DNA of 64,000 nucleotides from Acidobacteriota bacterium (GTDB taxonomy: Bacteria; Acidobacteriota; Terriglobia; Acidiferrales; UBA7541). The DNA lies in the NCBI GenBank assembly GCA_013289585.1, contig JABCZR010000002.1, positions 62,001 through 126,000 on the forward strand, written 5' to 3'. Numbering within the stretch: the stretch's first letter is position 1; each line of letters begins with the position of its first letter. The notes under the pieces were generated by a model. The model was not told the origin of the DNA, ran no database searches, and worked only from the letters and a program-made list of their open reading frames with translations. Made by a program: the position numbers and the translations under genes. Shown in pieces: positions 1-64,000 of this stretch.

Positions 1-1
1 C

Positions 2-493
2 ATCGTCAACGCCGCGAACAATGACCTGGTACTCGGCGCGGGAGTTGCCGGCGCCATCCGCCGCAAAGGCGGAGACACAATTCAGCGCGAATGCGATGCC
101 ATCGGCAGCATTCCGGTAGGCTATGCGGCCATCACCACCGGCGGAAAACTGAAAGCGCGCTTCGTGATTCACGCCGCCAGCATGCAGTTGGGCGGGAAAA
201 CCAGTGCGGACACGCTGCGGCGTTCCACGGCTCACGCTCTAAGAATTGCCGACGAGCGCGGCCTGAAATCCATTGCGTTTCCTGCGGTAGGCGCCGGCAT
301 CGCCGGATTTCCATTGAAAGAGTGCGCAGAGATTATGCTGCGAGAAGCCGCACGCCACCTGAAAGGTGAAACCTCGCTCGAAACGATCTATTTCGTGCTG
401 TTCGACGAAGTCGCGGAAGGAATATTCACGCGGATGTGGAAGCAGATTCAGGTCGAACCCACGTCCGACGCCGCGGGAGCCAAAGGCGCGTGA
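2..493 (+). CDS. macro-domain protein (5' truncated)
   Basis: The gene is open from the first bases of the window, so its N-terminus lies outside; 163 codons are visible. The visible start reads IVNAANNDLVLGAGVAGAIR, the ADP-ribose-binding loop of macro domains (the NAAN segment plus the glycine-rich GAGVAGAI loop). A second glycine loop, PAVGAGIAGFPL, is seen near residue 100. Macro domains bind or hydrolyse ADP-ribose derivatives such as O-acetyl-ADP-ribose and mono-ADP-ribosyl groups. The asparagine of NAAN is kept, which fits a hydrolytic member, but substrate cannot be told from sequence. Its TGA stop overlaps the GTG start of the next gene by 4 bases, so the two are probably translationally coupled. 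Confidence 0.85.
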   Translation: MVNAANNDLVLGAGVAGAIRRKGGDTIQRECDAIGSIPVGYAAITTGGKLKARFVIHAASMQLGGKTSADTLRRSTAHALRIADERGLKSIAFPAVGAGIAGFPLKECAEIMLREAARHLKGETSLETIYFVLFDEVAEGIFTRMWKQIQVEPTSDAAGAKGA

Positions 494-1608
494 CGCCGCT
501 CGCCGAATTACTTGCCGACCGTATCCGCCGCTATGGCCCCATCACATTCGCCGACTTCATGCGCGAATGCTTGTATCACCCGGTTCACGGCTATTACAGC
601 ATGACGGAATCCACGCGTTTCGCCGATTACTACACAAGCGTGGATGTTCATCCCATCTTTGGACGGCTGCTCGCGCGGCAGTTCAGTGAAATGTGGGAAT
701 GCCTCGACCGTCCCCCGGAATTCACTCTTGTCGAAGCAGGTGCAGGCGTAGGGCGACTTGCGGCACATATTCTCGATTTCAGTGAATCGAAATTTCCTCC
801 ATTTTATGGTGCGCTGCGATACGTTGCGGTGGAGCGCTCGGCGGCGCGGCGCGAACAGGCATCAGTCCGCGCAAAGCGCCACGCCGATGCGGGCCACTTC
901 GAAGCCTCCATTGAAATTCCGCCGCGCATCCCGATGGGCTGCCTTTTCTCCAACGAACTGGCTGATGCGCTGGCTGTCCACCGCGTGGTAATGAAGGATG
1001 GCGCGCTGAGAGAAATCTTCGTCGGTATAAGCGATGGCAGATTTGTGGATAACGTCGCTGGACTTTCAACTTGCGCCATCACCGAATATTTCGCGGCGCA
1101 GGGGGTCTCTCTTCAAGAAGGCCAGCAAGCCGAGGCAGGACTCGAGGCCTGCGACTGGATTACGGAAGTCGGCCGCCGCATCGAACGCGGCTACGTTCTG
1201 ACCATCGACTACGGCCACCGTGCCGCGGAGCTGTTCGACGATCATCATATGCGCGGTACTTTGCTGGCCTATCGCGACCATCGCGCGACGGAAAATTATT
1301 ACGATTCACCCGGTGAGCAGGACCTGACCGCGCATGTCAATTTCAGTGCCCTCGAAACATGGGGAAAACGTGCGGGCCTGGAGACCGCAGGTCTCGTTTC
1401 GCAAACCGCTTTCCTGCTCGCGCTCGGCCGTGGCAATGAATTCGCTGATCTCTACGGTGAGGGTCAGACAGAAGTGGAACGCGCCCGCGCCCGGTTGCAG
1501 CTCAAGACGTTAATTTATCCCGAAGGAATGGGCGAGCGATTCCAGGTTTTGATTCAGCAAAAGGGTACAGCCACTTCGCAGCTCACGGGTCTGGCGGGAA
1601 TCTCGTAG
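490..1608 (+). CDS. SAM-dependent methyltransferase, MidA/NDUFAF7 family (COG1565)
   Basis: The 372-residue protein matches the DUF185/MidA family, relatives of the mitochondrial complex I assembly arginine methyltransferase. Visible features are the N-terminal YHPVHGYYS and DYYTS segments, the SAM-binding stretch VEAGAGVGRLAAHIL, the FSNELADALAVHRV motif (family consensus SNE-x-x-DA-x-PV), and VLTIDYGH near the C-terminal third. The reading frame could open at 436, but GTG at 490 is preferred: it gives the family-like start VTPLAELLADRI and a GTGA overlap with the macro-domain gene. Bacterial substrates of this family are poorly known, so the target protein is left open. Length is normal for the family. 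Confidence 0.85.
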   Translation: MTPLAELLADRIRRYGPITFADFMRECLYHPVHGYYSMTESTRFADYYTSVDVHPIFGRLLARQFSEMWECLDRPPEFTLVEAGAGVGRLAAHILDFSESKFPPFYGALRYVAVERSAARREQASVRAKRHADAGHFEASIEIPPRIPMGCLFSNELADALAVHRVVMKDGALREIFVGISDGRFVDNVAGLSTCAITEYFAAQGVSLQEGQQAEAGLEACDWITEVGRRIERGYVLTIDYGHRAAELFDDHHMRGTLLAYRDHRATENYYDSPGEQDLTAHVNFSALETWGKRAGLETAGLVSQTAFLLALGRGNEFADLYGEGQTEVERARARLQLKTLIYPEGMGERFQVLIQQKGTATSQLTGLAGIS

Positions 1609-1637
1609 CCCGCTGTTCCACGGCAGCTGCCGCTCGC

Positions 1638-3794
1638 TTACCTGCCAACGTAAGGATTCGGCTTTTTCAGCACCGGCCGTTCGCCGGAAGCCGGCACCGG
1701 CACAGTCGATGCTGGTTTGGGCTTCGGCTCTGTCGCCGCGGGCGTTGCAATCAGGACCCCGCCTTCCGTATACGGTTTTTTCAGATAAGCTTCCGCGATC
1801 TGTTGCGCGTTGCCGGTATCATCGTTCGTTTGCTTGGCCTTGCTATATTCGTTGACGGCGCGTTCACGCTGCCCCAGCAGATCAAAAATCATTCCGAGAT
1901 AGATGCGGCTCCAGACTTCCGTCCATTTCTCCGACGGTTCAGGCACGGTCTGCAGGGCTTCGCGGAACGCGTTCGCCCCCGCTTGATAATTCTTCTGATA
2001 AAAGAACGCTTCGCCCATCCGGAAATTAGCCAGCGGTCGGTTTGGCTGAATGGCGAGCGCTCGCTGGTATTGCGCGATGGCGTCGTAGAAGCGGCCCTGT
2101 TCGGCGAGCTCCTCGCCGCGCGCTACGGCGGCGCGCGCGCGCAATGAAACGCTGCCCTTGAGAATCAAATTGTTGGGATCAACTTTTATCCCGCCCGGCT
2201 TTGGCCGTCCAAACGTTTCCACCGTGAAGCCCGACTCCGTCCCGATCACATCAATGGTCTTAAGTTCCGGGTTTCCTTCCGTATCGATGCGCAGCTCCAC
2301 CGGCATGTGGAACGTGTCCAGCGGCTGTTTGATTTTCCCGACGACGCGGAATCCCTTCGGCGTCCGGTACACTACGTACTCGAGCGTGAATTCCGGCACG
2401 CCCGTGGAGTTCAGCCACTGCGCAAAGAAACTTCTAAGATTGGCAGGCTCCTGCGGGGGCTTTACCGAGGCATTCTCCCGGCGCTCGGCAATGCGTTCAA
2501 AGTCCTCGATGCGCGCGCTTTTCTCCGCGTATTGAAAGTAGAAGTCACGCAGCGTCATTTTGAACGCTGCGTCTCCCATCATCGCGCGCAACATGTGAAA
2601 GATCATCGCGCCTTTGTTCAGCACCACCGAACGGTAATCCGGAGAAAAAGGAGCCAGCCGCGCGGCCTGCGCCACGGGCGCAGCCTCTTCATACATCAGC
2701 GCGCCCACCGCAAATTCATCCACGGTCTTCAGCCCGGCTTCTCTGCCGGCATTCTGTTCGGCGTATAGAATTTCGGAATATTGCGCCAATCCATCGGTGA
2801 TCCACACGTCGCCCGGCGTCGCAGGGAGAACCTGCACACCCCACCATTGCGCGGCCACCAGCTTGGCGATCGTTCGGTCGCTCGCTTTGGGATCCCAACC
2901 GCGCTGGCTGAGCAGCAGGAGCCCGGGAGCCGCAAAATCACGAAGCGTTCCATCCGGCAACTGAACGATGGTCATGGACGGATCGGGCAGAGGCCCAAAC
3001 ATATCCGAGAAAATAATGACCGACCGCGCCACGTCCGTTGCAAAATCTTCCGCATTCGCCGATGCCGCGCGTGGAGCATAGACTGCAACGCTGATTCCTT
3101 CCGCCTGCTTTGGATTGAGCTGCAGATTGCCTGCCACATACGTTCCGTTAGGGGCCGGATTCTTGCATTCGAATGTGTAGAGAAGCCGTCCTCCTTCGAC
3201 AGCGTTCCTTCCCGCCATCGGCGTCGGTGCGCCGGCCTTGCCGGTGCCGGCCACTGCAAACGAGTCCGGAACATTCAGCCGGAATGTTGCGGTGAAGCGG
3301 TTCGCCGGATAGTTTGTCAGCGGGAACCAGCGCGCGGGCAGCAGCAAATACGCACCGTCCTTGTTAATGGAAGCCACGCGGCTACCTGGCACCGGGCTGT
3401 TTTCTTCATTGAACAGCAGGCCTGCGTAGGTGTACGTCAGGGTCAGCTTGCCGTCCGTCGCCACCGGCGTGGGGAGCTGCACGATGACAATCAGGGGATT
3501 TTGATTGTCGCGTTCGAATGTCAGCGGCTTGCCATCCGCACCTTTCACCTCCTTAACGATGAGATTCGGATGCAGTTCCACGCGCACGCTGCTGGAGGCT
3601 TCCACGGCCTTGAAATCAATCTTGGCAGTGGCAGAAAGCGATTGCCCGATGGCGTCCAGCGTGGCTGAAACGTCGTAATGCTGGGCGAGAAACGTTACCG
3701 GACGGGGCGCTTGCGCGCGGAGCGGCGCGACGCAGACAATCAGCAGCATCACAAACAGGCAAGATAAAGCGGAAATTCCTCGACGAAGGGCCAT
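1638..3794 (-). CDS. M1-peptidase-like exported protein with C-terminal TPR, zinc motif lost
   Basis: The protein has 718 residues from ATG at 3794, which is preceded by a GAAAGGGG ribosome-binding site; an upstream ATG at 3830 is less likely. A signal peptide covers residues 1-28. Residues 30-490 follow the M1 aminopeptidase layout: beta-rich N-domain, then a catalytic-like helix region. Where M1 enzymes have HELAHQWWG, this protein reads KLVAAQWWG (residues 311-319), so both zinc histidines and the catalytic glutamate are gone; the third ligand position is Asp (WITDGLA). The C-terminus (about 580-690) holds TPR-like helices. It is therefore probably a secreted binding or scaffold protein rather than a peptidase. 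The fold call is solid; the role is unknown. Confidence 0.8.
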   Translation of the reverse strand: MALRRGISALSCLFVMLLIVCVAPLRAQAPRPVTFLAQHYDVSATLDAIGQSLSATAKIDFKAVEASSSVRVELHPNLIVKEVKGADGKPLTFERDNQNPLIVIVQLPTPVATDGKLTLTYTYAGLLFNEENSPVPGSRVASINKDGAYLLLPARWFPLTNYPANRFTATFRLNVPDSFAVAGTGKAGAPTPMAGRNAVEGGRLLYTFECKNPAPNGTYVAGNLQLNPKQAEGISVAVYAPRAASANAEDFATDVARSVIIFSDMFGPLPDPSMTIVQLPDGTLRDFAAPGLLLLSQRGWDPKASDRTIAKLVAAQWWGVQVLPATPGDVWITDGLAQYSEILYAEQNAGREAGLKTVDEFAVGALMYEEAAPVAQAARLAPFSPDYRSVVLNKGAMIFHMLRAMMGDAAFKMTLRDFYFQYAEKSARIEDFERIAERRENASVKPPQEPANLRSFFAQWLNSTGVPEFTLEYVVYRTPKGFRVVGKIKQPLDTFHMPVELRIDTEGNPELKTIDVIGTESGFTVETFGRPKPGGIKVDPNNLILKGSVSLRARAAVARGEELAEQGRFYDAIAQYQRALAIQPNRPLANFRMGEAFFYQKNYQAGANAFREALQTVPEPSEKWTEVWSRIYLGMIFDLLGQRERAVNEYSKAKQTNDDTGNAQQIAEAYLKKPYTEGGVLIATPAATEPKPKPASTVPVPASGERPVLKKPNPYVGR

Positions 3795-3855
3795 CGGACC
3801 CCTTTCAATTGGGTTCAACCGCGCAGCCATGTACCTCTATAGGATACCAAACCCA

Positions 3856-5022
3856 TCACTTCGCGTTGCTTTCGCCAGCGCGCAAAAGCGCGGCAATGGC
3901 GTCTGCCGCCCGATCCACGGCTCCCGGCGGACCTAGCAGCTTTTGCACCTCTGCCAGCCCCAGCTTCATGTCGTTCACGCGCTGTCTGCCCTCTTTTGAC
4001 GGAGACAAGAGCTTTGCGACTTCCTCAGCCAGGCGCTGCGGCGTGAAATCGTCCTGGATCAGTTCCGGCACCACCCCGCGGCCGGCGATCAGGTTCACCA
4101 TGCTGAAAAACTTCGTTCTTACCAGTGGTTTTGCCAGACGGGCGGTCAAGGGCGATAGCCGGTACACTACGATCATTGGTTTTCCGAGCAGCGCCGTTTC
4201 CACCGTCGCCGTGCCGCTGGAGACAATGGCCAGGTCCGCGGCAGCCAGCGCGTTGTAGGTATCTTCCTCAACGAATTTGGCTTCCAGCTGCGCGGGAAAC
4301 GTTGCTTTTAATTTTTCCAGGTTAAGTCCCGGTGCTACTGCCACCACAACTTCGAATCGGCCTGGCAAAGTGCGTCTCATCTCCGTGAGCGCTTTCACCA
4401 GCACCGGCACATGGTGCGCGATTTCTCCTCGCCGGCTTCCTGGAAGAAGCGTGAGGATCGGTTCCTCATTTTCCAGACCATATTTCTTGCAGAAAAATTC
4501 CCGCGTCAATGTGGGCTTCACGTTTCCGACAAGCGGGTGGCCGATAAATTTCACTGGCACGCCAGCGTCGGCGTAGAACTTTTCCTCGAAATGGAAAATG
4601 CACAGAGCTTGCGCAAAGCGCCGCCGCACCAGATTCACGCGCCACGGCCGCCAGGCCCAGAATTGCGGACAAATGTAGTAGACGTTTCGAATGCCTTTTG
4701 GACGCAATTTGCGCGCCAGCCGGAGATGGAAACCAGGGAAGTCCGTAAGAATCGCGAGCGGTGGCCGCCGGCGTTCCGCTTCATCCACCAGCCGCCTCAT
4801 GGCGCGCCGCAGCGATGGCAGCCGTCTCAGGACTTCCGTAATGCCCACCACGGAAACTTCGGAATAATCCGTGATGATCTCGACGCCTGCGGCGCGCATT
4901 TGTGGGCCGCCCATTCCGAAAATAGCCACGTCCATGCGCTGCTTTAGCGCTGTCGCGAGCTGCGCGGCGTACATGTCTCCCGAGGCTTCGCCGGCGGAGA
5001 GAAGGAGCTGTGTCGGTGGCAT
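3856..5022 (-). CDS. lpxB: lipid-A-disaccharide synthase
   Basis: This 388-residue GT19 glycosyltransferase joins UDP-2,3-diacylglucosamine and lipid X into the lipid A disaccharide at the inner membrane. Diagnostic stretches are SAGEASGD near the N-terminus, FGMGGPQMRAAG, LTDFPGFHLRLARKL, the CPQFWAWRPWRV segment (family PS-x-WAW), LPGSRRGEI and SSGTATVETAL close to the nucleotide-binding end. Length is typical. The gene lies last in a minus-strand operon, 18 bases after the stop of an ABC half-exporter; the usual lpxD-fabZ-lpxA neighbours are absent. Linkage to an exporter suggests coordinated lipid A synthesis and flipping. It also shows that the host has an LPS-type outer membrane. Confidence 0.95.
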   Translation of the reverse strand: MPPTQLLLSAGEASGDMYAAQLATALKQRMDVAIFGMGGPQMRAAGVEIITDYSEVSVVGITEVLRRLPSLRRAMRRLVDEAERRRPPLAILTDFPGFHLRLARKLRPKGIRNVYYICPQFWAWRPWRVNLVRRRFAQALCIFHFEEKFYADAGVPVKFIGHPLVGNVKPTLTREFFCKKYGLENEEPILTLLPGSRRGEIAHHVPVLVKALTEMRRTLPGRFEVVVAVAPGLNLEKLKATFPAQLEAKFVEEDTYNALAAADLAIVSSGTATVETALLGKPMIVVYRLSPLTARLAKPLVRTKFFSMVNLIAGRGVVPELIQDDFTPQRLAEEVAKLLSPSKEGRQRVNDMKLGLAEVQKLLGPPGAVDRAADAIAALLRAGESNAK

Positions 5023-5040
5023 GAAGAGTTTTCGCGGCGA

Positions 5041-6918
5041 TCAATCGCTGGCCGGCAGCGGCGACGGTTCCACGGAGCCGTTCGCTTCGAGCGGGAGGTG
5101 CAGCTCTTGCTCTTTGTACTGGAGCTGATAAAGGCGGTAATAGATTCCGCGCTCGGCGAGCAATTCCTGGTGCGCGCCCTGTTCGCGAAGACGGCCCTTG
5201 TGAAATACCAGGATACGGTCCGCGTGCTGAATCGTGCTCAGCCGGTGGGCGATGACCAGCGCCGTACGCCCGGAGAGCAAGCGTCCAAGCGCTTCGCGAA
5301 TGAGCAATTCCGTTTTTGTATCCACGCTCGAGGTAGCTTCATCCAGAATCAGGAACCGTGGATTGTGCGCCAGAGCGCGCGCAAAATTGATGAGCTGCCG
5401 CTGCCCGACCGAAAGCGTCGAACCTCGCTCGTTGACGCTTGCGCCGACTCCCTCCGGAAGAGAGCGCACGAAATCCCCAAGACCGATCTCATCTACGGCG
5501 CTTTCCACGGTCGCGCGCGTAATACCCGGCGTACCCAGGCAAATGTTAGACTCGATCGTTCCGGTAAAAAGAAACGGATCCTGCAGCACGATTCCAAATT
5601 GCCGGCGCAAATCCTGCAATTCAATCGTTCGAATATCTTTGCCGTCCAGCAGGATTTGCCCGCGCTGAATGTCGTAAAAGCGCAAGAGCAGGGAAATGAG
5701 CGTGGTTTTCCCCGCGCCCGTGTGCCCGACGATGGCGATGGTTTGCCCCGGCTCTACGCGGAACGAGACGTCACGCAGAACCCAGTCTTCTTCGGCAGGC
5801 TCCGCGACGTTGCGATAACTGAACCACACGTTGCGGAATTCAATTTCGCCGCGCGGATGATCCAGCGGAATGGCGTTGGGATCGGATTCCACCAGCACCG
5901 GCTCATCCAGCAGTTTGAAGATGCGCTCGGAAGCCGCCATGGCGGATTGCAAAATGTTGAATTTTTCGCTGAGGTCCTGAATCGGCCGGAAAAAGCGCTG
6001 CGCAAACATCGTAAAGGCGGTGAGAACACCCAGGCTAAGGGTGCCGTGTAGAATTCGATTTCCGCCGGACCAATAAATCAACGCAATAGTGGCGAAGCTG
6101 AGAAATTCGACTGCTGGATAGAAAAGCGCATAGGCAAGAATCGCATCGCGCCAGGCGAGCATATTGTCGCGATTGCGCTTTTCGAATTCTTCCATGGCTT
6201 TCCGTTCGCGGTTGAAGAGCTGCACGATGCTCATGCCGGAAATGTATTCCTGGAGGAAGGCGTTGATGCGCGCAATCGCTGTGCGGATGCGGCGATTTGC
6301 ATCGCGCACGAATTTGCGGAAAATCATGGTGACGATCAAAATCCCCGGCAAAACAGCAAGCGTGTCCAGCGCCAGGCGGCGGTCGATTCTGAAGAGCAGG
6401 CCGGCCATAACCACAAGGAGAAAGAAATCGTTGATCATGGTGACGACGCCGGCCGCGAAGAGATCGTTCAGCGCATCGACATCCGTGGTCACGCGCGTGA
6501 CCAGCCGCCCGACCGGATTGCGGTCGAAGTAGCTCATCGGCAGACGCTGCATGTGGCTGAAAATTTCGCCGCGCATGTCGTACATCGTCTGCTGGCCGAC
6601 GCGCTGCATAATTCGAATCTGGATGTATTGCGCAAGGAAATCGAACACCAGCACGCCCAGAAGAATCAGGCTAAGCCAGCCGATACCTGTCCATGCCGAT
6701 GTTTCCGGGATCAGGTGCTTCAGCGCGGGAACAAAGTAACTATCGATGGCCTTCAGAAAGATCAGGGGAGGCGCCAGCTCCAGCGGCGTGACGACGGCCA
6801 CCATGACGAGTGCAAGCGCCACGCGCCATTTGTACGGCTTCATGTACTGCAGCAGCCGCCGCATCAAGCGCGAATCGTACGCTTTGCCGAGGGCCTCTTC
6901 TTCGTGCAGATTGCTCAT
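5041..6918 (-). CDS. ABC exporter half-transporter (permease + ATPase), subunit B
   Basis: The 625-residue protein has a six-helix type-1 exporter membrane domain (about residues 30-330) and a C-terminal nucleotide-binding domain. The NBD has Walker A GHTGAGKTTL, Walker B ending RFLILDEATSSVD with the catalytic Glu present, an H-loop IAHRLST, and a slightly altered signature LSVGQ (usual LSGGQ). Its ATG overlaps the stop of the preceding half-transporter by 4 bases (ATGA), so the two are coupled and very likely form a heterodimer. In that dimer this subunit would provide the intact Glu site, while its altered signature faces the partner's degenerate site. Substrate is unknown; lpxB next door makes lipid or LPS precursors plausible. 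Confidence 0.92.
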   Translation of the reverse strand: MSNLHEEEALGKAYDSRLMRRLLQYMKPYKWRVALALVMVAVVTPLELAPPLIFLKAIDSYFVPALKHLIPETSAWTGIGWLSLILLGVLVFDFLAQYIQIRIMQRVGQQTMYDMRGEIFSHMQRLPMSYFDRNPVGRLVTRVTTDVDALNDLFAAGVVTMINDFFLLVVMAGLLFRIDRRLALDTLAVLPGILIVTMIFRKFVRDANRRIRTAIARINAFLQEYISGMSIVQLFNRERKAMEEFEKRNRDNMLAWRDAILAYALFYPAVEFLSFATIALIYWSGGNRILHGTLSLGVLTAFTMFAQRFFRPIQDLSEKFNILQSAMAASERIFKLLDEPVLVESDPNAIPLDHPRGEIEFRNVWFSYRNVAEPAEEDWVLRDVSFRVEPGQTIAIVGHTGAGKTTLISLLLRFYDIQRGQILLDGKDIRTIELQDLRRQFGIVLQDPFLFTGTIESNICLGTPGITRATVESAVDEIGLGDFVRSLPEGVGASVNERGSTLSVGQRQLINFARALAHNPRFLILDEATSSVDTKTELLIREALGRLLSGRTALVIAHRLSTIQHADRILVFHKGRLREQGAHQELLAERGIYYRLYQLQYKEQELHLPLEANGSVEPSPLPASD

Positions 6919-8870
6919 GCGCGTTCGAGCTCTTCTTCCAACAACTGTTTTTGGTACAAATCCGCGTAATAGCCGCCGCGCGCGAGAAGCTCGTCATGCG
7001 TTCCGCGCTCAGCGATGGCACCGGCGACTAATACAACGATCTGGTCGGCGTCACGTACCGTCGAAGTCCGGTGCGAGATCAGAACCGTCGTGCGGCCTCC
7101 CATGATTCCGCGCAGTCCATTGAGGATGCGCTCCTCGGTTTGCGTGTCCACGGCAGAAAGCGAATCGTCCAGGATGAGGATGCGTGGGTCACGGACGACG
7201 GCGCGTGCGATCGCTGCCCGTTGCTTTTGTCCGCCGGAGAGCGTGATGCCGCGCTCTCCGACCATGGTCTCGTAGCCTTTTCCAAAGCCCACGACGTCAT
7301 CATCCAGGCTGGCAATTTCGGCGGCTTGGAGGACGCGCGCCTCTTCATATTCCGGCAAGCCGAACGCGATATTGCCGCCCACGGTCTCACCAAACAAGTA
7401 AGTGTCCTGCGGTACGTAGCCAATGGACTGCCGCAATGTCTTGAGCGGCCACTCGCGGATCGCGCGCCCGTCAATTAACACGGAGTCATCCGGCGCTTCC
7501 CAAAGGCGAGCAATCAGCGCGGCCAGCGTCGTCTTGCCGCTGCCCGTGGGGCCGACGATGGCGAGCGTAGAGCCTGCTGGAATTCTTAAATTGATGTCAT
7601 GGAGGACCGTATGAGGCCCGCTGCCATTCGATTTTGCCGCACCGTTCGAACCAGCTCCCGAGAGCGTCGTTGGATATTTGAACGTAAGATGTTTGAATTC
7701 GATTTCACCGCGAGGTACGGTGCCTTCCGAAACTTTCGCGTTGCGGTCATCAATATTCGGTTGGGCGCTGAGGATGTAATTCAGCCGACCCATGGAAGCT
7801 GCGCCGCGCTGAAAGATATTGGTGACCCATCCGAGAGCAATCATGGGCCAGACGAGCTGGGTGAGATAGCCGTTGAACGCAATGAGTGCGCCCAGCGAAA
7901 TCCGACCGCGGAGGAGCTGGTGACCACCCTGCCACAACACAATAAGGAAACATGTGCCCACGAGCGACGTGAGCGAAGGCATGAACATGCTCCAGGTGCG
8001 AATTAGGCGAATGTTTCGTGAGACATATTCACGGTTGGGCGCGTCGAACCCGCGGATTTCCGCTTCTTCCTGAGCGTAAGCCCGGACCACGCGCACGCCG
8101 GCAAGATTCTCCTGCACACGCGCCGTGAGTGTGGCGAGCGCAGCCTGGATTTTCTCGTAAAGATCATGAATCGTCTTGCCAAAGAACCACACAGCGAAGG
8201 CTACCACCGGCGCAGGAATCAGAACCCATAGCGTGAGAGAACGCGAGAGCGCGACCATGACGACGATTGCGAAGATCATAGTGACAATCGTCGTCGCGCT
8301 GTACATAATGCCGGGCCCGAGCACCATGCGCACCGCGTTCAGGTCATTCGTGGCGCGCGACATCAGTTCGCCCGTGCGATTGCGCACATAGAATTCCGGC
8401 TCGAGGATCAGCAGCCGCTTCAGCAGATCGTTTCGAATGTCGAATTCGATATCCCGCGATACCCCGATGAGTGTCCACCGCGCCGAAAAAGAAAGAACAC
8501 CCTTAATGGCCACGCAAAGTATGACGATCAGGCAGTAGATACCCAACGTGCGCCGGCTGCTCGGTGCGTAATACGGAACCGAGCGGCTGAGCGTCGACGG
8601 GTTCAGGCCGAAAGTAACCGGCGGAGCACCAGTCGCCGTGGCATGCTCAAAAGGCACTGGATTCCCTGCAAGCGTGTCCGTCATAACGCCGGTTGCCAGC
8701 GGCAGCACATTTCCGACGATTCCCATCAGCACCACCGTCAGCAGCCCGAAAACAATCCCGCCTGGGTAGCGCCGCAAGTAAGGCATCAGGCCGCTCAAGT
8801 CCTTTTTCGGGACCGATGGCGACGCACTCGTGGACGACTTCTTGTCAGTGGCTGAAGGGGCCGAGCTCAT
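6915..8870 (-). CDS. ABC exporter half-transporter (permease + ATPase), subunit A with degenerate site
   Basis: A 651-residue type-1 exporter half. The membrane domain begins around residue 30 and carries a longer first extracytoplasmic loop than usual (about residues 60-105). The NBD has Walker A GPTGSGKTTL, a canonical LSGGQKQR signature and Walker B ILILDDSLSAVD, in which the catalytic Glu is replaced by Asp. A Gly/Ser/Asn-rich insertion lies just before Walker A, around the A-loop. The Asp plus the partner's LSVGQ give one degenerate ATP site, as known for heterodimeric exporters such as TM287/288 and BmrCD. The gene overlaps the lipoprotein gene before it and the second half-transporter after it by 4 bases each. 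Confidence 0.92.
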   Translation of the reverse strand: MSSAPSATDKKSSTSASPSVPKKDLSGLMPYLRRYPGGIVFGLLTVVLMGIVGNVLPLATGVMTDTLAGNPVPFEHATATGAPPVTFGLNPSTLSRSVPYYAPSSRRTLGIYCLIVILCVAIKGVLSFSARWTLIGVSRDIEFDIRNDLLKRLLILEPEFYVRNRTGELMSRATNDLNAVRMVLGPGIMYSATTIVTMIFAIVVMVALSRSLTLWVLIPAPVVAFAVWFFGKTIHDLYEKIQAALATLTARVQENLAGVRVVRAYAQEEAEIRGFDAPNREYVSRNIRLIRTWSMFMPSLTSLVGTCFLIVLWQGGHQLLRGRISLGALIAFNGYLTQLVWPMIALGWVTNIFQRGAASMGRLNYILSAQPNIDDRNAKVSEGTVPRGEIEFKHLTFKYPTTLSGAGSNGAAKSNGSGPHTVLHDINLRIPAGSTLAIVGPTGSGKTTLAALIARLWEAPDDSVLIDGRAIREWPLKTLRQSIGYVPQDTYLFGETVGGNIAFGLPEYEEARVLQAAEIASLDDDVVGFGKGYETMVGERGITLSGGQKQRAAIARAVVRDPRILILDDSLSAVDTQTEERILNGLRGIMGGRTTVLISHRTSTVRDADQIVVLVAGAIAERGTHDELLARGGYYADLYQKQLLEEELERA

Positions 8871-9565
8871 CGCAGTGTCGACCTCACATCCTGCAGCGAG
8901 GGTGATTCCAGCAGAAAGTGTTCGTATGTACGGTCCAACGACTGGTAGCGCTTTGTCGCCGGGTTCCAGCGCACGCCGATCGGCAGCACGTGCGAATCAA
9001 CCGCGCCTTTCAGCGGCGTGAAATAAAGTTGCAAGCCTTTGTCGGTATTTTGCTCGTATTGCAAGCGCCATCCGGTTACCGGCACGAGCGGCGTCAATCC
9101 CAGATAGCCCTTCTCATTTTTCAGATGTTCGTCGCAACGCAGTAGCTCTGCCCACTTCCCGTCGTTCTCCTGCGCCACAACCACGCGCGTCACGATGGTT
9201 CCCGGCAAATTATTAGTCGGCGTTTTTGGCACGACGTTCGCCGCAAGAAATTCCTGCTTCCCGTTTTTGGCCAGATCTCCAAAGGCCAATACCTGCGAAT
9301 CGCTTCCCAACATGGCCTTGGCTGCCGCCTGCATGTCTTCTGGAACAGCAGGCTCAGCAGGCTTGGCTTCCGCCGCTGGCGATGGCGCTGGCGCATCTGC
9401 GCCACACCCGCCAAGAAAAACAGCCAGGGACAAAACTCCCAGTGAGAATTTCAGGGGGATACTCCACCTGCGGGCCTCGCTTGCGCGCCAGCCTTCTTTA
9501 AGAAAGGACGGGGCGCTTCCCGCCTCGTTAGCACGCATACATTCGCTTTGTGAGTTTTTCTCCAT
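8867..9565 (-). CDS. hypothetical lipoprotein, first gene of the ABC-lpxB operon
   Basis: This 232-residue protein has a hydrophobic stretch ending in the lipobox LGGC (Cys at about residue 54), followed by an Ala/Pro-rich linker and a folded domain of about 150 residues rich in aromatic and Trp-containing strands. The N-terminal region before the hydrophobic stretch is unusually long from the ATG at 9565, so the true start may be a later codon such as the ATG at residue 10. The family is not recognised. Its stop overlaps the start of the ABC half-transporter by 4 bases, so it is co-translated with the exporter and may be a periplasmic-side partner. That role is inference from position only. 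Confidence 0.7.
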   Translation of the reverse strand: MEKNSQSECMRANEAGSAPSFLKEGWRASEARRWSIPLKFSLGVLSLAVFLGGCGADAPAPSPAAEAKPAEPAVPEDMQAAAKAMLGSDSQVLAFGDLAKNGKQEFLAANVVPKTPTNNLPGTIVTRVVVAQENDGKWAELLRCDEHLKNEKGYLGLTPLVPVTGWRLQYEQNTDKGLQLYFTPLKGAVDSHVLPIGVRWNPATKRYQSLDRTYEHFLLESPSLQDVRSTLR

Positions 9566-9756
9566 CAGAGCCTTGTCGCCGCAGCGCTATTTCTTCAACT
9601 TGCTCCGGCTTGCCATCCTTCTCCGGCGTGCCAAGTAACCAATCACCGCGGCACCGCCGGACACCCCGAATCCTATGCGCAATGCAACAATTCTATCTGT
9701 TGCCCGCCTTCGGTGGAAGGACGGGTCGTGTCCGGCTTGTCGTAGTTTGGAATGCA

Positions 9757-10437
9757 CTACCTCTGGGCCAGGATCGCATCCAGCCGCGCTTCAAAGTTTT
9801 CCTCACCTTCGGACCACAATTCGCTGCGCTCGACTGGCAGCGCCCGCTCGACGGCCTCCACCCAACGGAACAATTGTTGGATGTTTTCCCGCGTCTTGGC
9901 GTGATATTCCTTTAAGTTTGCGCTAGCCGTCATCCACTGCCGGAAAGTGTGCTCGATCGGATGATCCGACGAGTTGAACGGATTCGAAGCCGCTCCCGGC
10001 GCCAGCAGCCCGCCGTGCCCCGTAAAAAAATGTTCGAAGCCCAGGTCGGCCATAAAGTGTCCCGACGTCGCCGCAAGACCGTCGTCATACTCTAGCCCGT
10101 GGCACGCCAAGGCCAGCGGCTCTGGCTTGTGCTGCCACTTCAAGCTCTCAATATCGAAGCCCCACAAATCCCATTTTGCGTTCACAACGTACGCCGTGTC
10201 CGTATTCAGGTGCTGTACAGCCATGGCGGTAACTTCCGCAGGACCCATTTTAAGCGGACGCAGATCCCATTCCGCTACCGGAATTTCCGTCGCGTCCACT
10301 GCCTGCACAATCAGTTCGCTGAATGTATCTTGTGTTGCGGAAAGCGGCGCGGTCGTCAGGAACCGCGCGAACTCCGCAAGCATCGTTTCCAGGGAAAAAT
10401 CGCGCGTCCATACGCGCAAGTAAGCATGATTGGCCAT
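9757..10437 (-). CDS. hypothetical protein
   Basis: The 226-residue product begins MANHAYLRVWTRDF from ATG at 10437; the frame is open to 10497 but the longer start adds a Pro-rich tail that looks non-coding. No signal peptide or membrane segment is visible. The sequence is rich in Trp, His and acidic residues and has a His/Phe-rich stretch (GFEHFFTGHGGLL) near residue 135 and a charged C-terminal helix ending WSEGEENFEARLDAIL. I do not recognise the family. It stands alone between the lipoprotein operon and the PilZ protein, all on the minus strand, with 319 bases or less of free sequence around it. Coding is supported by length and composition only. Confidence 0.65.
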   Translation of the reverse strand: MANHAYLRVWTRDFSLETMLAEFARFLTTAPLSATQDTFSELIVQAVDATEIPVAEWDLRPLKMGPAEVTAMAVQHLNTDTAYVVNAKWDLWGFDIESLKWQHKPEPLALACHGLEYDDGLAATSGHFMADLGFEHFFTGHGGLLAPGAASNPFNSSDHPIEHTFRQWMTASANLKEYHAKTRENIQQLFRWVEAVERALPVERSELWSEGEENFEARLDAILAQR

Positions 10438-10527
10438 CAAGGTTGATACCTGTGGGATTATACCGGGCCAGCAGGGAAGAGGCGAATCAGCGGGCACCGC
10501 GCTGAATGTAGCTCCGTTGGATGTCTT

Positions 10528-13500
10528 TCAGTTTCCCGAATTCGCACTTTTTGCCCGCTCGGGAGGTTCCGGCAGGGTGAACCCCGAAGCAATCTCTTTC
10601 AACCGTTCGCGCAGGGATTCTCCGATACCGGCAAAAACCTGGCTGCAGGCTTCGCGCAGTTTTTCTTCCGCGGTTGCGGCGATCCCAGAAATCATGTCGC
10701 GTGACTGGTGATCCAAGGACGCCACGGTAGCCAGCATCCACTGATTCGAAACATTTTCCAGTTTGCTCTTATAGTGGTCCGCGGCTTCCTCGCCCATCTT
10801 CCCGTAAACGCGTTCCATTTCCTTCTGATGCGCGTCCGTCATCGACTTCCACGAATTCAGCAGCGGTTCGAATCCTTCTTCCACGCGTTTCCGTGCGTCC
10901 GCCACGCCGGCTTCCAGCGCTCCAGCCATCGCCGACTGGAACCGGCGCAGGAATTCCTGCTGCTCGGCGGTCACTTGATGCGCCAGATCCACGCGCGCCG
11001 CGCCCATTTCCGCCCGCGCTTCCTCCGTCGCACGCCTCAGCTCCTGGCCGAACCCATCCAGTTCCTGACGCCCCGTGCGCTGCACTTCATCCGTAAACGC
11101 CGCCGCGGTGGTGTCCGCTGCTTCCGCAAAAAGCGCTCGCGCTCGTTCGAACGATTCCCGCACCACTTCTTCCATTTGCGTTTGCGTGTGCCCCACAAAG
11201 CTGCGGCTCGAATGATCCAGCTCGCTTGCAAACACGCTGGACACCTCTCCTGCCTTCTCCCGCAGCTGATTCGCAGCCTGCTCCACCGCGCGGTCCGCCT
11301 GGTTCTGAATCTGTGTCTGCGCTTTTTTCTCGTACCATTCCGCGGACTTGTAAAGTTCCTCAACCACCTGGTGCTTCAGATTGCTGATTTTTCCTTCCAG
11401 TTCCGTCAAGTTGCGCCCGGTGACCGTTTCCGAAGCCTCCTGCAGAATCTGTTCCACGCCTCCCAGGTTTTCCCGGAAGCGCCCCAGCGATTCCGCAAAC
11501 GCTTCATCCGCCGAGTTGCGGATGCGGTCCTGTTGCAGCGTGAGCGCCGCATCCAGCAGCGAACGCCCTCCCGCCAGCCGGTGAATCGCCTCCTCCGTCC
11601 GCGAGATGTGCGGCTGTACCATTTCTTCGACTTGCCCATTGAATGTGGCCAGCGCCTGCCGCGTGGATTCTTCAAACGTCGCACGAATTCGATCGTTGAT
11701 CTCCTCGATCAACGATCCCGAGCGCCGGTGCAGCTCGTTGCGGTGAATGTTCAGCACGTCATCCAACTGCGCGTGAAATCCCGCCAGCGCCTGCTGCTTT
11801 GCATTTTCAAGCTGGGATGCATGACTCTCCATCTGTTCAGCGGATTGGCCAGCCCGCGCCAGCGCTGCTTCCAGCCGATGTGCCTCCTGCTGAAGCGTGT
11901 CCCGCAGCGCGGCCGTCTTTTGCTCCGATTCGGCTGCCGTGCCTGCCGCTGCTTCCCGCATGGCCGCGGTTTGCCGGGCCATCTCTTCCTGCAGGTGCAA
12001 AAGCAAGCTGCGCGCATGCTCGTTCAGTCCGCCCGCCGCGCGATCCTGTGCTTCCGCAATTGTGCTGTCCATCGCCGCACGCCACCGTGCTTGTGCGGCT
12101 TCCAGTTCACTCGCAAGCTGCGCGTGCCAGGAGGACTGCGCCGCCGCGAGTGCCTCCGCGGCCCGCTGCTGCACATCGTTTGCCGCAGAACTGAGCGCCT
12201 CGCGCTGGCTCACAACCGCCTCATCCAGTTGTTTGAGGACTTCCCCGGAGGTTCGCACCGCTGATTCGAACTGTCGCTGAATCTCTCTGGCCGCGGCTTC
12301 CAAAGTCTCGCGTTGCTTGGTTGTCGTCTCTTCCAGTTTGGTCGCCGCTTCGCCTGCCGTTAGCGTCGCCACCTCGAATTGTTGCTGGATCGCGTTTGCC
12401 GCGGCTTCCAGCGACTCGCGCCGCTTTGTTGCCGTCTCTTCGAGTTTTTTCGCGGTTTCTTCCACGGATTCCGCCGCCGCGGCCGCCCGCGCGGAAATTT
12501 GTGTTTCCGACAACTCAGTCTGGGCCTTCACCCGTGCCGCAGTTTCTTCACCCTGCTGGCACAGCGTCCGCAGTGTTCCAGACATTTTTTCGGCTTGCTC
12601 GATATGTTCGCCGCGCTGCGCCGCGCCTTCTCTTGACAGTCGCGACGTCAGCTCTCGCGTGAGCTGTTCGAGTTGCGGCGCCAGCCAACGCGGCAATTCA
12701 TTCCGCAGCGCTTCCGCTGCTGCCGCATGCGTTGCGCGCGACCGGTCGTCAACTTCATCGTGAAGCCGCGCAATCGCGTGGGACGCCTCATTCGCGATTT
12801 CCGCGCGCCCTGCGGCAAACTTTTGTTCCCACTGTTCGAAAGAAAGCCGCCGTTCGGCTGACACCGCCTGCGAAGCCGCTTCCCGCGTCGCCGCCTGAAT
12901 CTGCTGCTTGGCGTCCGCTACCAACCGCGCAACCTGTCGTGCCAACTGCAGCGACGCATCCGTCGTGCTCGCTGGAGAAGGGAACACCCGCACGTTGTCC
13001 GGGCCGCTCGAAGAGGGAAGCTCTGGCTCGCCCAGAGGCAACGTAATTTCATTTGCGGGCGATGCCGAATGGGATGACTCCTCCACTCTTTCTGCCTTCG
13101 CCCCACCTTGCGCCATGTCCGGAAACGCGATCCAGTCTTCCGGTGGAAATGCGATGCCCCAGACGTTCCCGGGAATTTCCAATTCCAGTGCCACTTGAAA
13201 GAGCTGCCGCACCGTCCGTGGCCGTTGAATCCACGCCACGCGGCCGCGCACGCTTCTCGGCGGTTGGCCCGCCTCCGGGTGTGGAATCTCCATCGTCACC
13301 CACATATTTTTCAAGACGTAATGCTTCGACTGGTAGCGGCAACCGTGGCAGTTGATGATCAGCGAAGAGGTTCGTTCCACAAACGGACGCCCAAGCGCAT
13401 CTACACCCGTCGTTACGAGTGGCACCGCCTGCACAATTCGCGTGCTACGGCGCTTCCTTAGTTCCGTGCTCGCGCTGGCTAAGTCTTCGGACACCATTTC

Positions 13501-13539
13501 AGCTCTCTCATCGGCAAAATTGCCGCCTGAATCGTCCAT
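10528..13539 (-). CDS. PilZ-domain protein with giant coiled coil
   Basis: The 1003-residue protein has an N-terminal PilZ-like domain (about residues 25-135): it carries the basic c-di-GMP-binding start RKRRSTR, but the usual D/N-x-S-x-x-G is replaced by NCHGC. An acidic/Ser-rich linker follows (about 150-190). Residues 200-980 are almost entirely long heptad-type helices rich in Ala, Glu, Gln and Arg, with internal near-repeats such as KLEETATKRRESLEAAA and KLEETTTKQRETLEAAA. No membrane segment is seen. Such a layout suggests a cytoplasmic filament or tether that senses c-di-GMP or surface state, similar in outline to polarity and chemotaxis-like scaffolds. The specific function is unknown. 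Confidence 0.85.
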   Translation of the reverse strand: MDDSGGNFADERAEMVSEDLASASTELRKRRSTRIVQAVPLVTTGVDALGRPFVERTSSLIINCHGCRYQSKHYVLKNMWVTMEIPHPEAGQPPRSVRGRVAWIQRPRTVRQLFQVALELEIPGNVWGIAFPPEDWIAFPDMAQGGAKAERVEESSHSASPANEITLPLGEPELPSSSGPDNVRVFPSPASTTDASLQLARQVARLVADAKQQIQAATREAASQAVSAERRLSFEQWEQKFAAGRAEIANEASHAIARLHDEVDDRSRATHAAAAEALRNELPRWLAPQLEQLTRELTSRLSREGAAQRGEHIEQAEKMSGTLRTLCQQGEETAARVKAQTELSETQISARAAAAAESVEETAKKLEETATKRRESLEAAANAIQQQFEVATLTAGEAATKLEETTTKQRETLEAAAREIQRQFESAVRTSGEVLKQLDEAVVSQREALSSAANDVQQRAAEALAAAQSSWHAQLASELEAAQARWRAAMDSTIAEAQDRAAGGLNEHARSLLLHLQEEMARQTAAMREAAAGTAAESEQKTAALRDTLQQEAHRLEAALARAGQSAEQMESHASQLENAKQQALAGFHAQLDDVLNIHRNELHRRSGSLIEEINDRIRATFEESTRQALATFNGQVEEMVQPHISRTEEAIHRLAGGRSLLDAALTLQQDRIRNSADEAFAESLGRFRENLGGVEQILQEASETVTGRNLTELEGKISNLKHQVVEELYKSAEWYEKKAQTQIQNQADRAVEQAANQLREKAGEVSSVFASELDHSSRSFVGHTQTQMEEVVRESFERARALFAEAADTTAAAFTDEVQRTGRQELDGFGQELRRATEEARAEMGAARVDLAHQVTAEQQEFLRRFQSAMAGALEAGVADARKRVEEGFEPLLNSWKSMTDAHQKEMERVYGKMGEEAADHYKSKLENVSNQWMLATVASLDHQSRDMISGIAATAEEKLREACSQVFAGIGESLRERLKEIASGFTLPEPPERAKSANSGN

Positions 13540-13617
13540 ACAAGCCGCCGCCGTCCCTCAGTTTGCCCTGAATTTTCTCAAGCGCGTGGCTGTATTGCCA
13601 CGGCTTCTTTGCCGCGC

Positions 13618-13935
13618 CTACGGGGTACCTTCCGAGGTCGGCCTGCGGTGTGCTCCGGTCAGGAACATCCATGCTTCTTTTGCGACCCAGATTGGCCCGA
13701 CCAGCAAATAAATTGGTCCCTGAAAAAACGCCGGATGGTTTCCTTCAATCCGGTGGCCGAGAAACAGAAGCACCCATCCGCCCACAAAAAATCCCGCTCC
13801 CCAAATCCATTTTGTGAAAAGGAACAGGATGATCCCGGCAAAAATCATCGGGATGCCCACGCCATGCAGGAATTTATTCCAGCCGGATTCGTGCTCGTGA
13901 TCGTACTGCTCCATGTAGTGCGCCAAGCTCGGCAT
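13618..13935 (-). CDS. Mpo1-like (DUF962) membrane protein
   Basis: The protein has 105 residues from ATG at 13935, chosen because AGGAGGTG sits seven bases upstream; the frame is open to 14019. It shows the Mpo1/YGL010w signature: HESGWNKFLHGVGIP near the N-terminus and GHRIEGNHPAFF further on, with two or three hydrophobic helices between and after. Yeast Mpo1 is an Fe(II)-dependent dioxygenase that shortens 2-hydroxy fatty acids; the His and Glu residues around the motifs are kept here. Bacterial members are usually uncharacterised. It lies downstream of recR on the same strand with a gap of about 210 bases, so co-transcription is uncertain. Confidence 0.8.
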   Translation of the reverse strand: MPSLAHYMEQYDHEHESGWNKFLHGVGIPMIFAGIILFLFTKWIWGAGFFVGGWVLLFLGHRIEGNHPAFFQGPIYLLVGPIWVAKEAWMFLTGAHRRPTSEGTP

Positions 13936-14146
13936 CAGCGCACCTCCTGTCAGCCGTGCGGCGGCTGCCATGTAATCGGCGGGGGAACAACCACCGTGGA
14001 ATTCGGACTCTATACCCAAATCACGAAATTGGCTAGAGCGTTCTAGGCGTACTAGCAGGGCTTCGAAAACCTCTGTCCGGAAGGCATTGCGTCAGCAGGA
14101 TTTAGCAAAGTGCGAAACAGATTTCGAGTGTTTCCTGGCCGCCAGA

Positions 14147-14746
14147 TTACAGGTCTCTTCGCCCTTCCATGGCTTTCAGCATCGTCACTTCGTCGGCATA
14201 TTCCAGGTCCGCACCTACTGGAATCCCAACGCCGATGCGCGAAACGCGCACACCAAGCGGCTTCAAAAGTTTCGATAGGTACACCGCTGTGGCTTCCCCC
14301 TCCGCCGTGGGATTCGTCGCCACGATGATTTCTTCTACCGCTCCGCCCTTTAGTCGCTCAATCAATGTCTTGATGTGAAGCTGTTCCGGCCCGCGTCCTG
14401 AGAGTGGCGAAAGCGATCCGCCCAGCACGTGATACATCCCGCTGTACGTGCGCGTCTTCTCGATGGCCATGATGTTGTGCGCTTCTTCCACCACGCAAAT
14501 CGTCTTCTTGCTGCGCGTAGGTCCCACGCAGTAGAAGCACGGATCCGATTCCGTAATGTTGTGGCAGACCGAACAGGCGCGGATTTTTTCTTTGGCGTCG
14601 CGAATCGCGTCCGCCAGCGCCAGCGCATCCTCGGGCGCCGCACGCAGCAGGTAAAACGCCAGCCGCTGCGCCGTCTTCTGGCCAATTCCAGGGAGATGTT
14701 TCAATTCATCGATGAGTCGTTCGACAGGAGCGGCAAAATCAGGCAT
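14147..14746 (-). CDS. recR: recombination protein RecR
   Basis: The 199-residue protein matches RecR length exactly when started at ATG 14746 (the frame also offers TTG at 14782). It has the helix-hairpin-helix stretch [20 protein letters not shown], a four-Cys zinc finger (CSVC...CFYC), and a Toprim domain with [16 protein letters not shown] and the [18 protein letters not shown] loop. RecR works with RecF/RecO to load RecA on gapped DNA. In many bacteria recR follows dnaX and ybaB; here dnaX-ybaB lie about 6 kb away on the same strand, so the ancestral cluster has been split by the receptor and helicase genes. Confidence 0.96.
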
Positions 14747-14787
14747 GCAGCATGTGTAGCATAGCCGCGCGTCTCCGTGCAAACGCG

Positions 14788-15270
14788 CTACAGTTCGCGA
14801 TACATGATGTATGCGTCCACATAGCCCAATACCGGATGAAGGAAAGCCTTCGGAATGCGGCCCACAATCTCAAATTCAAAGCTTTGCCATAATCGCACGG
14901 CGCGCTCGTTCGTGCTTACCACAAAATTGAATTGCATCGCTCGAAATCCTCGCGTGCGTGCGCGGTCCAAAGAATGCGCACACATCGCTCGCGCGACGCC
15001 GCGTCCTGTCGCTGAAACAGCCGTCATGTAACCGCAATTGGCGACGTGCGCTCCGCCACCCTGCTGATTCGCCTGCAGAAAGTACGTTCCGATAATTTCA
15101 TCTTTCTCTTCCGCCACGAAGACCTCATGTTGCGCTGATAGCCAGTACGCGAGCGCATTTTTCTGCTCCAGGTCGCGTGGCAGTGTATAAGTCTCCCCCG
15201 CGCGAACGATCGGCTCCATGATCCGCCAGATCGCATCGCGATCATCTTCCGACGCGGGCCGAATCAACAT
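14788..15270 (-). CDS. GNAT-family N-acetyltransferase
   Basis: A 160-residue protein with the GNAT fold: N-terminal [19 protein letters not shown], a central strand [23 protein letters not shown], the acetyl-CoA P-loop region [20 protein letters not shown] (Q/RxxGxG/A type) and the C-terminal strand [22 protein letters not shown]-like region, here ending [18 protein letters not shown]. It resembles single-domain acetyltransferases of the PhiC31/YhhY type that act on small molecules or proteins. It lies 41 bases upstream of recR on the same strand and may share its transcript. The acceptor substrate is not predictable. Confidence 0.85.
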
Positions 15271-15476
15271 TCCCGTATCTTGCCATGACTCCCGCCAGGT
15301 GTGCCTGCTCCAACTCCTCGCGTGCGGCCAGGATTCTCAATCTTCGAATCTCTAGTACTTTTCTAGTATTGCCCCTCGCTCCAGCAACAACTAAAGTCCC
15401 GTCAAATTCAGTGCTCTCTGACGCGTCCTCGAAACGTCATGAGTAGTCCACTGCGCTTGATAAGGGGAGGTGTCCG

Positions 15477-15863
15477 GTGGGAACTTTTAGTCTAAGTGCG
15501 AAGTCGTCTCTTTTATTGATATTGGCTGCAGCGCTGCTGGCGGGCGGCGCTTTCTCCGCGCCCGTGACCGTCAAGGGTTATGTTCTCGATTCAGCGTGTG
15601 CTTTCACGAAAGGTCTCGACAAGCCCATTAGCAGAGAATGCGCTATCTCTTGCGCGAACGCAGGGTCACAACTCGTGATTCTGGCGGAAGACGGCACGGT
15701 CTACTGGCCAATCGCTGGCACGACGCCCTCCAGCGGGCAGAACCCCAAGCTACTTCCCTTCGCTGGGCAGAAGGTCAATGCCACCGGCACTCTCTATAAG
15801 CGCGGCGGTTCTACTGCCATCGTCATCGACAAAATCGAAGCGCAAGTCGCATCGCAAAAGTAA
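15477..15863 (+). CDS. small secreted protein of unknown function
   Basis: The 128-residue product starts at GTG 15477, supported by AAGGGGAGG seven bases upstream. A clear signal peptide ends around residue 28 (GGAFSAP). The mature part has two pairs of Cys (CAF and CAISCAN) in a short loop and a beta-rich remainder with VTVKGYVLDSAC and LLPFAGQKVNATGTLYKRGG, which suggests an OB-like or small beta-barrel domain. Related small secreted proteins are common in Acidobacteriota, but no function is known. It precedes the Oar-like receptor by about 100 bases on the same strand and could be co-transcribed. Confidence 0.75.
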   Translation: MGTFSLSAKSSLLLILAAALLAGGAFSAPVTVKGYVLDSACAFTKGLDKPISRECAISCANAGSQLVILAEDGTVYWPIAGTTPSSGQNPKLLPFAGQKVNATGTLYKRGGSTAIVIDKIEAQVASQK

Positions 15864-15966
15864 TTTTTTTTTGAATTTTCAGTTCCTGGTGGCAGGCGTG
15901 CCCTCCGGTCAACTGAATGGAGATCGGCTGCCCGCGGAATTCAATGGATCAAAACGGAGAGTGTGA

Positions 15967-18900
15967 ATGACGAAGCTGCTGAGTTGCAGAGTTGTGACGG
16001 TGGCGTTGCTCGTCGCTCTGATTACCACTGCTGTCCCGGCGCAAGTACCCACTGGCACAATCAACGGTATCGTCACGGACCCACGCGATGCCTTCGTCCC
16101 CAACGCCTTAGTCGTCGCAACTAGCAAGACTCAGGGCATCACCCGCGAGACTTCCACGAACGACGACGGCGTCTACGTCTTCCCGAATCTTCCCGCCGGT
16201 GACTACTTCTTGAAAATTCAGGCTCCCGGTTTTGCCCCCGCCGAGTTCACCAATGCCGTAGTGCAGGCCGGCCGCACAACCACGCTCGATGCCAAGCTCC
16301 AGGTTGCCGGACTCGGCACAACAGTCAACGTCAACGGCGGCGTCACCGATATCGAGCTGACGCAATCCATGATTCAGGGCCAAATCACTTCCACTACCAT
16401 TGAGAACATCCCTCTCAACGGCAGAAACTTTCTCGAGCTCGCTTATCTGGTTCCCGGCAATCGCCCTGCTCCCACATTCGATCCCACCAAGACGAACACC
16501 CTCGAAGTCAGTTCCGCCGGCGGCTTCGGCCGCGGCGGCAATATCACCGTGGACGGCGGCGACAACAATGACGAGGTCGTCGGCGGCACGCTGGCGAATT
16601 TTCCGGAGGATTCCGTTAAGGAATTTCAGATCGCCACCAGCCGGTTTACTTCGGAAGTGGGCCGCTCTGGCAACAGCATCATCAACATCGTTACCAAGTC
16701 TGGTTCGAACGCATATCACGGTTCGACTTTCTTGTTCGAACGCAACGGCCACCTCCAAGGGCTTCCGGCCACGTTCAATCGCAGCCTTCCCGCGCCGCCC
16801 TTCAACCGTGAACAGTTCGGTGGTTCCGTCGGCGGCCCGCTCCGCAAAGACAAGGCCTGGTGGTTCGCTTCCGCGGAATACCGCGATCAGAATGCTCCCA
16901 TTCAGACCGGTACGCGCGATTTCACCACCGATGGTGTTATCAACACTTCCGCGCCCGCACCCCTCCGGGATTTTCTTTTTTCCACCCGCGTCGATTACCA
17001 AATCGACGCCAAGAATATGCTGATGATTCGTTACTCGTTCAACCGCTCCACGGACGTTTCGGGAGCTTCCTTGGCGCAGCCTTCACCAAGCTTCACTGCC
17101 GCCGAGAGGCAGGACGGCCTCAATCGTTTCAGCTCTATCGCTGCGGGTCTAACCACTACGATTTCGAGTTCGCAAGTGAACAACGCTTCTTTTCACTACG
17201 ATAACTTCTACAACAATCTTCCCGCATTCTCGCCGAACTCTCCGACCACAAACCCAGCAGGTCTGGCGTCCACCAACGAGCTGCTCTTTCCCGGCGTGGC
17301 CGACGGCGCGAATTTCAATCTGCCCCAAGCGACCTATTTGAATCGCTACCAGTTCGGCGACGCTTTTTCATGGACTCTCGGAAAACATTCTCTGCGCCTC
17401 GGCGCCGAATTTCAGCACTACGACGCGCACGGCATCATCAACGTCTTCGGTACCGGCTCCGTCATTCTGACCACGAACTTTGGGTTCAACGATCTCAATG
17501 GCGATGGTGTTGTAAACGACCTGGATATTCCCATCGCGGTGGCCATCAAGAGCAGTGCGCCGGTAAGTCCCGTACCCATTCCGCATGTCCACAATAACTA
17601 CGTCGCGGGATTTGTTCAGGACGACTGGCGCATTCGCCCCAACTTGACGTTTAACTTGGGTTTGCGTTGGGAATTTGACAGCGACCTGCTCGGCAATGAC
17701 AGCGCTCATGGCCCTTGCCCCAACCTCACGACCGTTCCCACCCAGCAGTGCGTCTGGATGGCCAATGTCATCGACCTCCACCACAGCAACGATTGGAAGG
17801 ACTTCGGCCCTCGCATAGGCTTTGCATACGATCCCTTCAATAAGGGCAAGAGCGTCATCCGCGGCGGCTACGGCATCTATTACGACCGCATTATTCTCGA
17901 AGCTCCCAGCGAAGAGCTGGTGCAGAACGACCGCGCACTGACGGTCACGCAATTTGCCGGGTCGGCCTGCACCTTCCCGGGTAATCCGGCTCCGCCAAGT
18001 CTTGATTTCTGCTTTGCCCCTATCCCGGGCGTTCACTTTGCACCGGGTAGCCCCACGCTTGCCAATCCGTTCAACGGGCCCAGTCAAACCGGCGGCGTCG
18101 GCATCATCGTGCTCAGCCCTTTTTCGCACCATCCGACGTTTCAGCAGTTCTCGCTCGGTATTCAGCAGCAATTTGGTAGCAGCTGGCTGCTTTCCGCGGA
18201 CGGCCTGCATGTCTTCGGCAATCGCCAATTAATCGGCCAGGCGCTGCGCACCACAAACTCCACCTCTCCCGATATTTCGTGCCCGGGAAATAACATTCCC
18301 TGCACAGCCACTGACCCTTTGACGGGCATCTCTGACAACGTCACCGAAATCGGCTCTTTTGCGAAATCCTGGTATGACGGCCTGATTGTCAGCCTCCAGC
18401 ACAGGCCGACCAAGCTCGGCAAATTCACCTATCTCTACAACATCAGCTACACCTTTTCTAAAACGCTCGACTATTCCGACGACGATCAGCTCACCAACAA
18501 CAACATAGATGAACAGGTGAATCTCGTTGAAGGAACCAGCGGGCTTGCCAAGGAAAAAGGCTACGCCTCTACCGACGAACGCCATCGCCTGACCCTCTAC
18601 GGTAATTTGCAAATGCCCTGGAGCTTTTCGTTCTCTCCCATCTACACTTTTGGCTCGGGTGTGCCCGCGGACACGTTTATCTCGGCCCTACCTGTGTTCT
18701 TCAATCCCGCCAATCAAACGACTTCTTCGCGGCTGCCCATCCTCTCGCGCAACGATATCGGCCGCGGGATCAAGAACAGCGATCAACTCAATGCCGTCAT
18801 CACTTCCTGGAATAACTTGCCGGCTTGTCCCGCCCCAGCGCCCTGCCATGCTGGTCCGCAACTTCCTCTGGTGCCCAGTGGCATCAACTTCTTTAGCCCT

Positions 18901-19146
18901 TTCAGTGCCCTCGATTTCCGCTTGACCAAAAACATTCGCCTCGGCGAGCGCTGGGGCCTGTCCTTAATCGGCGAAGCCTTCAACATTTTCAACTCCACAA
19001 ACATTCGGGGTCAGAACAAGAACAGCTACTCCGGCCGGGATCTCACAATAGGACCTGATTTCTACCAGGCGCAGAGCGTGGCCGGAGGGTTCTTCGGCTC
19101 AGGCGGGCCTCGCGCCTTTCAATTTGCTGCGCGCTTCACTTTCTAA
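15967..19146 (+). CDS. Oar-like TonB-dependent receptor with carboxypeptidase-regulatory-like domain
   Basis: The 1059-residue outer-membrane protein has a signal peptide (residues 1-26), a CarboxypepD_reg-like beta domain (about 28-110, with GTINGIVTDPRDAFVPNALV), a plug region and a long C-terminal beta-barrel that ends in Phe (AARFTF), the outer-membrane export signal. Motifs such as NIPLNGRNFLELAYLVPG and GSFGRGGNITVDGGDNND-like stretches are typical of the Oar/OmpA-related receptors that are multiplied in Acidobacteriota. These are thought to bind large substrates such as polysaccharide or peptides at the surface; the substrate here is unknown. A strong hairpin terminator lies 47 bases after the stop. 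Confidence 0.93.
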   Translation: MTKLLSCRVVTVALLVALITTAVPAQVPTGTINGIVTDPRDAFVPNALVVATSKTQGITRETSTNDDGVYVFPNLPAGDYFLKIQAPGFAPAEFTNAVVQAGRTTTLDAKLQVAGLGTTVNVNGGVTDIELTQSMIQGQITSTTIENIPLNGRNFLELAYLVPGNRPAPTFDPTKTNTLEVSSAGGFGRGGNITVDGGDNNDEVVGGTLANFPEDSVKEFQIATSRFTSEVGRSGNSIINIVTKSGSNAYHGSTFLFERNGHLQGLPATFNRSLPAPPFNREQFGGSVGGPLRKDKAWWFASAEYRDQNAPIQTGTRDFTTDGVINTSAPAPLRDFLFSTRVDYQIDAKNMLMIRYSFNRSTDVSGASLAQPSPSFTAAERQDGLNRFSSIAAGLTTTISSSQVNNASFHYDNFYNNLPAFSPNSPTTNPAGLASTNELLFPGVADGANFNLPQATYLNRYQFGDAFSWTLGKHSLRLGAEFQHYDAHGIINVFGTGSVILTTNFGFNDLNGDGVVNDLDIPIAVAIKSSAPVSPVPIPHVHNNYVAGFVQDDWRIRPNLTFNLGLRWEFDSDLLGNDSAHGPCPNLTTVPTQQCVWMANVIDLHHSNDWKDFGPRIGFAYDPFNKGKSVIRGGYGIYYDRIILEAPSEELVQNDRALTVTQFAGSACTFPGNPAPPSLDFCFAPIPGVHFAPGSPTLANPFNGPSQTGGVGIIVLSPFSHHPTFQQFSLGIQQQFGSSWLLSADGLHVFGNRQLIGQALRTTNSTSPDISCPGNNIPCTATDPLTGISDNVTEIGSFAKSWYDGLIVSLQHRPTKLGKFTYLYNISYTFSKTLDYSDDDQLTNNNIDEQVNLVEGTSGLAKEKGYASTDERHRLTLYGNLQMPWSFSFSPIYTFGSGVPADTFISALPVFFNPANQTTSSRLPILSRNDIGRGIKNSDQLNAVITSWNNLPACPAPAPCHAGPQLPLVPSGINFFSPFSALDFRLTKNIRLGERWGLSLIGEAFNIFNSTNIRGQNKNSYSGRDLTIGPDFYQAQSVAGGFFGSGGPRAFQFAARFTF

Positions 19147-19193
19147 TGACGGCCACTCGCGGGCCGGTGACGTTCTCAATTCCTAAATGAAAG

Positions 19194-19232
19194 CAGGGCC
19201 GCGAAGACTTTCTTCGCGGCCCTGGCTTTTTC
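19194..19232 (+). terminator. intrinsic terminator of the Oar-like receptor gene
   Basis: A perfect 14-bp stem (19194-19207 pairs with 19211-19224) with a 3-base loop is followed by a T run at 19227-19231. The stem reads CAGGGCCGCGAAGA on the plus strand. It follows the receptor stop by 47 bases. The opposite gene (DEAD-box helicase) ends just beyond it, but the T run suits the plus strand best. Confidence 0.92.
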
Positions 19233-19273
19233 TACTTCGGTTTTACGCGATGTTCTACGGATTCAATTCCGAA

Positions 19274-20614
19274 CTAATTGTCCATCGGAGCTTGGAAAAC
19301 TTCGCCGGGCAGGACAAACCTTCCAGGCCTCGGAGCGGATTCCACGGCCGGCAGGTTCACTGGCTTCCGTTCCTGTCTTTCAGGAAAAGCCGCGCCATCG
19401 TCCGCGCGCAGCCGCTCCATCTTGATTCCCAGCGTGCGTTCCAGTTGGAACAGTTCCGACCGCTGCTCTTTCACAAACAGCGTCGAAGCTACTCCGTGTC
19501 CGCCGTTGCGGCCTGTACGTCCAACGCGGTGAATGAAGTTCTCCGCCACTTCCGGCAAATCGTAGTTGATAACGTGCGCGATGTCCTGCACGTGAATCCC
19601 GCGCGAGGCCAGGTCCGTCGCCACCAGCACCCGGAACCGGCCCTGCTGGAATCCCGTCAGCGCCGAAGTGCGCTGCGATTGCGAGCGGTCGCCGTGAATC
19701 ATGGCCGCCGAAAATCCCTTGCGATTCAGGCTCTCCGCAATGCGTTCTGTCCCGCGCTTGGTGCGCGCAAACACCAGGCACTTTCCCGTTTCCTTGGTCA
19801 GCAGGCGTTGCAGCATCTCCTGCTTGCGGTGCATGGCCACTTCGAACGCCTGCACGCGTACATTTTCCGATGGCTTCGACGTCGATCCGAACGTAAGCCG
19901 TACGGGGTTTCGCAGATAGTCCTTCACTACTCGCGCCATGTCGCCTTCCATCGTTGCGGAAAAGCACATCGTCTGGCGTTCCTTCGGCAGGATCGACACA
20001 ATGCGCCGAATCGCTGGGAGGAATCCCATGTCCAGCATACGGTCCGCTTCGTCGAGGATGAGGATGCGCAGCGCGTTGAAATGGAAAAGCCTGCGGTCAA
20101 GATAATCTTCGAGTCTTCCCGGAGTCGCCACAACCAGCCGCGCTCCTTTGCGAATCGCCTGGAGTTGCGCTCCTTCTGACAATCCACCAACGACCAGCGC
20201 CGCCGGAAGCAATTGCTTCCCGCGCAGCGCGTTAAATTGTTCCACGACCTGCATCGCCAGTTCGCGCGTGGGAACCAGCACCAGCGCCGTAATGCCCGGC
20301 GTCTTATCTGCGAGCAGCTTCTCGATTATCGGAATCAGGAAGGCCAGCGTTTTGCCGGTTCCCGTCTGCGCCGTCGCGATTACATCTTTGCCTTCCAGCG
20401 CCTGCGGAATTGCAGCAGCCTGCACCGGAGTCGGCGTGTTAAACCGTGATCCCGTCAGTCTCTCTTTCACATACGCAGAAATCTGCATCTCTGCGAATCG
20501 CACGGTAGCGCGTTCCAAAAGAGGTGCAGCAGCGCGCTCTACGACAGGTGCCGCGGCGCGTTCAGTCAGAGGCTCCGAGGAGCGCTCTGCTTTAACTTCA
20601 GAAACATTCAACAT
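19274..20614 (-). CDS. DEAD-box RNA helicase, RhlE-like
   Basis: The 446-residue protein has all core helicase motifs in order: Q-motif region TPVQAAAIP, motif I AQTGTGKTLAFL, Ia PTRELAMQ, motif II DEADRMLDMGF, SAT in motif III, and domain-2 motifs VATDLASRGIHVQD and HRVGRTGR. This identifies an ATP-dependent RNA helicase of the RhlE/CsdA group, acting in RNA decay, ribosome assembly or cold adaptation. The N-terminus before the Q motif carries an unusual tandem repeat of ERAAAP (about residues 18-38), and the C-terminus is short. It is a single gene; about 314 bases of free sequence lie upstream. Confidence 0.93.
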   Translation of the reverse strand: MLNVSEVKAERSSEPLTERAAAPVVERAAAPLLERATVRFAEMQISAYVKERLTGSRFNTPTPVQAAAIPQALEGKDVIATAQTGTGKTLAFLIPIIEKLLADKTPGITALVLVPTRELAMQVVEQFNALRGKQLLPAALVVGGLSEGAQLQAIRKGARLVVATPGRLEDYLDRRLFHFNALRILILDEADRMLDMGFLPAIRRIVSILPKERQTMCFSATMEGDMARVVKDYLRNPVRLTFGSTSKPSENVRVQAFEVAMHRKQEMLQRLLTKETGKCLVFARTKRGTERIAESLNRKGFSAAMIHGDRSQSQRTSALTGFQQGRFRVLVATDLASRGIHVQDIAHVINYDLPEVAENFIHRVGRTGRNGGHGVASTLFVKEQRSELFQLERTLGIKMERLRADDGAAFPERQERKPVNLPAVESAPRPGRFVLPGEVFQAPMDN

Positions 20615-20928
20615 TCAATATTGCTTTCTTGCTGGCAGAAGCCGTCGCGGTGCGCACACGAATTCTCGGGCGGCCGGCGGCTTGCTTTGCCAGTCTTATT
20701 TTAGATTACGCGTAAAACGTACGGAGGAAACTGGAGGCGGGGATACTCAGATCAAGCACTGCACCAGAGGGACCGCACAACACAACCGAGGTAGTAAGCG
20801 CAAAACCATAGTAACACATCTGCACCCGATCTCCTACCTCTATTCACGATCTTTGATTTCTCAGTTTCTATGCGGGCAACAACGCGGCGGGCAACTAAAG
20901 AGGCACTGCTCGAAAGCGGTTAGCGAAT
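20615..20928. other. intergenic region upstream of the DEAD-box helicase
   Basis: This 314-base stretch lies between the helicase start (minus strand) and the end of ybaB. It has no convincing gene. It should hold the helicase promoter and the end of the dnaX-ybaB transcript, but no clear hairpin with a T run was found. Cold-inducible helicases often have long 5' leaders, and the length would allow one. Confidence 0.5.
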
Positions 20929-21255
20929 CTAGAACAACCCCGGGATCTTCATCCCAGCAATTCCTGGAATACCACCGGTGAGGTTTTTCATCTGGTTGGC
21001 GAGTTCTTCATCCACGCGCCGCGATGCTTCATTCACCGCCGCGCGCACCAGGTCCTGCAGCATCTCCTGGTCTTTGCTCGCGAAAACGTCCGGCTCGATG
21101 CGCACATCAACAATCTGCTTCTGGCCGTTCATCTTTACGGTGACCATTCCGCCTCCGGACGAGGCTTCGATCGTCACGGAATTCACCTGCCTCTGCAGGT
21201 CTTCCTGCAGTTGCCGGAATCGCGAAAGCATCTGTTGGAGAGCGCTGACTTCCAT
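20929..21255 (-). CDS. ybaB: nucleoid-associated protein YbaB/EbfC family
   Basis: The 108-residue protein has the YbaB layout: an N-terminal helix with LQQMLSRFRQLQEDLQRQ, a strand pair VEASSGGGMVTVKMNGQKQIVDVRIEPDVF-like core (seen here in pieces as SSGGGMVTVKMNG and VDVRIEPDVF), and a C-terminal helix rich in Asn/Glu ending NLTGGIPGIAGMKIPGLF. YbaB dimers bind DNA and are encoded next to dnaX in most bacteria. Its ATG overlaps the dnaX stop (TGATG), so translation is coupled. Confidence 0.94.
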   Translation of the reverse strand: MEVSALQQMLSRFRQLQEDLQRQVNSVTIEASSGGGMVTVKMNGQKQIVDVRIEPDVFASKDQEMLQDLVRAAVNEASRRVDEELANQMKNLTGGIPGIAGMKIPGLF

Positions 21256-23054
21256 CAGGATTCCTCTTGCCGCCGTTTTACTTCGGAAATCTTTCCTCCG
21301 AAGCGCTGCAACATCGATCGCACCATCGGATCGCGCTCGAACTGCGCGCGCAATTCCTGCGTGGCGCTCGCCGCGCGCGACGAAGGCGCGGCTGCCGCTG
21401 CAACTCCTTCGAGTTTAGCACAGACGCGCACCGCTCGGCCCAGAGTCTTGCTCGATATGCTACGGATCTTCTCCAGCGAATCTCTTCCTTCGAGCATTTC
21501 CGCGAACGGCCGTTTCTCCGCTGGGAAATAAATTCGCAATTCCGCTCCTTCGAGCTCCCACCGGCTGCTCTGCTCGATCAGCTCTCCCAAAAATTTCTGC
21601 TGCGCCTGGATCGCCGCTTTGATTTCCATCATTTGCTCCGCGGTAATCCCGCTCACTTCCGCTACCGCGCCATTGCTCTTCGCCACTGAAATGGTTTTTT
21701 CTTCTTCACGTTCGATCTCTGCCGCCATCGGCGCAGCAATCGGTGATGCAAGAGCGGGTGCCACTGCCGCCGCAGCCGCGAAATTTGGAACAGAACTTTT
21801 TCCCGGCGGCACAAATCCGGTTGTCGCCGCTGGCGAACTCCCGGGACGCACCTGCGCTGGTATGGCGGAAGCAGACTGCGCCGCGCCCCGTGCCATTCCC
21901 GAATTCATCCCACCGCCCGGCGCCCCGCTCTTCAATTCCGCCAGCAACTCTTCCATCGGCGCAAGCCTCGAAGCATTGATCAGCCGCAACAATCCCATTT
22001 CCAGGTGCACGCGCGGATCGGGCTTCCTCCGCAGGTCATCATCCGTCTGCAATAAAATTTGGAAAAATCGCGTCAGGTCTTCTTCGCTGAATTGCGCCGC
22101 TGCTTTTGCCAGCGCCGGCCGCTGGTCCGGCGTCGCCGCAATCAACTCCGAATCCGCACCGCACACCCGCGCAATCAGCAGATTCCGCATGTGCCGGATC
22201 GCTTCCCGGCAAAAATGTTGCAGGTTGCGTCCCTCTTTCTGAAACGTGTGTACCAGGCCCAGTGCCCGGTCCGCCGATCCCGACGCGATTGCGCCCACCA
22301 GCTCTTCCAGCGCGTCATCCGGCACCACGCCCAGCAGTTCGCGCAGTTCCTTGTCTGGAATCGTGTCGCCGCAATACGCCCGCGCCTGCTCCAGCAGAGA
22401 CAACGCGTCGCGCAAGCTGCCCTCCGCTATCCGCGCAATCACCGCCATTGCGCCTGGCTCGATCTTCAGATTTTCTTTGCGCGCGATCTCTTCCAGCCGT
22501 CCCGTAATTTCCGCAAACGTCAGCGCCCGGAAATGAAAGTGTTGCGACCTCGACCGGATCGTATCCGCCAGATCCTCCGGCTGCGTTGTCGCCATCACGA
22601 AAATCACGCGGTCCGGCGGTTCCTCCAGAGTCTTCAAAAGTGCATTCGACGCCTCGCCCGTCAGCATGTGCGCTTCATCCAGGATTACAACTTTTCTTCT
22701 TGAAGCCGCCGGCGCATATCGCACCATCTCTCGCAACTCGCGAATCTGGTCGATCCCGCGGTTCGAGGCCGCGTCGATCTCAATCACGTCCAGCGAATTC
22801 CCGGCGGTAATCTCCTTGCACGAATCGCACACTCCGCAAGGCTCCGCCGTTGGCCCGTTCACGCAATTCATGGCTTTCGCCAGAATTCGCGCCGCCGTCG
22901 TTTTTCCCACGCCGCGCGCGCCGGAAAAAATATACGCATGCGCCACGCGGTCGTTCTTGATCGCGTTCGCCAGCGTTTCCGTCACGTGCTGCTGGCCCAC
23001 GAGATCTTTGAATGTCTGCGGCCGCCACTTGCGCGCTATGACTTGGTAGCTCAT
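21255..23054 (-). CDS. dnaX: DNA polymerase III subunit gamma/tau
   Basis: The 599-residue clamp-loader ATPase starts MSYQVIARKWRPQTF. It has Walker A GARGVGKTT, the four-Cys zinc module (CVN...CGVCDSC), Walker B VVILDEAHML, sensor 1 MATTQPEDL and the SRSQHF sensor region. Domain III follows to about residue 370. The tail (about 375-470) is Ala/Pro-rich and low in complexity, then a C-terminal domain with a conserved-looking helical end. No clear slippery A-run frameshift signal like that of E. coli dnaX was noticed. Next gene ybaB overlaps the stop by one base. Confidence 0.95.
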   Translation of the reverse strand: MSYQVIARKWRPQTFKDLVGQQHVTETLANAIKNDRVAHAYIFSGARGVGKTTAARILAKAMNCVNGPTAEPCGVCDSCKEITAGNSLDVIEIDAASNRGIDQIRELREMVRYAPAASRRKVVILDEAHMLTGEASNALLKTLEEPPDRVIFVMATTQPEDLADTIRSRSQHFHFRALTFAEITGRLEEIARKENLKIEPGAMAVIARIAEGSLRDALSLLEQARAYCGDTIPDKELRELLGVVPDDALEELVGAIASGSADRALGLVHTFQKEGRNLQHFCREAIRHMRNLLIARVCGADSELIAATPDQRPALAKAAAQFSEEDLTRFFQILLQTDDDLRRKPDPRVHLEMGLLRLINASRLAPMEELLAELKSGAPGGGMNSGMARGAAQSASAIPAQVRPGSSPAATTGFVPPGKSSVPNFAAAAAVAPALASPIAAPMAAEIEREEEKTISVAKSNGAVAEVSGITAEQMMEIKAAIQAQQKFLGELIEQSSRWELEGAELRIYFPAEKRPFAEMLEGRDSLEKIRSISSKTLGRAVRVCAKLEGVAAAAAPSSRAASATQELRAQFERDPMVRSMLQRFGGKISEVKRRQEES

Positions 23055-23250
23055 GCGAAGGTTTTCCGTTCTCAGTTTCTAGCGTTCGGTAAAGCAAAAA
23101 CTCTGTGCATCTCTTCCTATTTCTCACACTGACAATCAATAATCGACTGCCGTCAACGATTCTGAGCCACAGCGCAGGGAGAAATCATCAGCACACTAGT
23201 GTCTTTTCCGGCTGAAAACCAACAACCGACCATTCTAAACATTTTTCAGT

Positions 23251-23364
23251 GAGAGGAACTTCGGGTGATCTGCGGCACCCGAGGCGATCCCGGTACCGTT
23301 GCTCCCTTCCGGGCCTGGCGGGGTTCGCGGGACCTCGTTGCACAGAGCCCGAAGTTCCACTCTC
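23251..23364 (-). ncRNA. ffs: signal recognition particle RNA, small bacterial type
   Basis: Read on the minus strand, this stretch folds as one long hairpin: the ends pair (GAGAGTGGAACTTCGGG with CCCGAAGTTCCTCTC), and the apical part carries the SRP domain IV signature CCAGGCCCGGAAGGGAGCAA. This holds the GGAA tetraloop region and the asymmetric loop bound by Ffh. Length is about 114 nucleotides, like E. coli 4.5S RNA, without the Alu domain of the long type. The exact ends were set by the pairing. The gene lies upstream of dnaX on the same strand. Short ORFs across it are chance. Confidence 0.93.
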
Positions 23365-23515
23365 CGGCAGCCGCGCACATTTTCGCGGCTGCACGCAAAA
23401 GTTTAGCATAGCGACTGGAGCGCAGCCAGAAGGCGCAATCGCTGACGCTCGCGCCTCGCGTGCGCTAGGAGTGAGTTGGAATTTGAAATCTTTGAAAAGC
23501 GATTGATTTCGCTCG

Positions 23516-24028
23516 TCAGGATTTTGGTTTTGCAGCTGTCGCCGGAGTATCAGGTGGCAGCACCTCGGACGGATTCACCCAGTTCACCTTGAACGGGCCC
23601 ACTCCGAACACCTCCACGATCGTCTCGCCCTTATTCACGGCAAAATGCCTCATCTCTTTCGGCATCAGGATGAAGTTCCCCACATTCATCGTCTGCAGTT
23701 TGCTTTCGTCGAGCGTGTCGCCTGTTCCGACTAAGAACGCGCCCTTCAACACTGTCAGGTATTCATCCGTGGGATGCCAGTGCGCCGGCACTTTTGCGCC
23801 ATCCACGCATTTGAAGCGGATGACAAACTGCGCTCCTTCCGCGCTCGGATCACCCGCAACCGTAGCGATCTCGCACCCCTTGATGATCGGCGTCCATTTC
23901 AAATCGCCGTAGCGGACGATTTTATGCGCTTCCGTACCCTCTTTCTTGTCCTGACCGTAAATGGATACCGCACACACTGCCGCCGCTGCTATCACGAGAC
24001 ACGCTTTGATGAACTTGCTTTCTCCCAT
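23516..24028 (-). CDS. secreted cupin-domain protein
   Basis: The 170-residue product has a signal peptide (about residues 1-25, ending VSIYGQ) and a single cupin barrel. Motif 1 is visible as AHWHPTDEYLTVLKG with the metal ligands His, His and Glu, and motif 2 as EMRHFAVNKGE. A short Pro/Ala-rich tail follows. Secreted cupins of this kind are frequent in Acidobacteriota; they may be small dioxygenases, isomerases or binding proteins, and no specific reaction can be named. It stands alone, divergent from the glycine-zipper gene. Confidence 0.82.
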   Translation of the reverse strand: MGESKFIKACLVIAAAAVCAVSIYGQDKKEGTEAHKIVRYGDLKWTPIIKGCEIATVAGDPSAEGAQFVIRFKCVDGAKVPAHWHPTDEYLTVLKGAFLVGTGDTLDESKLQTMNVGNFILMPKEMRHFAVNKGETIVEVFGVGPFKVNWVNPSEVLPPDTPATAAKPKS

Positions 24029-24352
24029 GTCGCTCTCCTCCGTTGGAACAAACTCCGCAAACCATACTCCCGAGACCCATGAAGGGCAAGACCATAGGAG
24101 CTAACTCGTACTCGTCCAGCGGCTCCACTCGGCCCACCGCGTTAACCGAATGGACACAATTTCAAACACCCTCCATTCATCTTCCGGAATTCAGGTAACC
24201 TGCGCTCGGACGGACTTCCTCCTCGTCCACCTCGTGTTCGCCCGCGTCGAACGCAGGTCCGCTGCGCCAGCGGTCAGCACCCAGGCATCGCCTCGGTGCC
24301 ACCCCACGATACGGGGCCAAGCTTGCACGCACGTGCACGCAGGAGGAATTCA
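24029..24352. other. divergent intergenic region
   Basis: The 324 bases separate the cupin gene (minus) from the glycine-zipper protein gene (plus) and must hold both promoters. The plus-strand gene has a strong AGGAGGAAT ribosome-binding site at its right end. No gene or clear operator palindrome was seen. Confidence 0.5.
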
Positions 24353-25054
24353 ATGAAATCAGTCTTGTCGTTCGTATTGGCATTTGCATTGCTGTCCGCT
24401 ACCACCGCGCCGGTGACCAAAGCCGATCCTCGCCAGGTTTTGCAAGGCACCCAGATCCACCTCACCCTTCTGAACAGCATCAACACCGGCCTCGCGAAAG
24501 ATGGTGACCCCTTCATCGCCACTGTCGCCGATCCCGTTATGCTCGGCACCCAGATGTTGATTCCCGCGGGCACGCGCATCAACGGTGTCGTTGGCACCGT
24601 CGAGAAAGCCCGCCGCTTCTCCGTGTTCCGCGGCCAGGCCTACATCAACATCACTTTTCATTCCATGGAAGTTGACAGCCGCCTCATCCCCATCCAGATG
24701 AGCATCATCGCGTTCGAGCCTCCCCGAGGCCAGTTCAACGGCAAACAGCGAAGCGACGTCAAGATCGCTGAAGGTCAGGTTGTGCAGGAAAAGCATGACT
24801 TCAAGGGTGACATCATCGGCGGCACCATCGGCACCGGCGCGGGCTCCATCGTTGGCGCCATCTTCGGTAAAGTCGTGCAAGGCTTCGGCTTCGGCCTCGC
24901 TGGCAGCGCCGCCTACATCATGATTCGCAAGGGCAAGGAAGTGGAACTCCCGGCGCAAACGGGAATCCTCGTCCGCATGGACAACACCATCACCGTGCCG
25001 GGCGTTAGCGCCAGCAACACCGACACTCCGGCAGTAGCTGAAGTTCGCCAATAA
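24353..25054 (+). CDS. exported glycine-zipper protein
   Basis: The 233-residue protein starts at ATG 24353 behind AGGAGGAAT. It has a signal peptide (about residues 1-24). Then comes a domain that begins VLQGTQIHLTLLNSINTG and includes MLIPAGTRINGVVGTVEKA. A glycine-zipper helix follows (GGTIGTGAGSIVGAIFGKVV region, about residues 160-195), and the protein ends with VELPAQTGILVRMDN. The same begin and end motifs recur in the protein at 40977-41879, so the two are paralogues. The glycine zipper suggests membrane association or oligomerisation. No named family or function is known to me. Confidence 0.8.
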   Translation: MKSVLSFVLAFALLSATTAPVTKADPRQVLQGTQIHLTLLNSINTGLAKDGDPFIATVADPVMLGTQMLIPAGTRINGVVGTVEKARRFSVFRGQAYINITFHSMEVDSRLIPIQMSIIAFEPPRGQFNGKQRSDVKIAEGQVVQEKHDFKGDIIGGTIGTGAGSIVGAIFGKVVQGFGFGLAGSAAYIMIRKGKEVELPAQTGILVRMDNTITVPGVSASNTDTPAVAEVRQ

Positions 25055-25061
25055 TAAGAAA

Positions 25062-25099
25062 GCGCCGCGCCGGCACTCTCAGCCTGCCTCTCGCGGCGC
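25062..25099 (+). terminator. possible terminator hairpin
   Basis: An 8-bp inverted repeat (GCGCCGCG at 25062-25069 and CGCGGCGC at 25092-25099) encloses a 22-base loop, 7 bases after the glycine-zipper gene. No T run follows directly, so it may be a weak terminator or a 3' stabilising hairpin. Confidence 0.4.
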
Positions 25100-25190
25100 A
25101 TCTGTTCCTGTTTAGTTGGCCCGGAGCTTAACCCGCTGGGTCTGTAGTCTTTTTTGTCTCTGAGAGTTCTGCCTTAAGAGTTTGTCTTCA

Positions 25191-25802
25191 TTATTTCTTC
25201 GGGAAGTTTGGATCCGCCTTTACTTCGTTGATCTGCTTGGTGTGCCGCTCGCTGTGCGCCGCGATCAGCAGGATGAATTCATACCCATCCAGCTTCCCCA
25301 GCGGGCTCTCCATCACATGCTCGCGCAGTCCAGGCGTATTCTTCAGGAACTCTTCCGTCGTCGCCCGGCTCGCCTCGAAATGCTTGATCGAACCTTCCGG
25401 CGTCGAGAATCGGTTCGTCGGCACCAGGGGCTCCGGTGCCTGCGCCTTGTTGGTGCGGTCCGGGACCATCAGCAGCACCGCGGCATCCACTTTTTGCACG
25501 TCGCGTCCCGGCTCCCCTGCCGGCGCCAGCATCACCTTATCCTTAGTCACGCTCAGTATAAAATCTTCTGCTGCCGCGATGTGCTCCATCACTTGCGCCA
25601 CCGACCAGCGGTCCGGCGCCGGCTTGTAGTTCCACTGCGCCTCTGACAGTCCTTTCGTCGCCTCCAACACATTCTTCTTCGTCGATTCCAGGTACTGCAT
25701 CGCGTGGTCCTTGTCCGCCTGCGTCAGTTCCTGCGCTTGCGCCGTCGCCCCCGCCATTAAAAGCAAAGCAATCAACACCCCTGCCAGGGATCTCGTTCTC
25801 AT
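25191..25802 (-). CDS. exported DinB-family protein
   Basis: The 203-residue product has a signal peptide (residues 1-23, ending ATAQAQ) and a DinB four-helix bundle. Metal-ligand positions of DinB proteins are visible as His in VMEHIAAAEDF and in AAHSERHTKQI, with a first His-free helix. DinB proteins include thiol transferases and many of unknown role; secreted forms are common in Acidobacteriota. The start ATG at 25802 is preceded by an A/G-rich stretch. It is followed by free sequence and then, on the same strand upstream, the glycosyltransferase-like gene. Confidence 0.85.
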   Translation of the reverse strand: MRTRSLAGVLIALLLMAGATAQAQELTQADKDHAMQYLESTKKNVLEATKGLSEAQWNYKPAPDRWSVAQVMEHIAAAEDFILSVTKDKVMLAPAGEPGRDVQKVDAAVLLMVPDRTNKAQAPEPLVPTNRFSTPEGSIKHFEASRATTEEFLKNTPGLREHVMESPLGKLDGYEFILLIAAHSERHTKQINEVKADPNFPKK

Positions 25803-25958
25803 TTTTCTATTCTCCTTTTCTATTCTTTTCGGTTTGGGAAACGGGGGAAGGTTCTAGAACCCATTGCTCTTGACCTCGTGCCGCAACGAACTGTTCTTGC
25901 TCTTTCGCGGCTTGAGACGCCGTCAGTAGGAAAATGTAGCAGCCACTGCCGGCCCTGT

Positions 25959-27308
25959 CTATCTTTCCTCCAGCTCGCTGGAGGACCCTGCGGTTGCCGG
26001 CCGGAATCCCAATAACCTGCCGATCGCCACCGCCGCCAGCAGCAACACCACCGGATCGATGGGGTGCCGGTATCGCAGATTTGGATGAGTGACGTAATAC
26101 AGCCACGGAAAAAAAACCGGATAAGCTGCGGCTGGAAATGCGTATGGGCTGCGTCTCAGTATCAGCACCACGATTCCTGCCAAGCCTCCCAAACCCGCCA
26201 ACGTATTGCACACCAGCAGCACGCGCACCAGTTGCGTTTCGGCATGAATAAAGGACTCTACCGGGGTTGGCAGTCCTGTCCAGAACGTCACAATCCGGTC
26301 CCACGTCAGCTCCAAAAAGATTCCCGGATGCGCGCGGATGAATTCCATCGCCTTCCGTTTCTCCTCATCCATGAACCCCGTCTCTCCCAGCTTGAAGTAG
26401 CGGAGCAGTTCCATTTCCTTCGTGATCTTCGGCGGCCACACAAACTGCCGCGTCGCATAGTTATTGTTGTTCCCGATGTACAGCTCCAGTGGAAAATTCG
26501 AACGCAGCGGGACCAGCCGGTGAAATTGCACGTAATTCCTCACCGTCCATGGCACGCAGCACAAAAACGCGATCCCCGCCGCGGCCAGCGCCGGCCTCGC
26601 GACTCGCATCTTCATTTCCCGCCGCGCCCGGTACGCCGCCCAGCCCAGCAAAAATGGCAGCAGCGACCCTAGTGACGGGTTGGTCATCAACGTAAATCCC
26701 CACAGCAGCCCGTAGCCGCACCAGTCCCGCACCCGTTGCGATTCCGCCAGCTTCAGCGTCGCCCAAAAAATCGTCGCTCCCAGCAGCGTCGTCAAGCTGG
26801 TGTCCCACACCCATTCGAACGGCACCATCACGGCATTGGGAAACAGCGCCCACAGCCACGCCGCGCCGCTCGCCGCTCCAATTCCGGCGATCCGCTTCCC
26901 CGTATGAAATATCGCGATGCACACCGCCGACGAAAATAGCGCATTGAGAAAAAACACCGCGAAGAACGACCCGCGCGTCAGGATCCCAAACACGCGAAAC
27001 ACTCCCGCCACCAGCAGCGGATACACCGGCGTCAGCCAGGCCGTTGGTCCCGTCTCTTTTCCAAACGGCGAGCTGAATCCTTTTCCTTGCGACAGCGCCG
27101 ACGCGATATTCCCGGTCTCCTGCGCGAACGATGCCGGCGCCAGCATATCCTTGGGAATTTTGCGTTCCTGTATCCAGCCAAATCCCAGCCGTGCTCCCAG
27201 CGCCACGAAAAAAATCAAAGACAGCGACGTCGCCGCGGCAAGAAAGGCTCTTTTGACCGTGGATGTAGGACGAGAGAGGGCAGTTCTGTGGCCGGCCGGA
27301 GGGCTCAT
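25959..27308 (-). CDS. polytopic GT39-like glycosyltransferase or membrane protein
   Basis: The 449-residue protein has about ten hydrophobic segments. The first extracytoplasmic loop contains Glu and Gln rather than a clear Asp-Asp pair (FAQETGNIASALSQGKGF), and the C-terminus has the pattern HPNLRYRHPIDPVVLLLAA seen in Acidobacteriota members annotated as glycosyltransferase family 39. GT39/PMT-type enzymes move sugar from lipid carriers to proteins or lipids outside the cytoplasmic membrane. The donor and acceptor are unknown. It is a single gene on the minus strand. The family call is moderate because the catalytic loop is not textbook. Confidence 0.7.
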   Translation of the reverse strand: MSPPAGHRTALSRPTSTVKRAFLAAATSLSLIFFVALGARLGFGWIQERKIPKDMLAPASFAQETGNIASALSQGKGFSSPFGKETGPTAWLTPVYPLLVAGVFRVFGILTRGSFFAVFFLNALFSSAVCIAIFHTGKRIAGIGAASGAAWLWALFPNAVMVPFEWVWDTSLTTLLGATIFWATLKLAESQRVRDWCGYGLLWGFTLMTNPSLGSLLPFLLGWAAYRARREMKMRVARPALAAAGIAFLCCVPWTVRNYVQFHRLVPLRSNFPLELYIGNNNNYATRQFVWPPKITKEMELLRYFKLGETGFMDEEKRKAMEFIRAHPGIFLELTWDRIVTFWTGLPTPVESFIHAETQLVRVLLVCNTLAGLGGLAGIVVLILRRSPYAFPAAAYPVFFPWLYYVTHPNLRYRHPIDPVVLLLAAVAIGRLLGFRPATAGSSSELEER

Positions 27309-27370
27309 GGATGAACGTCAGTGACTCCGCAACTGCACTCCGGTAGCTTGCCATAAAATCATTCGAACCG

Positions 27371-28192
27371 TCAGCCCGCCGATTTCTTCGCCCGGCGTTC
27401 AACTTCTTCCTTGGAAACGGCCTCTTTGTGCGTTGCCACATACCACTGGTTTCCCCACGCATCCATCACTCCGCCGTTGCGCTCCCCGTAGAACTGGTCC
27501 TTGGGTTCCGACACCGAGTTGGCGCCGGCTTGCATCGCGCGCGCATACGTCCCATCCACGTCCGGTACGTACAGGTGCATCGTCACGCTACGAGGTCCCC
27601 ACTTCCCGTGCGCCTCGCTGCATTCCACCATTGAGTTGCCGATCCGCACCTTGGCGTGTCCCACGACGCCGTTCGCCGCCTCATTCCTCTGTACAACTTC
27701 TGCGTCAAAAGCTTTAGCCAGAAATTCCAAAAACTTCGCCGCATCTTTCACGCTCATCCCTGCCGTCACGCTGCGCAAACCCTCCGGTGCGAAATGTTTG
27801 CCCTCCTTATGGGTCGCGATATACCAATGATTGCCTGATGGATCCTGCACGCCCCCTTCGCGGTCCCCATATTCCATGTCGCTCGGTGCGTACAACGATT
27901 GCGCGCCCGCCTCCACGGCGCGCTTGTACACCTCATCCGCATGGGGGACATATAAATGTAGTCCCGCGAGCATGGCCTTCCATTCTTCCGCCGGGTCCGC
28001 CATTTCCAGCATTGAGTCCCCAATCCGCACCGAAGCGTGCCCGATCGTGCCGTCCTCCCGGCTCATTCGAAACGTCTCCTCCGCCCCGAACGCCTCCTTC
28101 AGGAACTCCAGTAATCGCGCCGTTCCCTTGCCCACCAGGTACGGCGTAAGCGAATGAAAACCTTCGGGAATGTAATTCGTTTGGCTGCTCAT
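27371..28192 (-). CDS. tandem VOC (glyoxalase-like) protein, PhnB type
   Basis: The 273-residue product starts at ATG 28192 (GAGGT upstream); the frame is open to 28321 but that part is not family-like. It contains two VOC domains of about 130 residues each. The halves repeat the same elements: FHSLTPYLVGKGTARLLEFL...FG, AKVRIGNSMVE / ASVRIGDSMLEM, HLYVPDVD / HLYVPHADE, and GNQWYVATHKE / GNHWYIATHKE. Such proteins bind small ligands or metals and act in resistance or ring cleavage; no substrate is evident. The clear internal repeat points to gene duplication and fusion. Confidence 0.88.
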   Translation of the reverse strand: MSSQTNYIPEGFHSLTPYLVGKGTARLLEFLKEAFGAEETFRMSREDGTIGHASVRIGDSMLEMADPAEEWKAMLAGLHLYVPHADEVYKRAVEAGAQSLYAPSDMEYGDREGGVQDPSGNHWYIATHKEGKHFAPEGLRSVTAGMSVKDAAKFLEFLAKAFDAEVVQRNEAANGVVGHAKVRIGNSMVECSEAHGKWGPRSVTMHLYVPDVDGTYARAMQAGANSVSEPKDQFYGERNGGVMDAWGNQWYVATHKEAVSKEEVERRAKKSAG

Positions 28193-28385
28193 GTTTACCT
28201 CGCGTGATTTCCATCGTGTGCTATCTGGTGCTTCGCGAGAGATTCTGACAAAGGGGCAGGGCATCGTATTGTAAAAATTTGAAGTGGCGGCCCGGGGGGA
28301 AGCACCTGTACATCCACCCATTCGTTCACCAAAAAATCGCAGCTAATAACCAACAACGGTCCTGCTCCGCCGCAGCGTGCTAGAT

Positions 28386-29210
28386 TCATTCCAGAATCGG
28401 AACGTGATTCAGGTGGGGTGTATGCGCTGTCAGATAAGTTGACGGATTGATCCCGGAAAACGCCCGGAAATCGTGAATGAAATGTGCCTGGTCGTAGTAC
28501 CCGCACGTGAGCGCGATCTCCGCCCAATCCATCGCGCATCCGCTTTGAATGATGTGCAGCACTTTCTGGAAACGCTGCACCCGGCAGAAAAGCTTCGGCG
28601 TCAGCCCCACTTCCTTCTCAAACAGATCAATAAACCGTCTCGCGCTGAAGCCCGTCTTGCCGGTAACTTCCGCCATGGTTCGTGCCCCGGGCGCAGCGTC
28701 AAATTCACGGAGCGCGTATGCCACCGCCGGATGCCGTTCGAATCCCTCCCGCAATTTGCCCACCAGCGCGCGCTCCAGCACGCGCAGTTTTTGCTCCGGC
28801 TTCGCAGCTCTCAGCAATTTCTCCCGCAAGTCTCGGACCTCCTGCCAGCCCCAAAGCGCCCCTAAATCGACATGCTCATTGTGGAGCTCACCGGCAGGCA
28901 GTTTGAGGAACGGAAACGCGCCCCCCGGCCGGAAGTGCACACCCAGAACCGCATCTTGCGAACTTGTATCAATGACAAAAAATTCCGAGTGTGCCCCGCA
29001 AACCACCGACCCCGACAGATAAAACGGCTGCATCTTCTCGTGCCGCCCATACGTCAGGATTCGATCCTCTCGTAGGTCAAAAACGATCTCTATCGTGCCC
29101 GTCGGCAGCAGCCGCTCTTTCGAATGCGGCGGTCGGAATCCTTCATACAGCCACAGCAACTCCACAAAGTGGCCCAGCGGCGCCGGCGGACTATAAAGTC
29201 GGTGCAGCAT
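28386..29210 (-). CDS. AraC-family transcriptional regulator
   Basis: The 274-residue protein (ATG 29210; an ATG at 29270 adds 20 residues) has an N-terminal DUF6597-like sensing domain, with SPPAPLGHFVELLWLYEGF and PGGAFPFLKLPAGELHNEHVDL split regions, and a C-terminal AraC DNA-binding domain ending with the second helix-turn-helix region CGYYDQAHFIHDFRAFSGI. The double helix-turn-helix end is complete. Ligand and targets are unknown. The divergent padR-ADOP pair starts about 200 bases away, and the tandem VOC gene lies downstream; both are possible targets. Confidence 0.88.
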   Translation of the reverse strand: MLHRLYSPPAPLGHFVELLWLYEGFRPPHSKERLLPTGTIEIVFDLREDRILTYGRHEKMQPFYLSGSVVCGAHSEFFVIDTSSQDAVLGVHFRPGGAFPFLKLPAGELHNEHVDLGALWGWQEVRDLREKLLRAAKPEQKLRVLERALVGKLREGFERHPAVAYALREFDAAPGARTMAEVTGKTGFSARRFIDLFEKEVGLTPKLFCRVQRFQKVLHIIQSGCAMDWAEIALTCGYYDQAHFIHDFRAFSGINPSTYLTAHTPHLNHVPILE

Positions 29211-29416
29211 ATTTTGCGGCCAGTTTACACCACTTCCAGGCCCCCTTAGACGCTTCAAGCCCCAGTTCACCGGTTAGCCGAAGTTCTCTGATCTCTGTTC
29301 ACTGGTCACTCTTTTCGAAAGGCAACGCGGGAATTTCCCGATCTCCCGCGATTAGGGAGTCCTCGCGTGACGGCTCACATTGACACTCCGCCGAAACCGC
29401 AGTATCTTCACCTAGA

Positions 29417-29779
29417 ATGTCTACTAAAGAGCAGCGCAAACGCATTGAGTTGCTGCAGGGCACCCTCGATTTGCTCGTTCTGCGCACCTTGCTTCGTGGG
29501 CCGGCGCACGGGCACGCTATTGCGAAAGCGATCGAATTCAATTCCGATGACGTGTTGCAGGTCGAACAAGGGTCGCTTTATCCCGCGCTGCACCGCCTCA
29601 TCAAACGCAGATGGATTTCGGTCGAAGAGGGCACCTCCGAGAACAATCGCCGCGCCAAGTTCTATCGGCTGACGGACAACGGCCGGCGGCAACTGGTGGT
29701 TGAGACCAGCAAGTGGGACAAGCTTGCGGGGGCCATCGCTCGGATTCTCCGGCCGGTGAAACAGGAGGACGAACCATGA
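29417..29779 (+). CDS. PadR-family transcriptional regulator
   Basis: The 120-residue protein is a small winged-helix regulator. It shows the PadR start [24 protein letters not shown], the wing-adjacent [19 protein letters not shown] and the C-terminal dimerisation helix. PadR regulators of this kind sit directly before MacB/FtsX-type ADOP permeases in Acidobacteriota and are presumed to repress them in response to small molecules. Here the stop overlaps the permease ATG by 4 bases (ATGA), so the pair is translationally coupled. Confidence 0.93.
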
Positions 29780-32700
29780 GCCGCCGCAAGCGCATGCTTG
29801 ACGATCTTGACCAGGACATCCGCGAACACATCGAAATGGAGACTCGCGACAACGTCGAGCGCGGCATGTCGCCAGAGGATGCGCGCTACGCCGCTCTGCG
29901 GAAGTTCGGCAATGTGACGCGCGTCAAGGAAGATACGCGGGAAGTGTGGACTTTCCTTTGGCTTGAGCAGTTGTGGCAGGACGTCCGCTACGGGCTTCGC
30001 ATGCTCGCGAAATCTCCAGGCTTTGCGGCGGTGGCGATTCTAACGCTGGCGTTGGGAATTGGCGCAAACACGGCGATCTTCAGCTTGATCGACGCGGTAA
30101 TGCTGCGGTCGCTGCCGGTGGAGAATCCGTCAGAGTTGGTCCTGCTGAAGTGGGGCGCGCGCGCGCCTCCCGACACTCACGGGTACATGTCCGCGGGCGA
30201 TTGCATATCCGAGTTTGGCTTAGGGGCTCGAAATCCGTCTGGCTGCTCGTTCTCCGAGCCCATGTTTCGCGAAATAGCACAAGCGAATGTCTTTTCGGGG
30301 GCGGCCGCGTTCGCCAACGCCGGGAGAATGAATTTGACGGGGAATGGCCCGGCGATGGTTGTCAACGGCCAACTCGTTTCCGGCGACTTCTTCCGCACCA
30401 TGGGTCTCAAGCCCGCCCTGGGCCGGCTGCTGGACACCTCGGATGACACGCCGTCGGCCGCACCGGTCGCCGTGTTGAACTACGGCTACTGGCAGAGCGC
30501 CTTTGGCGGCTCCCGCGACGTCATCGGCCGCACCATCGAACTGAACGGCGTGGCATTTACGATCATCGGCGTAGCCGGACAGCGATTCACGGGAATTGCT
30601 CCGGGCAGCGATTACGACGTTTGGCTGCCGCTCTCCGATGGTGAACGCATCTCCACAAGCGGTCCGTTCCGCTGGCAAAACCGTCAGGCGGATGCCGCGT
30701 TCTGGTGGCTGACGATTATGGGGCGGCTCAAGCCGGGAACCCCTCTCGCGCAAGCGCAAGCGGTCGCGAGCAGCCTGTTCCGCAACGAGATGCTGCATGG
30801 GTCTGTACCGATATTCCACGGTGGGGAGGCGGCGGGTGGGCCTGTTCTCCGGCCAGGAGCACCCGCGGGCGACAACGCCATGTTTCGGCGCGAAATCACA
30901 AGCGTTGGAGGGCCAGCACCTGTTGGCGGTGGTACTCCGGCAAGCCTGCCGCCGCTGCCGGCCTCGGGAGCGGGGCGGGTTATGATGGCTGCGCCGCCGG
31001 GAGCAGCCCCGGACGGAAGCCCGCGTCCATCGGAAGTGGCCAGTGCGCCGGCAGCGTTGTCCAAGGCCAACGACAACCCGGAAATTACCCTTTTGCCCGC
31101 GCAGACCGGCTTGACCGGCAGCCGCTCGCAGTACTCCAATCCCCTCTACGTCCTGATGCTCGCCGTGGGAATTATTCTGCTGATTGCATGCGCAAATGTG
31201 GCGGGGCTGATGCTCGCGCGAGCCGCCGCGCGACAGAAGGAAATGGCCGTGCGCCTGGCGCTGGGCGCGGGCCGCGCCCGGGTGGTGCGGCAGCTTTTGA
31301 CGGAAAGCATAATGCTCTCGGTGCTCGGCGGCGTGCTGGGAATTCTGTTCGCGTACTGGGGAGCACACGCGATCCTTTCGTTTGTGTCGAGCAACCAGGC
31401 GCGTCCGCTGGGATTCGCAACAGGCGTTGACCTGCGCGTGCTGGGATTTACCGCGGCGGTTTCGCTGTTGACGGGAATTTTTTTTGGCATCGCACCAACC
31501 TTTCGGAGCGCGCGCGTCGATTTGACGCCGGCTCTGAAGGAAGGCGAAGGAAGCTCGACGAGTTCGGGACACTCGGGCGGAAAATGGTTCAGCATCGGCA
31601 ACGCCCTGGTGGTGGCGCAAGTGGCGCTGGCGATCGTGGTGTTGGTGGGCGCCGGACTTCTGGTGCGCACGCTCGCGAACCTGCGCAGCATCGACGTAGG
31701 ATTCGATGCGCACAATATCCTGATTTTCGGGATCAATCCGGAATTGGTCGGCTACAAAGGTCCGCAGGTGGACAGCTTCTATCGCGACTTGCAGGGCCGG
31801 CTTGCTGAGACGCCCGGAGTAAAGTCCGTGAGCTACTCGATGCTGCCGCTGTTGAATAACGGGTTGATGGTCACGAGCTTCCACTGGCCGGGAACGCCGC
31901 AGGATCAGAACTCCGATGCGGACACGCTTGGCGTGGGGCCAAATTTCTTCGAGACGCTGCACATTCCATTTCTCAGGGGCCGCGGATTCAATGCTTCCGA
32001 TTTCGCGCTGTCGGCTTCGAACGGCGGAGAAACCCCCACTTCGGCGCCGACTCCGGTGATTGTAAATCAGGCCTTCGTCGAAAAATATCTTGCCAAGGAG
32101 AATCCGCTGGGGAAGCGGTTCGGGGAGTCTCCGGCAGACGCAAACGAGCCGGCGAGGCCCGGCTACGAAATCGTCGGCGTCGTGCGCGACGCGAAATACA
32201 ACAGCCTGCGCCGGGAGATTCAAGCCATGATGTACACGCCGCAGAGCGCCGGGGGAGCCTCCTTTGAATTGCGCACAGCGGCCGATCCGCAGGCCATTCT
32301 GCCCGCGATACGCGAAGTTGTCGCGCAGGTGAATACGAATTTGCCGCTCTTCGACGTGAAAACGGAATCCCAGCAAATCGACCGGCTCCTATTCCAGGAG
32401 CGGCTGGTGGCGCGGCTCTCGGGCTTCTTTGGCTTGCTGGCGCTGGTGCTGGCGAGCGTGGGATTGTACGGGCTGCTTTCCTACGAAGTTTCTCGGCGCA
32501 CACGCGAAATCGGAATTCGCGTGGCCCTTGGCGCGCAAGCGGGAAGCGTTCTAAAGCTGGTCCTGCGGCAGGGAATCGTGCTGGTCGTTGTCGGAGCCGC
32601 TGTGGGCATTGGAGTAGCCCTCAGTGTGACGCGCTACTTGTCCTCCATGCTCTACGACGTCCGCGCCAACGACCCGCTGACGATCATCGCCGTCGCCGCG

Positions 32701-32790
32701 TTGCTCACCCTTGTGGCTCTTGCCGCCTGCTACATTCCCGCGCGGCGCGCGACGCGTGTGGATCCCCTGGTTGCGCTGAGATACGAGTAG
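29776..32790 (+). CDS. ADOP-type ABC transporter permease (MacB/FtsX), with N-terminal prefix domain
   Basis: The 1004-residue protein starts at ATG 29776 with GGAGG upstream. Residues 1-60 form the soluble prefix domain of ADOP permeases ([20 protein letters not shown]). A first helix pair and a MacB periplasmic core follow, then an FtsX domain, a second MacB-type periplasmic region and a second FtsX domain ending [15 protein letters not shown]. No ATPase is fused or adjacent, as is usual for these orphan duplicated permeases. The first periplasmic region contains an unusual Gly/Pro/Ala-rich stretch of about 75 residues (about 350-425). Substrate is unknown; related MacB proteins act in export or stress sensing. 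Confidence 0.92.
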
Positions 32791-33418
32791 TGCCAGCAAA
32801 GGGGAGCGGTAACCCTCATTTGTAAACGCGTATTCAAGTCGGAGCCTGCGAAACCCTCCATGAACGGGCCCCTCCAGCGAGCTTCCATCATTCCTTGATT
32901 TTCGCAACTTTTCATCAGGATGGTTTTGTATTCCCGCTGGCGTTGCTTTCATTTTCCGCCAACTCCTAGAGAAGAGGAAAGAGCGCCGCGTCGCCATCAG
33001 GGTTGGGTGACGCGGCGCTTCAGAGGATTCTGGCCGGATTTTAGCGGTTACCTTGTGGAACTAACTGGGGTAGGAACTGTCTTTCGAATCATGCCTTCGG
33101 CCCTGCGCTTTCCGGCACGCACTGCATCTTTGCTGTCTGCGATGATCCTGCTGCGCACTGCGAACCTCGCTTCGAACGGCCGCGTGCCCCGAATTTCTTC
33201 GCGGCGTCCGCGTTGCTCTGACTGTTGAAGGTACTAGCTGCAGAATTCATGCCAAAGAGCAGTGCGCCTATTCCGCACGCTTTCAATGGCTTGAGAGCTG
33301 ACAGTCTGTCCCTCATTGCGTCAAGCCGGGAATCGGGTCCGGGTTGGAACACCGCAACGGCAACCGGTAATAGCGGAAGGAAGTTCGGGAATGCCATCCG
33401 CGCTCGAAAACTCCGGCC
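32791..33418. other. intergenic region with hairpin, no clear gene
   Basis: These 628 bases between the ADOP permease and the NtrC-type regulator hold one long hairpin (see 32982-33019). A minus-strand frame at 33089-33316 could encode a short exported-looking peptide beginning MRDRLSALKPLKACGIGALL, but it lacks a ribosome-binding site and any recognised match, so it is not called. Confidence 0.5.
32982..33019. repeat. long inverted repeat after the ADOP permease
   Basis: AGCGCCGCGTC at 32982-32992 pairs perfectly with GACGCGGCGCT at 33009-33019, with a 16-base loop. It lies about 190 bases after the permease stop. No T run follows on either strand, so it is not a standard intrinsic terminator; it may stabilise RNA 3' ends or mark a decayed element. 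Confidence 0.6.
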
Positions 33419-34849
33419 TCAAGCCGCCGCTCCACCCGACCTTGCTTTGCTTCGCGATGCCATCTTGTCGCGTTTCAGGTAGCGATACAGGCTGGTCCGC
33501 CCGATTCCCAATACCTGCGCCGCCCGCAGCCGGTTGTCCTGGCACATCTCCAGCACCCTCTGAATATGCACCTTGCGCACTTCATCCAGCGACAGCGGCC
33601 TCCAGTCATCGCCCTCCGCGCCGCCCGGATTCCGGTGCTGCAGTTGTTCCGGCAAATCACCAATATCAATAAAATCGCCCGTCGCCGTGATGCACGCGCT
33701 GGAAATCACATTCTCCAGTTCGCGGACGTTGCCCGGCCACGGATGTTGCAGCAGCACCGTCTGTGCCCGCCGCGTCAGCCCCGAAATATTTTTCCCGTAC
33801 GCCGCATTGTATTTCTTCAGGAAAAACTGCATCAGTAGCGGAATATCCTCCAGCCGCTCCGTCAGCGACGGCACGCGGATCTGGATCGAGCTCAGCCGGT
33901 AGAAAAGATCCTCGCGAAAATGCCCCGTCAGCACCTCCGCCCGCAAATCCCGGTTCGTCGCCGCGATCAGCCGCACATTGATCTGCCGCACTTCCGGCGA
34001 TCCTACCCGCTGGATCTCGCGGTTCTGGATCACCCGCAGCAACTTCGCCTGCATCGCCAGCGACGTCTCTCCCACCTCATCCAGAAATACCGTTCCCCCG
34101 TTCGCGTATTCGAACAAGCCCGGCCGCGTATCCGTCGCCCCGGTGAACGCTCCTCGCACATGCCCAAAAAGCTGGCTTTCCAGCAGGGTGTCCACCATCG
34201 CCGAGCAATTGCACACCGCCAGTTTCTGCTGGCTCACCGGGCTGATCTGGTGTATCGCCCGCGCCACCAGCTCTTTTCCCGTTCCCGTCGGTCCCACCAG
34301 CAGCACATTGGTATAATGCCGCGCCACTTTCCGCGCAAAGTCGAACACCTCCAGCATCACCGGGCTTTTTCCCACGATCCCGTGAAACTCCAGGTCCTTC
34401 AGCAGCTGCTCTTCCAGCGCCTTCACCCGCCTCCTCTGGTCGTACAGCGCCGCCACGTCATCGAGCGCCTTCCTCAGTCGCACCTGATCAATCGGCTTCG
34501 GCAAAAAATCCGCCGCTCCCCTTCGAATCGCTTCCAGCGCCGATTCCAGCGTGTATTCCCCCGTCATCACAATCACGTGTACTCCGGGATCGCTCCGCGA
34601 CAATTGGTCCAGGAACTCATACCCGTCCATTCCCGGCGTGTGCATATCCACCAGCACCAGCCGGCACCGCCCCCGCTTCACCAGTTGCAGCGCCTCCGCC
34701 GGATCCGACGTTGGAATCGGCTCATATCCCATCTCCGTGATTACCGCCGACAGCACCTCCAGTTGCGCCGGATCCTCATCCAATATGCACGGAGTCAACG
34801 CTCTCTTCGGAGCCGCAATTTCCACCGTCTTTGACGACGCCAATGCCAT
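33419..34849 (-). CDS. NtrC-family sigma-54-dependent response regulator
   Basis: The 476-residue protein starts at ATG 34849, four bases after GAGGAG. A receiver domain covers residues 18-130, with the phospho-acceptor Asp in LVLVDMHTPGMDGYEF and Lys in FLPKPID. The AAA+ domain follows: Walker A GPTGTGKE, the sigma-54 contact loop GAFTGA, Walker B GGTVFLDEVGE. The C-terminal Fis-type helix-turn-helix reads DNRLRAAQVLGIGRTSLYRYL. It should activate sigma-54 promoters after phosphorylation. No histidine kinase lies next to it, so it is an orphan here and its partner must be elsewhere. Confidence 0.95.
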   Translation of the reverse strand: MALASSKTVEIAAPKRALTPCILDEDPAQLEVLSAVITEMGYEPIPTSDPAEALQLVKRGRCRLVLVDMHTPGMDGYEFLDQLSRSDPGVHVIVMTGEYTLESALEAIRRGAADFLPKPIDQVRLRKALDDVAALYDQRRRVKALEEQLLKDLEFHGIVGKSPVMLEVFDFARKVARHYTNVLLVGPTGTGKELVARAIHQISPVSQQKLAVCNCSAMVDTLLESQLFGHVRGAFTGATDTRPGLFEYANGGTVFLDEVGETSLAMQAKLLRVIQNREIQRVGSPEVRQINVRLIAATNRDLRAEVLTGHFREDLFYRLSSIQIRVPSLTERLEDIPLLMQFFLKKYNAAYGKNISGLTRRAQTVLLQHPWPGNVRELENVISSACITATGDFIDIGDLPEQLQHRNPGGAEGDDWRPLSLDEVRKVHIQRVLEMCQDNRLRAAQVLGIGRTSLYRYLKRDKMASRSKARSGGAAA

Positions 34850-35194
34850 AACTCCTCTTTCGCAACTTTTACTCCACTCTCCCCTCTTTCCTTCTGCTCC
34901 TCCCAAATTTTCTCCAGCATTCGCCTGCTTTTTTCTTCAACCTGCTACCTCCAGCAGTTTGTGATGGTTAGCCCCTCTCTCCATCCGCCTCGCACAGCCC
35001 TCTGCGTCCTCTTCTTTTCACTCCCGCATCGGTCCGAACCGCCCACCCTCGCCCTCAGAGCCTCTTTGTCCCGCATCGGCCTACGACCCTCTCCCTTTTC
35101 CCAATTTGAGACAAAATCCACGCATTCCTTCTCTCCCGCCCTTTCGCTCACACATCCAGATCTTCACTGACAAATTGCCTGTTTTTGCCTAACC
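34850..35194. other. C/T-rich intergenic region
   Basis: The 345 bases between the NtrC-type regulator start and the next minus-strand gene are strongly pyrimidine-rich on the plus strand. They should hold the regulator promoter. No gene, RNA or clear sigma-54-like site was found by eye. Confidence 0.45.
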
Positions 35195-35488
35195 TTAAAT
35201 GTGTGGAAATACCTGGTTTAGCCGGAACTGGTGGAATCCCTGTGGAGTCGTCGCAATGTGCTCGGCCCAATAGGCCACCGGCGAGGACCGGTCCGCCGCC
35301 GTCGACTGCAGCAGCCTCACGAACAGCATCGTCTTTTTCCGAAGCACCCTTCTCAGCGTAATCTGTTTACCGTTTACCTCGTTCCACTCGAGTTCCGGCT
35401 TTTCCACAAAGAACGATTGCGAAATGTCCCAGCCGGATACTTCCACGCGGTGCGTGTCCAACACCAGTTGCGCGACGGTCAAGTTCAT
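35195..35488 (-). CDS. hypothetical small protein
   Basis: The 97-residue product starts at ATG 35488, seven bases after GGAGG; the frame also contains an ATG five codons earlier. It begins MNLTVAQLVLDTHRVEVSGW and ends with QGFHQFRLNQVFPHI. It is probably a small soluble alpha/beta protein: no signal peptide, a basic central stretch (LRRVLRKKTMLFVRLL). I do not recognise it. Coding is supported by the good ribosome-binding site and balanced composition. It is isolated on the minus strand. Confidence 0.55.
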   Translation of the reverse strand: MNLTVAQLVLDTHRVEVSGWDISQSFFVEKPELEWNEVNGKQITLRRVLRKKTMLFVRLLQSTAADRSSPVAYWAEHIATTPQGFHQFRLNQVFPHI

Positions 35489-35642
35489 AGCCAGCCTCCG
35501 CATTCCCGGAGTGCAGCCCTGATGCCACCAGCAACATTGCCATGTGAATGAAAATAAATTATTTACCGAAAACGGAAAGGCCCAGAAGTATGCAACCGTG
35601 AGACATTCCTTCGAACCATGTTCCAGTCTGGGCCATCTTCCC

Positions 35643-36314
35643 CTAATGCCCCAGCAACAGGTTCGTCGCGAACGCTTCGACGTACTGATAGAACTGCCGG
35701 AACACCACCAGTCCCACTAGCAGCCCCAGCATCGCGTAGCTGTTCCCGCGCAGCCAATCCAGGTATTTGTGCGCTCGTTCTTCGCTCATGAACAACATAA
35801 TCACCGTACTGCCATCCAGTGGTGGCACCGGCAGAAGGTTGAAAGTTCCCAGCAGCAGATTCAGCGAGAAAAAAACGAACAGTACCAATGTTGGAAAGGT
35901 CAGCTGGCCGGTGCCGGGATCGCGCCCTAGCCACTGCATCGCGGTGCCCACGCGAATGCCAATCACCGCTAGCAGCATCAGCGAATAATTCGCTGCCGGT
36001 CCCGCCAGCGCCATCCACGCCGAGCGGTGCGGGTGCCTCCGCTCCCACAGGGGATCGAACGGCGCGCTTGCCCACCCGATCATCGATCCGGTCACCACAT
36101 AGGAAAGCAGTGGAATCACCACCATGCCCCACGGTTCGCGCTGGATATGCGGCACTGGATTCAGCGACACCTGCCCGCCCAGCGCCGCCGTCGTGTCTCC
36201 CCCAATTTTGGCCACCAGCGCGTGCGCCGCCTCATGGCAAGTCGTCGAAAAAAGAAACGCCACGTACCAGATAAATCCAAACGCCAGCATCTCCGGCGTA
36301 ATATTGGGCATCAA
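35643..36314 (-). CDS. site-2-protease-family zinc metalloprotease (M50-like)
   Basis: The 223-residue membrane protein has about six hydrophobic segments. The zinc-binding motif HEAAH lies early (STTCHEAAHALVAKIGG, about residues 24-40), and the second ligand region is NLLPVPPLDGS, the N-x-P-x-x-DG motif of M50 intramembrane proteases. No PDZ domain is present, so it belongs to the small FpvI/YwhC-like or SpoIVFB-like soluble-loop group. Substrate is unknown; such proteases cut membrane-anchored regulators. It is divergent from the NagB-like gene, with about 150 bases between. Confidence 0.88.
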   Translation of the reverse strand: MMPNITPEMLAFGFIWYVAFLFSTTCHEAAHALVAKIGGDTTAALGGQVSLNPVPHIQREPWGMVVIPLLSYVVTGSMIGWASAPFDPLWERRHPHRSAWMALAGPAANYSLMLLAVIGIRVGTAMQWLGRDPGTGQLTFPTLVLFVFFSLNLLLGTFNLLPVPPLDGSTVIMLFMSEERAHKYLDWLRGNSYAMLGLLVGLVVFRQFYQYVEAFATNLLLGH

Positions 36315-36463
36315 CGATCCTCTAATTCCTCAGCGCAGTAGCCTAGAGCCTGCCGCCCGCCTTTGCAAGCCACCGCTCTTCCGCCTCCGAATTGACTCCA
36401 CAACCCGCCCCCACTAAAGTTACTCCTCGTCACGCACGCAGCTGCCGCTGGGGAGTGCACAAA

Positions 36464-37225
36464 GTGATCGTCCGCGTGTTCGAAGACAAGCGCTCTCTCA
36501 GCACCGCCGCTGCGGATCAAGCCGCGAACGCCATCCGCCGCGCCATCCTCGATCGCGGCCGCGCGCGCATCGTCGTTGCAACCGGAACTTCCCAGCTGGA
36601 TTTTCTCGACGCTCTCGCTGCTGCGGAAAAACTCGATTGGCAAAGAGTCGAACTATTTCATCTCGACGAATACGTCGGCCTGCCCATCACCCATCCTGCC
36701 AGTTTTCGCAAATACCTTCTCGATCGCTTGATTCACAAGACCGGCATCCAGCATTACCATCTGCTCGATGCCGAAACCGCCCCGCACGAAGCTGCGCTCC
36801 GCGTCGGCCAGCTCCTCACCTCCGCGCCCATCGACATCGTCTTCGCCGGCATCGGCGAAAACGCCCATCTTGCGTTCAACGATCCACCCGCCGATTTCCA
36901 AACCGAAGTTCCCTATCTCATCGTCAATCTCGACGAAGCTTGCCGCCGTCAACAAGTCGGCGAAGCCTGGTTCTCAAATATCTCCGAAGTTCCCCGCCAG
37001 GCCATCTCCATGTCCATTCGTCAAATCCTCAAAGCCAAGGAAATCATCGCCGTTGTTCCCGATGCCCGCAAAGCCCTCGCCGTCAAGCTCTGCCTCGAAG
37101 GTGAAATCAGTCCTCTGGCCCCCGCCTCCATTTTGTGTACCCATCCCGCCACCACGCTTTATCTCGACAAACAATCCGCCAGCCTCCTCAGCCCCTCAAC
37201 GCTCGCTGCGCTTGCCGCAGCCTAA
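36464..37225 (+). CDS. NagB-family glucosamine-6-phosphate deaminase-like protein
   Basis: The 253-residue protein starts at GTG 36464, eight bases after GGGGAG. It has the NagB/isomerase fold: [10 protein letters not shown] with the catalytic-base Asp (residue 68), and the active-site loop [15 protein letters not shown] (about 127-140). In E. coli NagB this loop is G-x-G-x-DGHIAFNE, with Asp141, His143 and Glu148 acting in catalysis. Here the His is kept (135) but Asp141 is Asn (133), Gly142 is Ala and Glu148 is Asp (140). A true deaminase role is therefore uncertain; a related aldose-ketose isomerase or sugar-phosphate binding role is possible. It is followed by a transporter after 6 bases. 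Confidence 0.85.
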
Positions 37226-37231
37226 GACTTC

Positions 37232-38557
37232 ATGCCGCTAACCACGCAATCGCCTTCACCCCACACACGCCCCATCCACTCCTTACGCTGGTGGATCGGC
37301 GCACTGCTCTTCGCCTCCACGGTCATCAACTACATCGACCGTCAAACTCTCTCCATCCTCGCGCCCTTCCTCAAACAGCAATATCACTGGACCAACTCCG
37401 ACTACGCCGCCATCATCATCGCCTTCCGCATCGCGTATTCGATTGGACAAACCGTTTGCGGCCGCCAGATCGATCGCGTCGGCACCCGCCTCGGCCTCAC
37501 CGTCAGCGTCACCTGGTACTCCATCGTCTCGCTCCTCACTTCGCTGGCGAACGGCATCCTCAGCTTCGCCGCATTCCGTTTCCTTCTCGGCGCCGGCGAA
37601 TCCGCCAATTGGCCCGGCGCCAGCAAAGCCGTCTCCGAATGGTTTCCCAAGCGCGAACGCGGCCTCGCCGCCGCCCTCTACGACAGCGGCTCCTCCGTCG
37701 GCGGTGCCATCGCGCCTTTTCTCATCTTGCCCGTGTACCTCCGCTGGGGCTGGCGCGTCGCCTTCGTCATTCCCGGAGTGCTGGGGTTTTTCTGGCTCAT
37801 CGCCTGGCGCCGCCTCTTTCACTTGCCGCAGGACCACCCGCGCATCAGCCCCGCCGAACTCCAGATGCTCTTCGACGACAAGCCGCCCTTCGAATCCTCC
37901 GCAGTCAAACCCCTCCCGCGCTGGCGCGATCTCCTCAAACTCCCGCAAACCTGGGGTACCATCGTCTCCAAAGCGCTCACCGATCCTGTATGGTTCTTCA
38001 TCACCGATTGGTTTCCCATCTACCTGATCACCAAAGGGATTTCACTCCAGAGCGGCCTGATCGCCGTGTGGATCCCTTTCCTCGCCACCGACCTCGGCAA
38101 TTTCTTTGGCGGCGGCGTCTCCGGCTACCTGATTCGCCGCGGCTGGTCCCTCGGCGCCGCGCGCAAAGCACTGGTCGTTTTCGGAGGTTTCGGCGTCATG
38201 CTTCTCATTCCCACTGTCTTCACCGTGAACCTCTATCTCATCACCCTGCTCTTCGCGCTCGCCACTTTCGCCTACGGCTCTTTCACCACCATCGCCAACG
38301 TTCTCCCCACCGACCTCTTCACCAGCGAAGCCGTCGCTTCCGTCAGCGGCATGAGCGGCACTGGCGCCGGCATCGGTACTATCCTCGCCTTCCTCCTCAT
38401 CGGCCACTATTCCGACGCCCGCCAGTCCGCCGCCACCCATTCCTTCGACCCCATCGTCATCGCCGCCGGACTCATTCCCTTTATTGGCATGATTCTCGTC
38501 CTCCTCCTCGTCCGCAACACCCGCGCCACCGACCAGGGCCTCGTCCGCCGCATCTGA
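37232..38557 (+). CDS. MFS transporter, anion:cation symporter (hexuronate/ExuT-like) family
   Basis: The 441-residue protein has twelve predicted transmembrane segments. It shows the ACS-family features NYIDRQTLSILAPFLK in the first helix region, the cytoplasmic loop QIDRVGTRLGL, and ESANWPGASKAVSEWFPKRER between helices 4 and 5. Members carry sugar acids, hexuronates or related anions with protons. It starts 6 bases after the NagB-like gene and shares its transcript, which suggests uptake and use of an amino-sugar or sugar-acid derivative. Length is normal. Confidence 0.9.
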   Translation: MPLTTQSPSPHTRPIHSLRWWIGALLFASTVINYIDRQTLSILAPFLKQQYHWTNSDYAAIIIAFRIAYSIGQTVCGRQIDRVGTRLGLTVSVTWYSIVSLLTSLANGILSFAAFRFLLGAGESANWPGASKAVSEWFPKRERGLAAALYDSGSSVGGAIAPFLILPVYLRWGWRVAFVIPGVLGFFWLIAWRRLFHLPQDHPRISPAELQMLFDDKPPFESSAVKPLPRWRDLLKLPQTWGTIVSKALTDPVWFFITDWFPIYLITKGISLQSGLIAVWIPFLATDLGNFFGGGVSGYLIRRGWSLGAARKALVVFGGFGVMLLIPTVFTVNLYLITLLFALATFAYGSFTTIANVLPTDLFTSEAVASVSGMSGTGAGIGTILAFLLIGHYSDARQSAATHSFDPIVIAAGLIPFIGMILVLLLVRNTRATDQGLVRRI

Positions 38558-38561
38558 ATAG

Positions 38562-38590
38562 AAAAAGGGCGGCCCAATAAAGAGCCGCCC
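38562..38590 (-). terminator. intrinsic terminator of the 38629-39108 gene
   Basis: A 7-bp stem (GGGCGGC at 38567-38573 with GCCGCCC at 38584-38590) is followed on the minus strand by a five-T run (38566-38562). It serves the minus-strand secreted-protein gene. The transporter gene ends on the plus side too, but the T run is weaker there (CCTCCTT). Confidence 0.88.
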
Positions 38591-38628
38591 TCCTTCCGTA
38601 CCCTTCCGGGTTTTCTTACCGAACTTCT

Positions 38629-39108
38629 TTATTGCTTGTCATACACAGACACGTCATGCGTGGCTTCACCCTTCGCATTCGTGCCCTTCGCGTCCACCGT
38701 CGTCGTTTTTCCGTCCGCGGAAACTGTAACCTTGGACGATCCAATCACTTTGCCGCCTTTTTTCGTGGTCGCTTCATAGGTGTTGGCATTGATGCGCTTG
38801 GCTGAGATAGCGTCCACTCCGCCCGGCATCGCACCCGTCACCGGGTTGTCCTTGCCGTCAAAGTGGACGGAAAAGCTATAAGACAGAGCAGTTCCGTCCC
38901 CGGCCGTTCCTTCGAACGTGTATTTCACTCCATCGCCGTCCGCGACCACCGTCCGCGTCATGCTCTTCGGGCCCGGCCCCGGACTGAATGTTGACTTCGC
39001 CACATTCAGCTTCCATGTCCCCACCAGCGGATTGCTTTGCGCCACCACCGTCGCGGCAGCTACAGCACTTAACACAACAACAGCAGCAAACACCAATAGA
39101 CGTTTCAT
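38629..39108 (-). CDS. small secreted beta-rich protein
   Basis: The 159-residue product has a signal peptide (about 1-24, ending TVVAQ) followed by NPLVGTWKLNVAKSTFSPGP, the start seen in many secreted lipocalin-like or beta-barrel proteins of Acidobacteriota. The rest alternates short strands with Thr/Lys-rich turns (GKVIGSSKVTVSADGKTTTV). No Cys. No function is known. It has its own terminator and a long divergent upstream region shared with the YXWGXW gene. Confidence 0.8.
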   Translation of the reverse strand: MKRLLVFAAVVVLSAVAAATVVAQSNPLVGTWKLNVAKSTFSPGPGPKSMTRTVVADGDGVKYTFEGTAGDGTALSYSFSVHFDGKDNPVTGAMPGGVDAISAKRINANTYEATTKKGGKVIGSSKVTVSADGKTTTVDAKGTNAKGEATHDVSVYDKQ

Positions 39109-39516
39109 AGTTCTCTCCTCAGTTCCGATTAAACAAGCTTCGGGTAGTTATTTTTCTGTTCGTTGTGACCTGTATGTATTGCGGGCCGGGCAAACTAGCT
39201 GGCGCAACAGTATGTTGCATCGCCGCAGTTGTCAATAATTTTCGGGTTGCGGTCGCACCCCATCGACCTCAACTTTGGGTTGCGTTCCCGTTAAGTGCCC
39301 TCAAAAAGTAGAAAAACTTGTCCAATACCGTACAGCATTGAAGATTGGAAATTCCTATACTCGCACAAGAGTCGCAAGGTGAGCTCGGCTTGGAATCGTC
39401 GAGTCCTCCCATTGCGGCCACTCATAACCCCGTCCGAATGCTGTTCGTAGAGACTGAGCTTAGTTGACCTGATGGACCTCTCGTATGCAAAGGATCCTCA
39501 GGCAGAAAGAACTACC
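39109..39516. other. long divergent intergenic region
   Basis: The 408 bases lie between the secreted beta-rich gene (minus) and the YXWGXW protein gene (plus), so both promoters should be here. A short palindrome GCAACAGTATGTTGC occurs around 39200-39215. No gene or known RNA family was recognised. It may hold a long leader for the abundant secreted protein on the right. Confidence 0.45.
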
Positions 39517-40785
39517 ATGCGTTTTATGTTGTCCATTCGTTCGCTCTTCCTCGCACTTGTCTTGCTGGCCATCTCCGCAGCATCCTCCGCCCAAGTTGGC
39601 ATAGCGCTCTCAATCAGAATCGCTCCGCCCGAACTCCCCATCTATGAGCAGCCCATCTGTCCTGAGGACGGCTATATCTGGACCCCCGGCTACTGGGCTT
39701 ACGGTAACGACGATTACTTTTGGGTCCCGGGCACGTGGGTCATGGCCCCGGAAGTCGGCTATCTCTGGACTCCAGGCTACTGGGGCGGCGATGGCGATGA
39801 CTACGTCTTCCACGAAGGCTACTGGGGAACGCAAGTGGGCTTCTACGGCGGAATCAGTTATGGCTATGGCTATTTCGGCCACGGCTACGAAGGCGGCCGG
39901 TGGGACAACGGCCACTTCTTCTACAACCAGTCTGTAAGCCATGTAAACGTCTCGATCAATCGCAACGTTTACAACACACGAGTCGAAGACAACAACAGGG
40001 GTAATCGCGTCAGCTTCAACGGTGGCAACGGTGGCGTGCAGGTTCGTGCCACAAGCCAGGAAGACGCTGCCGGACGCGAGCGCCACATCGCTCCTGTCGC
40101 CGCGCAAACTCAGCATGTTCAGTCTGCCCGCGCCAATCCCGAGCTACGCGCTTCCGCCAATCAGGGCAAGCCTCCCATCGCTGCTACCGCCAACCCCGGT
40201 GCCTTCAAAGACAGCGGCGCAGTAGCAGCCAAAGAAGGTGGCGCAGTTCATACCGCCCCGGCCGCTTCCACGAACAACAACTCTCGCCCCAGCCCCGAGA
40301 CCAATCGTCCGGCCACTGAAACTGCTCGTCCAGCCGCCGAGACCGCCCGCCCAGGGACAGAGGCAACTCGCCCAGCCGCCGAGACCCGTCCAGTAACAGA
40401 GACGGCTCGTCCAGCTGCTGAGACCGCTCGCCCGAGCCCCACTGTTCACGCAAAGGACCTACCCCCGGCCGAGCGTGCCGCCGCTCCAAATACTGGCAAC
40501 GCTAAACAAGACCAGAAATACCAGCAGCAACAGCAGAGGCTTCAAGTGCAGCAAGTTAAGGAACGCCAGACTCTGCAGACCAAACAGGAGCAGGATCACC
40601 AGCGCCTCCCGCAAAAGCCCGCGAATGAACCGAAACAACAGCAGTTGGAGCAGCAACACCAACAACAGACCCAGCAACTCGCGCAAAAACACACCCAGCA
40701 GCAACAACAGTTGCAGCAGCGCCAACAACCTGCTCCAGCCAAGGCTGCTCCCAAACCAGCCGAGAAAGAAAAGCCGGCGGCCTAG
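39517..40785 (+). CDS. exported YXWGXW-repeat protein with Gln-rich tail
   Basis: The 422-residue protein starts at ATG 39517 and has a signal peptide (about 1-25, ending ASSAQ). Residues 30-130 carry aromatic repeats of the WXXGXW type (YIWTPGYWAYG, FWVPGTWVM, YLWTPGYWGG, FHEGYWG), then Tyr/Gly-rich sequence. The middle holds a tandem series of about ten-residue units of the form ARPAAET/ARPGTE (about 265-310). The last 100 residues are almost all Gln, with Lys, Pro and His (QQQQ, QQHQQQ runs), and likely form coiled-coil or aggregation-prone sequence. It is probably a surface or periplasmic structural protein. Function is unknown. Confidence 0.8.
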   Translation: MRFMLSIRSLFLALVLLAISAASSAQVGIALSIRIAPPELPIYEQPICPEDGYIWTPGYWAYGNDDYFWVPGTWVMAPEVGYLWTPGYWGGDGDDYVFHEGYWGTQVGFYGGISYGYGYFGHGYEGGRWDNGHFFYNQSVSHVNVSINRNVYNTRVEDNNRGNRVSFNGGNGGVQVRATSQEDAAGRERHIAPVAAQTQHVQSARANPELRASANQGKPPIAATANPGAFKDSGAVAAKEGGAVHTAPAASTNNNSRPSPETNRPATETARPAAETARPGTEATRPAAETRPVTETARPAAETARPSPTVHAKDLPPAERAAAPNTGNAKQDQKYQQQQQRLQVQQVKERQTLQTKQEQDHQRLPQKPANEPKQQQLEQQHQQQTQQLAQKHTQQQQQLQQRQQPAPAKAAPKPAEKEKPAA

Positions 40786-40976
40786 CTCCATGGAACCATG
40801 CAAGCCGCACCTGCTTATCGTCTCTGATAGTGGTCGTGGGCCAGCTGTTATCCGTTCCGACAATCAGGGTCCCTACCCTTTCGCGTTAAGTGTTTTGCAA
40901 GGGTAGGAGACCCTCTGGCGATTCATCTTCAATCGACTCAACTGCGTGGAGAGCGCTGTTGGAGTATGATTTGAGT

Positions 40977-41879
40977 ATGAGCAGAAGCGGTTTCGCTCAC
41001 TTTACTATGCAGAAGCTATGCCTGATCGCGGGGACGCTTTTGTGCGCCACACTATTTGTGCAGCACGCCAATTCTCAAATACGGAATCCGCAGGACGGCC
41101 CTAAACCCTCTCTTGTCGAATTGCCAGCGTTTGTCCACTCCAATGCTCCCGATGACCAGACTCCCCCGGAGAGCAACCCTGTCATTCCACGCGGAACGAT
41201 ACTGCCTGTCCGCTTGAACTCAAACCTTTCCTCCGCGAAATGCAGAAAGGACCAGGTGGTCACCGGCAGGATTATGCAGGACGTTCCCCTTTCTACAGGG
41301 GTGAAGATAAAGGAAGGAAGTAAGGTTTTAGGTCACATCCTCGAAGTGACCCCGGCAACCGTCGGCGCCCCGGCACGCATCTCCCTCCAATTTGACAAAC
41401 TGGTCTCCTCGCATCAGACATTCTCCATTACCACAAACCTGCGAGCTATCGCTGGTTTCATGCGAATAATGGAAGCGCAGACACCCACGATGGGTCCGGG
41501 AGAGAGCGACGTCTATCGCTGGTTGACGACAGTGCAGGTGGGGGGCGATGTTGTTTACGGTGAAGGCGGACCTGTCACGACCGGCGACAACGCAAACCAA
41601 GTTGTGGGAAACAAGGTCAATGGCGGTGTCCTGGGCCAAGTCAGGGCTAAAGAAGGAACAAAGTGCCGAGGCGCTATTGACGGCAATGACAGTCCCCAGG
41701 CACTCTGGGTATTCTCCTCCGACGCTTGCGGGACCTACGGCCTCGAACACATTAGCATTGCGCACGCTGGCAGGACCGACCCCACTGGGGTGATCGTCCT
41801 GGTTTCTGCCCGTGGTGGCCTCAGTTTACCAAGTGGCACAGGAATGCTCTTGCGGGTCAATGCGAGCAGCCACAACTAA
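40977..41879 (+). CDS. exported protein, paralogue of the 24353-25054 glycine-zipper protein
   Basis: The 300-residue product (ATG 40977, alternative ATG 41007) has a signal-like stretch LCLIAGTLLCATLFVQHA. It then shows VIPRGTILPVRLNSNLSSAK, LGHILEVTPATVGAPARISL, and ends LSLPSGTGMLLRVNAS, matching the N- and C-terminal motifs of the protein at 24353-25054. The glycine zipper is weaker here; a Gly/Asn-rich loop lies near residue 190. Two extra Cys residues are present (CRGA, SDACG), which could form a disulfide outside the cytoplasm. Function is unknown; it may be a small envelope-associated beta protein. Confidence 0.7.
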   Translation: MSRSGFAHFTMQKLCLIAGTLLCATLFVQHANSQIRNPQDGPKPSLVELPAFVHSNAPDDQTPPESNPVIPRGTILPVRLNSNLSSAKCRKDQVVTGRIMQDVPLSTGVKIKEGSKVLGHILEVTPATVGAPARISLQFDKLVSSHQTFSITTNLRAIAGFMRIMEAQTPTMGPGESDVYRWLTTVQVGGDVVYGEGGPVTTGDNANQVVGNKVNGGVLGQVRAKEGTKCRGAIDGNDSPQALWVFSSDACGTYGLEHISIAHAGRTDPTGVIVLVSARGGLSLPSGTGMLLRVNASSHN

Positions 41880-42084
41880 TGCGCGTCCTGCTGACCAGTT
41901 CGTCGCTCACGAGCTGGCCCGCGCACGATGGGGTCGCCCTAACCCCGGATGGTCTATTAAGCAATCAATAGGCTCCCACAGCTAGAACTCTTCCTGCGCC
42001 CACTCTTCTACCCGGAACTTTCTGGCTCGGACCATCATCCAACCCTCATGACCTGAGTTAATATGTCGGCGTGGGGAGGTCGAT

Positions 42085-42915
42085 ATGAGCATGGATCGTA
42101 ATCGCGGCGAGTCCTTGGAACTCTTGGGGTGGCGAACGATTGGGGCGTCTTGGGCATGGTCATTAACCATTATGTTTCTTATCCTTGTTTCTCCCGCTCG
42201 CTCTCAAGAGCCACCGCTTCCGGCGGGGGCGATCGCGCAGGCTGCGCGAAACCTTCGCGAGCAAAAGCCAAATTCCACGAAGCATTCGAAAACCATCACC
42301 AATGACGACCTCCCCATGCAGTATTCGGCACCAAGCGCTTCAGCCTCTCCCGCAGAACCCCCCTCTACGAAAACTGATGAACCACCAAAACCAGCGGCAG
42401 CGGGATGCGATAATGCGGACGCCGACAGACTCAAGGCGGACCTGCTGGCCACCCAGGACGAACAGGACCAGCTTCGTCGCGAACTTTCCTATCACCCCAA
42501 GGTTATCTCCGACGGTGATGTTGATATGACCAATTTTAAACCTGGCTCCTCGGGGTTTAACGTCGGATCGCCAGCACTGCTGCAATCGCAGCCGCAGGCA
42601 CCTGCGCGCGTGACGGAAGTCATGGTCGACGAGAAGATTGCGTCCTTGAAGAGATCCTTACTCATTAGCTGCCAGTCTCCTAAAGATGCGGAAGTCCAGG
42701 CGAGCCTCGATCAGGCGGAGCAAAACCTGAAACTTCTGCAGCGCCAGTTTGCTCTGGATCAAAACGCATTCTATTCCAGCCCTAGCTACTCCGGAGACAC
42801 CGCGGGCAAGGTGAGGCTCGATGCCGAACAGCAGCAGATCCAGTCCCTGCAGGCAGAGGTCGAGCGTATGAAGGCCGAGCTTGAGGCCTCGAAAGCAAAT
42901 CCAACCGTGAAGTAA
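42085..42915 (+). CDS. exported coiled-coil hypothetical protein
   Basis: The 276-residue protein starts at ATG 42085, six bases after GGGGAGG. A signal sequence covers about residues 20-40 (IMFLILVSPARSQ). Residues 95-145 and 190-270 are heptad-like (LKADLLATQDEQDQLRREL; QSLQAEVERMKAELEASK), with a Ser/Pro-rich linker. No domain is recognised. It sits in a row of exported proteins on the plus strand, but intergenic gaps of about 200-300 bases suggest separate promoters. Confidence 0.72.
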   Translation: MSMDRNRGESLELLGWRTIGASWAWSLTIMFLILVSPARSQEPPLPAGAIAQAARNLREQKPNSTKHSKTITNDDLPMQYSAPSASASPAEPPSTKTDEPPKPAAAGCDNADADRLKADLLATQDEQDQLRRELSYHPKVISDGDVDMTNFKPGSSGFNVGSPALLQSQPQAPARVTEVMVDEKIASLKRSLLISCQSPKDAEVQASLDQAEQNLKLLQRQFALDQNAFYSSPSYSGDTAGKVRLDAEQQQIQSLQAEVERMKAELEASKANPTVK

Positions 42916-43236
42916 GTAATCAGCGCCGGACGGCCCCTGACTTGGTCCCCCCGGGCATGGAGTCAATCCAACTGATGGGGAACTACGCTACCCCGACAAA
43001 TGTGTTTGCGCTGAGCGTTCGTATGCCAGTACCCACAGTACGCCAATTATTCCTTTTCTTTGCAATTCTTGCTCCGAGTAAACCTTCGAAGGAAATGTAA
43101 TGCGTTCGAATCAAGAGGCTTAGCAAACGGATGGCTGGCAGAGGTATTGCTCGATGGAGGAAGGTACAGTTCTGTCCCGTCGATGAAGAGTTCAGATCCG
43201 GAAGAAAACCCGCTTCTTCCCATCCAAGGAGTAACA
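42916..43236. other. intergenic region before the DUF4382 lipoprotein gene
   Basis: The 321 bases hold no convincing gene. A plus-strand frame from 43060 is in frame with the lipoprotein but codes an unlikely N-terminus; the strong AAGGAG site at the right edge sets the start at 43237. Confidence 0.5.
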
Positions 43237-44742
43237 ATGAAAGTTTCGAGGATTTTCTCACGCAGAAATCGGGCCGTGGGGGTCCTGTGGGTTGCGGGGT
43301 TTCTTGCGGGTACAGTGATCGTGGTGGGCTGTGGGGGAGGAAGTTCTTCTTCCATGCCGATGAACGCGGTGGGCACAGTCACGGTGACCATCAGCGATCC
43401 CCCCAGCTGTAAGAAGCCGAACGGTAGTTTTGAGCACGTTTATGTCACAGTCCGATCCGTGCAGGCGCATATCGATCCGCACGCTGACGACAGCAGCTCC
43501 GGTTGGCAAGAGCTTGCGCCGCAACTCGGGAACCAGCCGATGCAAATCGACCTGTTCTCCCCGGCACAAACAAATTGTGTACTGGCGCAGTTGGGATCGG
43601 CAAGTCTTCCGGTGGGCAGCTACCAGCAAATCCGTCTCTTGCTCGTGTCGAACAACCCGTCAGCGGGATCTCCGGTTCCTGCGGCGAATGCTTGCGCAGC
43701 GAATGGGTTTAACTGCGCAGTCCTCAGCGACGGCTCAATTCATGAACTGGAACTTAGCAGCCAGGCCAACACCGGCTTGAAGATACCGCCAGGACAGATT
43801 GTGGGAGGACCGATTCAAGTCGTGGCGGGACAGAGCGTAGATCTGAACATTGATTTCAACGCGTGCGCCTCCATTGTGCAGCAAGGGAATGGAAAGTTTC
43901 GTCTGAAACCGACGCTCACTGCGGGACAAGTGAGTCCCAATAATTCCGGGATCGGAGGACAGGTGGTGGATTCTGTCACCAAAGCTCCGATTGTTGGCAG
44001 CGTTCTCGTGGCTGTCGAGCAACCGGATACCAGGGGAATCGATAGGATCGTGATGGAAGCGAGCGCCGACGGGAACGGGAATTTCCGGTTCTGCCCGCTC
44101 CCGGCGGGCCCATTTGACGTCGTGATTGTCGCCGTAGGACCGAACAATCTGCCGTATAACGCCACGGCCGTCATGAATGTGCCGAACGGTACGAATTTGA
44201 GTGCGATTCCGCTGGTTGCGGAAACTGGCGCGACATCGCCAGCAGTTCTGCAGGGATTCGTTACTGCAAGCGGAGCATCCAGTGGCCCGACTGCCGATGT
44301 GAGCCTTGCAGCTCTCCAAACCATCACTTTCGGAACCAACCCGCTGATAACGCGCGACCTGACGATTCCATTGGAATCGATTCAGGCGACAGCAACGACA
44401 CAACCGATTTTCTCCACGGGACTGATATCCGTTGAATCCAACGCGAACTGCCCAACGGGCAGCCCAGCAAATGCGAATTGCGCCCCGTACACGCTGGTCG
44501 TTCCGGGGAGCAATCCGAGCGTTGGAGTGTTCTCTGCATCGGGGTTTGGCTATGCAGGACCCGTTAGCGGGGACGTGTTGTTCACTGTTGATGCGATAGC
44601 TGCGGTACCCGCCAGCGGCGGAACGCCTAACTGCTCGCCTTCAGAGATGATGACGTCCAAGGACGCGAACAATCAGCCGCTAAGGGTTACAGCAGCTGTG
44701 ACAACGAATGTTGCGCGCATTGATTTCACGGGATGCTCCTGA
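43237..44742 (+). CDS. DUF4382 lipoprotein with carboxypeptidase-regulatory-like domain
   Basis: The 501-residue protein starts at ATG 43237 behind AAGGAGTAAC. The signal peptide ends in a lipobox-like VGC, followed by a Gly/Ser tether (CGGGSSSSMP). The first domain (about 45-225) is DUF4382-like: VTVTISDPPSCKKPNGSFEHV, YVTVRSVQAHI and GSYQQIRLLLV. The second (about 235-330) is a beta domain with GIGGQVVDSVTKAPIVGSVLV and FRFCPLPAGPFDVVIV, like a carboxypeptidase-regulatory or Cna-B fold. The rest is less defined. Such lipoproteins are frequent in Acidobacteriota and Bacteroidota envelopes; the role is unknown. Confidence 0.85.
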   Translation: MKVSRIFSRRNRAVGVLWVAGFLAGTVIVVGCGGGSSSSMPMNAVGTVTVTISDPPSCKKPNGSFEHVYVTVRSVQAHIDPHADDSSSGWQELAPQLGNQPMQIDLFSPAQTNCVLAQLGSASLPVGSYQQIRLLLVSNNPSAGSPVPAANACAANGFNCAVLSDGSIHELELSSQANTGLKIPPGQIVGGPIQVVAGQSVDLNIDFNACASIVQQGNGKFRLKPTLTAGQVSPNNSGIGGQVVDSVTKAPIVGSVLVAVEQPDTRGIDRIVMEASADGNGNFRFCPLPAGPFDVVIVAVGPNNLPYNATAVMNVPNGTNLSAIPLVAETGATSPAVLQGFVTASGASSGPTADVSLAALQTITFGTNPLITRDLTIPLESIQATATTQPIFSTGLISVESNANCPTGSPANANCAPYTLVVPGSNPSVGVFSASGFGYAGPVSGDVLFTVDAIAAVPASGGTPNCSPSEMMTSKDANNQPLRVTAAVTTNVARIDFTGCS

Positions 44743-44924
44743 GTTTGCAAAGCGCCGAGACCAGGACTCGGGAAATGGCAGCGGCTGAGCAAAGAGACGC
44801 CGCGGAACCTAACTGTACCAAGGGCCATGTCACCTACCCGACACTGCCTTATCCGGACAAATTGTGAACGGCCGTTTTCGTGGCTAAGCTTGTCTAGATG
44901 CGTTTTTTTCTTCGGGAGGGAAGA

Positions 44925-45365
44925 ATGAAAGCGAGAAAATGGATACTTGCCAGCGGGTTGGGAATACTCATGCTGACGGGGAGTTCTGCGTTTGCCCAGG
45001 GAAACGGTAAGGGGCATGGCAAGGGCAACAACAAACACGGAGATGCGGACGATCAAGGAACTTATTATTACGAGCACCACGATCAGGAGGCCATTTGGGG
45101 ATGGTATGACCAGAATCAGAAACACCTTCCGCCCGGGCTGGCCAAGAAAGACAAGCTGCCCCCGGGATTGGAAAAACAACTCGTGCGACGAGGTACGCTG
45201 CCTCCCGGTTTGCAGAAACGAATCCAGCCGTGCCCGGAAGCACTTGAACGCCAGTTACCGCCCCCGCCACCTGATTACGCAAATGTCCTGATAGGAGGTC
45301 ACATTGTCCTGCTGAACAGGCAGACGAACATTGTGGTCGACATTTTCCACTTCGAAGTTCACTAG
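44925..45365 (+). CDS. CigR/RcnB-like exported LPPG-repeat protein
   Basis: The 146-residue protein starts at ATG 44925, behind GGGAGGGAAG. A signal peptide (about 1-25, ending SAFAQ) is followed by a Gly/His/Lys-rich low-complexity stretch (about 26-40). Three copies of a short repeat follow: LPPGLAKKDK, LPPGLEKQL and LPPGLQKRI. The C-terminal strand pair is YANVLIGGHIVLLNRQTNIV. The LPPG repeats plus the final strands resemble the CigR/RcnB family (anti-virulence regulator CigR of Salmonella and RcnB of E. coli). Those act in the periplasm or inner membrane. The exact role here is unknown. Confidence 0.72.
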   Translation: MKARKWILASGLGILMLTGSSAFAQGNGKGHGKGNNKHGDADDQGTYYYEHHDQEAIWGWYDQNQKHLPPGLAKKDKLPPGLEKQLVRRGTLPPGLQKRIQPCPEALERQLPPPPPDYANVLIGGHIVLLNRQTNIVVDIFHFEVH

Positions 45366-45433
45366 CCTGGATTGGCAGGGGTCCCGGGTGGCGGTTTTCC
45401 ACCCGGGGTCTTCAATTTTCCTCTATCTTTTTT

Positions 45434-45480
45434 CTTGCACCTTCTTCCCAATTTTCCGATTTCGATTTTCAAATTTCCAA
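45434..45480. repeat. imperfect direct repeat, copy A (47 bp)
   Basis: This stretch begins CTTGCACCTTCTTCCCA and ends AAATTTCCAA. It matches 46065-46111 over its whole 47 bases with 9 mismatches and no gaps (38 of 47 identical). The two copies are in the same orientation, about 630 bases apart, and flank the small minus-strand gene at 45560-45952. Confidence 0.7.
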
Positions 45481-45559
45481 GTCTCGGCTGGCGGCGGAAC
45501 CGGCCCTTGGGTGTCCATGGTTGGAACCCCTCTTTTTTGGTTCTTCGCCAGTACATATG

Positions 45560-45952
45560 TCAGTTGTTCAGGGTACTTCTGCGTCGGAGTTCCGCCTCAT
45601 ATTCCGTGGCGAACTCCGGATGCTCTTGGCGGTACTTCTCGCGTGCTTCGTGGTCGTCAGAGCCGCATCGCTCCCTGAGCATCTGACGTTCAATGCGGCC
45701 GTAGGGATCGCGGTCGTCGCGCTTCGGATGCGGGAAGCTTGTGAAGTCCACGCCGCCCGGATCTTCTACGGTTTTGTGCTCCTGGGGGATGGCGAAGACA
45801 ACGAGGGTCTCGGAGGGCTGGAGTTCGATGGTTCCTTCGGCCTCCAGCGCCTTTCGGATCGCCGCTACTTGATTGTCCGCCGTGATTTCATGCTCGCGGC
45901 TCTCGATGAGTTCATCGTAAGCAACCAGCATGACTTTGACGGTGAACTTCAT
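45560..45952 (-). CDS. hypothetical protein
   Basis: The 130-residue product starts at ATG 45952 (an ATG four codons upstream, at 45964, is also possible). The open frame reaches 46111, but its extra part runs into repeat copy B, so a short start is preferred. It begins MKFTVKVMLVAYDELIESRE and has an acidic middle with EALEAEGTIELQPSETLVVF, then a charged, His/Arg-rich C-terminus. It could be a small binding or toxin-antitoxin-like protein, but no family is recognised. It is flanked by the 47-bp direct repeats. Confidence 0.55.
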   Translation of the reverse strand: MKFTVKVMLVAYDELIESREHEITADNQVAAIRKALEAEGTIELQPSETLVVFAIPQEHKTVEDPGGVDFTSFPHPKRDDRDPYGRIERQMLRERCGSDDHEAREKYRQEHPEFATEYEAELRRRSTLNN

Positions 45953-46470
45953 GAGGCGTGCCATCCTGCTTTGCGTGTATAGGAGTGTAGTCCCTGCAGC
46001 GGTCTCCGGCGAAGCGGCAAGTGTTAGTGATATGGTCCGGTTTGCCACGTCCCCCGGTACCGGGCTTGCACCTTCTCCCCAGGTTTCTGATTTCTGCCTT
46101 CGAATTTCCAACCCTCTGCTTTTTCAACACTTTGCAACTCCATTCGAATGCTAACAAGAAAGTAATTGACAGCCAGTGTACTTTTGTGCTAATCTCCCCG
46201 TGTATCCCAGCTCAAATCCCTGCCTGCCACTTCTCCACCATGTTCCAGTTTCGCATTTCCATTTCCTCTTCTCCCCTAACTCCTTTGCCCGCACATCCTT
46301 AGCAGCCCCCCACCCCATAAACCCCATCGAATCACATCCTTACAGAATTCATAGGGGGGACGGGGCCTGCCTGATCGTTACCTGCTTCTCCAGGTACGAT
46401 CTTCTGTCTTTTCTTATCATTAACTCCTTACTTCCTTACTTTGTTACTTCCAACTTGGAAAGGTGCTCCT
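45953..46470. other. low-complexity intergenic region with repeat copy B
   Basis: The 518 bases are pyrimidine-rich on the plus strand and hold repeat copy B (46065-46111). The ORFs across it are in low-complexity frames and look like chance. No promoter or RNA gene was recognised. Confidence 0.5.
46065..46111. repeat. imperfect direct repeat, copy B (47 bp)
   Basis: It begins CTTGCACCTTCTCCCCA and ends GAATTTCCAA, matching copy A at 45434-45480 in 38 of 47 positions. It could be a short interspersed element of the genome. Whether more copies occur elsewhere cannot be tested in this window, where only two were noticed. Confidence 0.7.
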
Positions 46471-46969
46471 ATGTCTGCCCAAAATCACTCTGACTCGCAC
46501 TGTCATCATATCAACGCCCGCGGTCAACGTTGCCGCTCGCTCCTTGCCCAGGGGCACGATTCTCTCTGCTCCCATCACCTCGCTCAATGCAACGCCCAGT
46601 CTCCAGACCGACGAGGCCGTCGCCAACGAGCTCCTCAGTGGCGTCGAGGATTTCTCCACCGCCGCCTCCGTCAATCGCTACCTTGGCAATCTCCTCAAGC
46701 AGATCGCTCGCAAACGCATCCACCGCCGCGACGCCATCGCCCAGGCCTATGTCTGCCAGTTGCTCCTCAACAGCCTTCCCGCCCTCGACCGCCAGCGCGA
46801 GCGCGAGAACCCCGAGCCAACGGTCGCGGAACGGCACGCCGAATTCCTCGCCCAACTCCGCGCCAACATGCTGCCCGGTCGTTACCCATCGCCCTCCGCT
46901 TCCACCGATCCGGGTCCCGAACCCGAATCGCATAACGACCTTCAACCCGCCTACGAGGGACACCGCTAG
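46471..46969 (+). pseudogene. Cys/His-motif hypothetical gene, apparently frameshifted
   Basis: From ATG 46471 (GGAAAGG upstream) one frame gives MSAQNHSDSHCHHINARGQR and then CRSLLAQGHDSLCSHHLAQ, a small Cys/His cluster (C-x-H-H...C...C-x-H-H) of the kind seen in Acidobacteriota hypothetical proteins. It then loses sense. The next frame (+1) continues with a folded-looking part: DEAVANELLSGVEDFSTAAS, VNRYLGNLLKQIARKRI and AYVCQLLLNSLPALDRQ, to a stop at 46969. The switch lies between about 46575 and 46620. One extra base, or a sequencing error, would join the two into a protein of about 165 residues. A programmed shift is possible but no slippery run is evident. Confidence 0.6.
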
Positions 46970-47086
46970 AAAAGGGACTGCCATGAGTATTTGTCTGGAC
47001 AGTTCACTGGAGCTTAACCCGGCTCCGTCCGGGAGGCGGGCCGCTCCTCGCTCATCTCTGGTACCTTGGAAGGCGCTGCCAATCCG

Positions 47087-47464
47087 ATGGACACCGCCAC
47101 GAACCCATCCATGCTCCGAAGCATCCTCGAACAGCGCTGCCCACGGTGCCGCCTCGCAGGAATCTTCCGCGCTTCCATCTTTCGCGGCTTTCCGAAGATG
47201 CACCAGCGCTGCCCCGTCTGCGACCTCAAGTTCGAGCGCGAACCCGGCTACTTCCTCGGCGCCATGTATATCAGCTATCTCCTGGGAGTCGCCCTCATCG
47301 CAATCATGGCCGTGTTGTTGTGGGCCATCACCGGGTGGGGGCTCATCAAAGTTACCGTCTGTGCGATCGTTTTATTTTTGCCGCTGGCGCCGACACTCAC
47401 ACTTTTCGCGCGTGTTCTGTGGATTTATCTGGATCAGTCCGTCGATCCCGAGCGTCTGCGTTAA
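47087..47464 (+). CDS. DUF983 membrane protein
   Basis: The 125-residue product (ATG 47087; ATG 47111 also possible) shows the DUF983 signature: CPRCRLAGIFRASIFRGFPK, HQRCPVCDLKFEREPGYFLG and AMYISYLLGV, then two hydrophobic helices. The two CxxC pairs likely bind zinc. Members are found in many bacteria with unknown role, sometimes near respiratory genes. Its TAA stop at 47462-47464 overlaps the stop of the convergent pseudokinase gene (TTAA is shared by both stops). Confidence 0.85.
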   Translation: MDTATNPSMLRSILEQRCPRCRLAGIFRASIFRGFPKMHQRCPVCDLKFEREPGYFLGAMYISYLLGVALIAIMAVLLWAITGWGLIKVTVCAIVLFLPLAPTLTLFARVLWIYLDQSVDPERLR

Positions 47465-49050
47465 GGAGTCTTTTGTGTGGGGAACGCTTTCGTGTCCGCT
47501 TGCGTGAACTCGAACCGGATGACCCATTCGCTGGGCACGCTGTGGCCGTCCACTTCCGGTGCCGTGAATTCCCAACGCCGCGCGGCCTGGATCGCCAGAT
47601 CGGCAAAATATTTGCTCGGCCCGGGCGCATCGAGTTCCGCTTGCGAAACATTTCCCGCGGGCTCCACCTGCACGCGCACGCTGACGCGCACTTTACCCTG
47701 AATCGTCCCGCGCGCTCTGCCGGAAACGTCCGGCAAGACCTGATCGAGCACTTCACCGTGAGCTGGTGAAACACTCGACGATTTCGGCGCGTTGGCCGAC
47801 GGGAACGTGTCAGTGCGCAGAGCAGCCGTCGCCGGCGCGGCATTCACAGGTTGCGCAGGCGCTGCAACCAGTTTTTCCGGCGGCGCAGGCTTTTTCTCGG
47901 CGGCAGCTTTAGCGGAATTCTTTGCCGTCGGCTGCGTCGCCGGGGATGTTTCGCGATGCGCCGGCTGTTCCACGGCTTTTGGCTTTGACGCGGGCTGCGC
48001 TGCTGCATTCGCTGCAGAAGTCGAAGACTCCGCGCGATGCCCCAGTATTTTCGGCAGCGCGACAATGGCAACAAGCACCAGAAATACCGCGAACACGGGA
48101 ATCGCGTAGTTGGGCAGAACCAGAGTTGGCTTCGCCGAAGTCGTTCCCGGCGCCCTAGGCGTGGGCGCCTTCGGCGCGGGCGCATCATACTTCGGCGTTT
48201 GCAGCTTGGCCGCGGGAACCGCGGGCACCGACGAAAGCGGCACCGCCAGCGGCGAAATCGATTGCCCCGCCGCGGCCGCGACCGCCGTGGGATTCATGCG
48301 CGCCGCGATTTCCGCAATCGTCCAGCGGCGCTTCGGCTCGCGCACCAGAGCGTGACGCGTGATGTCCAGGAACGGCTGCGGAATCGCATCCGACACCACC
48401 GGATCAGATTGCGCGTTCGCCGGCATAACCGGCAGGCGCTGCGTGAGCACTTCGACGAGCGTCACGCCCAGCGACCACACATCGCTGGCCGCCGTGAGTC
48501 CGGAAATCGCGACTTCCGGCGCGGTATATAGGCTGGGCCGCGTCATCGGCGCTTGCGATTCCGCGATCGACGCGAGCGTGTCGCTCGAAAGCTTCAGTTG
48601 ATCGGACGTAGCCTGAATGTTGGAAGGCTTTATATGCCCGTGAACGAGGCCTTTGGCGTGGAGATAAACCAGAACATCCAGAACCGGCCCCAGCATGTCC
48701 CGCGTTTCCGCCGCCGTCAGTGCCCGCTGCGGCAAGATTTGCGAAAGGTCCTCTTCCGCAAACTCCAGCACGACGTACAGAAAATTGGTGTCCTCCAGCC
48801 GGCCGCGCCCGTAATCAAAAATTTTCAGCAAATTGGGATGAGAGAGTTGTGCGGCAAGACGCCAGCGGGAAAGTTGCAGGTCCGCAGTCGCGGGATCCGC
48901 GGGAACCAGCTTGATCACCGCGTTTTGCGGCTGCAAATCACCGCGCTGCGTCAGAAATACCGCGCTGTGATCATCACCCGCCAGAAGCTGCCTCAGCGGG
49001 AACTCCTCGTCGACGATCTGCCCCTCGAACTGTCTCCATACATCCGACAT
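47461..49050 (-). CDS. pseudokinase-TonB fusion protein
   Basis: The 529-residue protein has an N-terminal kinase-like domain (about 15-255). VIKLV supplies a Lys (47), APEV (177-180) and DVWSLGV (190-196) are kinase-like, but the catalytic HRD reads HGH (137-139; HIKPSN follows) and DFG is missing (LKLSSD). Gly-rich loop is absent too. A Pro/Ala-rich linker leads to one transmembrane helix (about 314-335), then an Ala/Lys/Pro-rich periplasmic spacer and a C-terminal TonB-like domain (about 440-525, with GTIQGKVRVSVRVQVEPAGN and ARRWEFTAPEVDG). It probably senses something in the cytoplasm without phosphotransfer and couples to an outer-membrane receptor or sits in the periplasm. The domain order is unusual. 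Confidence 0.85.
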   Translation of the reverse strand: MSDVWRQFEGQIVDEEFPLRQLLAGDDHSAVFLTQRGDLQPQNAVIKLVPADPATADLQLSRWRLAAQLSHPNLLKIFDYGRGRLEDTNFLYVVLEFAEEDLSQILPQRALTAAETRDMLGPVLDVLVYLHAKGLVHGHIKPSNIQATSDQLKLSSDTLASIAESQAPMTRPSLYTAPEVAISGLTAASDVWSLGVTLVEVLTQRLPVMPANAQSDPVVSDAIPQPFLDITRHALVREPKRRWTIAEIAARMNPTAVAAAAGQSISPLAVPLSSVPAVPAAKLQTPKYDAPAPKAPTPRAPGTTSAKPTLVLPNYAIPVFAVFLVLVAIVALPKILGHRAESSTSAANAAAQPASKPKAVEQPAHRETSPATQPTAKNSAKAAAEKKPAPPEKLVAAPAQPVNAAPATAALRTDTFPSANAPKSSSVSPAHGEVLDQVLPDVSGRARGTIQGKVRVSVRVQVEPAGNVSQAELDAPGPSKYFADLAIQAARRWEFTAPEVDGHSVPSEWVIRFEFTQADTKAFPTQKTP

Positions 49051-49248
49051 GGTGCACCTCTGCTTGCGGATTCATGCGCGCCCGCGAATCGCGACAACCC
49101 CACGCTCGCGGTCTATGACCGTCAAATGACCACCAAGGCGTCTGTGGCAGGGCTGGCTCGTCGAACCGGGTGTATCGCAGGCGCCAGGGGCCGGGCGCTC
49201 GTCGCCCTCATTCTGGCACGAAATGGGGGCCCCCGGCGAGACCCGTTC

Positions 49249-49851
49249 CTATCGGTTATGGCGTGCCTTACCCTGGAAAGAGGTGGCACCCTTCGCCCGG
49301 CTCTTTTTCTGAGCCGCGCTACCGATCAGGGCCGCGCAAGCCGAAATGCAGGCTTGGCGGAATTCGCGATGGATTTTTGTGTGTGCTTTCGAGGAGTGCA
49401 ACAGGATGGCGGTGCCGTTGACGAGCGCAACCAGCGCGAGAGCCAGTCGCATGTGCCGGTGGCGGGCTCCGCCGAGTTGCGCCGCAAGCCGCTGCTCGAG
49501 GAATTCAAACGATGGCAGCGGCTCCTTGCGGGCCAGGGCGACGGCCCAATCCTCCGAAACGAGCCGGTAATCATGGGGATGTGCGGTAAAAAAATCGAGC
49601 GCGCGCCGGCAGGCCTCCACGGTGGAACGCGAAGAACGGATGGCGGAAAAAAGATTGCGGCGCGCGCGCCGGCGCAGCAGCACGAGAAGATCGCTTTTAT
49701 GCGAGAAGCGTTCGTAGAGAGTGGGCGTGGTGGTGCGCGCGGCGCGCGCAACCGCGCGCATGGTGAGCGCGTTTTCGCCGCGTTCGCTCCAGATTTTGTA
49801 CGCGGCGTCGAGGATACGACCTTCCAGGCGGGCATCCGCTTTGCGTGGCAT
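49249..49851 (-). CDS. TetR-family transcriptional regulator
   Basis: The 200-residue protein has an N-terminal TetR helix-turn-helix (about 8-55: ILDAAYKIWSERGENALTMR, RTTTPTLYERFSHKSDLL), then a helical ligand-binding domain and a basic tail (KKSRAKGATSFQGKARHNR). It should repress a gene nearby and release on ligand binding. The divergent SRPBCC gene, about 140 bases away, is the likely target. Length is usual. Confidence 0.9.
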   Translation of the reverse strand: MPRKADARLEGRILDAAYKIWSERGENALTMRAVARAARTTTPTLYERFSHKSDLLVLLRRRARRNLFSAIRSSRSTVEACRRALDFFTAHPHDYRLVSEDWAVALARKEPLPSFEFLEQRLAAQLGGARHRHMRLALALVALVNGTAILLHSSKAHTKIHREFRQACISACAALIGSAAQKKSRAKGATSFQGKARHNR

Positions 49852-49992
49852 TCGGAATTCTCCGGACCGTGCTTGGGCGAAATTATATCCTTTACAGCGT
49901 TAAACCAACAATGTATAAATAATCGAGCCCAGATCGACCCCCTCGCTGGTCCCCCAGCAAACTCCCAAGACTGGTACGCTCGAAGAGGATTC
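49852..49992. promoter_or_regulatory. divergent tetR/SRPBCC promoter region
   Basis: The 141 bases between the divergent TetR and SRPBCC genes must hold both promoters and any TetR operator. An AT-rich segment lies at about 49885-49920, but no clear palindrome was found by eye. Confidence 0.4.
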
Positions 49993-50442
49993 ATGTTTCG
50001 ATTTCAATATTCCGTGACCACCCGGGCCAGCCGCGCGCGCGCGTGGGAGATCTTCTCCAATTGGCGCCGCTGGACTGAGTTCGCGAATATCTACGGCGAA
50101 CTGCACTGGCGCGAAGGAAGCCCGTGGACTGCGGGAAGCCGCCTGGAGATTGAAGTGCTGCAGCCGGTAAAAACGGTCGTCAGCCACGTGATCACCAACT
50201 GCCAGCCCGCGCATAAGGTGGGCTGGATCGACCACTCCCTGGGCGTGGTCCTGGCGCAGTGGGTCAGCTTCGAAGAAGCTGTAACAGGAGGTACGCGCGT
50301 ACATACCTGGGGAGATGTCGTGCATTCCGGCGTAACGATCGCGGGGCAAACCGCGGAGCACCTGATTACGAAATTCACGGAGACGTGGTACGAAAATTTT
50401 CGTTCGGCTTGCGATGAAATGGCGGTAGCCGGCGGCGACTGA
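49993..50442 (+). CDS. SRPBCC-family (START-like) protein
   Basis: The 149-residue product starts at ATG 49993, behind AGAGGA; the same frame is open far upstream but that is shadow of the pseudokinase gene. It has the START/SRPBCC pattern: FQYSVTTRASRARAWEIFSN, WRRWTEFANIYGELHWREGS, and the C-terminal helix HLITKFTETWYENFRSACDE. Such proteins bind hydrophobic ligands in a deep cavity, and some are polyketide cyclases or stress proteins. It is divergent from a TetR regulator, which may respond to the same ligand. No specific ligand can be named. Confidence 0.82.
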   Translation: MFRFQYSVTTRASRARAWEIFSNWRRWTEFANIYGELHWREGSPWTAGSRLEIEVLQPVKTVVSHVITNCQPAHKVGWIDHSLGVVLAQWVSFEEAVTGGTRVHTWGDVVHSGVTIAGQTAEHLITKFTETWYENFRSACDEMAVAGGD

Positions 50443-50670
50443 CGAAAACGACAGTTGCAAATTTGTTCGGTGCAGTGAATTTTGAAATTTCCTCGGAGAC
50501 GTTTTCCAGAATTTCGCGACTCCCTTTCTGTTTAATTTTTCTGATTTTCTTCCTCGAGTAGCAAGAAATCGGAAGCCACCCTGTTCCACTCCGGTACACA
50601 CGTCCTTCATTCGGTAAACCCTCTAAATTGTCCCCGCAGTTTCGATTCAAAAAACGCTGATTGCAAACGA

Positions 50671-51054
50671 GTGAATCAGCTGTTGACGACGAGGCTATTA
50701 GAGAAAAGAGGCCACATCGTGGTGGTGGCCGGCAATGGGCGCGAGGCGCTGGCTGCCTGCGAAAGTGAAAGTTTTGACCTGATCCTGATGGACGTGCAGA
50801 TGCCGGGAATGGATGGGCTCGAAGCGACGGTCGCGATTCGAACGAGAGAAAAAGGCGGCGTGAAACATCTGGCTATCGTGGCGCTAACGGCGCACGCCAT
50901 GAAAGGCGACCGGGAGAAATGCCTGGCGGCGGGAATGGACGGATACCTGAGCAAGCCGATCCGAACGCAGGAACTCGATGCAGTGCTGGAGAAATACGCG
51001 AAGCACAAAGCGGAGAAAGCTCCGGAGGCAGAAGGAATTCTCAGCAAAAAATAG
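50671..51054 (+). pseudogene. receiver-domain protein lacking the N-terminal acidic pair
   Basis: From GTG 50671 the 127-residue product begins in the middle of a receiver domain: VNQLLTTRLLEKRGHIVVVA, then LILMDVQMPGMDGLE with the phospho-acceptor Asp, VALTAHAMKG with the Thr, and YLSKPIRTQEL with the Lys. The usual first strand and the acidic pair that bind Mg2+ (consensus ILVAEDN-x-VNQ) are missing. The same frame upstream gives no such sequence and meets a stop near 50543. This points to a remnant of a hybrid kinase or longer regulator. Expression and function are doubtful. Confidence 0.65.
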
Positions 51055-51068
51055 GCGACGGCGATTTC

Positions 51069-51722
51069 CTATCGAGTAAGGGGGCTTTTCTTGCGAGAGG
51101 AAACGGGAAGCAACAGTCGTTTTGGCCCGCTGACGAAAGGATTGCCACGTTCGTAGAAACGGAGGAGCCGATCGGCGGCGCGGGTGATGCCGATTCGAAC
51201 GGATTTGCCGATGGGGCCAGTTCGATGGCGGGTGACGCCGAGCCAGAGCGACCCGGGGGCGCACAGATCCGAGCCATCATGACGGCGGTCGATTTGAAAA
51301 GCAGCGGCGAGACGGCCGGGACCGCGCGTGAGATCGAGAAGGCGAGTGGTCTTGCGATGGAGCTGCATCTGCTCGATTCCCTGGAGCGGTTCGAGAGCGC
51401 GAATGAGGACGGCCGCGGCGGTTCCGGCCGGTTCGCTGACGACGTTGAGCATGAAATGCGCGCCGTAATTAAAAAAGATGTATGCGTGGCCTCGGCTGAG
51501 ATACATGGAGCGGATGCGCGGAGTGGGTCCGCGGAAATGGTGCCCGGCGGGATCGCCAGGCGGATAAGCTTCGGTTTCGACGATGCGTCCGGCGAGCCGC
51601 CCCCGGGGGAAATCGTGAACGATGACTTTTCCAATCAGAAAGCGCGCGAGAGCGATCGTGTCTTGCGGAACTTCCGAACGACGCAGACGGCGGACGAAGA
51701 GTTTTGCGCTGGGTGTCTTCAC
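51069..51722 (-). CDS. DNA-3-methyladenine glycosylase (AAG/MPG family)
   Basis: The 217-residue protein has the AAG fold. Visible motifs are LARFLIGKVIVHDF, the active-site region RIVETEAYPPGDPAGHHFRG with the conserved Glu, YIFFNYGAHFMLNVV, and ALEPLQGIEQM. The enzyme removes alkylated purines in base-excision repair. It is the last gene of a minus-strand group: it starts 12 bases after the YjdJ-like GNAT gene, and the Fe-S protein lies before that. Length is typical for the bacterial family. Confidence 0.92.
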   Translation of the reverse strand: MKTPSAKLFVRRLRRSEVPQDTIALARFLIGKVIVHDFPRGRLAGRIVETEAYPPGDPAGHHFRGPTPRIRSMYLSRGHAYIFFNYGAHFMLNVVSEPAGTAAAVLIRALEPLQGIEQMQLHRKTTRLLDLTRGPGRLAAAFQIDRRHDGSDLCAPGSLWLGVTRHRTGPIGKSVRIGITRAADRLLRFYERGNPFVSGPKRLLLPVSSRKKSPLTR

Positions 51723-51734
51723 GGTGACGAATCG

Positions 51735-52076
51735 TTATGGAGTGGCGGGACCCCCCGAGACGGACATCACGCTCTGCAGGTCTTCGGGGGAGAGGAGATC
51801 GTGGTATTCGGCGTGTTTGCGGAGGTAGTCTGCGACGTACGGGCAAAGCGGCACGACACGAAGCTGGTTGGCGTGAGCAAAATCGAGCGCTGTGCGCGCT
51901 AGTTTTCCGGCGAGGCCGTGGCCCTCAAGAGGCGGCGGAACTTCCGTATGAGTAATAACGATGCGATCGGGGAAGCGGCGATAGTTCATAAAAGAGCGGA
52001 GGCCGACGACCTGCGATTCGAATCGGTGCGCTTCTTCGTCGTGAATTACGACAACCTTGCTGAGATCCAAGTCCAC
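51735..52076 (-). CDS. YjdJ-like GNAT acetyltransferase
   Basis: The 113-residue product is a very small GNAT domain of the YjdJ/NATD1 kind: VVVIHDEEAHRFESQVVGL, ITHTEVPPPLEGHGLAGKLA with the acetyl-CoA loop, and the end VVPLCPYVADYLRKHAEYHD. In E. coli yjdI and yjdJ are paired; here the same pair is found, with the Fe-S partner 3 bases upstream. The substrate is unknown. It is probably co-transcribed with the Fe-S protein and the glycosylase. Confidence 0.9.
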   Translation of the reverse strand: MDLDLSKVVVIHDEEAHRFESQVVGLRSFMNYRRFPDRIVITHTEVPPPLEGHGLAGKLARTALDFAHANQLRVVPLCPYVADYLRKHAEYHDLLSPEDLQSVMSVSGGPATP

Positions 52077-52079
52077 GAA

Positions 52080-52319
52080 TCAACCCGCGGCTTTTTCAGA
52101 TTTTTCATTCCGGAAATAACGGAGCGCACCGGAAGGGCACTGCTCGACTTGCTGAATAATGCGATCGGTGGATTCGCAGCCCATGTTGATCCAAGGGCGG
52201 GCCTGGACGTTGAAAACCTCGCCGAGGCCCTGGACGCATTTCGCGGAGTGGAGGCACAGGCCGGACTTCCAGACGACGGAGATTTCGCCGTTGGTGTAGA
52301 CCTTTTCGGAATCGCTCAT
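52080..52319 (-). CDS. YjdI-like 4Fe-4S mono-cluster protein
   Basis: The 79-residue protein matches the Fer4_19/DUF1271 family (E. coli YjdI). It starts MSDSEKVYTNGEISVVWKSG and has four Cys spread as CLHSAKCVQGLGEVF, NMGCES and QCPSGALRYF. These should hold a single 4Fe-4S cluster for electron transfer or iron binding. The gene ends 3 bases before the YjdJ-like gene. About 45 bases separate it from the hypothetical gene upstream. Confidence 0.92.
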   Translation of the reverse strand: MSDSEKVYTNGEISVVWKSGLCLHSAKCVQGLGEVFNVQARPWINMGCESTDRIIQQVEQCPSGALRYFRNEKSEKAAG

Positions 52320-52364
52320 GTGGACCTCGGGGTGACCGGCAAAGTCTATCAGGGAATTATGAAA

Positions 52365-52811
52365 TTACGCGCTGGTAGAATCGGGAGGTTCGTTGTTGAA
52401 GAGGCGGGCGAGCTCGGCGTGGTCGATGACGACCGCGGGGTCGCGTTGTATGGCGTCGAAGTATTTTTTCTGGAAGGCGTCGCCGGATTCCGTGGGGACG
52501 AACATCTTTCGAGCAAGAGCAATGGAAGTGCTGGTGTATTCCGGAGTGATGGGCTCCTTGGCGGCGAGAGTCTCGTCAATCCGCACGACGAATTCGGAAA
52601 TGTTGTGAAGCCAGGCGAACTGGGCGTGGTCGATGACCAAGCGGAAAAGCTCGCCGGTGTTGACGTAGCCGTGCTCGCGTTCGTAATCACGGCGCTCCAT
52701 GTTGAGAAGAGTTTTGTGAAGTTTGAGGAGCGCGAGCCGAAGGGAGATTAATTTCTCGCGGGGGGCGGAATCGTTGTTCGAAGGGGACAGATTGGAATTT
52801 GGAGAAGCCAT
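52365..52811 (-). CDS. hypothetical protein, first gene of the Fe-S/GNAT/glycosylase group
   Basis: The 148-residue product starts at ATG 52811 and has a Ser/Asn-rich first 20 residues, then a helical body: KLISLRLALLKLHKTLLNME, RRDYEREHGYVNTGELFRLV and HAQFAWLHNISEFVVRIDE. No signal or membrane segment is seen. I do not recognise a family with confidence; conserved Acidobacteriota proteins of this type are known but uncharacterised. It lies on the same strand just before the Fe-S protein, so it may be in that transcript. Confidence 0.7.
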   Translation of the reverse strand: MASPNSNLSPSNNDSAPREKLISLRLALLKLHKTLLNMERRDYEREHGYVNTGELFRLVIDHAQFAWLHNISEFVVRIDETLAAKEPITPEYTSTSIALARKMFVPTESGDAFQKKYFDAIQRDPAVVIDHAELARLFNNEPPDSTSA

Positions 52812-52971
52812 TGTTGTGAGAACTACTCTATTGTGCGACAGGCGGGCGGGAAATTCAAAATGATTGGAGTGGGAAAAAATTAGCAGGAGGGTACGGAAAG
52901 ATGTGAGAGATCAGAGAACAGAGATCAGAGAACGGAGAATCGAGAGGCGAAATGCGGTGAAGGAAGACTTT

Positions 52972-53898
52972 TCAATTGTGATAACGCTGCTCGCCGACGG
53001 GGAGGGCGATGGGGAGGCGGTTGCCGGGTGGGGGAAGCGGGCAGGTGGAGAAGGAAGTGTAGGCGCAAGGTGGATTTTCGAGGTGATTGAAATCGAGGAT
53101 AAGTTCGCCAGGTTTGTCGAGGCCGTTGGTGGGGAAGCCGGTATAGAGGAAACGGCAAGCGCCGTAGGTGGTCGAGGTGCTGGTGGTGTCACGAAGGATG
53201 AAGAAAAGTTTGGCGACGGCGGGGTCTTCCAGAACCGGCTCGAGGCGAAATGATTTTCCTTGCAATGTAAATTCAGCGGCGCCGGGCACGGGCTGATCGT
53301 AATTGGTGCCGACGAGAGTGGCAAGCGTGATGGTTTTTGGCGGAGAGTAGGGAATCCATCTGGCGGTGACGCGATAGGCGGGATCGGGCGGAAAAAATTT
53401 GAGGCCGTGAAATCCGACAATGCCGGGAGAATGGGAATCCTTGATTCGCAAAGCGAAGCGCGCTTCGCGGCGGATGACATACATGTTGAGAGTGCCGACG
53501 GTGAGATGAGGAGAGACTTTGTCGTTGTTGGCTTCGGCACGAAGAGGTTGCGGCTTGGCGGGTGCGCCGGAGACGAGAAAATCCTGAGGGAAGCCACCGG
53601 GCGGCGGGTTCAGTGCGACGATTTCGCCTTCGAGATGGAGGATTGCGAGATGCGCGGGGCTGCCGCCGGCGAGGTGGATCTTGTTGTCCGCGGCGGAGCC
53701 GATGGAATTGTCGCCAGGCTGGAGCCACTCGAGGCCGGAGAGGGAGAGCCAGCCGTCAGGCTTCAAGAGATTTGCGACGTACTGTTCGCGCCAGGCGGCG
53801 AGATCTTTTTGCCAAGAAGTCTCTTGTGAAGCTGCGGGCGCAGGGAGCAACGCAAGTGTGATGAAAATCAGGCAGGCCGAACGGTCTCGGAAGCGCAT
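52972..53898 (-). CDS. exported DUF1684 protein
   Basis: The 308-residue protein starts at ATG 53898; a longer frame to 54135 has no ribosome-binding site and lacks a signal-like start. A signal peptide covers about 1-25 (LIFITLALLPAPAASQ). The mature part is DUF1684-like: LLKPDGWLSLSGLEWLQPGD, RWIPYSPPKTITLATLVGT, TYGACRFLYTGFP and LDFNHLENPPCAYTSFSTCP. Such proteins are widespread secreted proteins of unknown function, with a beta-rich fold and conserved Asn/Pro near the end. It is minus-strand and isolated. Confidence 0.88.
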   Translation of the reverse strand: MRFRDRSACLIFITLALLPAPAASQETSWQKDLAAWREQYVANLLKPDGWLSLSGLEWLQPGDNSIGSAADNKIHLAGGSPAHLAILHLEGEIVALNPPPGGFPQDFLVSGAPAKPQPLRAEANNDKVSPHLTVGTLNMYVIRREARFALRIKDSHSPGIVGFHGLKFFPPDPAYRVTARWIPYSPPKTITLATLVGTNYDQPVPGAAEFTLQGKSFRLEPVLEDPAVAKLFFILRDTTSTSTTYGACRFLYTGFPTNGLDKPGELILDFNHLENPPCAYTSFSTCPLPPPGNRLPIALPVGEQRYHN

Positions 53899-54256
53899 GA
53901 CGAAGTATAGCGTGGAAGGGAAAGCGCTGAAAATAAAGCTGCGAAAGAAAGAGCGTGCCTGATCCCTAGGAAAATGAAGGGTAGGCAGGATTTGCAGGGC
54001 GGCGAGCCGGTGGTGAGCGGCAGAATATTTATTCCCGGCATTGCGATTACCCATTGAGTATCCGCTAAGCCCTGAGCGATGTGTAAGATACAAAATCGAT
54101 TTTCTAATGCATTCAAGCCGTATTTTTGTTGCCACAAATATAACTCCGGAGTTCCTTTCCTCATCCTATGAAAGGTAGTCAAATTAAGCCCTGCTTCGCG
54201 GGAATGAGGGAACGCGATTCGTTTCCATGCGGCAAGGACAAAAGGAAGAGAGTCAA
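53899..54256. other. divergent intergenic region
   Basis: The 358 bases between the DUF1684 gene (minus) and the small secreted gene (plus) hold no convincing gene. A TATACT hexamer lies 9 bases before the DUF1684 start and could be a -10 element, which would give almost no leader. The plus-strand gene has GGAAGAGAG upstream. Confidence 0.45.
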
Positions 54257-54658
54257 ATGAGGAATACAAAATTCACCGCACGTTTCCTGACACTATCTTT
54301 GTTGCTCGCAGCCTCGGCCTTCGCCGGCAACACCAACAAAGGTACGCTGAACATCGGCCAGACCGTTACAGTCGGCGGTAAGCAGCTCGCCGCCGGAAAG
54401 TATCAGCTGGAGTGGACTGGAAGCGGATCCGACGTTGAAGTGACCATTTCCGACGGCAAGGAGACGATCGCCAAAGTGCCGGCGCAGATTGTTCCGCTGC
54501 AGAAAGCCCAGGCCTCGAGCGGATATGGCACCAGCACCGACGCGGCTGGCAACGCGGCGCTGACGGAAATTTTCTTCGGCGGTAAGAAATATGAGCTGTC
54601 CTTGGGCGGAGGTTCCGCGGCGACGGCTCCTTCCGATCAGACGCGAGGGAGCAACTAA
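54257..54658 (+). CDS. small secreted protein
   Basis: The 133-residue product starts at ATG 54257 behind GGAAGAGAG. A signal peptide (about 1-24, ending SAFAGN) is followed by TKGTLNIGQTVTVGGKQLAAG-like sequence (seen in pieces as GTLNIGQTVTVGGKQLAAGK and YQLEWTGSGSDVEVTIS). It is a small beta protein with ALTEIFFGGKKYELSLGGGS near the end. Such short secreted proteins recur in Acidobacteriota with no known role. A strong terminator follows. Confidence 0.8.
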   Translation: MRNTKFTARFLTLSLLLAASAFAGNTNKGTLNIGQTVTVGGKQLAAGKYQLEWTGSGSDVEVTISDGKETIAKVPAQIVPLQKAQASSGYGTSTDAAGNAALTEIFFGGKKYELSLGGGSAATAPSDQTRGSN

Positions 54659-54962
54659 CCTCGTCGTTCCTGTTCGCAGAGTTCGCAAGAGAGAGAAGGA
54701 GGGGCCGCGGAGCGGTCCCTTTTTTTTGTTTATGCGTGATAGAAGGTGCCATGAAATCCCAGAGAGAGCCCATTGGCAATCAGTGGGACTCCCGGCTCCG
54801 AACACGGTGAGCTCTCCTAACAGAACTGGCGCTTATGAGTGTATGATTTGAACCGTTTGAGCGGGCGGAGGTTGGTCTTTTCTTGAACTCGATTGAATTT
54901 ATTTTCCCGACCGGTTGCAATTCCCAACAACAGCCGTGGTTTTCAGAAGCGGAGAAAGCTTT
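54659..54962. other. terminator and leader before the transhydrogenase operon
   Basis: The 304 bases contain the strong terminator at 54701-54727 and should hold the promoter of the pntAA operon. No gene was seen. A GGAGAAAGC ribosome-binding site lies before the ATG at 54963. Confidence 0.6.
54701..54727 (+). terminator. intrinsic terminator of the small secreted gene
   Basis: An 8-bp stem with one G-U pair (GGGGCCGC at 54701-54708 with GCGGTCCC at 54712-54719) and a 3-base loop is followed by eight T (54720-54727). It lies about 40 bases after the stop of the small secreted protein and before the transhydrogenase operon. Confidence 0.93.
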
Positions 54963-56153
54963 ATGATCGTCGGAGTTCCGCGAGAGAGTTTTCCTGGAGA
55001 GCGGCGTGTGGCCCTGGTGCCCGCGGCAATTCCCAATCTTACAAAAGCAGGGCTGGAAGTGGTGGTGGAGGCGGGGGCGGGAATGGCGGCGGGCTATCCG
55101 GACGCCGAGTACACGGCCAAAGGCGCAAGGATTATTGCGGAGCGCGCGGAAGTGTTTCGCGCGGCCGATATCATGGTGCAGATCCTTTGTTATGGTTCGA
55201 ATGACAAGACCGGCAAAGCGGACGTGCCATTTTTCAAACGCGATCAGGTGCTCATCGGATTTCTGAGGCCGCTGGGATCGCTGGAAACCATTCAGGAAAT
55301 CGCCTCGAAAGGCGTGACTTCGTTTTCAGTGGAATTGATGCCGCGAACGACGCGCGCGCAGAGCATGGACGTCCTTTCCTCGATGGCGACCATCTGCGGT
55401 TACAAAGCGGTGGTGCTCGCGGCGGATACGTCGCCGCGGATTTTCCCGATGCTGACGACGGCGGCAGGAACGATCACGCCAGGACGCGTTCTGGTGATTG
55501 GCGCAGGCGTGGCGGGGTTGCAGGCGATTGCGACGGCGCGACGGCTGGGCGCGGTGGCTTCCGCTTACGATTTACGGCCCGCGGCGAAGGAGCAGGTGCA
55601 GAGCCTGGGCGGGCGGTTCGTTGAACTTCCGATTGAAGCCAAGGATGCGGAAGATGCTCGCGGTTACGCGCGTGCGCAGGATGAAACATTTTATAAACGG
55701 CAGCGAGATTTGCTCGGCAAAGTGGTTGCGGAAAGCGATGTGGTGATCAGCGCGGCGGTCATTCCCGGAAAGAAGCCGCCGATTCTGGTGACCAAGGAGA
55801 TGGTCGCAAGCATGGCGCCGGGTTCCGTGATTGTGGACCTGGCGGGCGAGCGCGGAGGGAATTGCGAGTTGACCCGGCCCGGAGAAATCGTGGTGGAGCA
55901 CAGTGTGACGATTATCGGATGGTTCAATCTGGCGAGTACCGTGCCGTATCATGCGAGCCAGATGTATGCGCGGAACGTGACGGCGTTTCTGCTGCATCTC
56001 GTCAAGGACGGAAAGCTTCAACTGAATATGGAAGATGAAATTATTCGCGACACGATGCTGACGCGGGGCAGGGAAGTGGTCAACGCGCGCGTGCGGGAGT
56101 TCTTTTCGCTTCCCCCTTTGCCGGCGGACGCGAAGGAGGTGGCAAAACCATGA
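54963..56153 (+). CDS. pntAA: NAD(P) transhydrogenase subunit alpha, part 1
   Basis: The 396-residue soluble NAD(H)-binding domain I starts at ATG 54963 (the open frame is longer) with GGAGAAAGC upstream. It begins MIVGVPRESFPGERRVALVP and has the Rossmann loop VIGAGVAGLQAIATARRLGA, AYDLRPAAKEQVQSLGG and VIVDLAGERGGNCELTRPGE. In this bacterium the alpha subunit is split in two genes, as in Rhodospirillum rubrum. The enzyme moves hydride from NADH to NADP+ driven by protons and supplies NADPH. The stop overlaps the next ATG (ATGA). Confidence 0.95.
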   Translation: MIVGVPRESFPGERRVALVPAAIPNLTKAGLEVVVEAGAGMAAGYPDAEYTAKGARIIAERAEVFRAADIMVQILCYGSNDKTGKADVPFFKRDQVLIGFLRPLGSLETIQEIASKGVTSFSVELMPRTTRAQSMDVLSSMATICGYKAVVLAADTSPRIFPMLTTAAGTITPGRVLVIGAGVAGLQAIATARRLGAVASAYDLRPAAKEQVQSLGGRFVELPIEAKDAEDARGYARAQDETFYKRQRDLLGKVVAESDVVISAAVIPGKKPPILVTKEMVASMAPGSVIVDLAGERGGNCELTRPGEIVVEHSVTIIGWFNLASTVPYHASQMYARNVTAFLLHLVKDGKLQLNMEDEIIRDTMLTRGREVVNARVREFFSLPPLPADAKEVAKP

Positions 56154-56455
56154 AGCTGGACCTGCTGACCAGCCTGTACGTTTTCATGCTGGCCGCGTTC
56201 ATCGGATTCGAAGTGATACGCCGGGTTTCGCCGCTCCTGCATACGCCGTTAATGTCGCTGACGAATGCGCTGGACGCCATCGCCGTGGTGGGAGCGATCT
56301 TGCTTGCGGGTGAATACCACGCGCACGGCGCAACGCTTGCAAAAATTCTGGGAACGATCGCCATCGTCGCCGCCACCAGCAATATCGTCGGCGGTTTCCT
56401 GATCACCGACCGCATGCTGAGAATGTTCAAAGCCAGCGGGCCGAAGAAACCATGA
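56150..56455 (+). CDS. pntAB: NAD(P) transhydrogenase subunit alpha, part 2 (membrane)
   Basis: The 101-residue protein carries about three transmembrane helices of domain II: LYVFMLAAFIGFEVIRRVSP, LMSLTNALDAIAVVGAILLA and IAIVAATSNIVGGFLITDRM. This is the small membrane part of a split alpha subunit. It joins pntAA and pntB by ATGA overlaps on both sides, so the three genes are one coupled operon. Confidence 0.95.
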   Translation: MKLDLLTSLYVFMLAAFIGFEVIRRVSPLLHTPLMSLTNALDAIAVVGAILLAGEYHAHGATLAKILGTIAIVAATSNIVGGFLITDRMLRMFKASGPKKP

Positions 56456-57846
56456 GAAACGTGCCCGGCCTGGAACAGATCATCGAAGTTACCTACCTGA
56501 TTGCCACCGCGCTTTTTATCCTGGCCCTGAAATGGCTGAGCTCCCCGAAGACGGCGCGACGCGGAGTTTTCGCCGGCGAACTGGGAATGTTGCTGGCGAT
56601 TGCCGGAACCTTGTTGAACCGCGGCATCGTCGAATACAAATGGATCGTAATCGCCCTGGTGCTGGGGACGATTATCGGAGTGCCGCTCGGCGAAGTGGCA
56701 ATGACGGCGGTGCCGCAACGGACGGCGCTGAGCCACGCGTTTGGCGCGTTGTGCGTGACCCTGGTTGGAACCGCTGAGTTTTATTTGCGCACGCCGGATG
56801 TGCCGCGATTCATGATGGGCGTGCTCTCACTGGAGGTCATTCTCGGTTCGCTGACGTTTACCGGAAGTTTGATGGCCGCGGGAAAATTGCAGGAACTTTT
56901 GCCGCAGAGGCCGATTACCTACAAGGGGCAGAACCTTGTCAATCTCGGGCTGCTGGGTGTGGCGATCGTCATTGCGGGAATGCTCGTGGCACATCCCGAA
57001 AAAGCTTATCTCTTTCCATTGATTGTCGGGATTCCACTTTTGTTTGGCGTGATGATGATCATTCCCATCGGCGGCGCCGATATGCCGACGGTCATCTCGT
57101 TACTGAATTCCTACGCTGGATTATCCGCGGCGGCGATGGGTTTTGTGCTGGACAGCAAGTTATTGATCATTGCGGGCGCGCTTGACGGAGCATCGGGCCT
57201 CATTCTCTCGGTGAACATGTCGAAAGCGATGAACCGCTCGTTTTCGAATGTGCTCTTTGGCGCGTTTGGGCAGGAGCAAGCTGCTGTTGCGGGCAAGCAG
57301 GAAGCTCGGCCCGTACGCAGCGCGACGCCGGAAGAAGCGGCAGCGATCCTCGCGGCGGCGAACAAGGTGGTCATCGTGCCGGGTTACGGAATGGCCGTGG
57401 CGCAAGCCCAGCACAAAGTGCGCGAACTGTACGACGCGCTGACGAAGCGCGGCGTCGATGTAAAATTTGGAATTCATCCGGTCGCCGGCCGCATGCCGGG
57501 ACACATGAACGTCCTGCTCGCGGAAGCGGACATTCCTTACGACAAGTTGCTGGACATGGACGAAATCAACGGGGATTTTCCGCAAACGGACGTAGCCCTG
57601 GTAATCGGGGCGAACGACGTGACCAACCCGGCGGCGCGCACGGACGCTGCGAGCCCGATTTTCGGGATGCCCATTCTGGATGTGGACAAGGCGCGCACAG
57701 TGATGGTGATCAAGCGCAGCATGGGGGCGGGCTTTGCGGGCATCGAGAATCCCCTCTACTATCTCGACAAGACGTTGATGCTGTTCGGAGACGCGAAATC
57801 CTTTGTCGGCTCGATCGTGCGAGAACTTGGCGGCGGGCACGAGTAG
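56452..57846 (+). CDS. pntB: NAD(P) transhydrogenase subunit beta
   Basis: The 464-residue protein has several membrane helices (about residues 5-260) and a C-terminal NADP(H)-binding domain III. Motifs are IIPIGGADMPTVISLLNSYA, GLSAAAMGFVLDSKLLIIAG, the nucleotide loop VVIVPGYGMAVAQAQHKV, GIHPVAGRMPGHMNVLLAEA, and MVIKRSMGAGFAGIENPLYY. It completes the proton-translocating transhydrogenase. Length matches the family. It starts inside the end of pntAB (ATGA). Confidence 0.96.
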   Translation: MRNVPGLEQIIEVTYLIATALFILALKWLSSPKTARRGVFAGELGMLLAIAGTLLNRGIVEYKWIVIALVLGTIIGVPLGEVAMTAVPQRTALSHAFGALCVTLVGTAEFYLRTPDVPRFMMGVLSLEVILGSLTFTGSLMAAGKLQELLPQRPITYKGQNLVNLGLLGVAIVIAGMLVAHPEKAYLFPLIVGIPLLFGVMMIIPIGGADMPTVISLLNSYAGLSAAAMGFVLDSKLLIIAGALDGASGLILSVNMSKAMNRSFSNVLFGAFGQEQAAVAGKQEARPVRSATPEEAAAILAAANKVVIVPGYGMAVAQAQHKVRELYDALTKRGVDVKFGIHPVAGRMPGHMNVLLAEADIPYDKLLDMDEINGDFPQTDVALVIGANDVTNPAARTDAASPIFGMPILDVDKARTVMVIKRSMGAGFAGIENPLYYLDKTLMLFGDAKSFVGSIVRELGGGHE

Positions 57847-57949
57847 GTGCCACTCGCGCGGTTCGGCATGCAGCGTCACGTTCGTGGAGGCTGCGCCGAG
57901 CTACAACATTGCTCAAGCGATGCCTGTGCTCGGGCCGGCAATCGCAAAT

Positions 57950-59968
57950 CTAGTGTGCAGCCAAGTCCCACGCTTCCGCGCCGCGCTTCAGCAAGAGCGC
58001 ACGATCCTCAAGCAAAATCCAGCGCTGCTCGATCAGTTCATCGGTGGCGTGTGTGAACTGCGCAAGGTAGGCCTCGCGATCCGCGTAGCGTTCGGCGATG
58101 GATTTGCGCGGATCGCCGGACTGCTTGCGTTCAGCGGCGTTTTTCGGGAAGGGGAGATACGACCCCTCGAAGCCCAAACGCTGCGATGCCCCTCCGATGG
58201 ATGGATCGCGAAGATTCCATCCGGTGTAAGTCGCGAGCGGCACTGAAATCTCGGGAAGGTGGACACCGCCGAGCTCGTTGCCATCGGCATCCACTTGCGG
58301 CACGAGTACGAGAAACGGTTTCCCGACACGCGGCGGCTGCACGGCAAGAATGCCGTCACGCCAATTCGGACCATAGTCGAGGCGGTAAGCGGTGTTGGCG
58401 TCGCTGGGCAACTGCACACGGGGGATCCGGGGAAATGCGAGTTCGCTCAGCGGTACCAAGGCGTGAGCAGCGATGGTTGGGTACGCACTGGGTGGCGGGG
58501 CCGTTCCGCTTCGAAGCCACGCATCCATGTTGGCGATCATCGCGCGCCAGAAGAACCGGATGGGTAGTGGCGACTGAAGGTTTTGCCCCAGCAACGTACC
58601 TTCTCCGCGCGCAGGCGGAAACGGTCCGCTGTAATGCTGAAGGCCAGTAAAATAGTAAATGCGGACGTTGGGGCCAATGATGGCGTCGTGCTTGGCATCG
58701 GCGGTCGTGTGTATCAGCGAAGCTGCGCGTCCCCAATACTCGTAAGAGGTGTGGGAGAAGAAAATCTTGGGAACGACCTGCTCGAACTGCGCGCGGTCGA
58801 GTAACCCGCCCTTGTCCCCGGTGAGCGGATCGCTCTCGGGCTGGTCGGTGAACGGAAAGATGTCCGTGGGGAAGAATATTGACGAGGTCGGCTGCGCATC
58901 GCGCGAGGGCTGCGCGAAGCGATAGTTGAAACTGCCGCGGCCGGCGCCGGCGACGTGCGAAAGTACGCCGTCAAGGGCGATGCGCCCGTCCTCGTCGGCG
59001 TTGAAACCCTGATAGAGAAAATCGCGCAGGAAGCGGCCATTCTGAGAGATGCCCTCTCCGAGCACACGGGACGCGGGCGTGAGGCTGTCGGGTGCGTGCT
59101 TCGCATACGAAGCGAAGTCGCGAACGGCCGCGAAGCTGAGCCCGGCAACGACGGGATCAGAAACCACGTAAACGTATTCGTAAATGCGGCCGGGCTCGAA
59201 GCCGCCATTGAGATGAATGGAGCGGTTACTGGGCGTCAGCTTGCCGTCTACCATCTCTGCAAATTGCCACTCGGTGCGGGGGATGGAGGTGCGCTGGCCC
59301 TCGCGCGAGTCGCGAACCGTGAGCGTATTGCGGGGATCATCGGGCAGGGCGACGGGGTACTCCGAGCCTCCGATACTGCCGGGCATCACGTGGCCAAGCG
59401 GAATCTCGCCAGCCTTCGCGGGGAGCGAGATGTCGCCGCGCAGTAAACCAGTAATGGTCTTGCCGTGATCCTTGGCGACCGGCGCGTACAGTCGGAGTGC
59501 GTTAGGACCTGCGGCATCCCACTGCCAGCCGAGCGCGACCACGGTGAAACCGTTGCGCAGCAGCCAGGCGTCGCCGGCGCTGTGTGCCAGATTCTCATCG
59601 CCGCCATCGACGAGCGAGAGGATGCGGGGATTGCCGCGGTTGGGATTCTCCAGCAGCAGCGTGCCGTTACCCTTCGTCTCATCCTTAGGCCGGACGGCCA
59701 CGAAGTCCGCGGAAAATTCCACCTCGCCATTCTGAAGATTCACCGCGTTCGAAAGATCGACGATCCGCTGGTTGTGGATGTTGGCGACGGCCACTGCGAA
59801 GTAGACTCGTCCGGTAATGCGTTCGTACAGGCCGCTGTCTCCAAAGGGCTTGGCCTCCAGAACGTCTGTGCGCGAAATGATCTCGACGCGAGTGACGCGG
59901 GCGAGCAGGTTTGGAACCACGAACAGAAAAATCAGGCAGAAGGCGAGTCGACGATGAAGTTGAATCAT
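57950..59968 (-). CDS. exported alpha/beta hydrolase-domain protein (Abhydrolase_10)
   Basis: The 672-residue protein starts at ATG 59968 with a signal peptide (MIQLHRRLAFCLIFLFVVP). It belongs to the Abhydrolase_10 kind of large secreted proteins: early RVTRVEIISRTDVLEAKPFG, LLENPNRGNPRILSLVDGGD, a nucleophile elbow-like GISQNGRFLRDFLYQGF with Ser, and late EVSVPLATYTGWNLRDPSIG-like sequence (here EISVPLATYTGWNLRDP). Activity may be esterase or lipase-like, but the full triad was not traced. It lies just after the ADOP permease on the minus strand and may be co-transcribed. Confidence 0.82.
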   Translation of the reverse strand: MIQLHRRLAFCLIFLFVVPNLLARVTRVEIISRTDVLEAKPFGDSGLYERITGRVYFAVAVANIHNQRIVDLSNAVNLQNGEVEFSADFVAVRPKDETKGNGTLLLENPNRGNPRILSLVDGGDENLAHSAGDAWLLRNGFTVVALGWQWDAAGPNALRLYAPVAKDHGKTITGLLRGDISLPAKAGEIPLGHVMPGSIGGSEYPVALPDDPRNTLTVRDSREGQRTSIPRTEWQFAEMVDGKLTPSNRSIHLNGGFEPGRIYEYVYVVSDPVVAGLSFAAVRDFASYAKHAPDSLTPASRVLGEGISQNGRFLRDFLYQGFNADEDGRIALDGVLSHVAGAGRGSFNYRFAQPSRDAQPTSSIFFPTDIFPFTDQPESDPLTGDKGGLLDRAQFEQVVPKIFFSHTSYEYWGRAASLIHTTADAKHDAIIGPNVRIYYFTGLQHYSGPFPPARGEGTLLGQNLQSPLPIRFFWRAMIANMDAWLRSGTAPPPSAYPTIAAHALVPLSELAFPRIPRVQLPSDANTAYRLDYGPNWRDGILAVQPPRVGKPFLVLVPQVDADGNELGGVHLPEISVPLATYTGWNLRDPSIGGASQRLGFEGSYLPFPKNAAERKQSGDPRKSIAERYADREAYLAQFTHATDELIEQRWILLEDRALLLKRGAEAWDLAAH

Positions 59969-60069
59969 GCGCCGCAGGATAGCACAGCCAAACGGGCAAG
60001 CCCGAACCCGCAAATTACAGTCTGTTGCGGTCCCGCCGCGCCAGGTGAGTTCGTTCGAACGAACATCCA

Positions 60070-62535
60070 TCATTCATAACGCAGGGCCACAATGGGATCG
60101 ACCCGCGTAGCGCGCCGGGCAGGAATGGAGCACGCCACGAACGCGACGACCAGCAACAGGACGGTGACGCTGAGGAAAGTGAGCCAGTCGGCCGGTGTGA
60201 CGCCAAAGAGCAAGCTGGTCAAGAGACGGGTGATCGCAAGACTGAGGATGACGCCAATGGCGATGCCGGCGAGAGTGGCGCGGATTCCCTGGCGCAGGAC
60301 CAATCGCAGGATGTCACGGCGCTGGGCTCCGAGCGCGACGCGAATACCGATTTCGCGAGTGCGCTGCAAGACCAGGTGAGAGATCAGCCCATACAAGCCG
60401 ACGATGGCAAGAATCAGGGCCAACGTGGCGAAAGAACCGATCAGATAAGAAGGATAGCGCCGCAGGAAAATGGAGGGCGATTGATTGGCGACTTCCTCGA
60501 GCGATTGCGGCTGGATCAACGGCAGTTGTGGATCCATCTCCTTCAAAGTCGCGCGAGCCGCTCCTACGAATGTGGCAGGCGCTGCTGCGGTGCGCACCAT
60601 GTAATTCAAGAAGGTCGAAGGCCCCTGATCGTTGGGTGTGTAGATGATGGCGGGCGGAGGCGCGGCAAGATCGATCGACGAAGTATCCCCGGCTACACCG
60701 ACGATTTGAAGATATGGATTCTGCGCGCTGTACGTAAATCGAACGCGCTTGCCAATGGGATTCTCCCCCGACAAATAGGCTTTCACGAACGCGCGGCTGA
60801 CGACCACGACGCCCGGGGCATCCTGAGCATCTTTTGCGGTGAACAAACGGCCGTCGACAAGCGGAATCTTCAAAGATGAAAAATATCCGGTGCTGACGGC
60901 GACGATCTGACATTCGTCTTCCTGGCCTACGGCCATGGGGCGACCTTCGACGACGAAACGGATGGTGCCGCTTCCGCCGCTGGCTGGAATTCCCGAAGTC
61001 TGCCCTACTTCGAGCACGCCGGGCAAGGCGCGCAGGCGGTCCGTGAATTCATGATCGAAGCGCACTGCGGCGGCGCTGTAATAGGGAGGAGTTTTGTCGC
61101 TGGGATAAGCAGCGTCCGGCAAGTTCACGGAAAAGGTCAGCACATTGTGGAGGTTGAAGCCCGGATCCTGAGCGAGCAGCGCGTGCAGGCTGCGGAGCAG
61201 GAGTCCCGCGCCGACGAGCAGCACCAATGAAATGGAAATTTCAGCAACGACTAGCCCATTTCGCAAACGCGCCTGACCCGCGCTCGTGCCGCCGCGTGAT
61301 TCGTCTTTCAGCACATCGTTGAGAGATGTCCGCGAAGCGTCGAGCGCCGGAACCAGGCCGAAGAGAATCCCAGTCAGCAGCGTGACCCCGCAAAGGAACA
61401 GCAGCACGGGAAGGTTGATCGCCGCGTTACGCAGGTAAGGCGCGGACTGCAACAGAGATTCGGGAATCGCCGCAATGAGCAGATTCACGCCCCAATGCGC
61501 GCCTACAAGTCCAATGGCAGCGCCAATGAAGGAGAGCAGCAAGCTCTCCGTAAGCAACTGCGAGAGCAGGGTCGCGCGGCTGGCACCCAGCGCGGAACGC
61601 ACGGCAAATTCCTTACGCCGGCCGATCGAGCGGGTCATGAGGAGGTTGGCGACATTGGCGCAGGTGATCAGCAGAACGAATCCCACGGCGCCCAGAAGAA
61701 TCAGCAGAATGGGCCGGACCTTTCCCACAACCTGCTCCCGGAGACTTTCCATGACAAAAAAGACCGAACTGTTTTCCTTGGGATATTGCTGGGAGAGTTG
61801 CGTGTTGATCCCTTGCATTTCCGCGCGGGCCTGTTCGAGTGAGACGCCCGGAGCGAGCCTCCCGAAAACGCTGAGCCAGTGAAGGCTGCGGCGCGTGATC
61901 AGATCGCCCGTCTGATGAATGGGCACCCAGAGCGGTGCGGAGTTGGCGGGTGCGAACATAAAGTCGCGCGGCAGGACCCCGATGATGGAGGCTGGTTTCC
62001 CGTCCAGGTGGATGACGCGCCCGATGATGTTCGGATCGGCGCCAAATTCGGTGCGCCAGAAGCCGTCGGTGAGGATGGTGACATGCGGGCCATCGGACTG
62101 CATTTCGTCCTCGAGAAAATCCCGGCCGAGCGCCGGCTTCACACCGAGAGTGGAGAAGAAACTCGGCGTGACCTGCGCGGCGAAAGTATTCTTGGGCTCA
62201 CCGTTGGCGGCCAACGTGAACGCGTCGCCGCTGTAGGCGGCCATGGATTGAATGCTCTTGGCCGCGTGCTTCCAATCCAGGTAATCGGGATAAGAAACCT
62301 GAGCGCCGTTCAGGCTGTTGTCCGCCTGAGTGCGCGCCTCGCCCAGGTGGAAGAGGTTCGCGGGCTCGCGATAGGGCAGCGGCCGCAAAAGCGCGGAATA
62401 AACGACGGAGAAAATGGCGGTGTTCGCGCCGATGCCGAGAGCAAGCGTCAGCACGACAACCAGAGTGAAACCCGGGCTGTTCAAGAGTGCGCGTATGGCA
62501 TAGCGCAGGTTTTGCGTGAGTGAGCCCATCGTCAA
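60070..62535 (-). CDS. ADOP-type ABC transporter permease (MacB/FtsX)
   Basis: The 821-residue permease begins MTMGSLTQNLRYAIRALLNS and has a first transmembrane helix ([20 protein letters not shown]), a MacB periplasmic core, an FtsX domain, a second periplasmic region and a second FtsX domain ending [15 protein letters not shown], like the 29776 gene. It lacks the prefix domain and has no PadR gene nearby. No ATPase is adjacent. The two ADOPs differ in the first periplasmic region, where this one has no Gly/Pro-rich insertion. Substrate is unknown. Confidence 0.92.
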   Translation of the reverse strand: MTMGSLTQNLRYAIRALLNSPGFTLVVVLTLALGIGANTAIFSVVYSALLRPLPYREPANLFHLGEARTQADNSLNGAQVSYPDYLDWKHAAKSIQSMAAYSGDAFTLAANGEPKNTFAAQVTPSFFSTLGVKPALGRDFLEDEMQSDGPHVTILTDGFWRTEFGADPNIIGRVIHLDGKPASIIGVLPRDFMFAPANSAPLWVPIHQTGDLITRRSLHWLSVFGRLAPGVSLEQARAEMQGINTQLSQQYPKENSSVFFVMESLREQVVGKVRPILLILLGAVGFVLLITCANVANLLMTRSIGRRKEFAVRSALGASRATLLSQLLTESLLLSFIGAAIGLVGAHWGVNLLIAAIPESLLQSAPYLRNAAINLPVLLFLCGVTLLTGILFGLVPALDASRTSLNDVLKDESRGGTSAGQARLRNGLVVAEISISLVLLVGAGLLLRSLHALLAQDPGFNLHNVLTFSVNLPDAAYPSDKTPPYYSAAAVRFDHEFTDRLRALPGVLEVGQTSGIPASGGSGTIRFVVEGRPMAVGQEDECQIVAVSTGYFSSLKIPLVDGRLFTAKDAQDAPGVVVVSRAFVKAYLSGENPIGKRVRFTYSAQNPYLQIVGVAGDTSSIDLAAPPPAIIYTPNDQGPSTFLNYMVRTAAAPATFVGAARATLKEMDPQLPLIQPQSLEEVANQSPSIFLRRYPSYLIGSFATLALILAIVGLYGLISHLVLQRTREIGIRVALGAQRRDILRLVLRQGIRATLAGIAIGVILSLAITRLLTSLLFGVTPADWLTFLSVTVLLLVVAFVACSIPARRATRVDPIVALRYE

Positions 62536-62713
62536 ACCTCCAAGTGCATTTGAAAAGGAAAGGCAAGTAGCAGCCCATCCGCGGATTTTGCTACGTTGCT
62601 GAGCAAAAAAGACTTAAGCGAAGCAGGTTTTGGCAGGAAAAGACGCGTGTGCCCGTTAATGGGACGCTGAGTGCGGATTCGGACAGGAGCTGGACTTGCG
62701 ATTTATGCTGCGC

Positions 62714-63478
62714 TTACTTAGCGTCGTGAAAAATGATCCCCAGAGTGTATCGAGTACCGCGGTGCACGCGGCTGATCCCGTGACGCAGATTGGCGCGATA
62801 GTAGCCACGCGTACCCTTCACGGGGCGATAGCGCGTTGCAAAAATGATCGCCTGACCCTGACCCGCGAGCCCCACTTGCGGCTTGGACTGCGCACGCGGC
62901 TGTTGCTCCACCAGTATGAATTCTCCGCCTTCCCAGTCGACGCCATGCTGGCCAAGCAGGAAGACCATCTGCAGCGGAAAGCTGACGTCGCCGTAGAGAT
63001 CCTGATGCAGACAGTTATAGCCACCGGCTTCGTAGTGGAGCATCAGCGGCGTGGGCTTTGTTTGCCCGGCTTGGTGACAGGTTTTCAAGAACGCCGCATG
63101 CTCACTCGGAAATCGCGCAGCTTTTTCACCCAGCGCGACGGCCCAGCGATTCGCAATTTCGGCGAGGTGCGGATACGCGCTGCTTCGAAGCTGCGCCACA
63201 ATTTCCGGCAACGGGTTGGCGAAATACTTGTAGTCGCCGATGCCGAAGCGATAGCGCTCCATGATGATGTGGCTGCGAAAACGGTCGGCGTCGCTGTATA
63301 GCGCAGCAAGCGAGCCGCATTCCTCAGGCGAGAGAACAGGAGCTGTTACCGCATAGCCACGCTCCGAGAGCGATTCCGCGGCCACTCCCCAATCCAGCGT
63401 TCGAATCCTTTGCGCGATGGATGGTGCCGGGGAAATTTGTCGAGTTGCCTGGGGCATTGGAGTCCTCGCATTCTGCAT
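62714..63478 (-). CDS. 2OG-Fe(II) oxygenase family protein
   Basis: The 254-residue protein shows the double-stranded beta-helix iron site: HQD in YNCLHQDLYGDVSFPLQ (first His and Asp), and the distal part RHGISRVHRGTRYTLGIIFH with a His and an Arg for 2-oxoglutarate. A helical N-terminal part precedes it (LSPEECGSLAALYSDADRF). Relatives include prolyl-hydroxylase-like and DNA-repair-like oxygenases. The substrate is not known. It is a single minus-strand gene, divergent from the aminotransferase. Confidence 0.87.
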   Translation of the reverse strand: MQNARTPMPQATRQISPAPSIAQRIRTLDWGVAAESLSERGYAVTAPVLSPEECGSLAALYSDADRFRSHIIMERYRFGIGDYKYFANPLPEIVAQLRSSAYPHLAEIANRWAVALGEKAARFPSEHAAFLKTCHQAGQTKPTPLMLHYEAGGYNCLHQDLYGDVSFPLQMVFLLGQHGVDWEGGEFILVEQQPRAQSKPQVGLAGQGQAIIFATRYRPVKGTRGYYRANLRHGISRVHRGTRYTLGIIFHDAK

Positions 63479-63590
63479 CGGGCCGCTGCGTGAACGGAAT
63501 TATGAATCCGGGCGTGCCGATAAATCTATCCGGTCTGAACGGTCAAATTTTGCTATAGTCAAAGCGTTCGAAAAGTTTGTGGAGGTTGGC

Positions 63591-64000
63591 ATGAGCGACG
63601 GCAACGCGATCCTGAAGGGCACGCGCAGAACGTTTCTCCAATTGTCGGCTGCGGCGACCGCGGCGATGGCTTTCCGGGTCGTTACCGAGGCGGACCTCGC
63701 GGCGGAAGATCGCAACGTATACCATCCCGGAGCGATAGTAATTGACGCGAACGAAAATCCCTTGGGTCCGTGCGACGCCGCGCGCAAGGCCATCGTGGAC
63801 ATGGCGCCGCAGGGAGGCCGCTACTCCTACTGGTTGAAGGAAGAGTTCGTCAAAACATTCACGCAAATGGAAGGCATCAAGCCGGAATACCTCCGCGTAT
63901 TTCCGGGCTCGAGCGAACCGCTGCATTTCACCGTGCTGGCATACACTTCGCCGACGCGCAGCTACGTCACCGCGGATCCCGGCTACGAAGCCGGCATGCG
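63591..64000 (+). CDS. Tat-signal aminotransferase, HisC-like (3' truncated)
   Basis: The gene starts at ATG 63591, behind GGAGGTTGGC, and runs off the window after 136 codons. The N-terminus has a twin-arginine-type signal (GTRRTFLQLSAAATAAMAF), then IDANENPLGPCDAARKAIVD, the start of class I/II aminotransferases of the HisC type, and YVTADPGYEAGM. PLP Lys lies beyond the edge. Exported HisC-like aminotransferases are known from soil bacteria with unknown role; cytoplasmic histidine synthesis is less likely because of the signal. No histidine genes are near. Confidence 0.85.
   Translation, partial: MSDGNAILKGTRRTFLQLSAAATAAMAFRVVTEADLAAEDRNVYHPGAIVIDANENPLGPCDAARKAIVDMAPQGGRYSYWLKEEFVKTFTQMEGIKPEYLRVFPGSSEPLHFTVLAYTSPTRSYVTADPGYEAGM

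Follow-up and report, generated by a model that had tools for sequence, protein, structure and literature searches.

The window is a stretch of 64,000 nucleotides from an Acidobacteriota bacterium (assembly GCA_013289585.1, contig JABCZR010000002.1, positions 62,001 to 126,000). One of its genes encodes a protein in which a kinase-like domain, a membrane helix, a linker and a TonB_C domain follow one another. The gene, its parts and its two neighbours are as follows.

47461..49050, minus strand: the whole gene, comprising pseudokinase, membrane helix, Pro/Ala-rich linker and TonB_C (ORF with ATG start, 529 aa)
48265..49023, minus strand: kinase-like (pseudokinase) domain, approximately residues 10-262 (Pfam Pkinase 9.4e-22; phmmer to PknG 4.5e-16 over residues 10-251)
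48040..48096, minus strand: residues 319-337, the core of the only membrane helix (19 residues with a mean hydropathy of 2.65)
47764..48039, minus strand: Pro/Ala/Ser-rich linker, residues 338-429, presumably periplasmic (from the sequence and the composition of the family)
47464..47763, minus strand: TonB_C domain and tail, residues 430-529 (Pfam TonB_C at 450-515; the family profile retrieves ten solved TonB sequences)
47066..47464, plus strand: convergent DUF983 gene that shares 4 bases with the end of the pseudokinase gene, with no sign of membership in the same system (ORF list, Pfam)
49249..49851, minus strand: TetR-type regulator gene, upstream on the same strand, and likewise upstream of the orthologue in loci L039, L041, L042, L043 and L045

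An earlier note, made from the DNA letters alone, described the product as a pseudokinase with a single membrane helix that connects it to a TonB_C-like domain in the periplasm. Pfam, motifs and hydropathy bear this architecture out, with the periplasmic side presumed. The HMM search proposed in that note places both domains above cut-off. The window protein reaches 78.1 bits with Pfam Pkinase (cut-off 31.7, best stretch residues 63-248), 33.1 bits with Pfam TonB_C (7.9e-8, cut-off 24.6) and 32.8 bits with NCBIfam tonB_Cterm (cut-off 27.1). In NCBIfam, no kinase equivalog comes close to its cut-off with this protein. Hydropathy gives one helix, and the Lys/Arg values before and after it are 3.2 and 2.2 in the members with a TonB_C end, which is a weak bias. 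The kinase side is presumably cytoplasmic and the TonB_C side periplasmic. Structure predictions returned a mean pLDDT of 39 for the window protein alone and 41 for its kinase domain together with the Planctomycetota kinase L038, values too low for use.

Active Ser/Thr kinases are recognised by a beta-3 Lys, an HRD Asp, a DFG Asp and an alpha-C Glu. The window protein has the first and lacks the other three. The residues were placed by alignment with PknG and then followed through a family alignment of 111 members taken from 118 family-profile matches. This alignment omits ordinary kinases (the second match in L057, and L181), truncated or broken copies (L075, L077 and L154), the identical copy L140 and the one-residue variant L170; nine stretches fetched later lie outside all counts. 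By Pfam-checked grouping, 59 members carry a TonB_C domain at the C-terminus, 41 carry a SPOR-like domain (the SPOR-type members) and 11 carry neither.

48910..48912, minus strand: K47, the beta-3 (VIK) lysine, kept (PknG alignment; of 111 members, 70 have Lys and 34 have Arg)
48865..48867, minus strand: R62 at the alpha-C Glu position (PknG alignment; Glu in 0 of 111, 2 gaps)
48634..48642, minus strand: H137-G138-H139 instead of HRD, with the catalytic Asp lost (PknG alignment; Asp in 3 of 111)
48580..48588, minus strand: S155-S156-D157 instead of x-D-F, with D157 one residue past the DFG Asp (107 of 111 members have Asp at 157 and none has it at 156)

In the PknG alignment the catalytic Asp falls on H139, the DFG Asp on S156, the position after it on D157 and the alpha-C Glu on R62. 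The earlier note had read the loss of HRD from the HGH at 137-139 and the loss of DFG from the SSD region, and both readings extend to the family. The HRD Asp column is mostly His (62 of 111) or Arg (33), with Asp in only 3 members, and the DFG Asp column has Asp in none. The elements that it listed as kept, the VIK lysine, APE and the DVWSLG helix, are present as K47, A177-P178-E179 and D190-V-W-S-L-G. Its statement that there is no Gly-rich loop is right in that the loop of the window protein is degenerate (LLAGDDHSAVFLT), but it is slightly too strong, because Gly is found at position 24 in 55 and at position 25 in 44 of the 59 TonB_C-type members. A complete kinase active site, which the note itself had named as evidence against it, is absent, three of the four residues being lost in the window protein. 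The loss of the alpha-C Glu had been overlooked; the column directly after it holds Trp in 95 of 111 members.

A bacterial pseudokinase is defined by the loss of any of the beta-3 Lys, the HRD Asp and the DFG Asp, according to the part of a 2025 review of bacterial pseudokinase families available to us (PMC12599244). The window protein is without two of these three residues. Other pocket positions are well kept in the family: a basic residue at 47 in 104 of 111 members, N144 in 96 and D157 in 107. They raise the question of an unorthodox enzyme, whose pocket would bind nucleotide through K47, N144 and D157 and would either phosphorylate weakly or catalyse a different transfer, in the manner of SelO and SidJ. 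A parallel exists in the DYD family, where the second Asp is paired with the beta-3 residue and ATP has been modelled in the pocket, as the same part of the review describes (PMC12599244). The HRD Asp is kept, as HGD, in three members. These three form one clade inside the tree and still lack the other two acids; from this position in the tree, their Asp may be either a reversal or a relic. Against an enzyme stands the scale of the losses: the catalytic Asp is gone from 108 of 111 members and the DFG Asp from all 111, and an alpha-C Glu is found in 0 of 111. The activation segment is also much shortened in many SPOR-type members, unlike that of a conserved enzyme. We regard an enzymatic role as unlikely. 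A count of the APE pattern in SPOR-type members (24 of 41) was discarded, since in the shortened segment the pattern also picks up short stretches that are unrelated to the motif.

The kept positions suggest a structural use as well. Lys/Arg47 may pair with the shifted Asp157 and stabilise the fold, taking over from the Lys-Glu pair that was lost. In 104 of 111 members Asp157 is accompanied by a basic residue at 47, and the 4 rows without Asp157 are also without Lys/Arg47. The covariation of the two positions (Fisher p 6e-6) was rejected as proof of pairing. It loses significance when ancestry is taken into account: only 3 independent well-supported pairs exist, and in nearly all pairings 2 of them agree, 0 disagree and 1 is neutral.

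Several known pseudokinases resemble the family in part, and the comparisons that follow draw on the accessible portions of the sources cited. MviN of mycobacteria (ActPs3) is also a transmembrane pseudokinase and is essential for peptidoglycan synthesis (PMC12599244, PMC3989709). It differs in its motifs, which are VALT / Lsidhpsr / Y-- (PMC12599244) where the window protein has the VIK Lys and HGHIKPSN, and in lacking the TonB_C or SPOR-like end of the present family. EssB/YukC of the Firmicutes type VII secretion system is a transmembrane, non-catalytic pseudokinase scaffold, and it shares a degraded glycine loop and an attenuated activation loop with many SPOR-type members (PMC12599244). 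Unlike the present family, it belongs to another phylum, has a secretion system as partner and carries, in EssB, the motifs LDMR / Ytfvlapd / TRG, a comparison made by description (PMC12599244). The DYD pseudokinases of actinobacteria and firmicutes are membrane-associated and have lost the alpha-C Glu, and a pairing of the later Asp of their DFG site with the beta-3 residue has been proposed (PMC12599244). They have a beta-3 Arg and keep the first Asp, whereas the present family has S-x-D with Lys or Arg. The window protein lies outside ActPs3 and DYD, being set apart by motif (VIK, HGHIKPSN, SSD) and not by profile. ActPs2, GLW and DLHK have other motifs, and the review also covers ActPs1 and CP1 (PMC12599244). 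A word search of the review text at hand gave 0 occurrences of 'acidobacteri', 'tonb' and 'spor'. No prior description of a pseudokinase fused to TonB_C or SPOR was found in open-licence PMC papers, preprints excluded. The earlier note had called the architecture one it did not know as described, and this agrees with our searches: the fusion was found in no library model and in none of the open-licence PMC papers searched. An established family that treats the fusion as an active kinase was likewise found neither in the libraries nor in those papers.

Relatives of the window protein are common in its surroundings. Of a set of 61 genomes made up of the window's own and those around it, 33 match at 1e-20 or better. 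Seventeen relatives in the genus, besides the window protein, align in one piece over essentially the full length with 41-73% identity; the remaining matches in the 61 genomes align in two pieces or by the kinase part alone. The pseudokinase profile finds 101 of 299 genomes of the class at 1e-30. A profile built from the divergent branch finds 109 of the 299 at 1e-20, a count that includes the weakly matching G240 and the unread G047; G240 was rejected as an ordinary intact kinase. The majority of the class sample is without a family match at these thresholds, and most genomes that hold the family have one match. In a phylum-wide sample, 20 of 297 genomes match, all but one inside the class. 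The exception, G478, was set aside; its HRD and DFG are intact and its C-terminus is of another kind. In the genomes sampled here the family occurs in a single class. No relative of the window protein was found in viral contigs, and a scan of genome contigs with the window protein alone returned only a Planctomycetota kinase. Among plasmid records 175 have a match, none covering 80% of the protein, and the 15 listed of these match only the kinase part. A survey for the same domain order, suggested in the earlier note, shows that the order is common to the 59 TonB_C members of the class.

Selection acts on both ends of the protein. In seven pairs (NG86; dS above 1 in two of them) dN/dS is 0.03-0.24 over the first 262 codons, 0.06-0.22 over the last 100 and 0.18-0.56 over the stretch between, which shows constraint on both folded parts and less of it on the linker. 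A chance origin is excluded by the 17 full-length relatives at 41-73% identity together with the dN/dS of 0.03-0.24.

Eukaryotic pseudokinases commonly regulate active kinases. The dead domain could likewise pair with an active Ser/Thr kinase and tune it, in which case the periplasmic domain would be a stalk. Candidates for such a kinase exist: the window's genome has 20 further matches to the window protein, in its kinase-like region, and L057 has an ordinary kinase gene approximately 5 kb away. This role appears rather unlikely to us, as no active-kinase gene was seen among the neighbours conserved across loci (judged by eye, a few by Pfam), and as the C-terminal domains, with the dN/dS given above for their 100 codons, are too well conserved to be mere stalks.

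The gene neighbourhood consists of housekeeping genes or of local synteny inside the genus, as seen in a comparison of all ORFs. Upstream in the genus loci are an MPG glycosylase, a GNAT protein and a DUF1684 protein (Pfam) and a transhydrogenase-like gene (by eye). An M50 peptidase is present in 14 fetched loci. The same comparison, done mostly by eye and with many antisense ORFs, revealed no partner whose conservation reaches past the genus. One gene is conserved upstream of three SPOR-type loci; in L123, the only one scanned, it belongs to the beta-lactamase family, and it was taken as local.

The C-terminal domain differs between members of the family. Pfam recognises TonB_C in all 59 TonB_C-type members at E 0.01, some of them below the curated cut-off (e.g. 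L063). The SPOR-like domains occupy the same slot behind pseudokinase, helix and linker; Pfam SPOR matches 36 of the 41 at E 0.01, and 5 are without a match at that threshold. The window protein has the TonB_C end and no SPOR. The two domains are unrelated by profile comparison (hhalign probability 0.4%), and the SPOR-like profile yields one weak match, to a SPOR amidase (E 0.07). The members with neither domain are ten of a paralogous clade in the window's genus and L147, whose frame is short and whose sequence contains ambiguous bases. By taxon, f1 has 41 TonB_C members plus the window protein and the 11 others, f6 has 2 TonB_C members, f11 has 8 TonB_C and 33 SPOR, and f7 has 7 TonB_C and 8 SPOR. 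Two later members of f7 were classed by eye, L204 as TonB_C and L202 as SPOR. None of 100 genomes holds both C-terminal types among the members classed. The types cluster on the kinase-domain tree, where the SPOR label changes at least 3 times; well-supported branches of this quick tree, which has several long branches, force 1 change. One or a few domain swaps thus took place.

The earlier note suggested a cytoplasmic sensor that could couple to, or be driven by, an outer-membrane receptor. In such a sensor the TonB_C domain would bind a TonB-dependent receptor and would relay its state, or the force of ExbBD, to the cytoplasmic pseudokinase. The protein does resemble a TonB energy transducer. 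Its C-terminal domain is a true profile match that finds solved TonB domains, it has a single helix and a Pro-rich spacer, and ExbD and receptor genes exist elsewhere in the genome, which has 24 TonB_C matches including this gene. Linked ExbD and receptor genes were not found in this genome. No ExbD match lies on the gene's contig (C2), the six in the genome being on C3, C8 and C15, and no receptor plug was found within approximately 60 kb; the nearest of the genome's ten is about 60 kb off, outside the window.

The Ton features of the protein itself are also mostly absent. Two marks of TonB are a His within the SHLS motif of its membrane helix and a D-box strand just after that helix, as given in the available portion of PMC10907165. 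A His in the 19-residue helix core is found in 0 of the 59 TonB_C-type members. With three more residues on each side, 13 of the 59, among them the window protein, have one, mostly at the helix end, and the S-H spacing occurs in 2 of 59. The helix cores of SPOR-type members have His in 11 of 41. A D-box-like pattern after the helix, defined crudely as three alternating hydrophobics, is present in 1 of 59 and absent from 58. A Tyr-Pro motif opens the C-terminal domain of TonB; in the 59 members the Pro is always kept and the Tyr never is. Controls were nine chosen proteins of the genome's 24 TonB_C matches. By eye, 8 of the 9 have the Tyr, followed by Pro in 4. His is found in only 3 of the 9. 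Three of the nine have an ExbD match no more than about 1.3 kb away, and 1 of these three has the His. Taken by itself, the His test is thus weak, and two of the three TonB_C proteins near ExbD matches would fail it as well. Taken with the lack of a linked ExbD or plug, the mostly absent Ton features and the SPOR-like domain that sister lineages have in place of TonB_C, receptor coupling finds no support here, and we hold it to be quite unlikely.

Published statements connect both kinds of end with the cell wall. The sources on this point were accessible in part. SPOR domains bind denuded glycan, and all known SPOR proteins reportedly act in division or morphogenesis (PMC6895207). An interaction with peptidoglycan has been suggested for the TonB dimer (PMC7014051). 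The SPOR-type relatives share with SPOR proteins of the FtsN/DamX/DedD type the order of cytoplasmic part, helix, linker and SPOR-like domain. They differ from these in that the cytoplasmic part is a pseudokinase and the glycan-contacting Gln is absent; the window protein differs further in its TonB_C end. This Gln of strand beta-1 is highly conserved in SPOR domains (PMC6895207). At the position that we matched to it, all 41 SPOR-like ends have Val or Ile, so their ligand may differ. Among the 20 SPOR-type loci with fetched neighbourhoods, a bactofilin gene adjoins the pseudokinase gene in two. It lies upstream on the same strand and abutting in L133, and divergently with 176 bases between in L132. 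In L070 it is about 4.7 kb from a pseudokinase pair, and the other searched loci have none within the fetched stretch. Bactofilins are cytoskeletal and, in other bacteria, linked to the wall. The adjacency is a lead only to a wall link.

We infer that the protein is a non-catalytic transmembrane pseudokinase that docks a cytoplasmic partner and is tethered to the envelope by its TonB_C or SPOR-like end. We give this reading close to an even chance, and an envelope scaffold fits better than outer-membrane receptor coupling. The kinase fold would face the cytoplasm and offer the partner a docking surface, with no phosphate being transferred. The terminal domain would span the periplasm and hold the envelope, its most likely target being peptidoglycan or a component attached to it. 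The state of the wall would then decide how the protein localises or gates its partner, a scaffold role without catalysis on the pattern of MviN and EssB/YukC. The scaffold is favoured by the catalytic losses in the 111 members combined with purifying selection on the kinase domain; by the use of one slot for the unrelated TonB_C and SPOR-like ends, never both in a genome among the members classed; and by the published wall links, as far as the cited texts were accessible, together with the bactofilin adjacency. It is weakened by the Gln missing from every SPOR-like end and by the rarity of that adjacency, and also because a domain swap can mean a changed function.

More broadly, and a little more tentatively, we propose that these proteins constitute a class-wide, previously undescribed family of membrane-spanning pseudokinases in which unrelated TonB_C and SPOR domains share a slot and never occur together in a genome. 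If this is true, TonB_C can act beyond the Ton system as an anchor to the wall or envelope, and in these bacteria the state of the cell wall is connected to the cytoplasm through a dead kinase fold. Few studies have dealt with bacterial pseudokinases; the present family is widespread in one class and under selection. It offers a natural domain-swap experiment, with the same dead kinase joined to either of two unrelated ends, which makes it testable what TonB_C binds outside the Ton system and whether a non-catalytic kinase fold reads the state of the wall. Several of the SPOR-type genomes are single-contig assemblies, and cultivable species may therefore exist.

The pseudokinase gene of the window and a DUF983 gene are convergent and overlap by 4 bases (window 47461-47464). 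A gene for an M50-family peptidase shares the fetched stretch with an orthologue of the pseudokinase gene in 14 loci. In the nearer of these loci it lies 155 to 1721 bases downstream of the orthologue, whereas the M50-family peptidase gene of the window (35643-36314) is about 11 kb from the pseudokinase gene; this difference in distance is a local rearrangement.

In a paralogous clade of the window's genus (loci L065, L068, L069, L070, L072, L073, and L074), the same pseudokinase is joined to a different conserved segment. A Cys-containing motif (VRCDECGKEY, for instance) lies in this segment, which had no Pfam match in L065 and L074, the two examples scanned. The long forms of the clade carry a hydrophobic helix further on. 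L070 contains a tandem pair of pseudokinase genes (L070:6315-7127 and L070:7250-9031), one of which encodes the domain only, without a membrane helix, while the other encodes the clade's extra segment and the helix. Bactofilin genes are found near this pair and beside two pseudokinase genes of the SPOR type, as sorted by C-terminal domain.

Bactofilin genes near pseudokinase loci
L133:7059-7460, directly adjoins a SPOR-type pseudokinase gene; Pfam match (E-value 1.8e-20)
L132:5756-6226, directly adjoins a SPOR-type pseudokinase gene; Pfam match (E-value 1.7e-25)
L070:1177-1635, separated by about 4.7 kb from the tandem genes; phmmer match only

Decay of the kinase fold is not confined to the SPOR type, because two TonB_C-type members show an apparent loss of much of the activation segment. 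A reading of the L064 sequence (genome G054) indicates that much of this segment has apparently been lost from the kinase domain, and in L157 (G192) it seems to be largely lost, judging solely by a truncated profile match. The orthologue in L075 (G005:C202) is interrupted, with the pseudokinase part and the TonB_C part in two separate ORFs; either the gene is broken or the sequence contains an error. Identical proteins of 431 aa are encoded by L111:7094-8386 and L140:7577-8869. The two genomes carry different family assignments (f11 and f1), and one of the assemblies may be contaminated.

The kinase encoded at L201 (G478:C4) is intact and has a repeat-rich C-terminus. Its gene is flanked by an ATPase-like ORF and a DUF262-looking ORF, and by eye these surroundings resemble a phage-defence setting.
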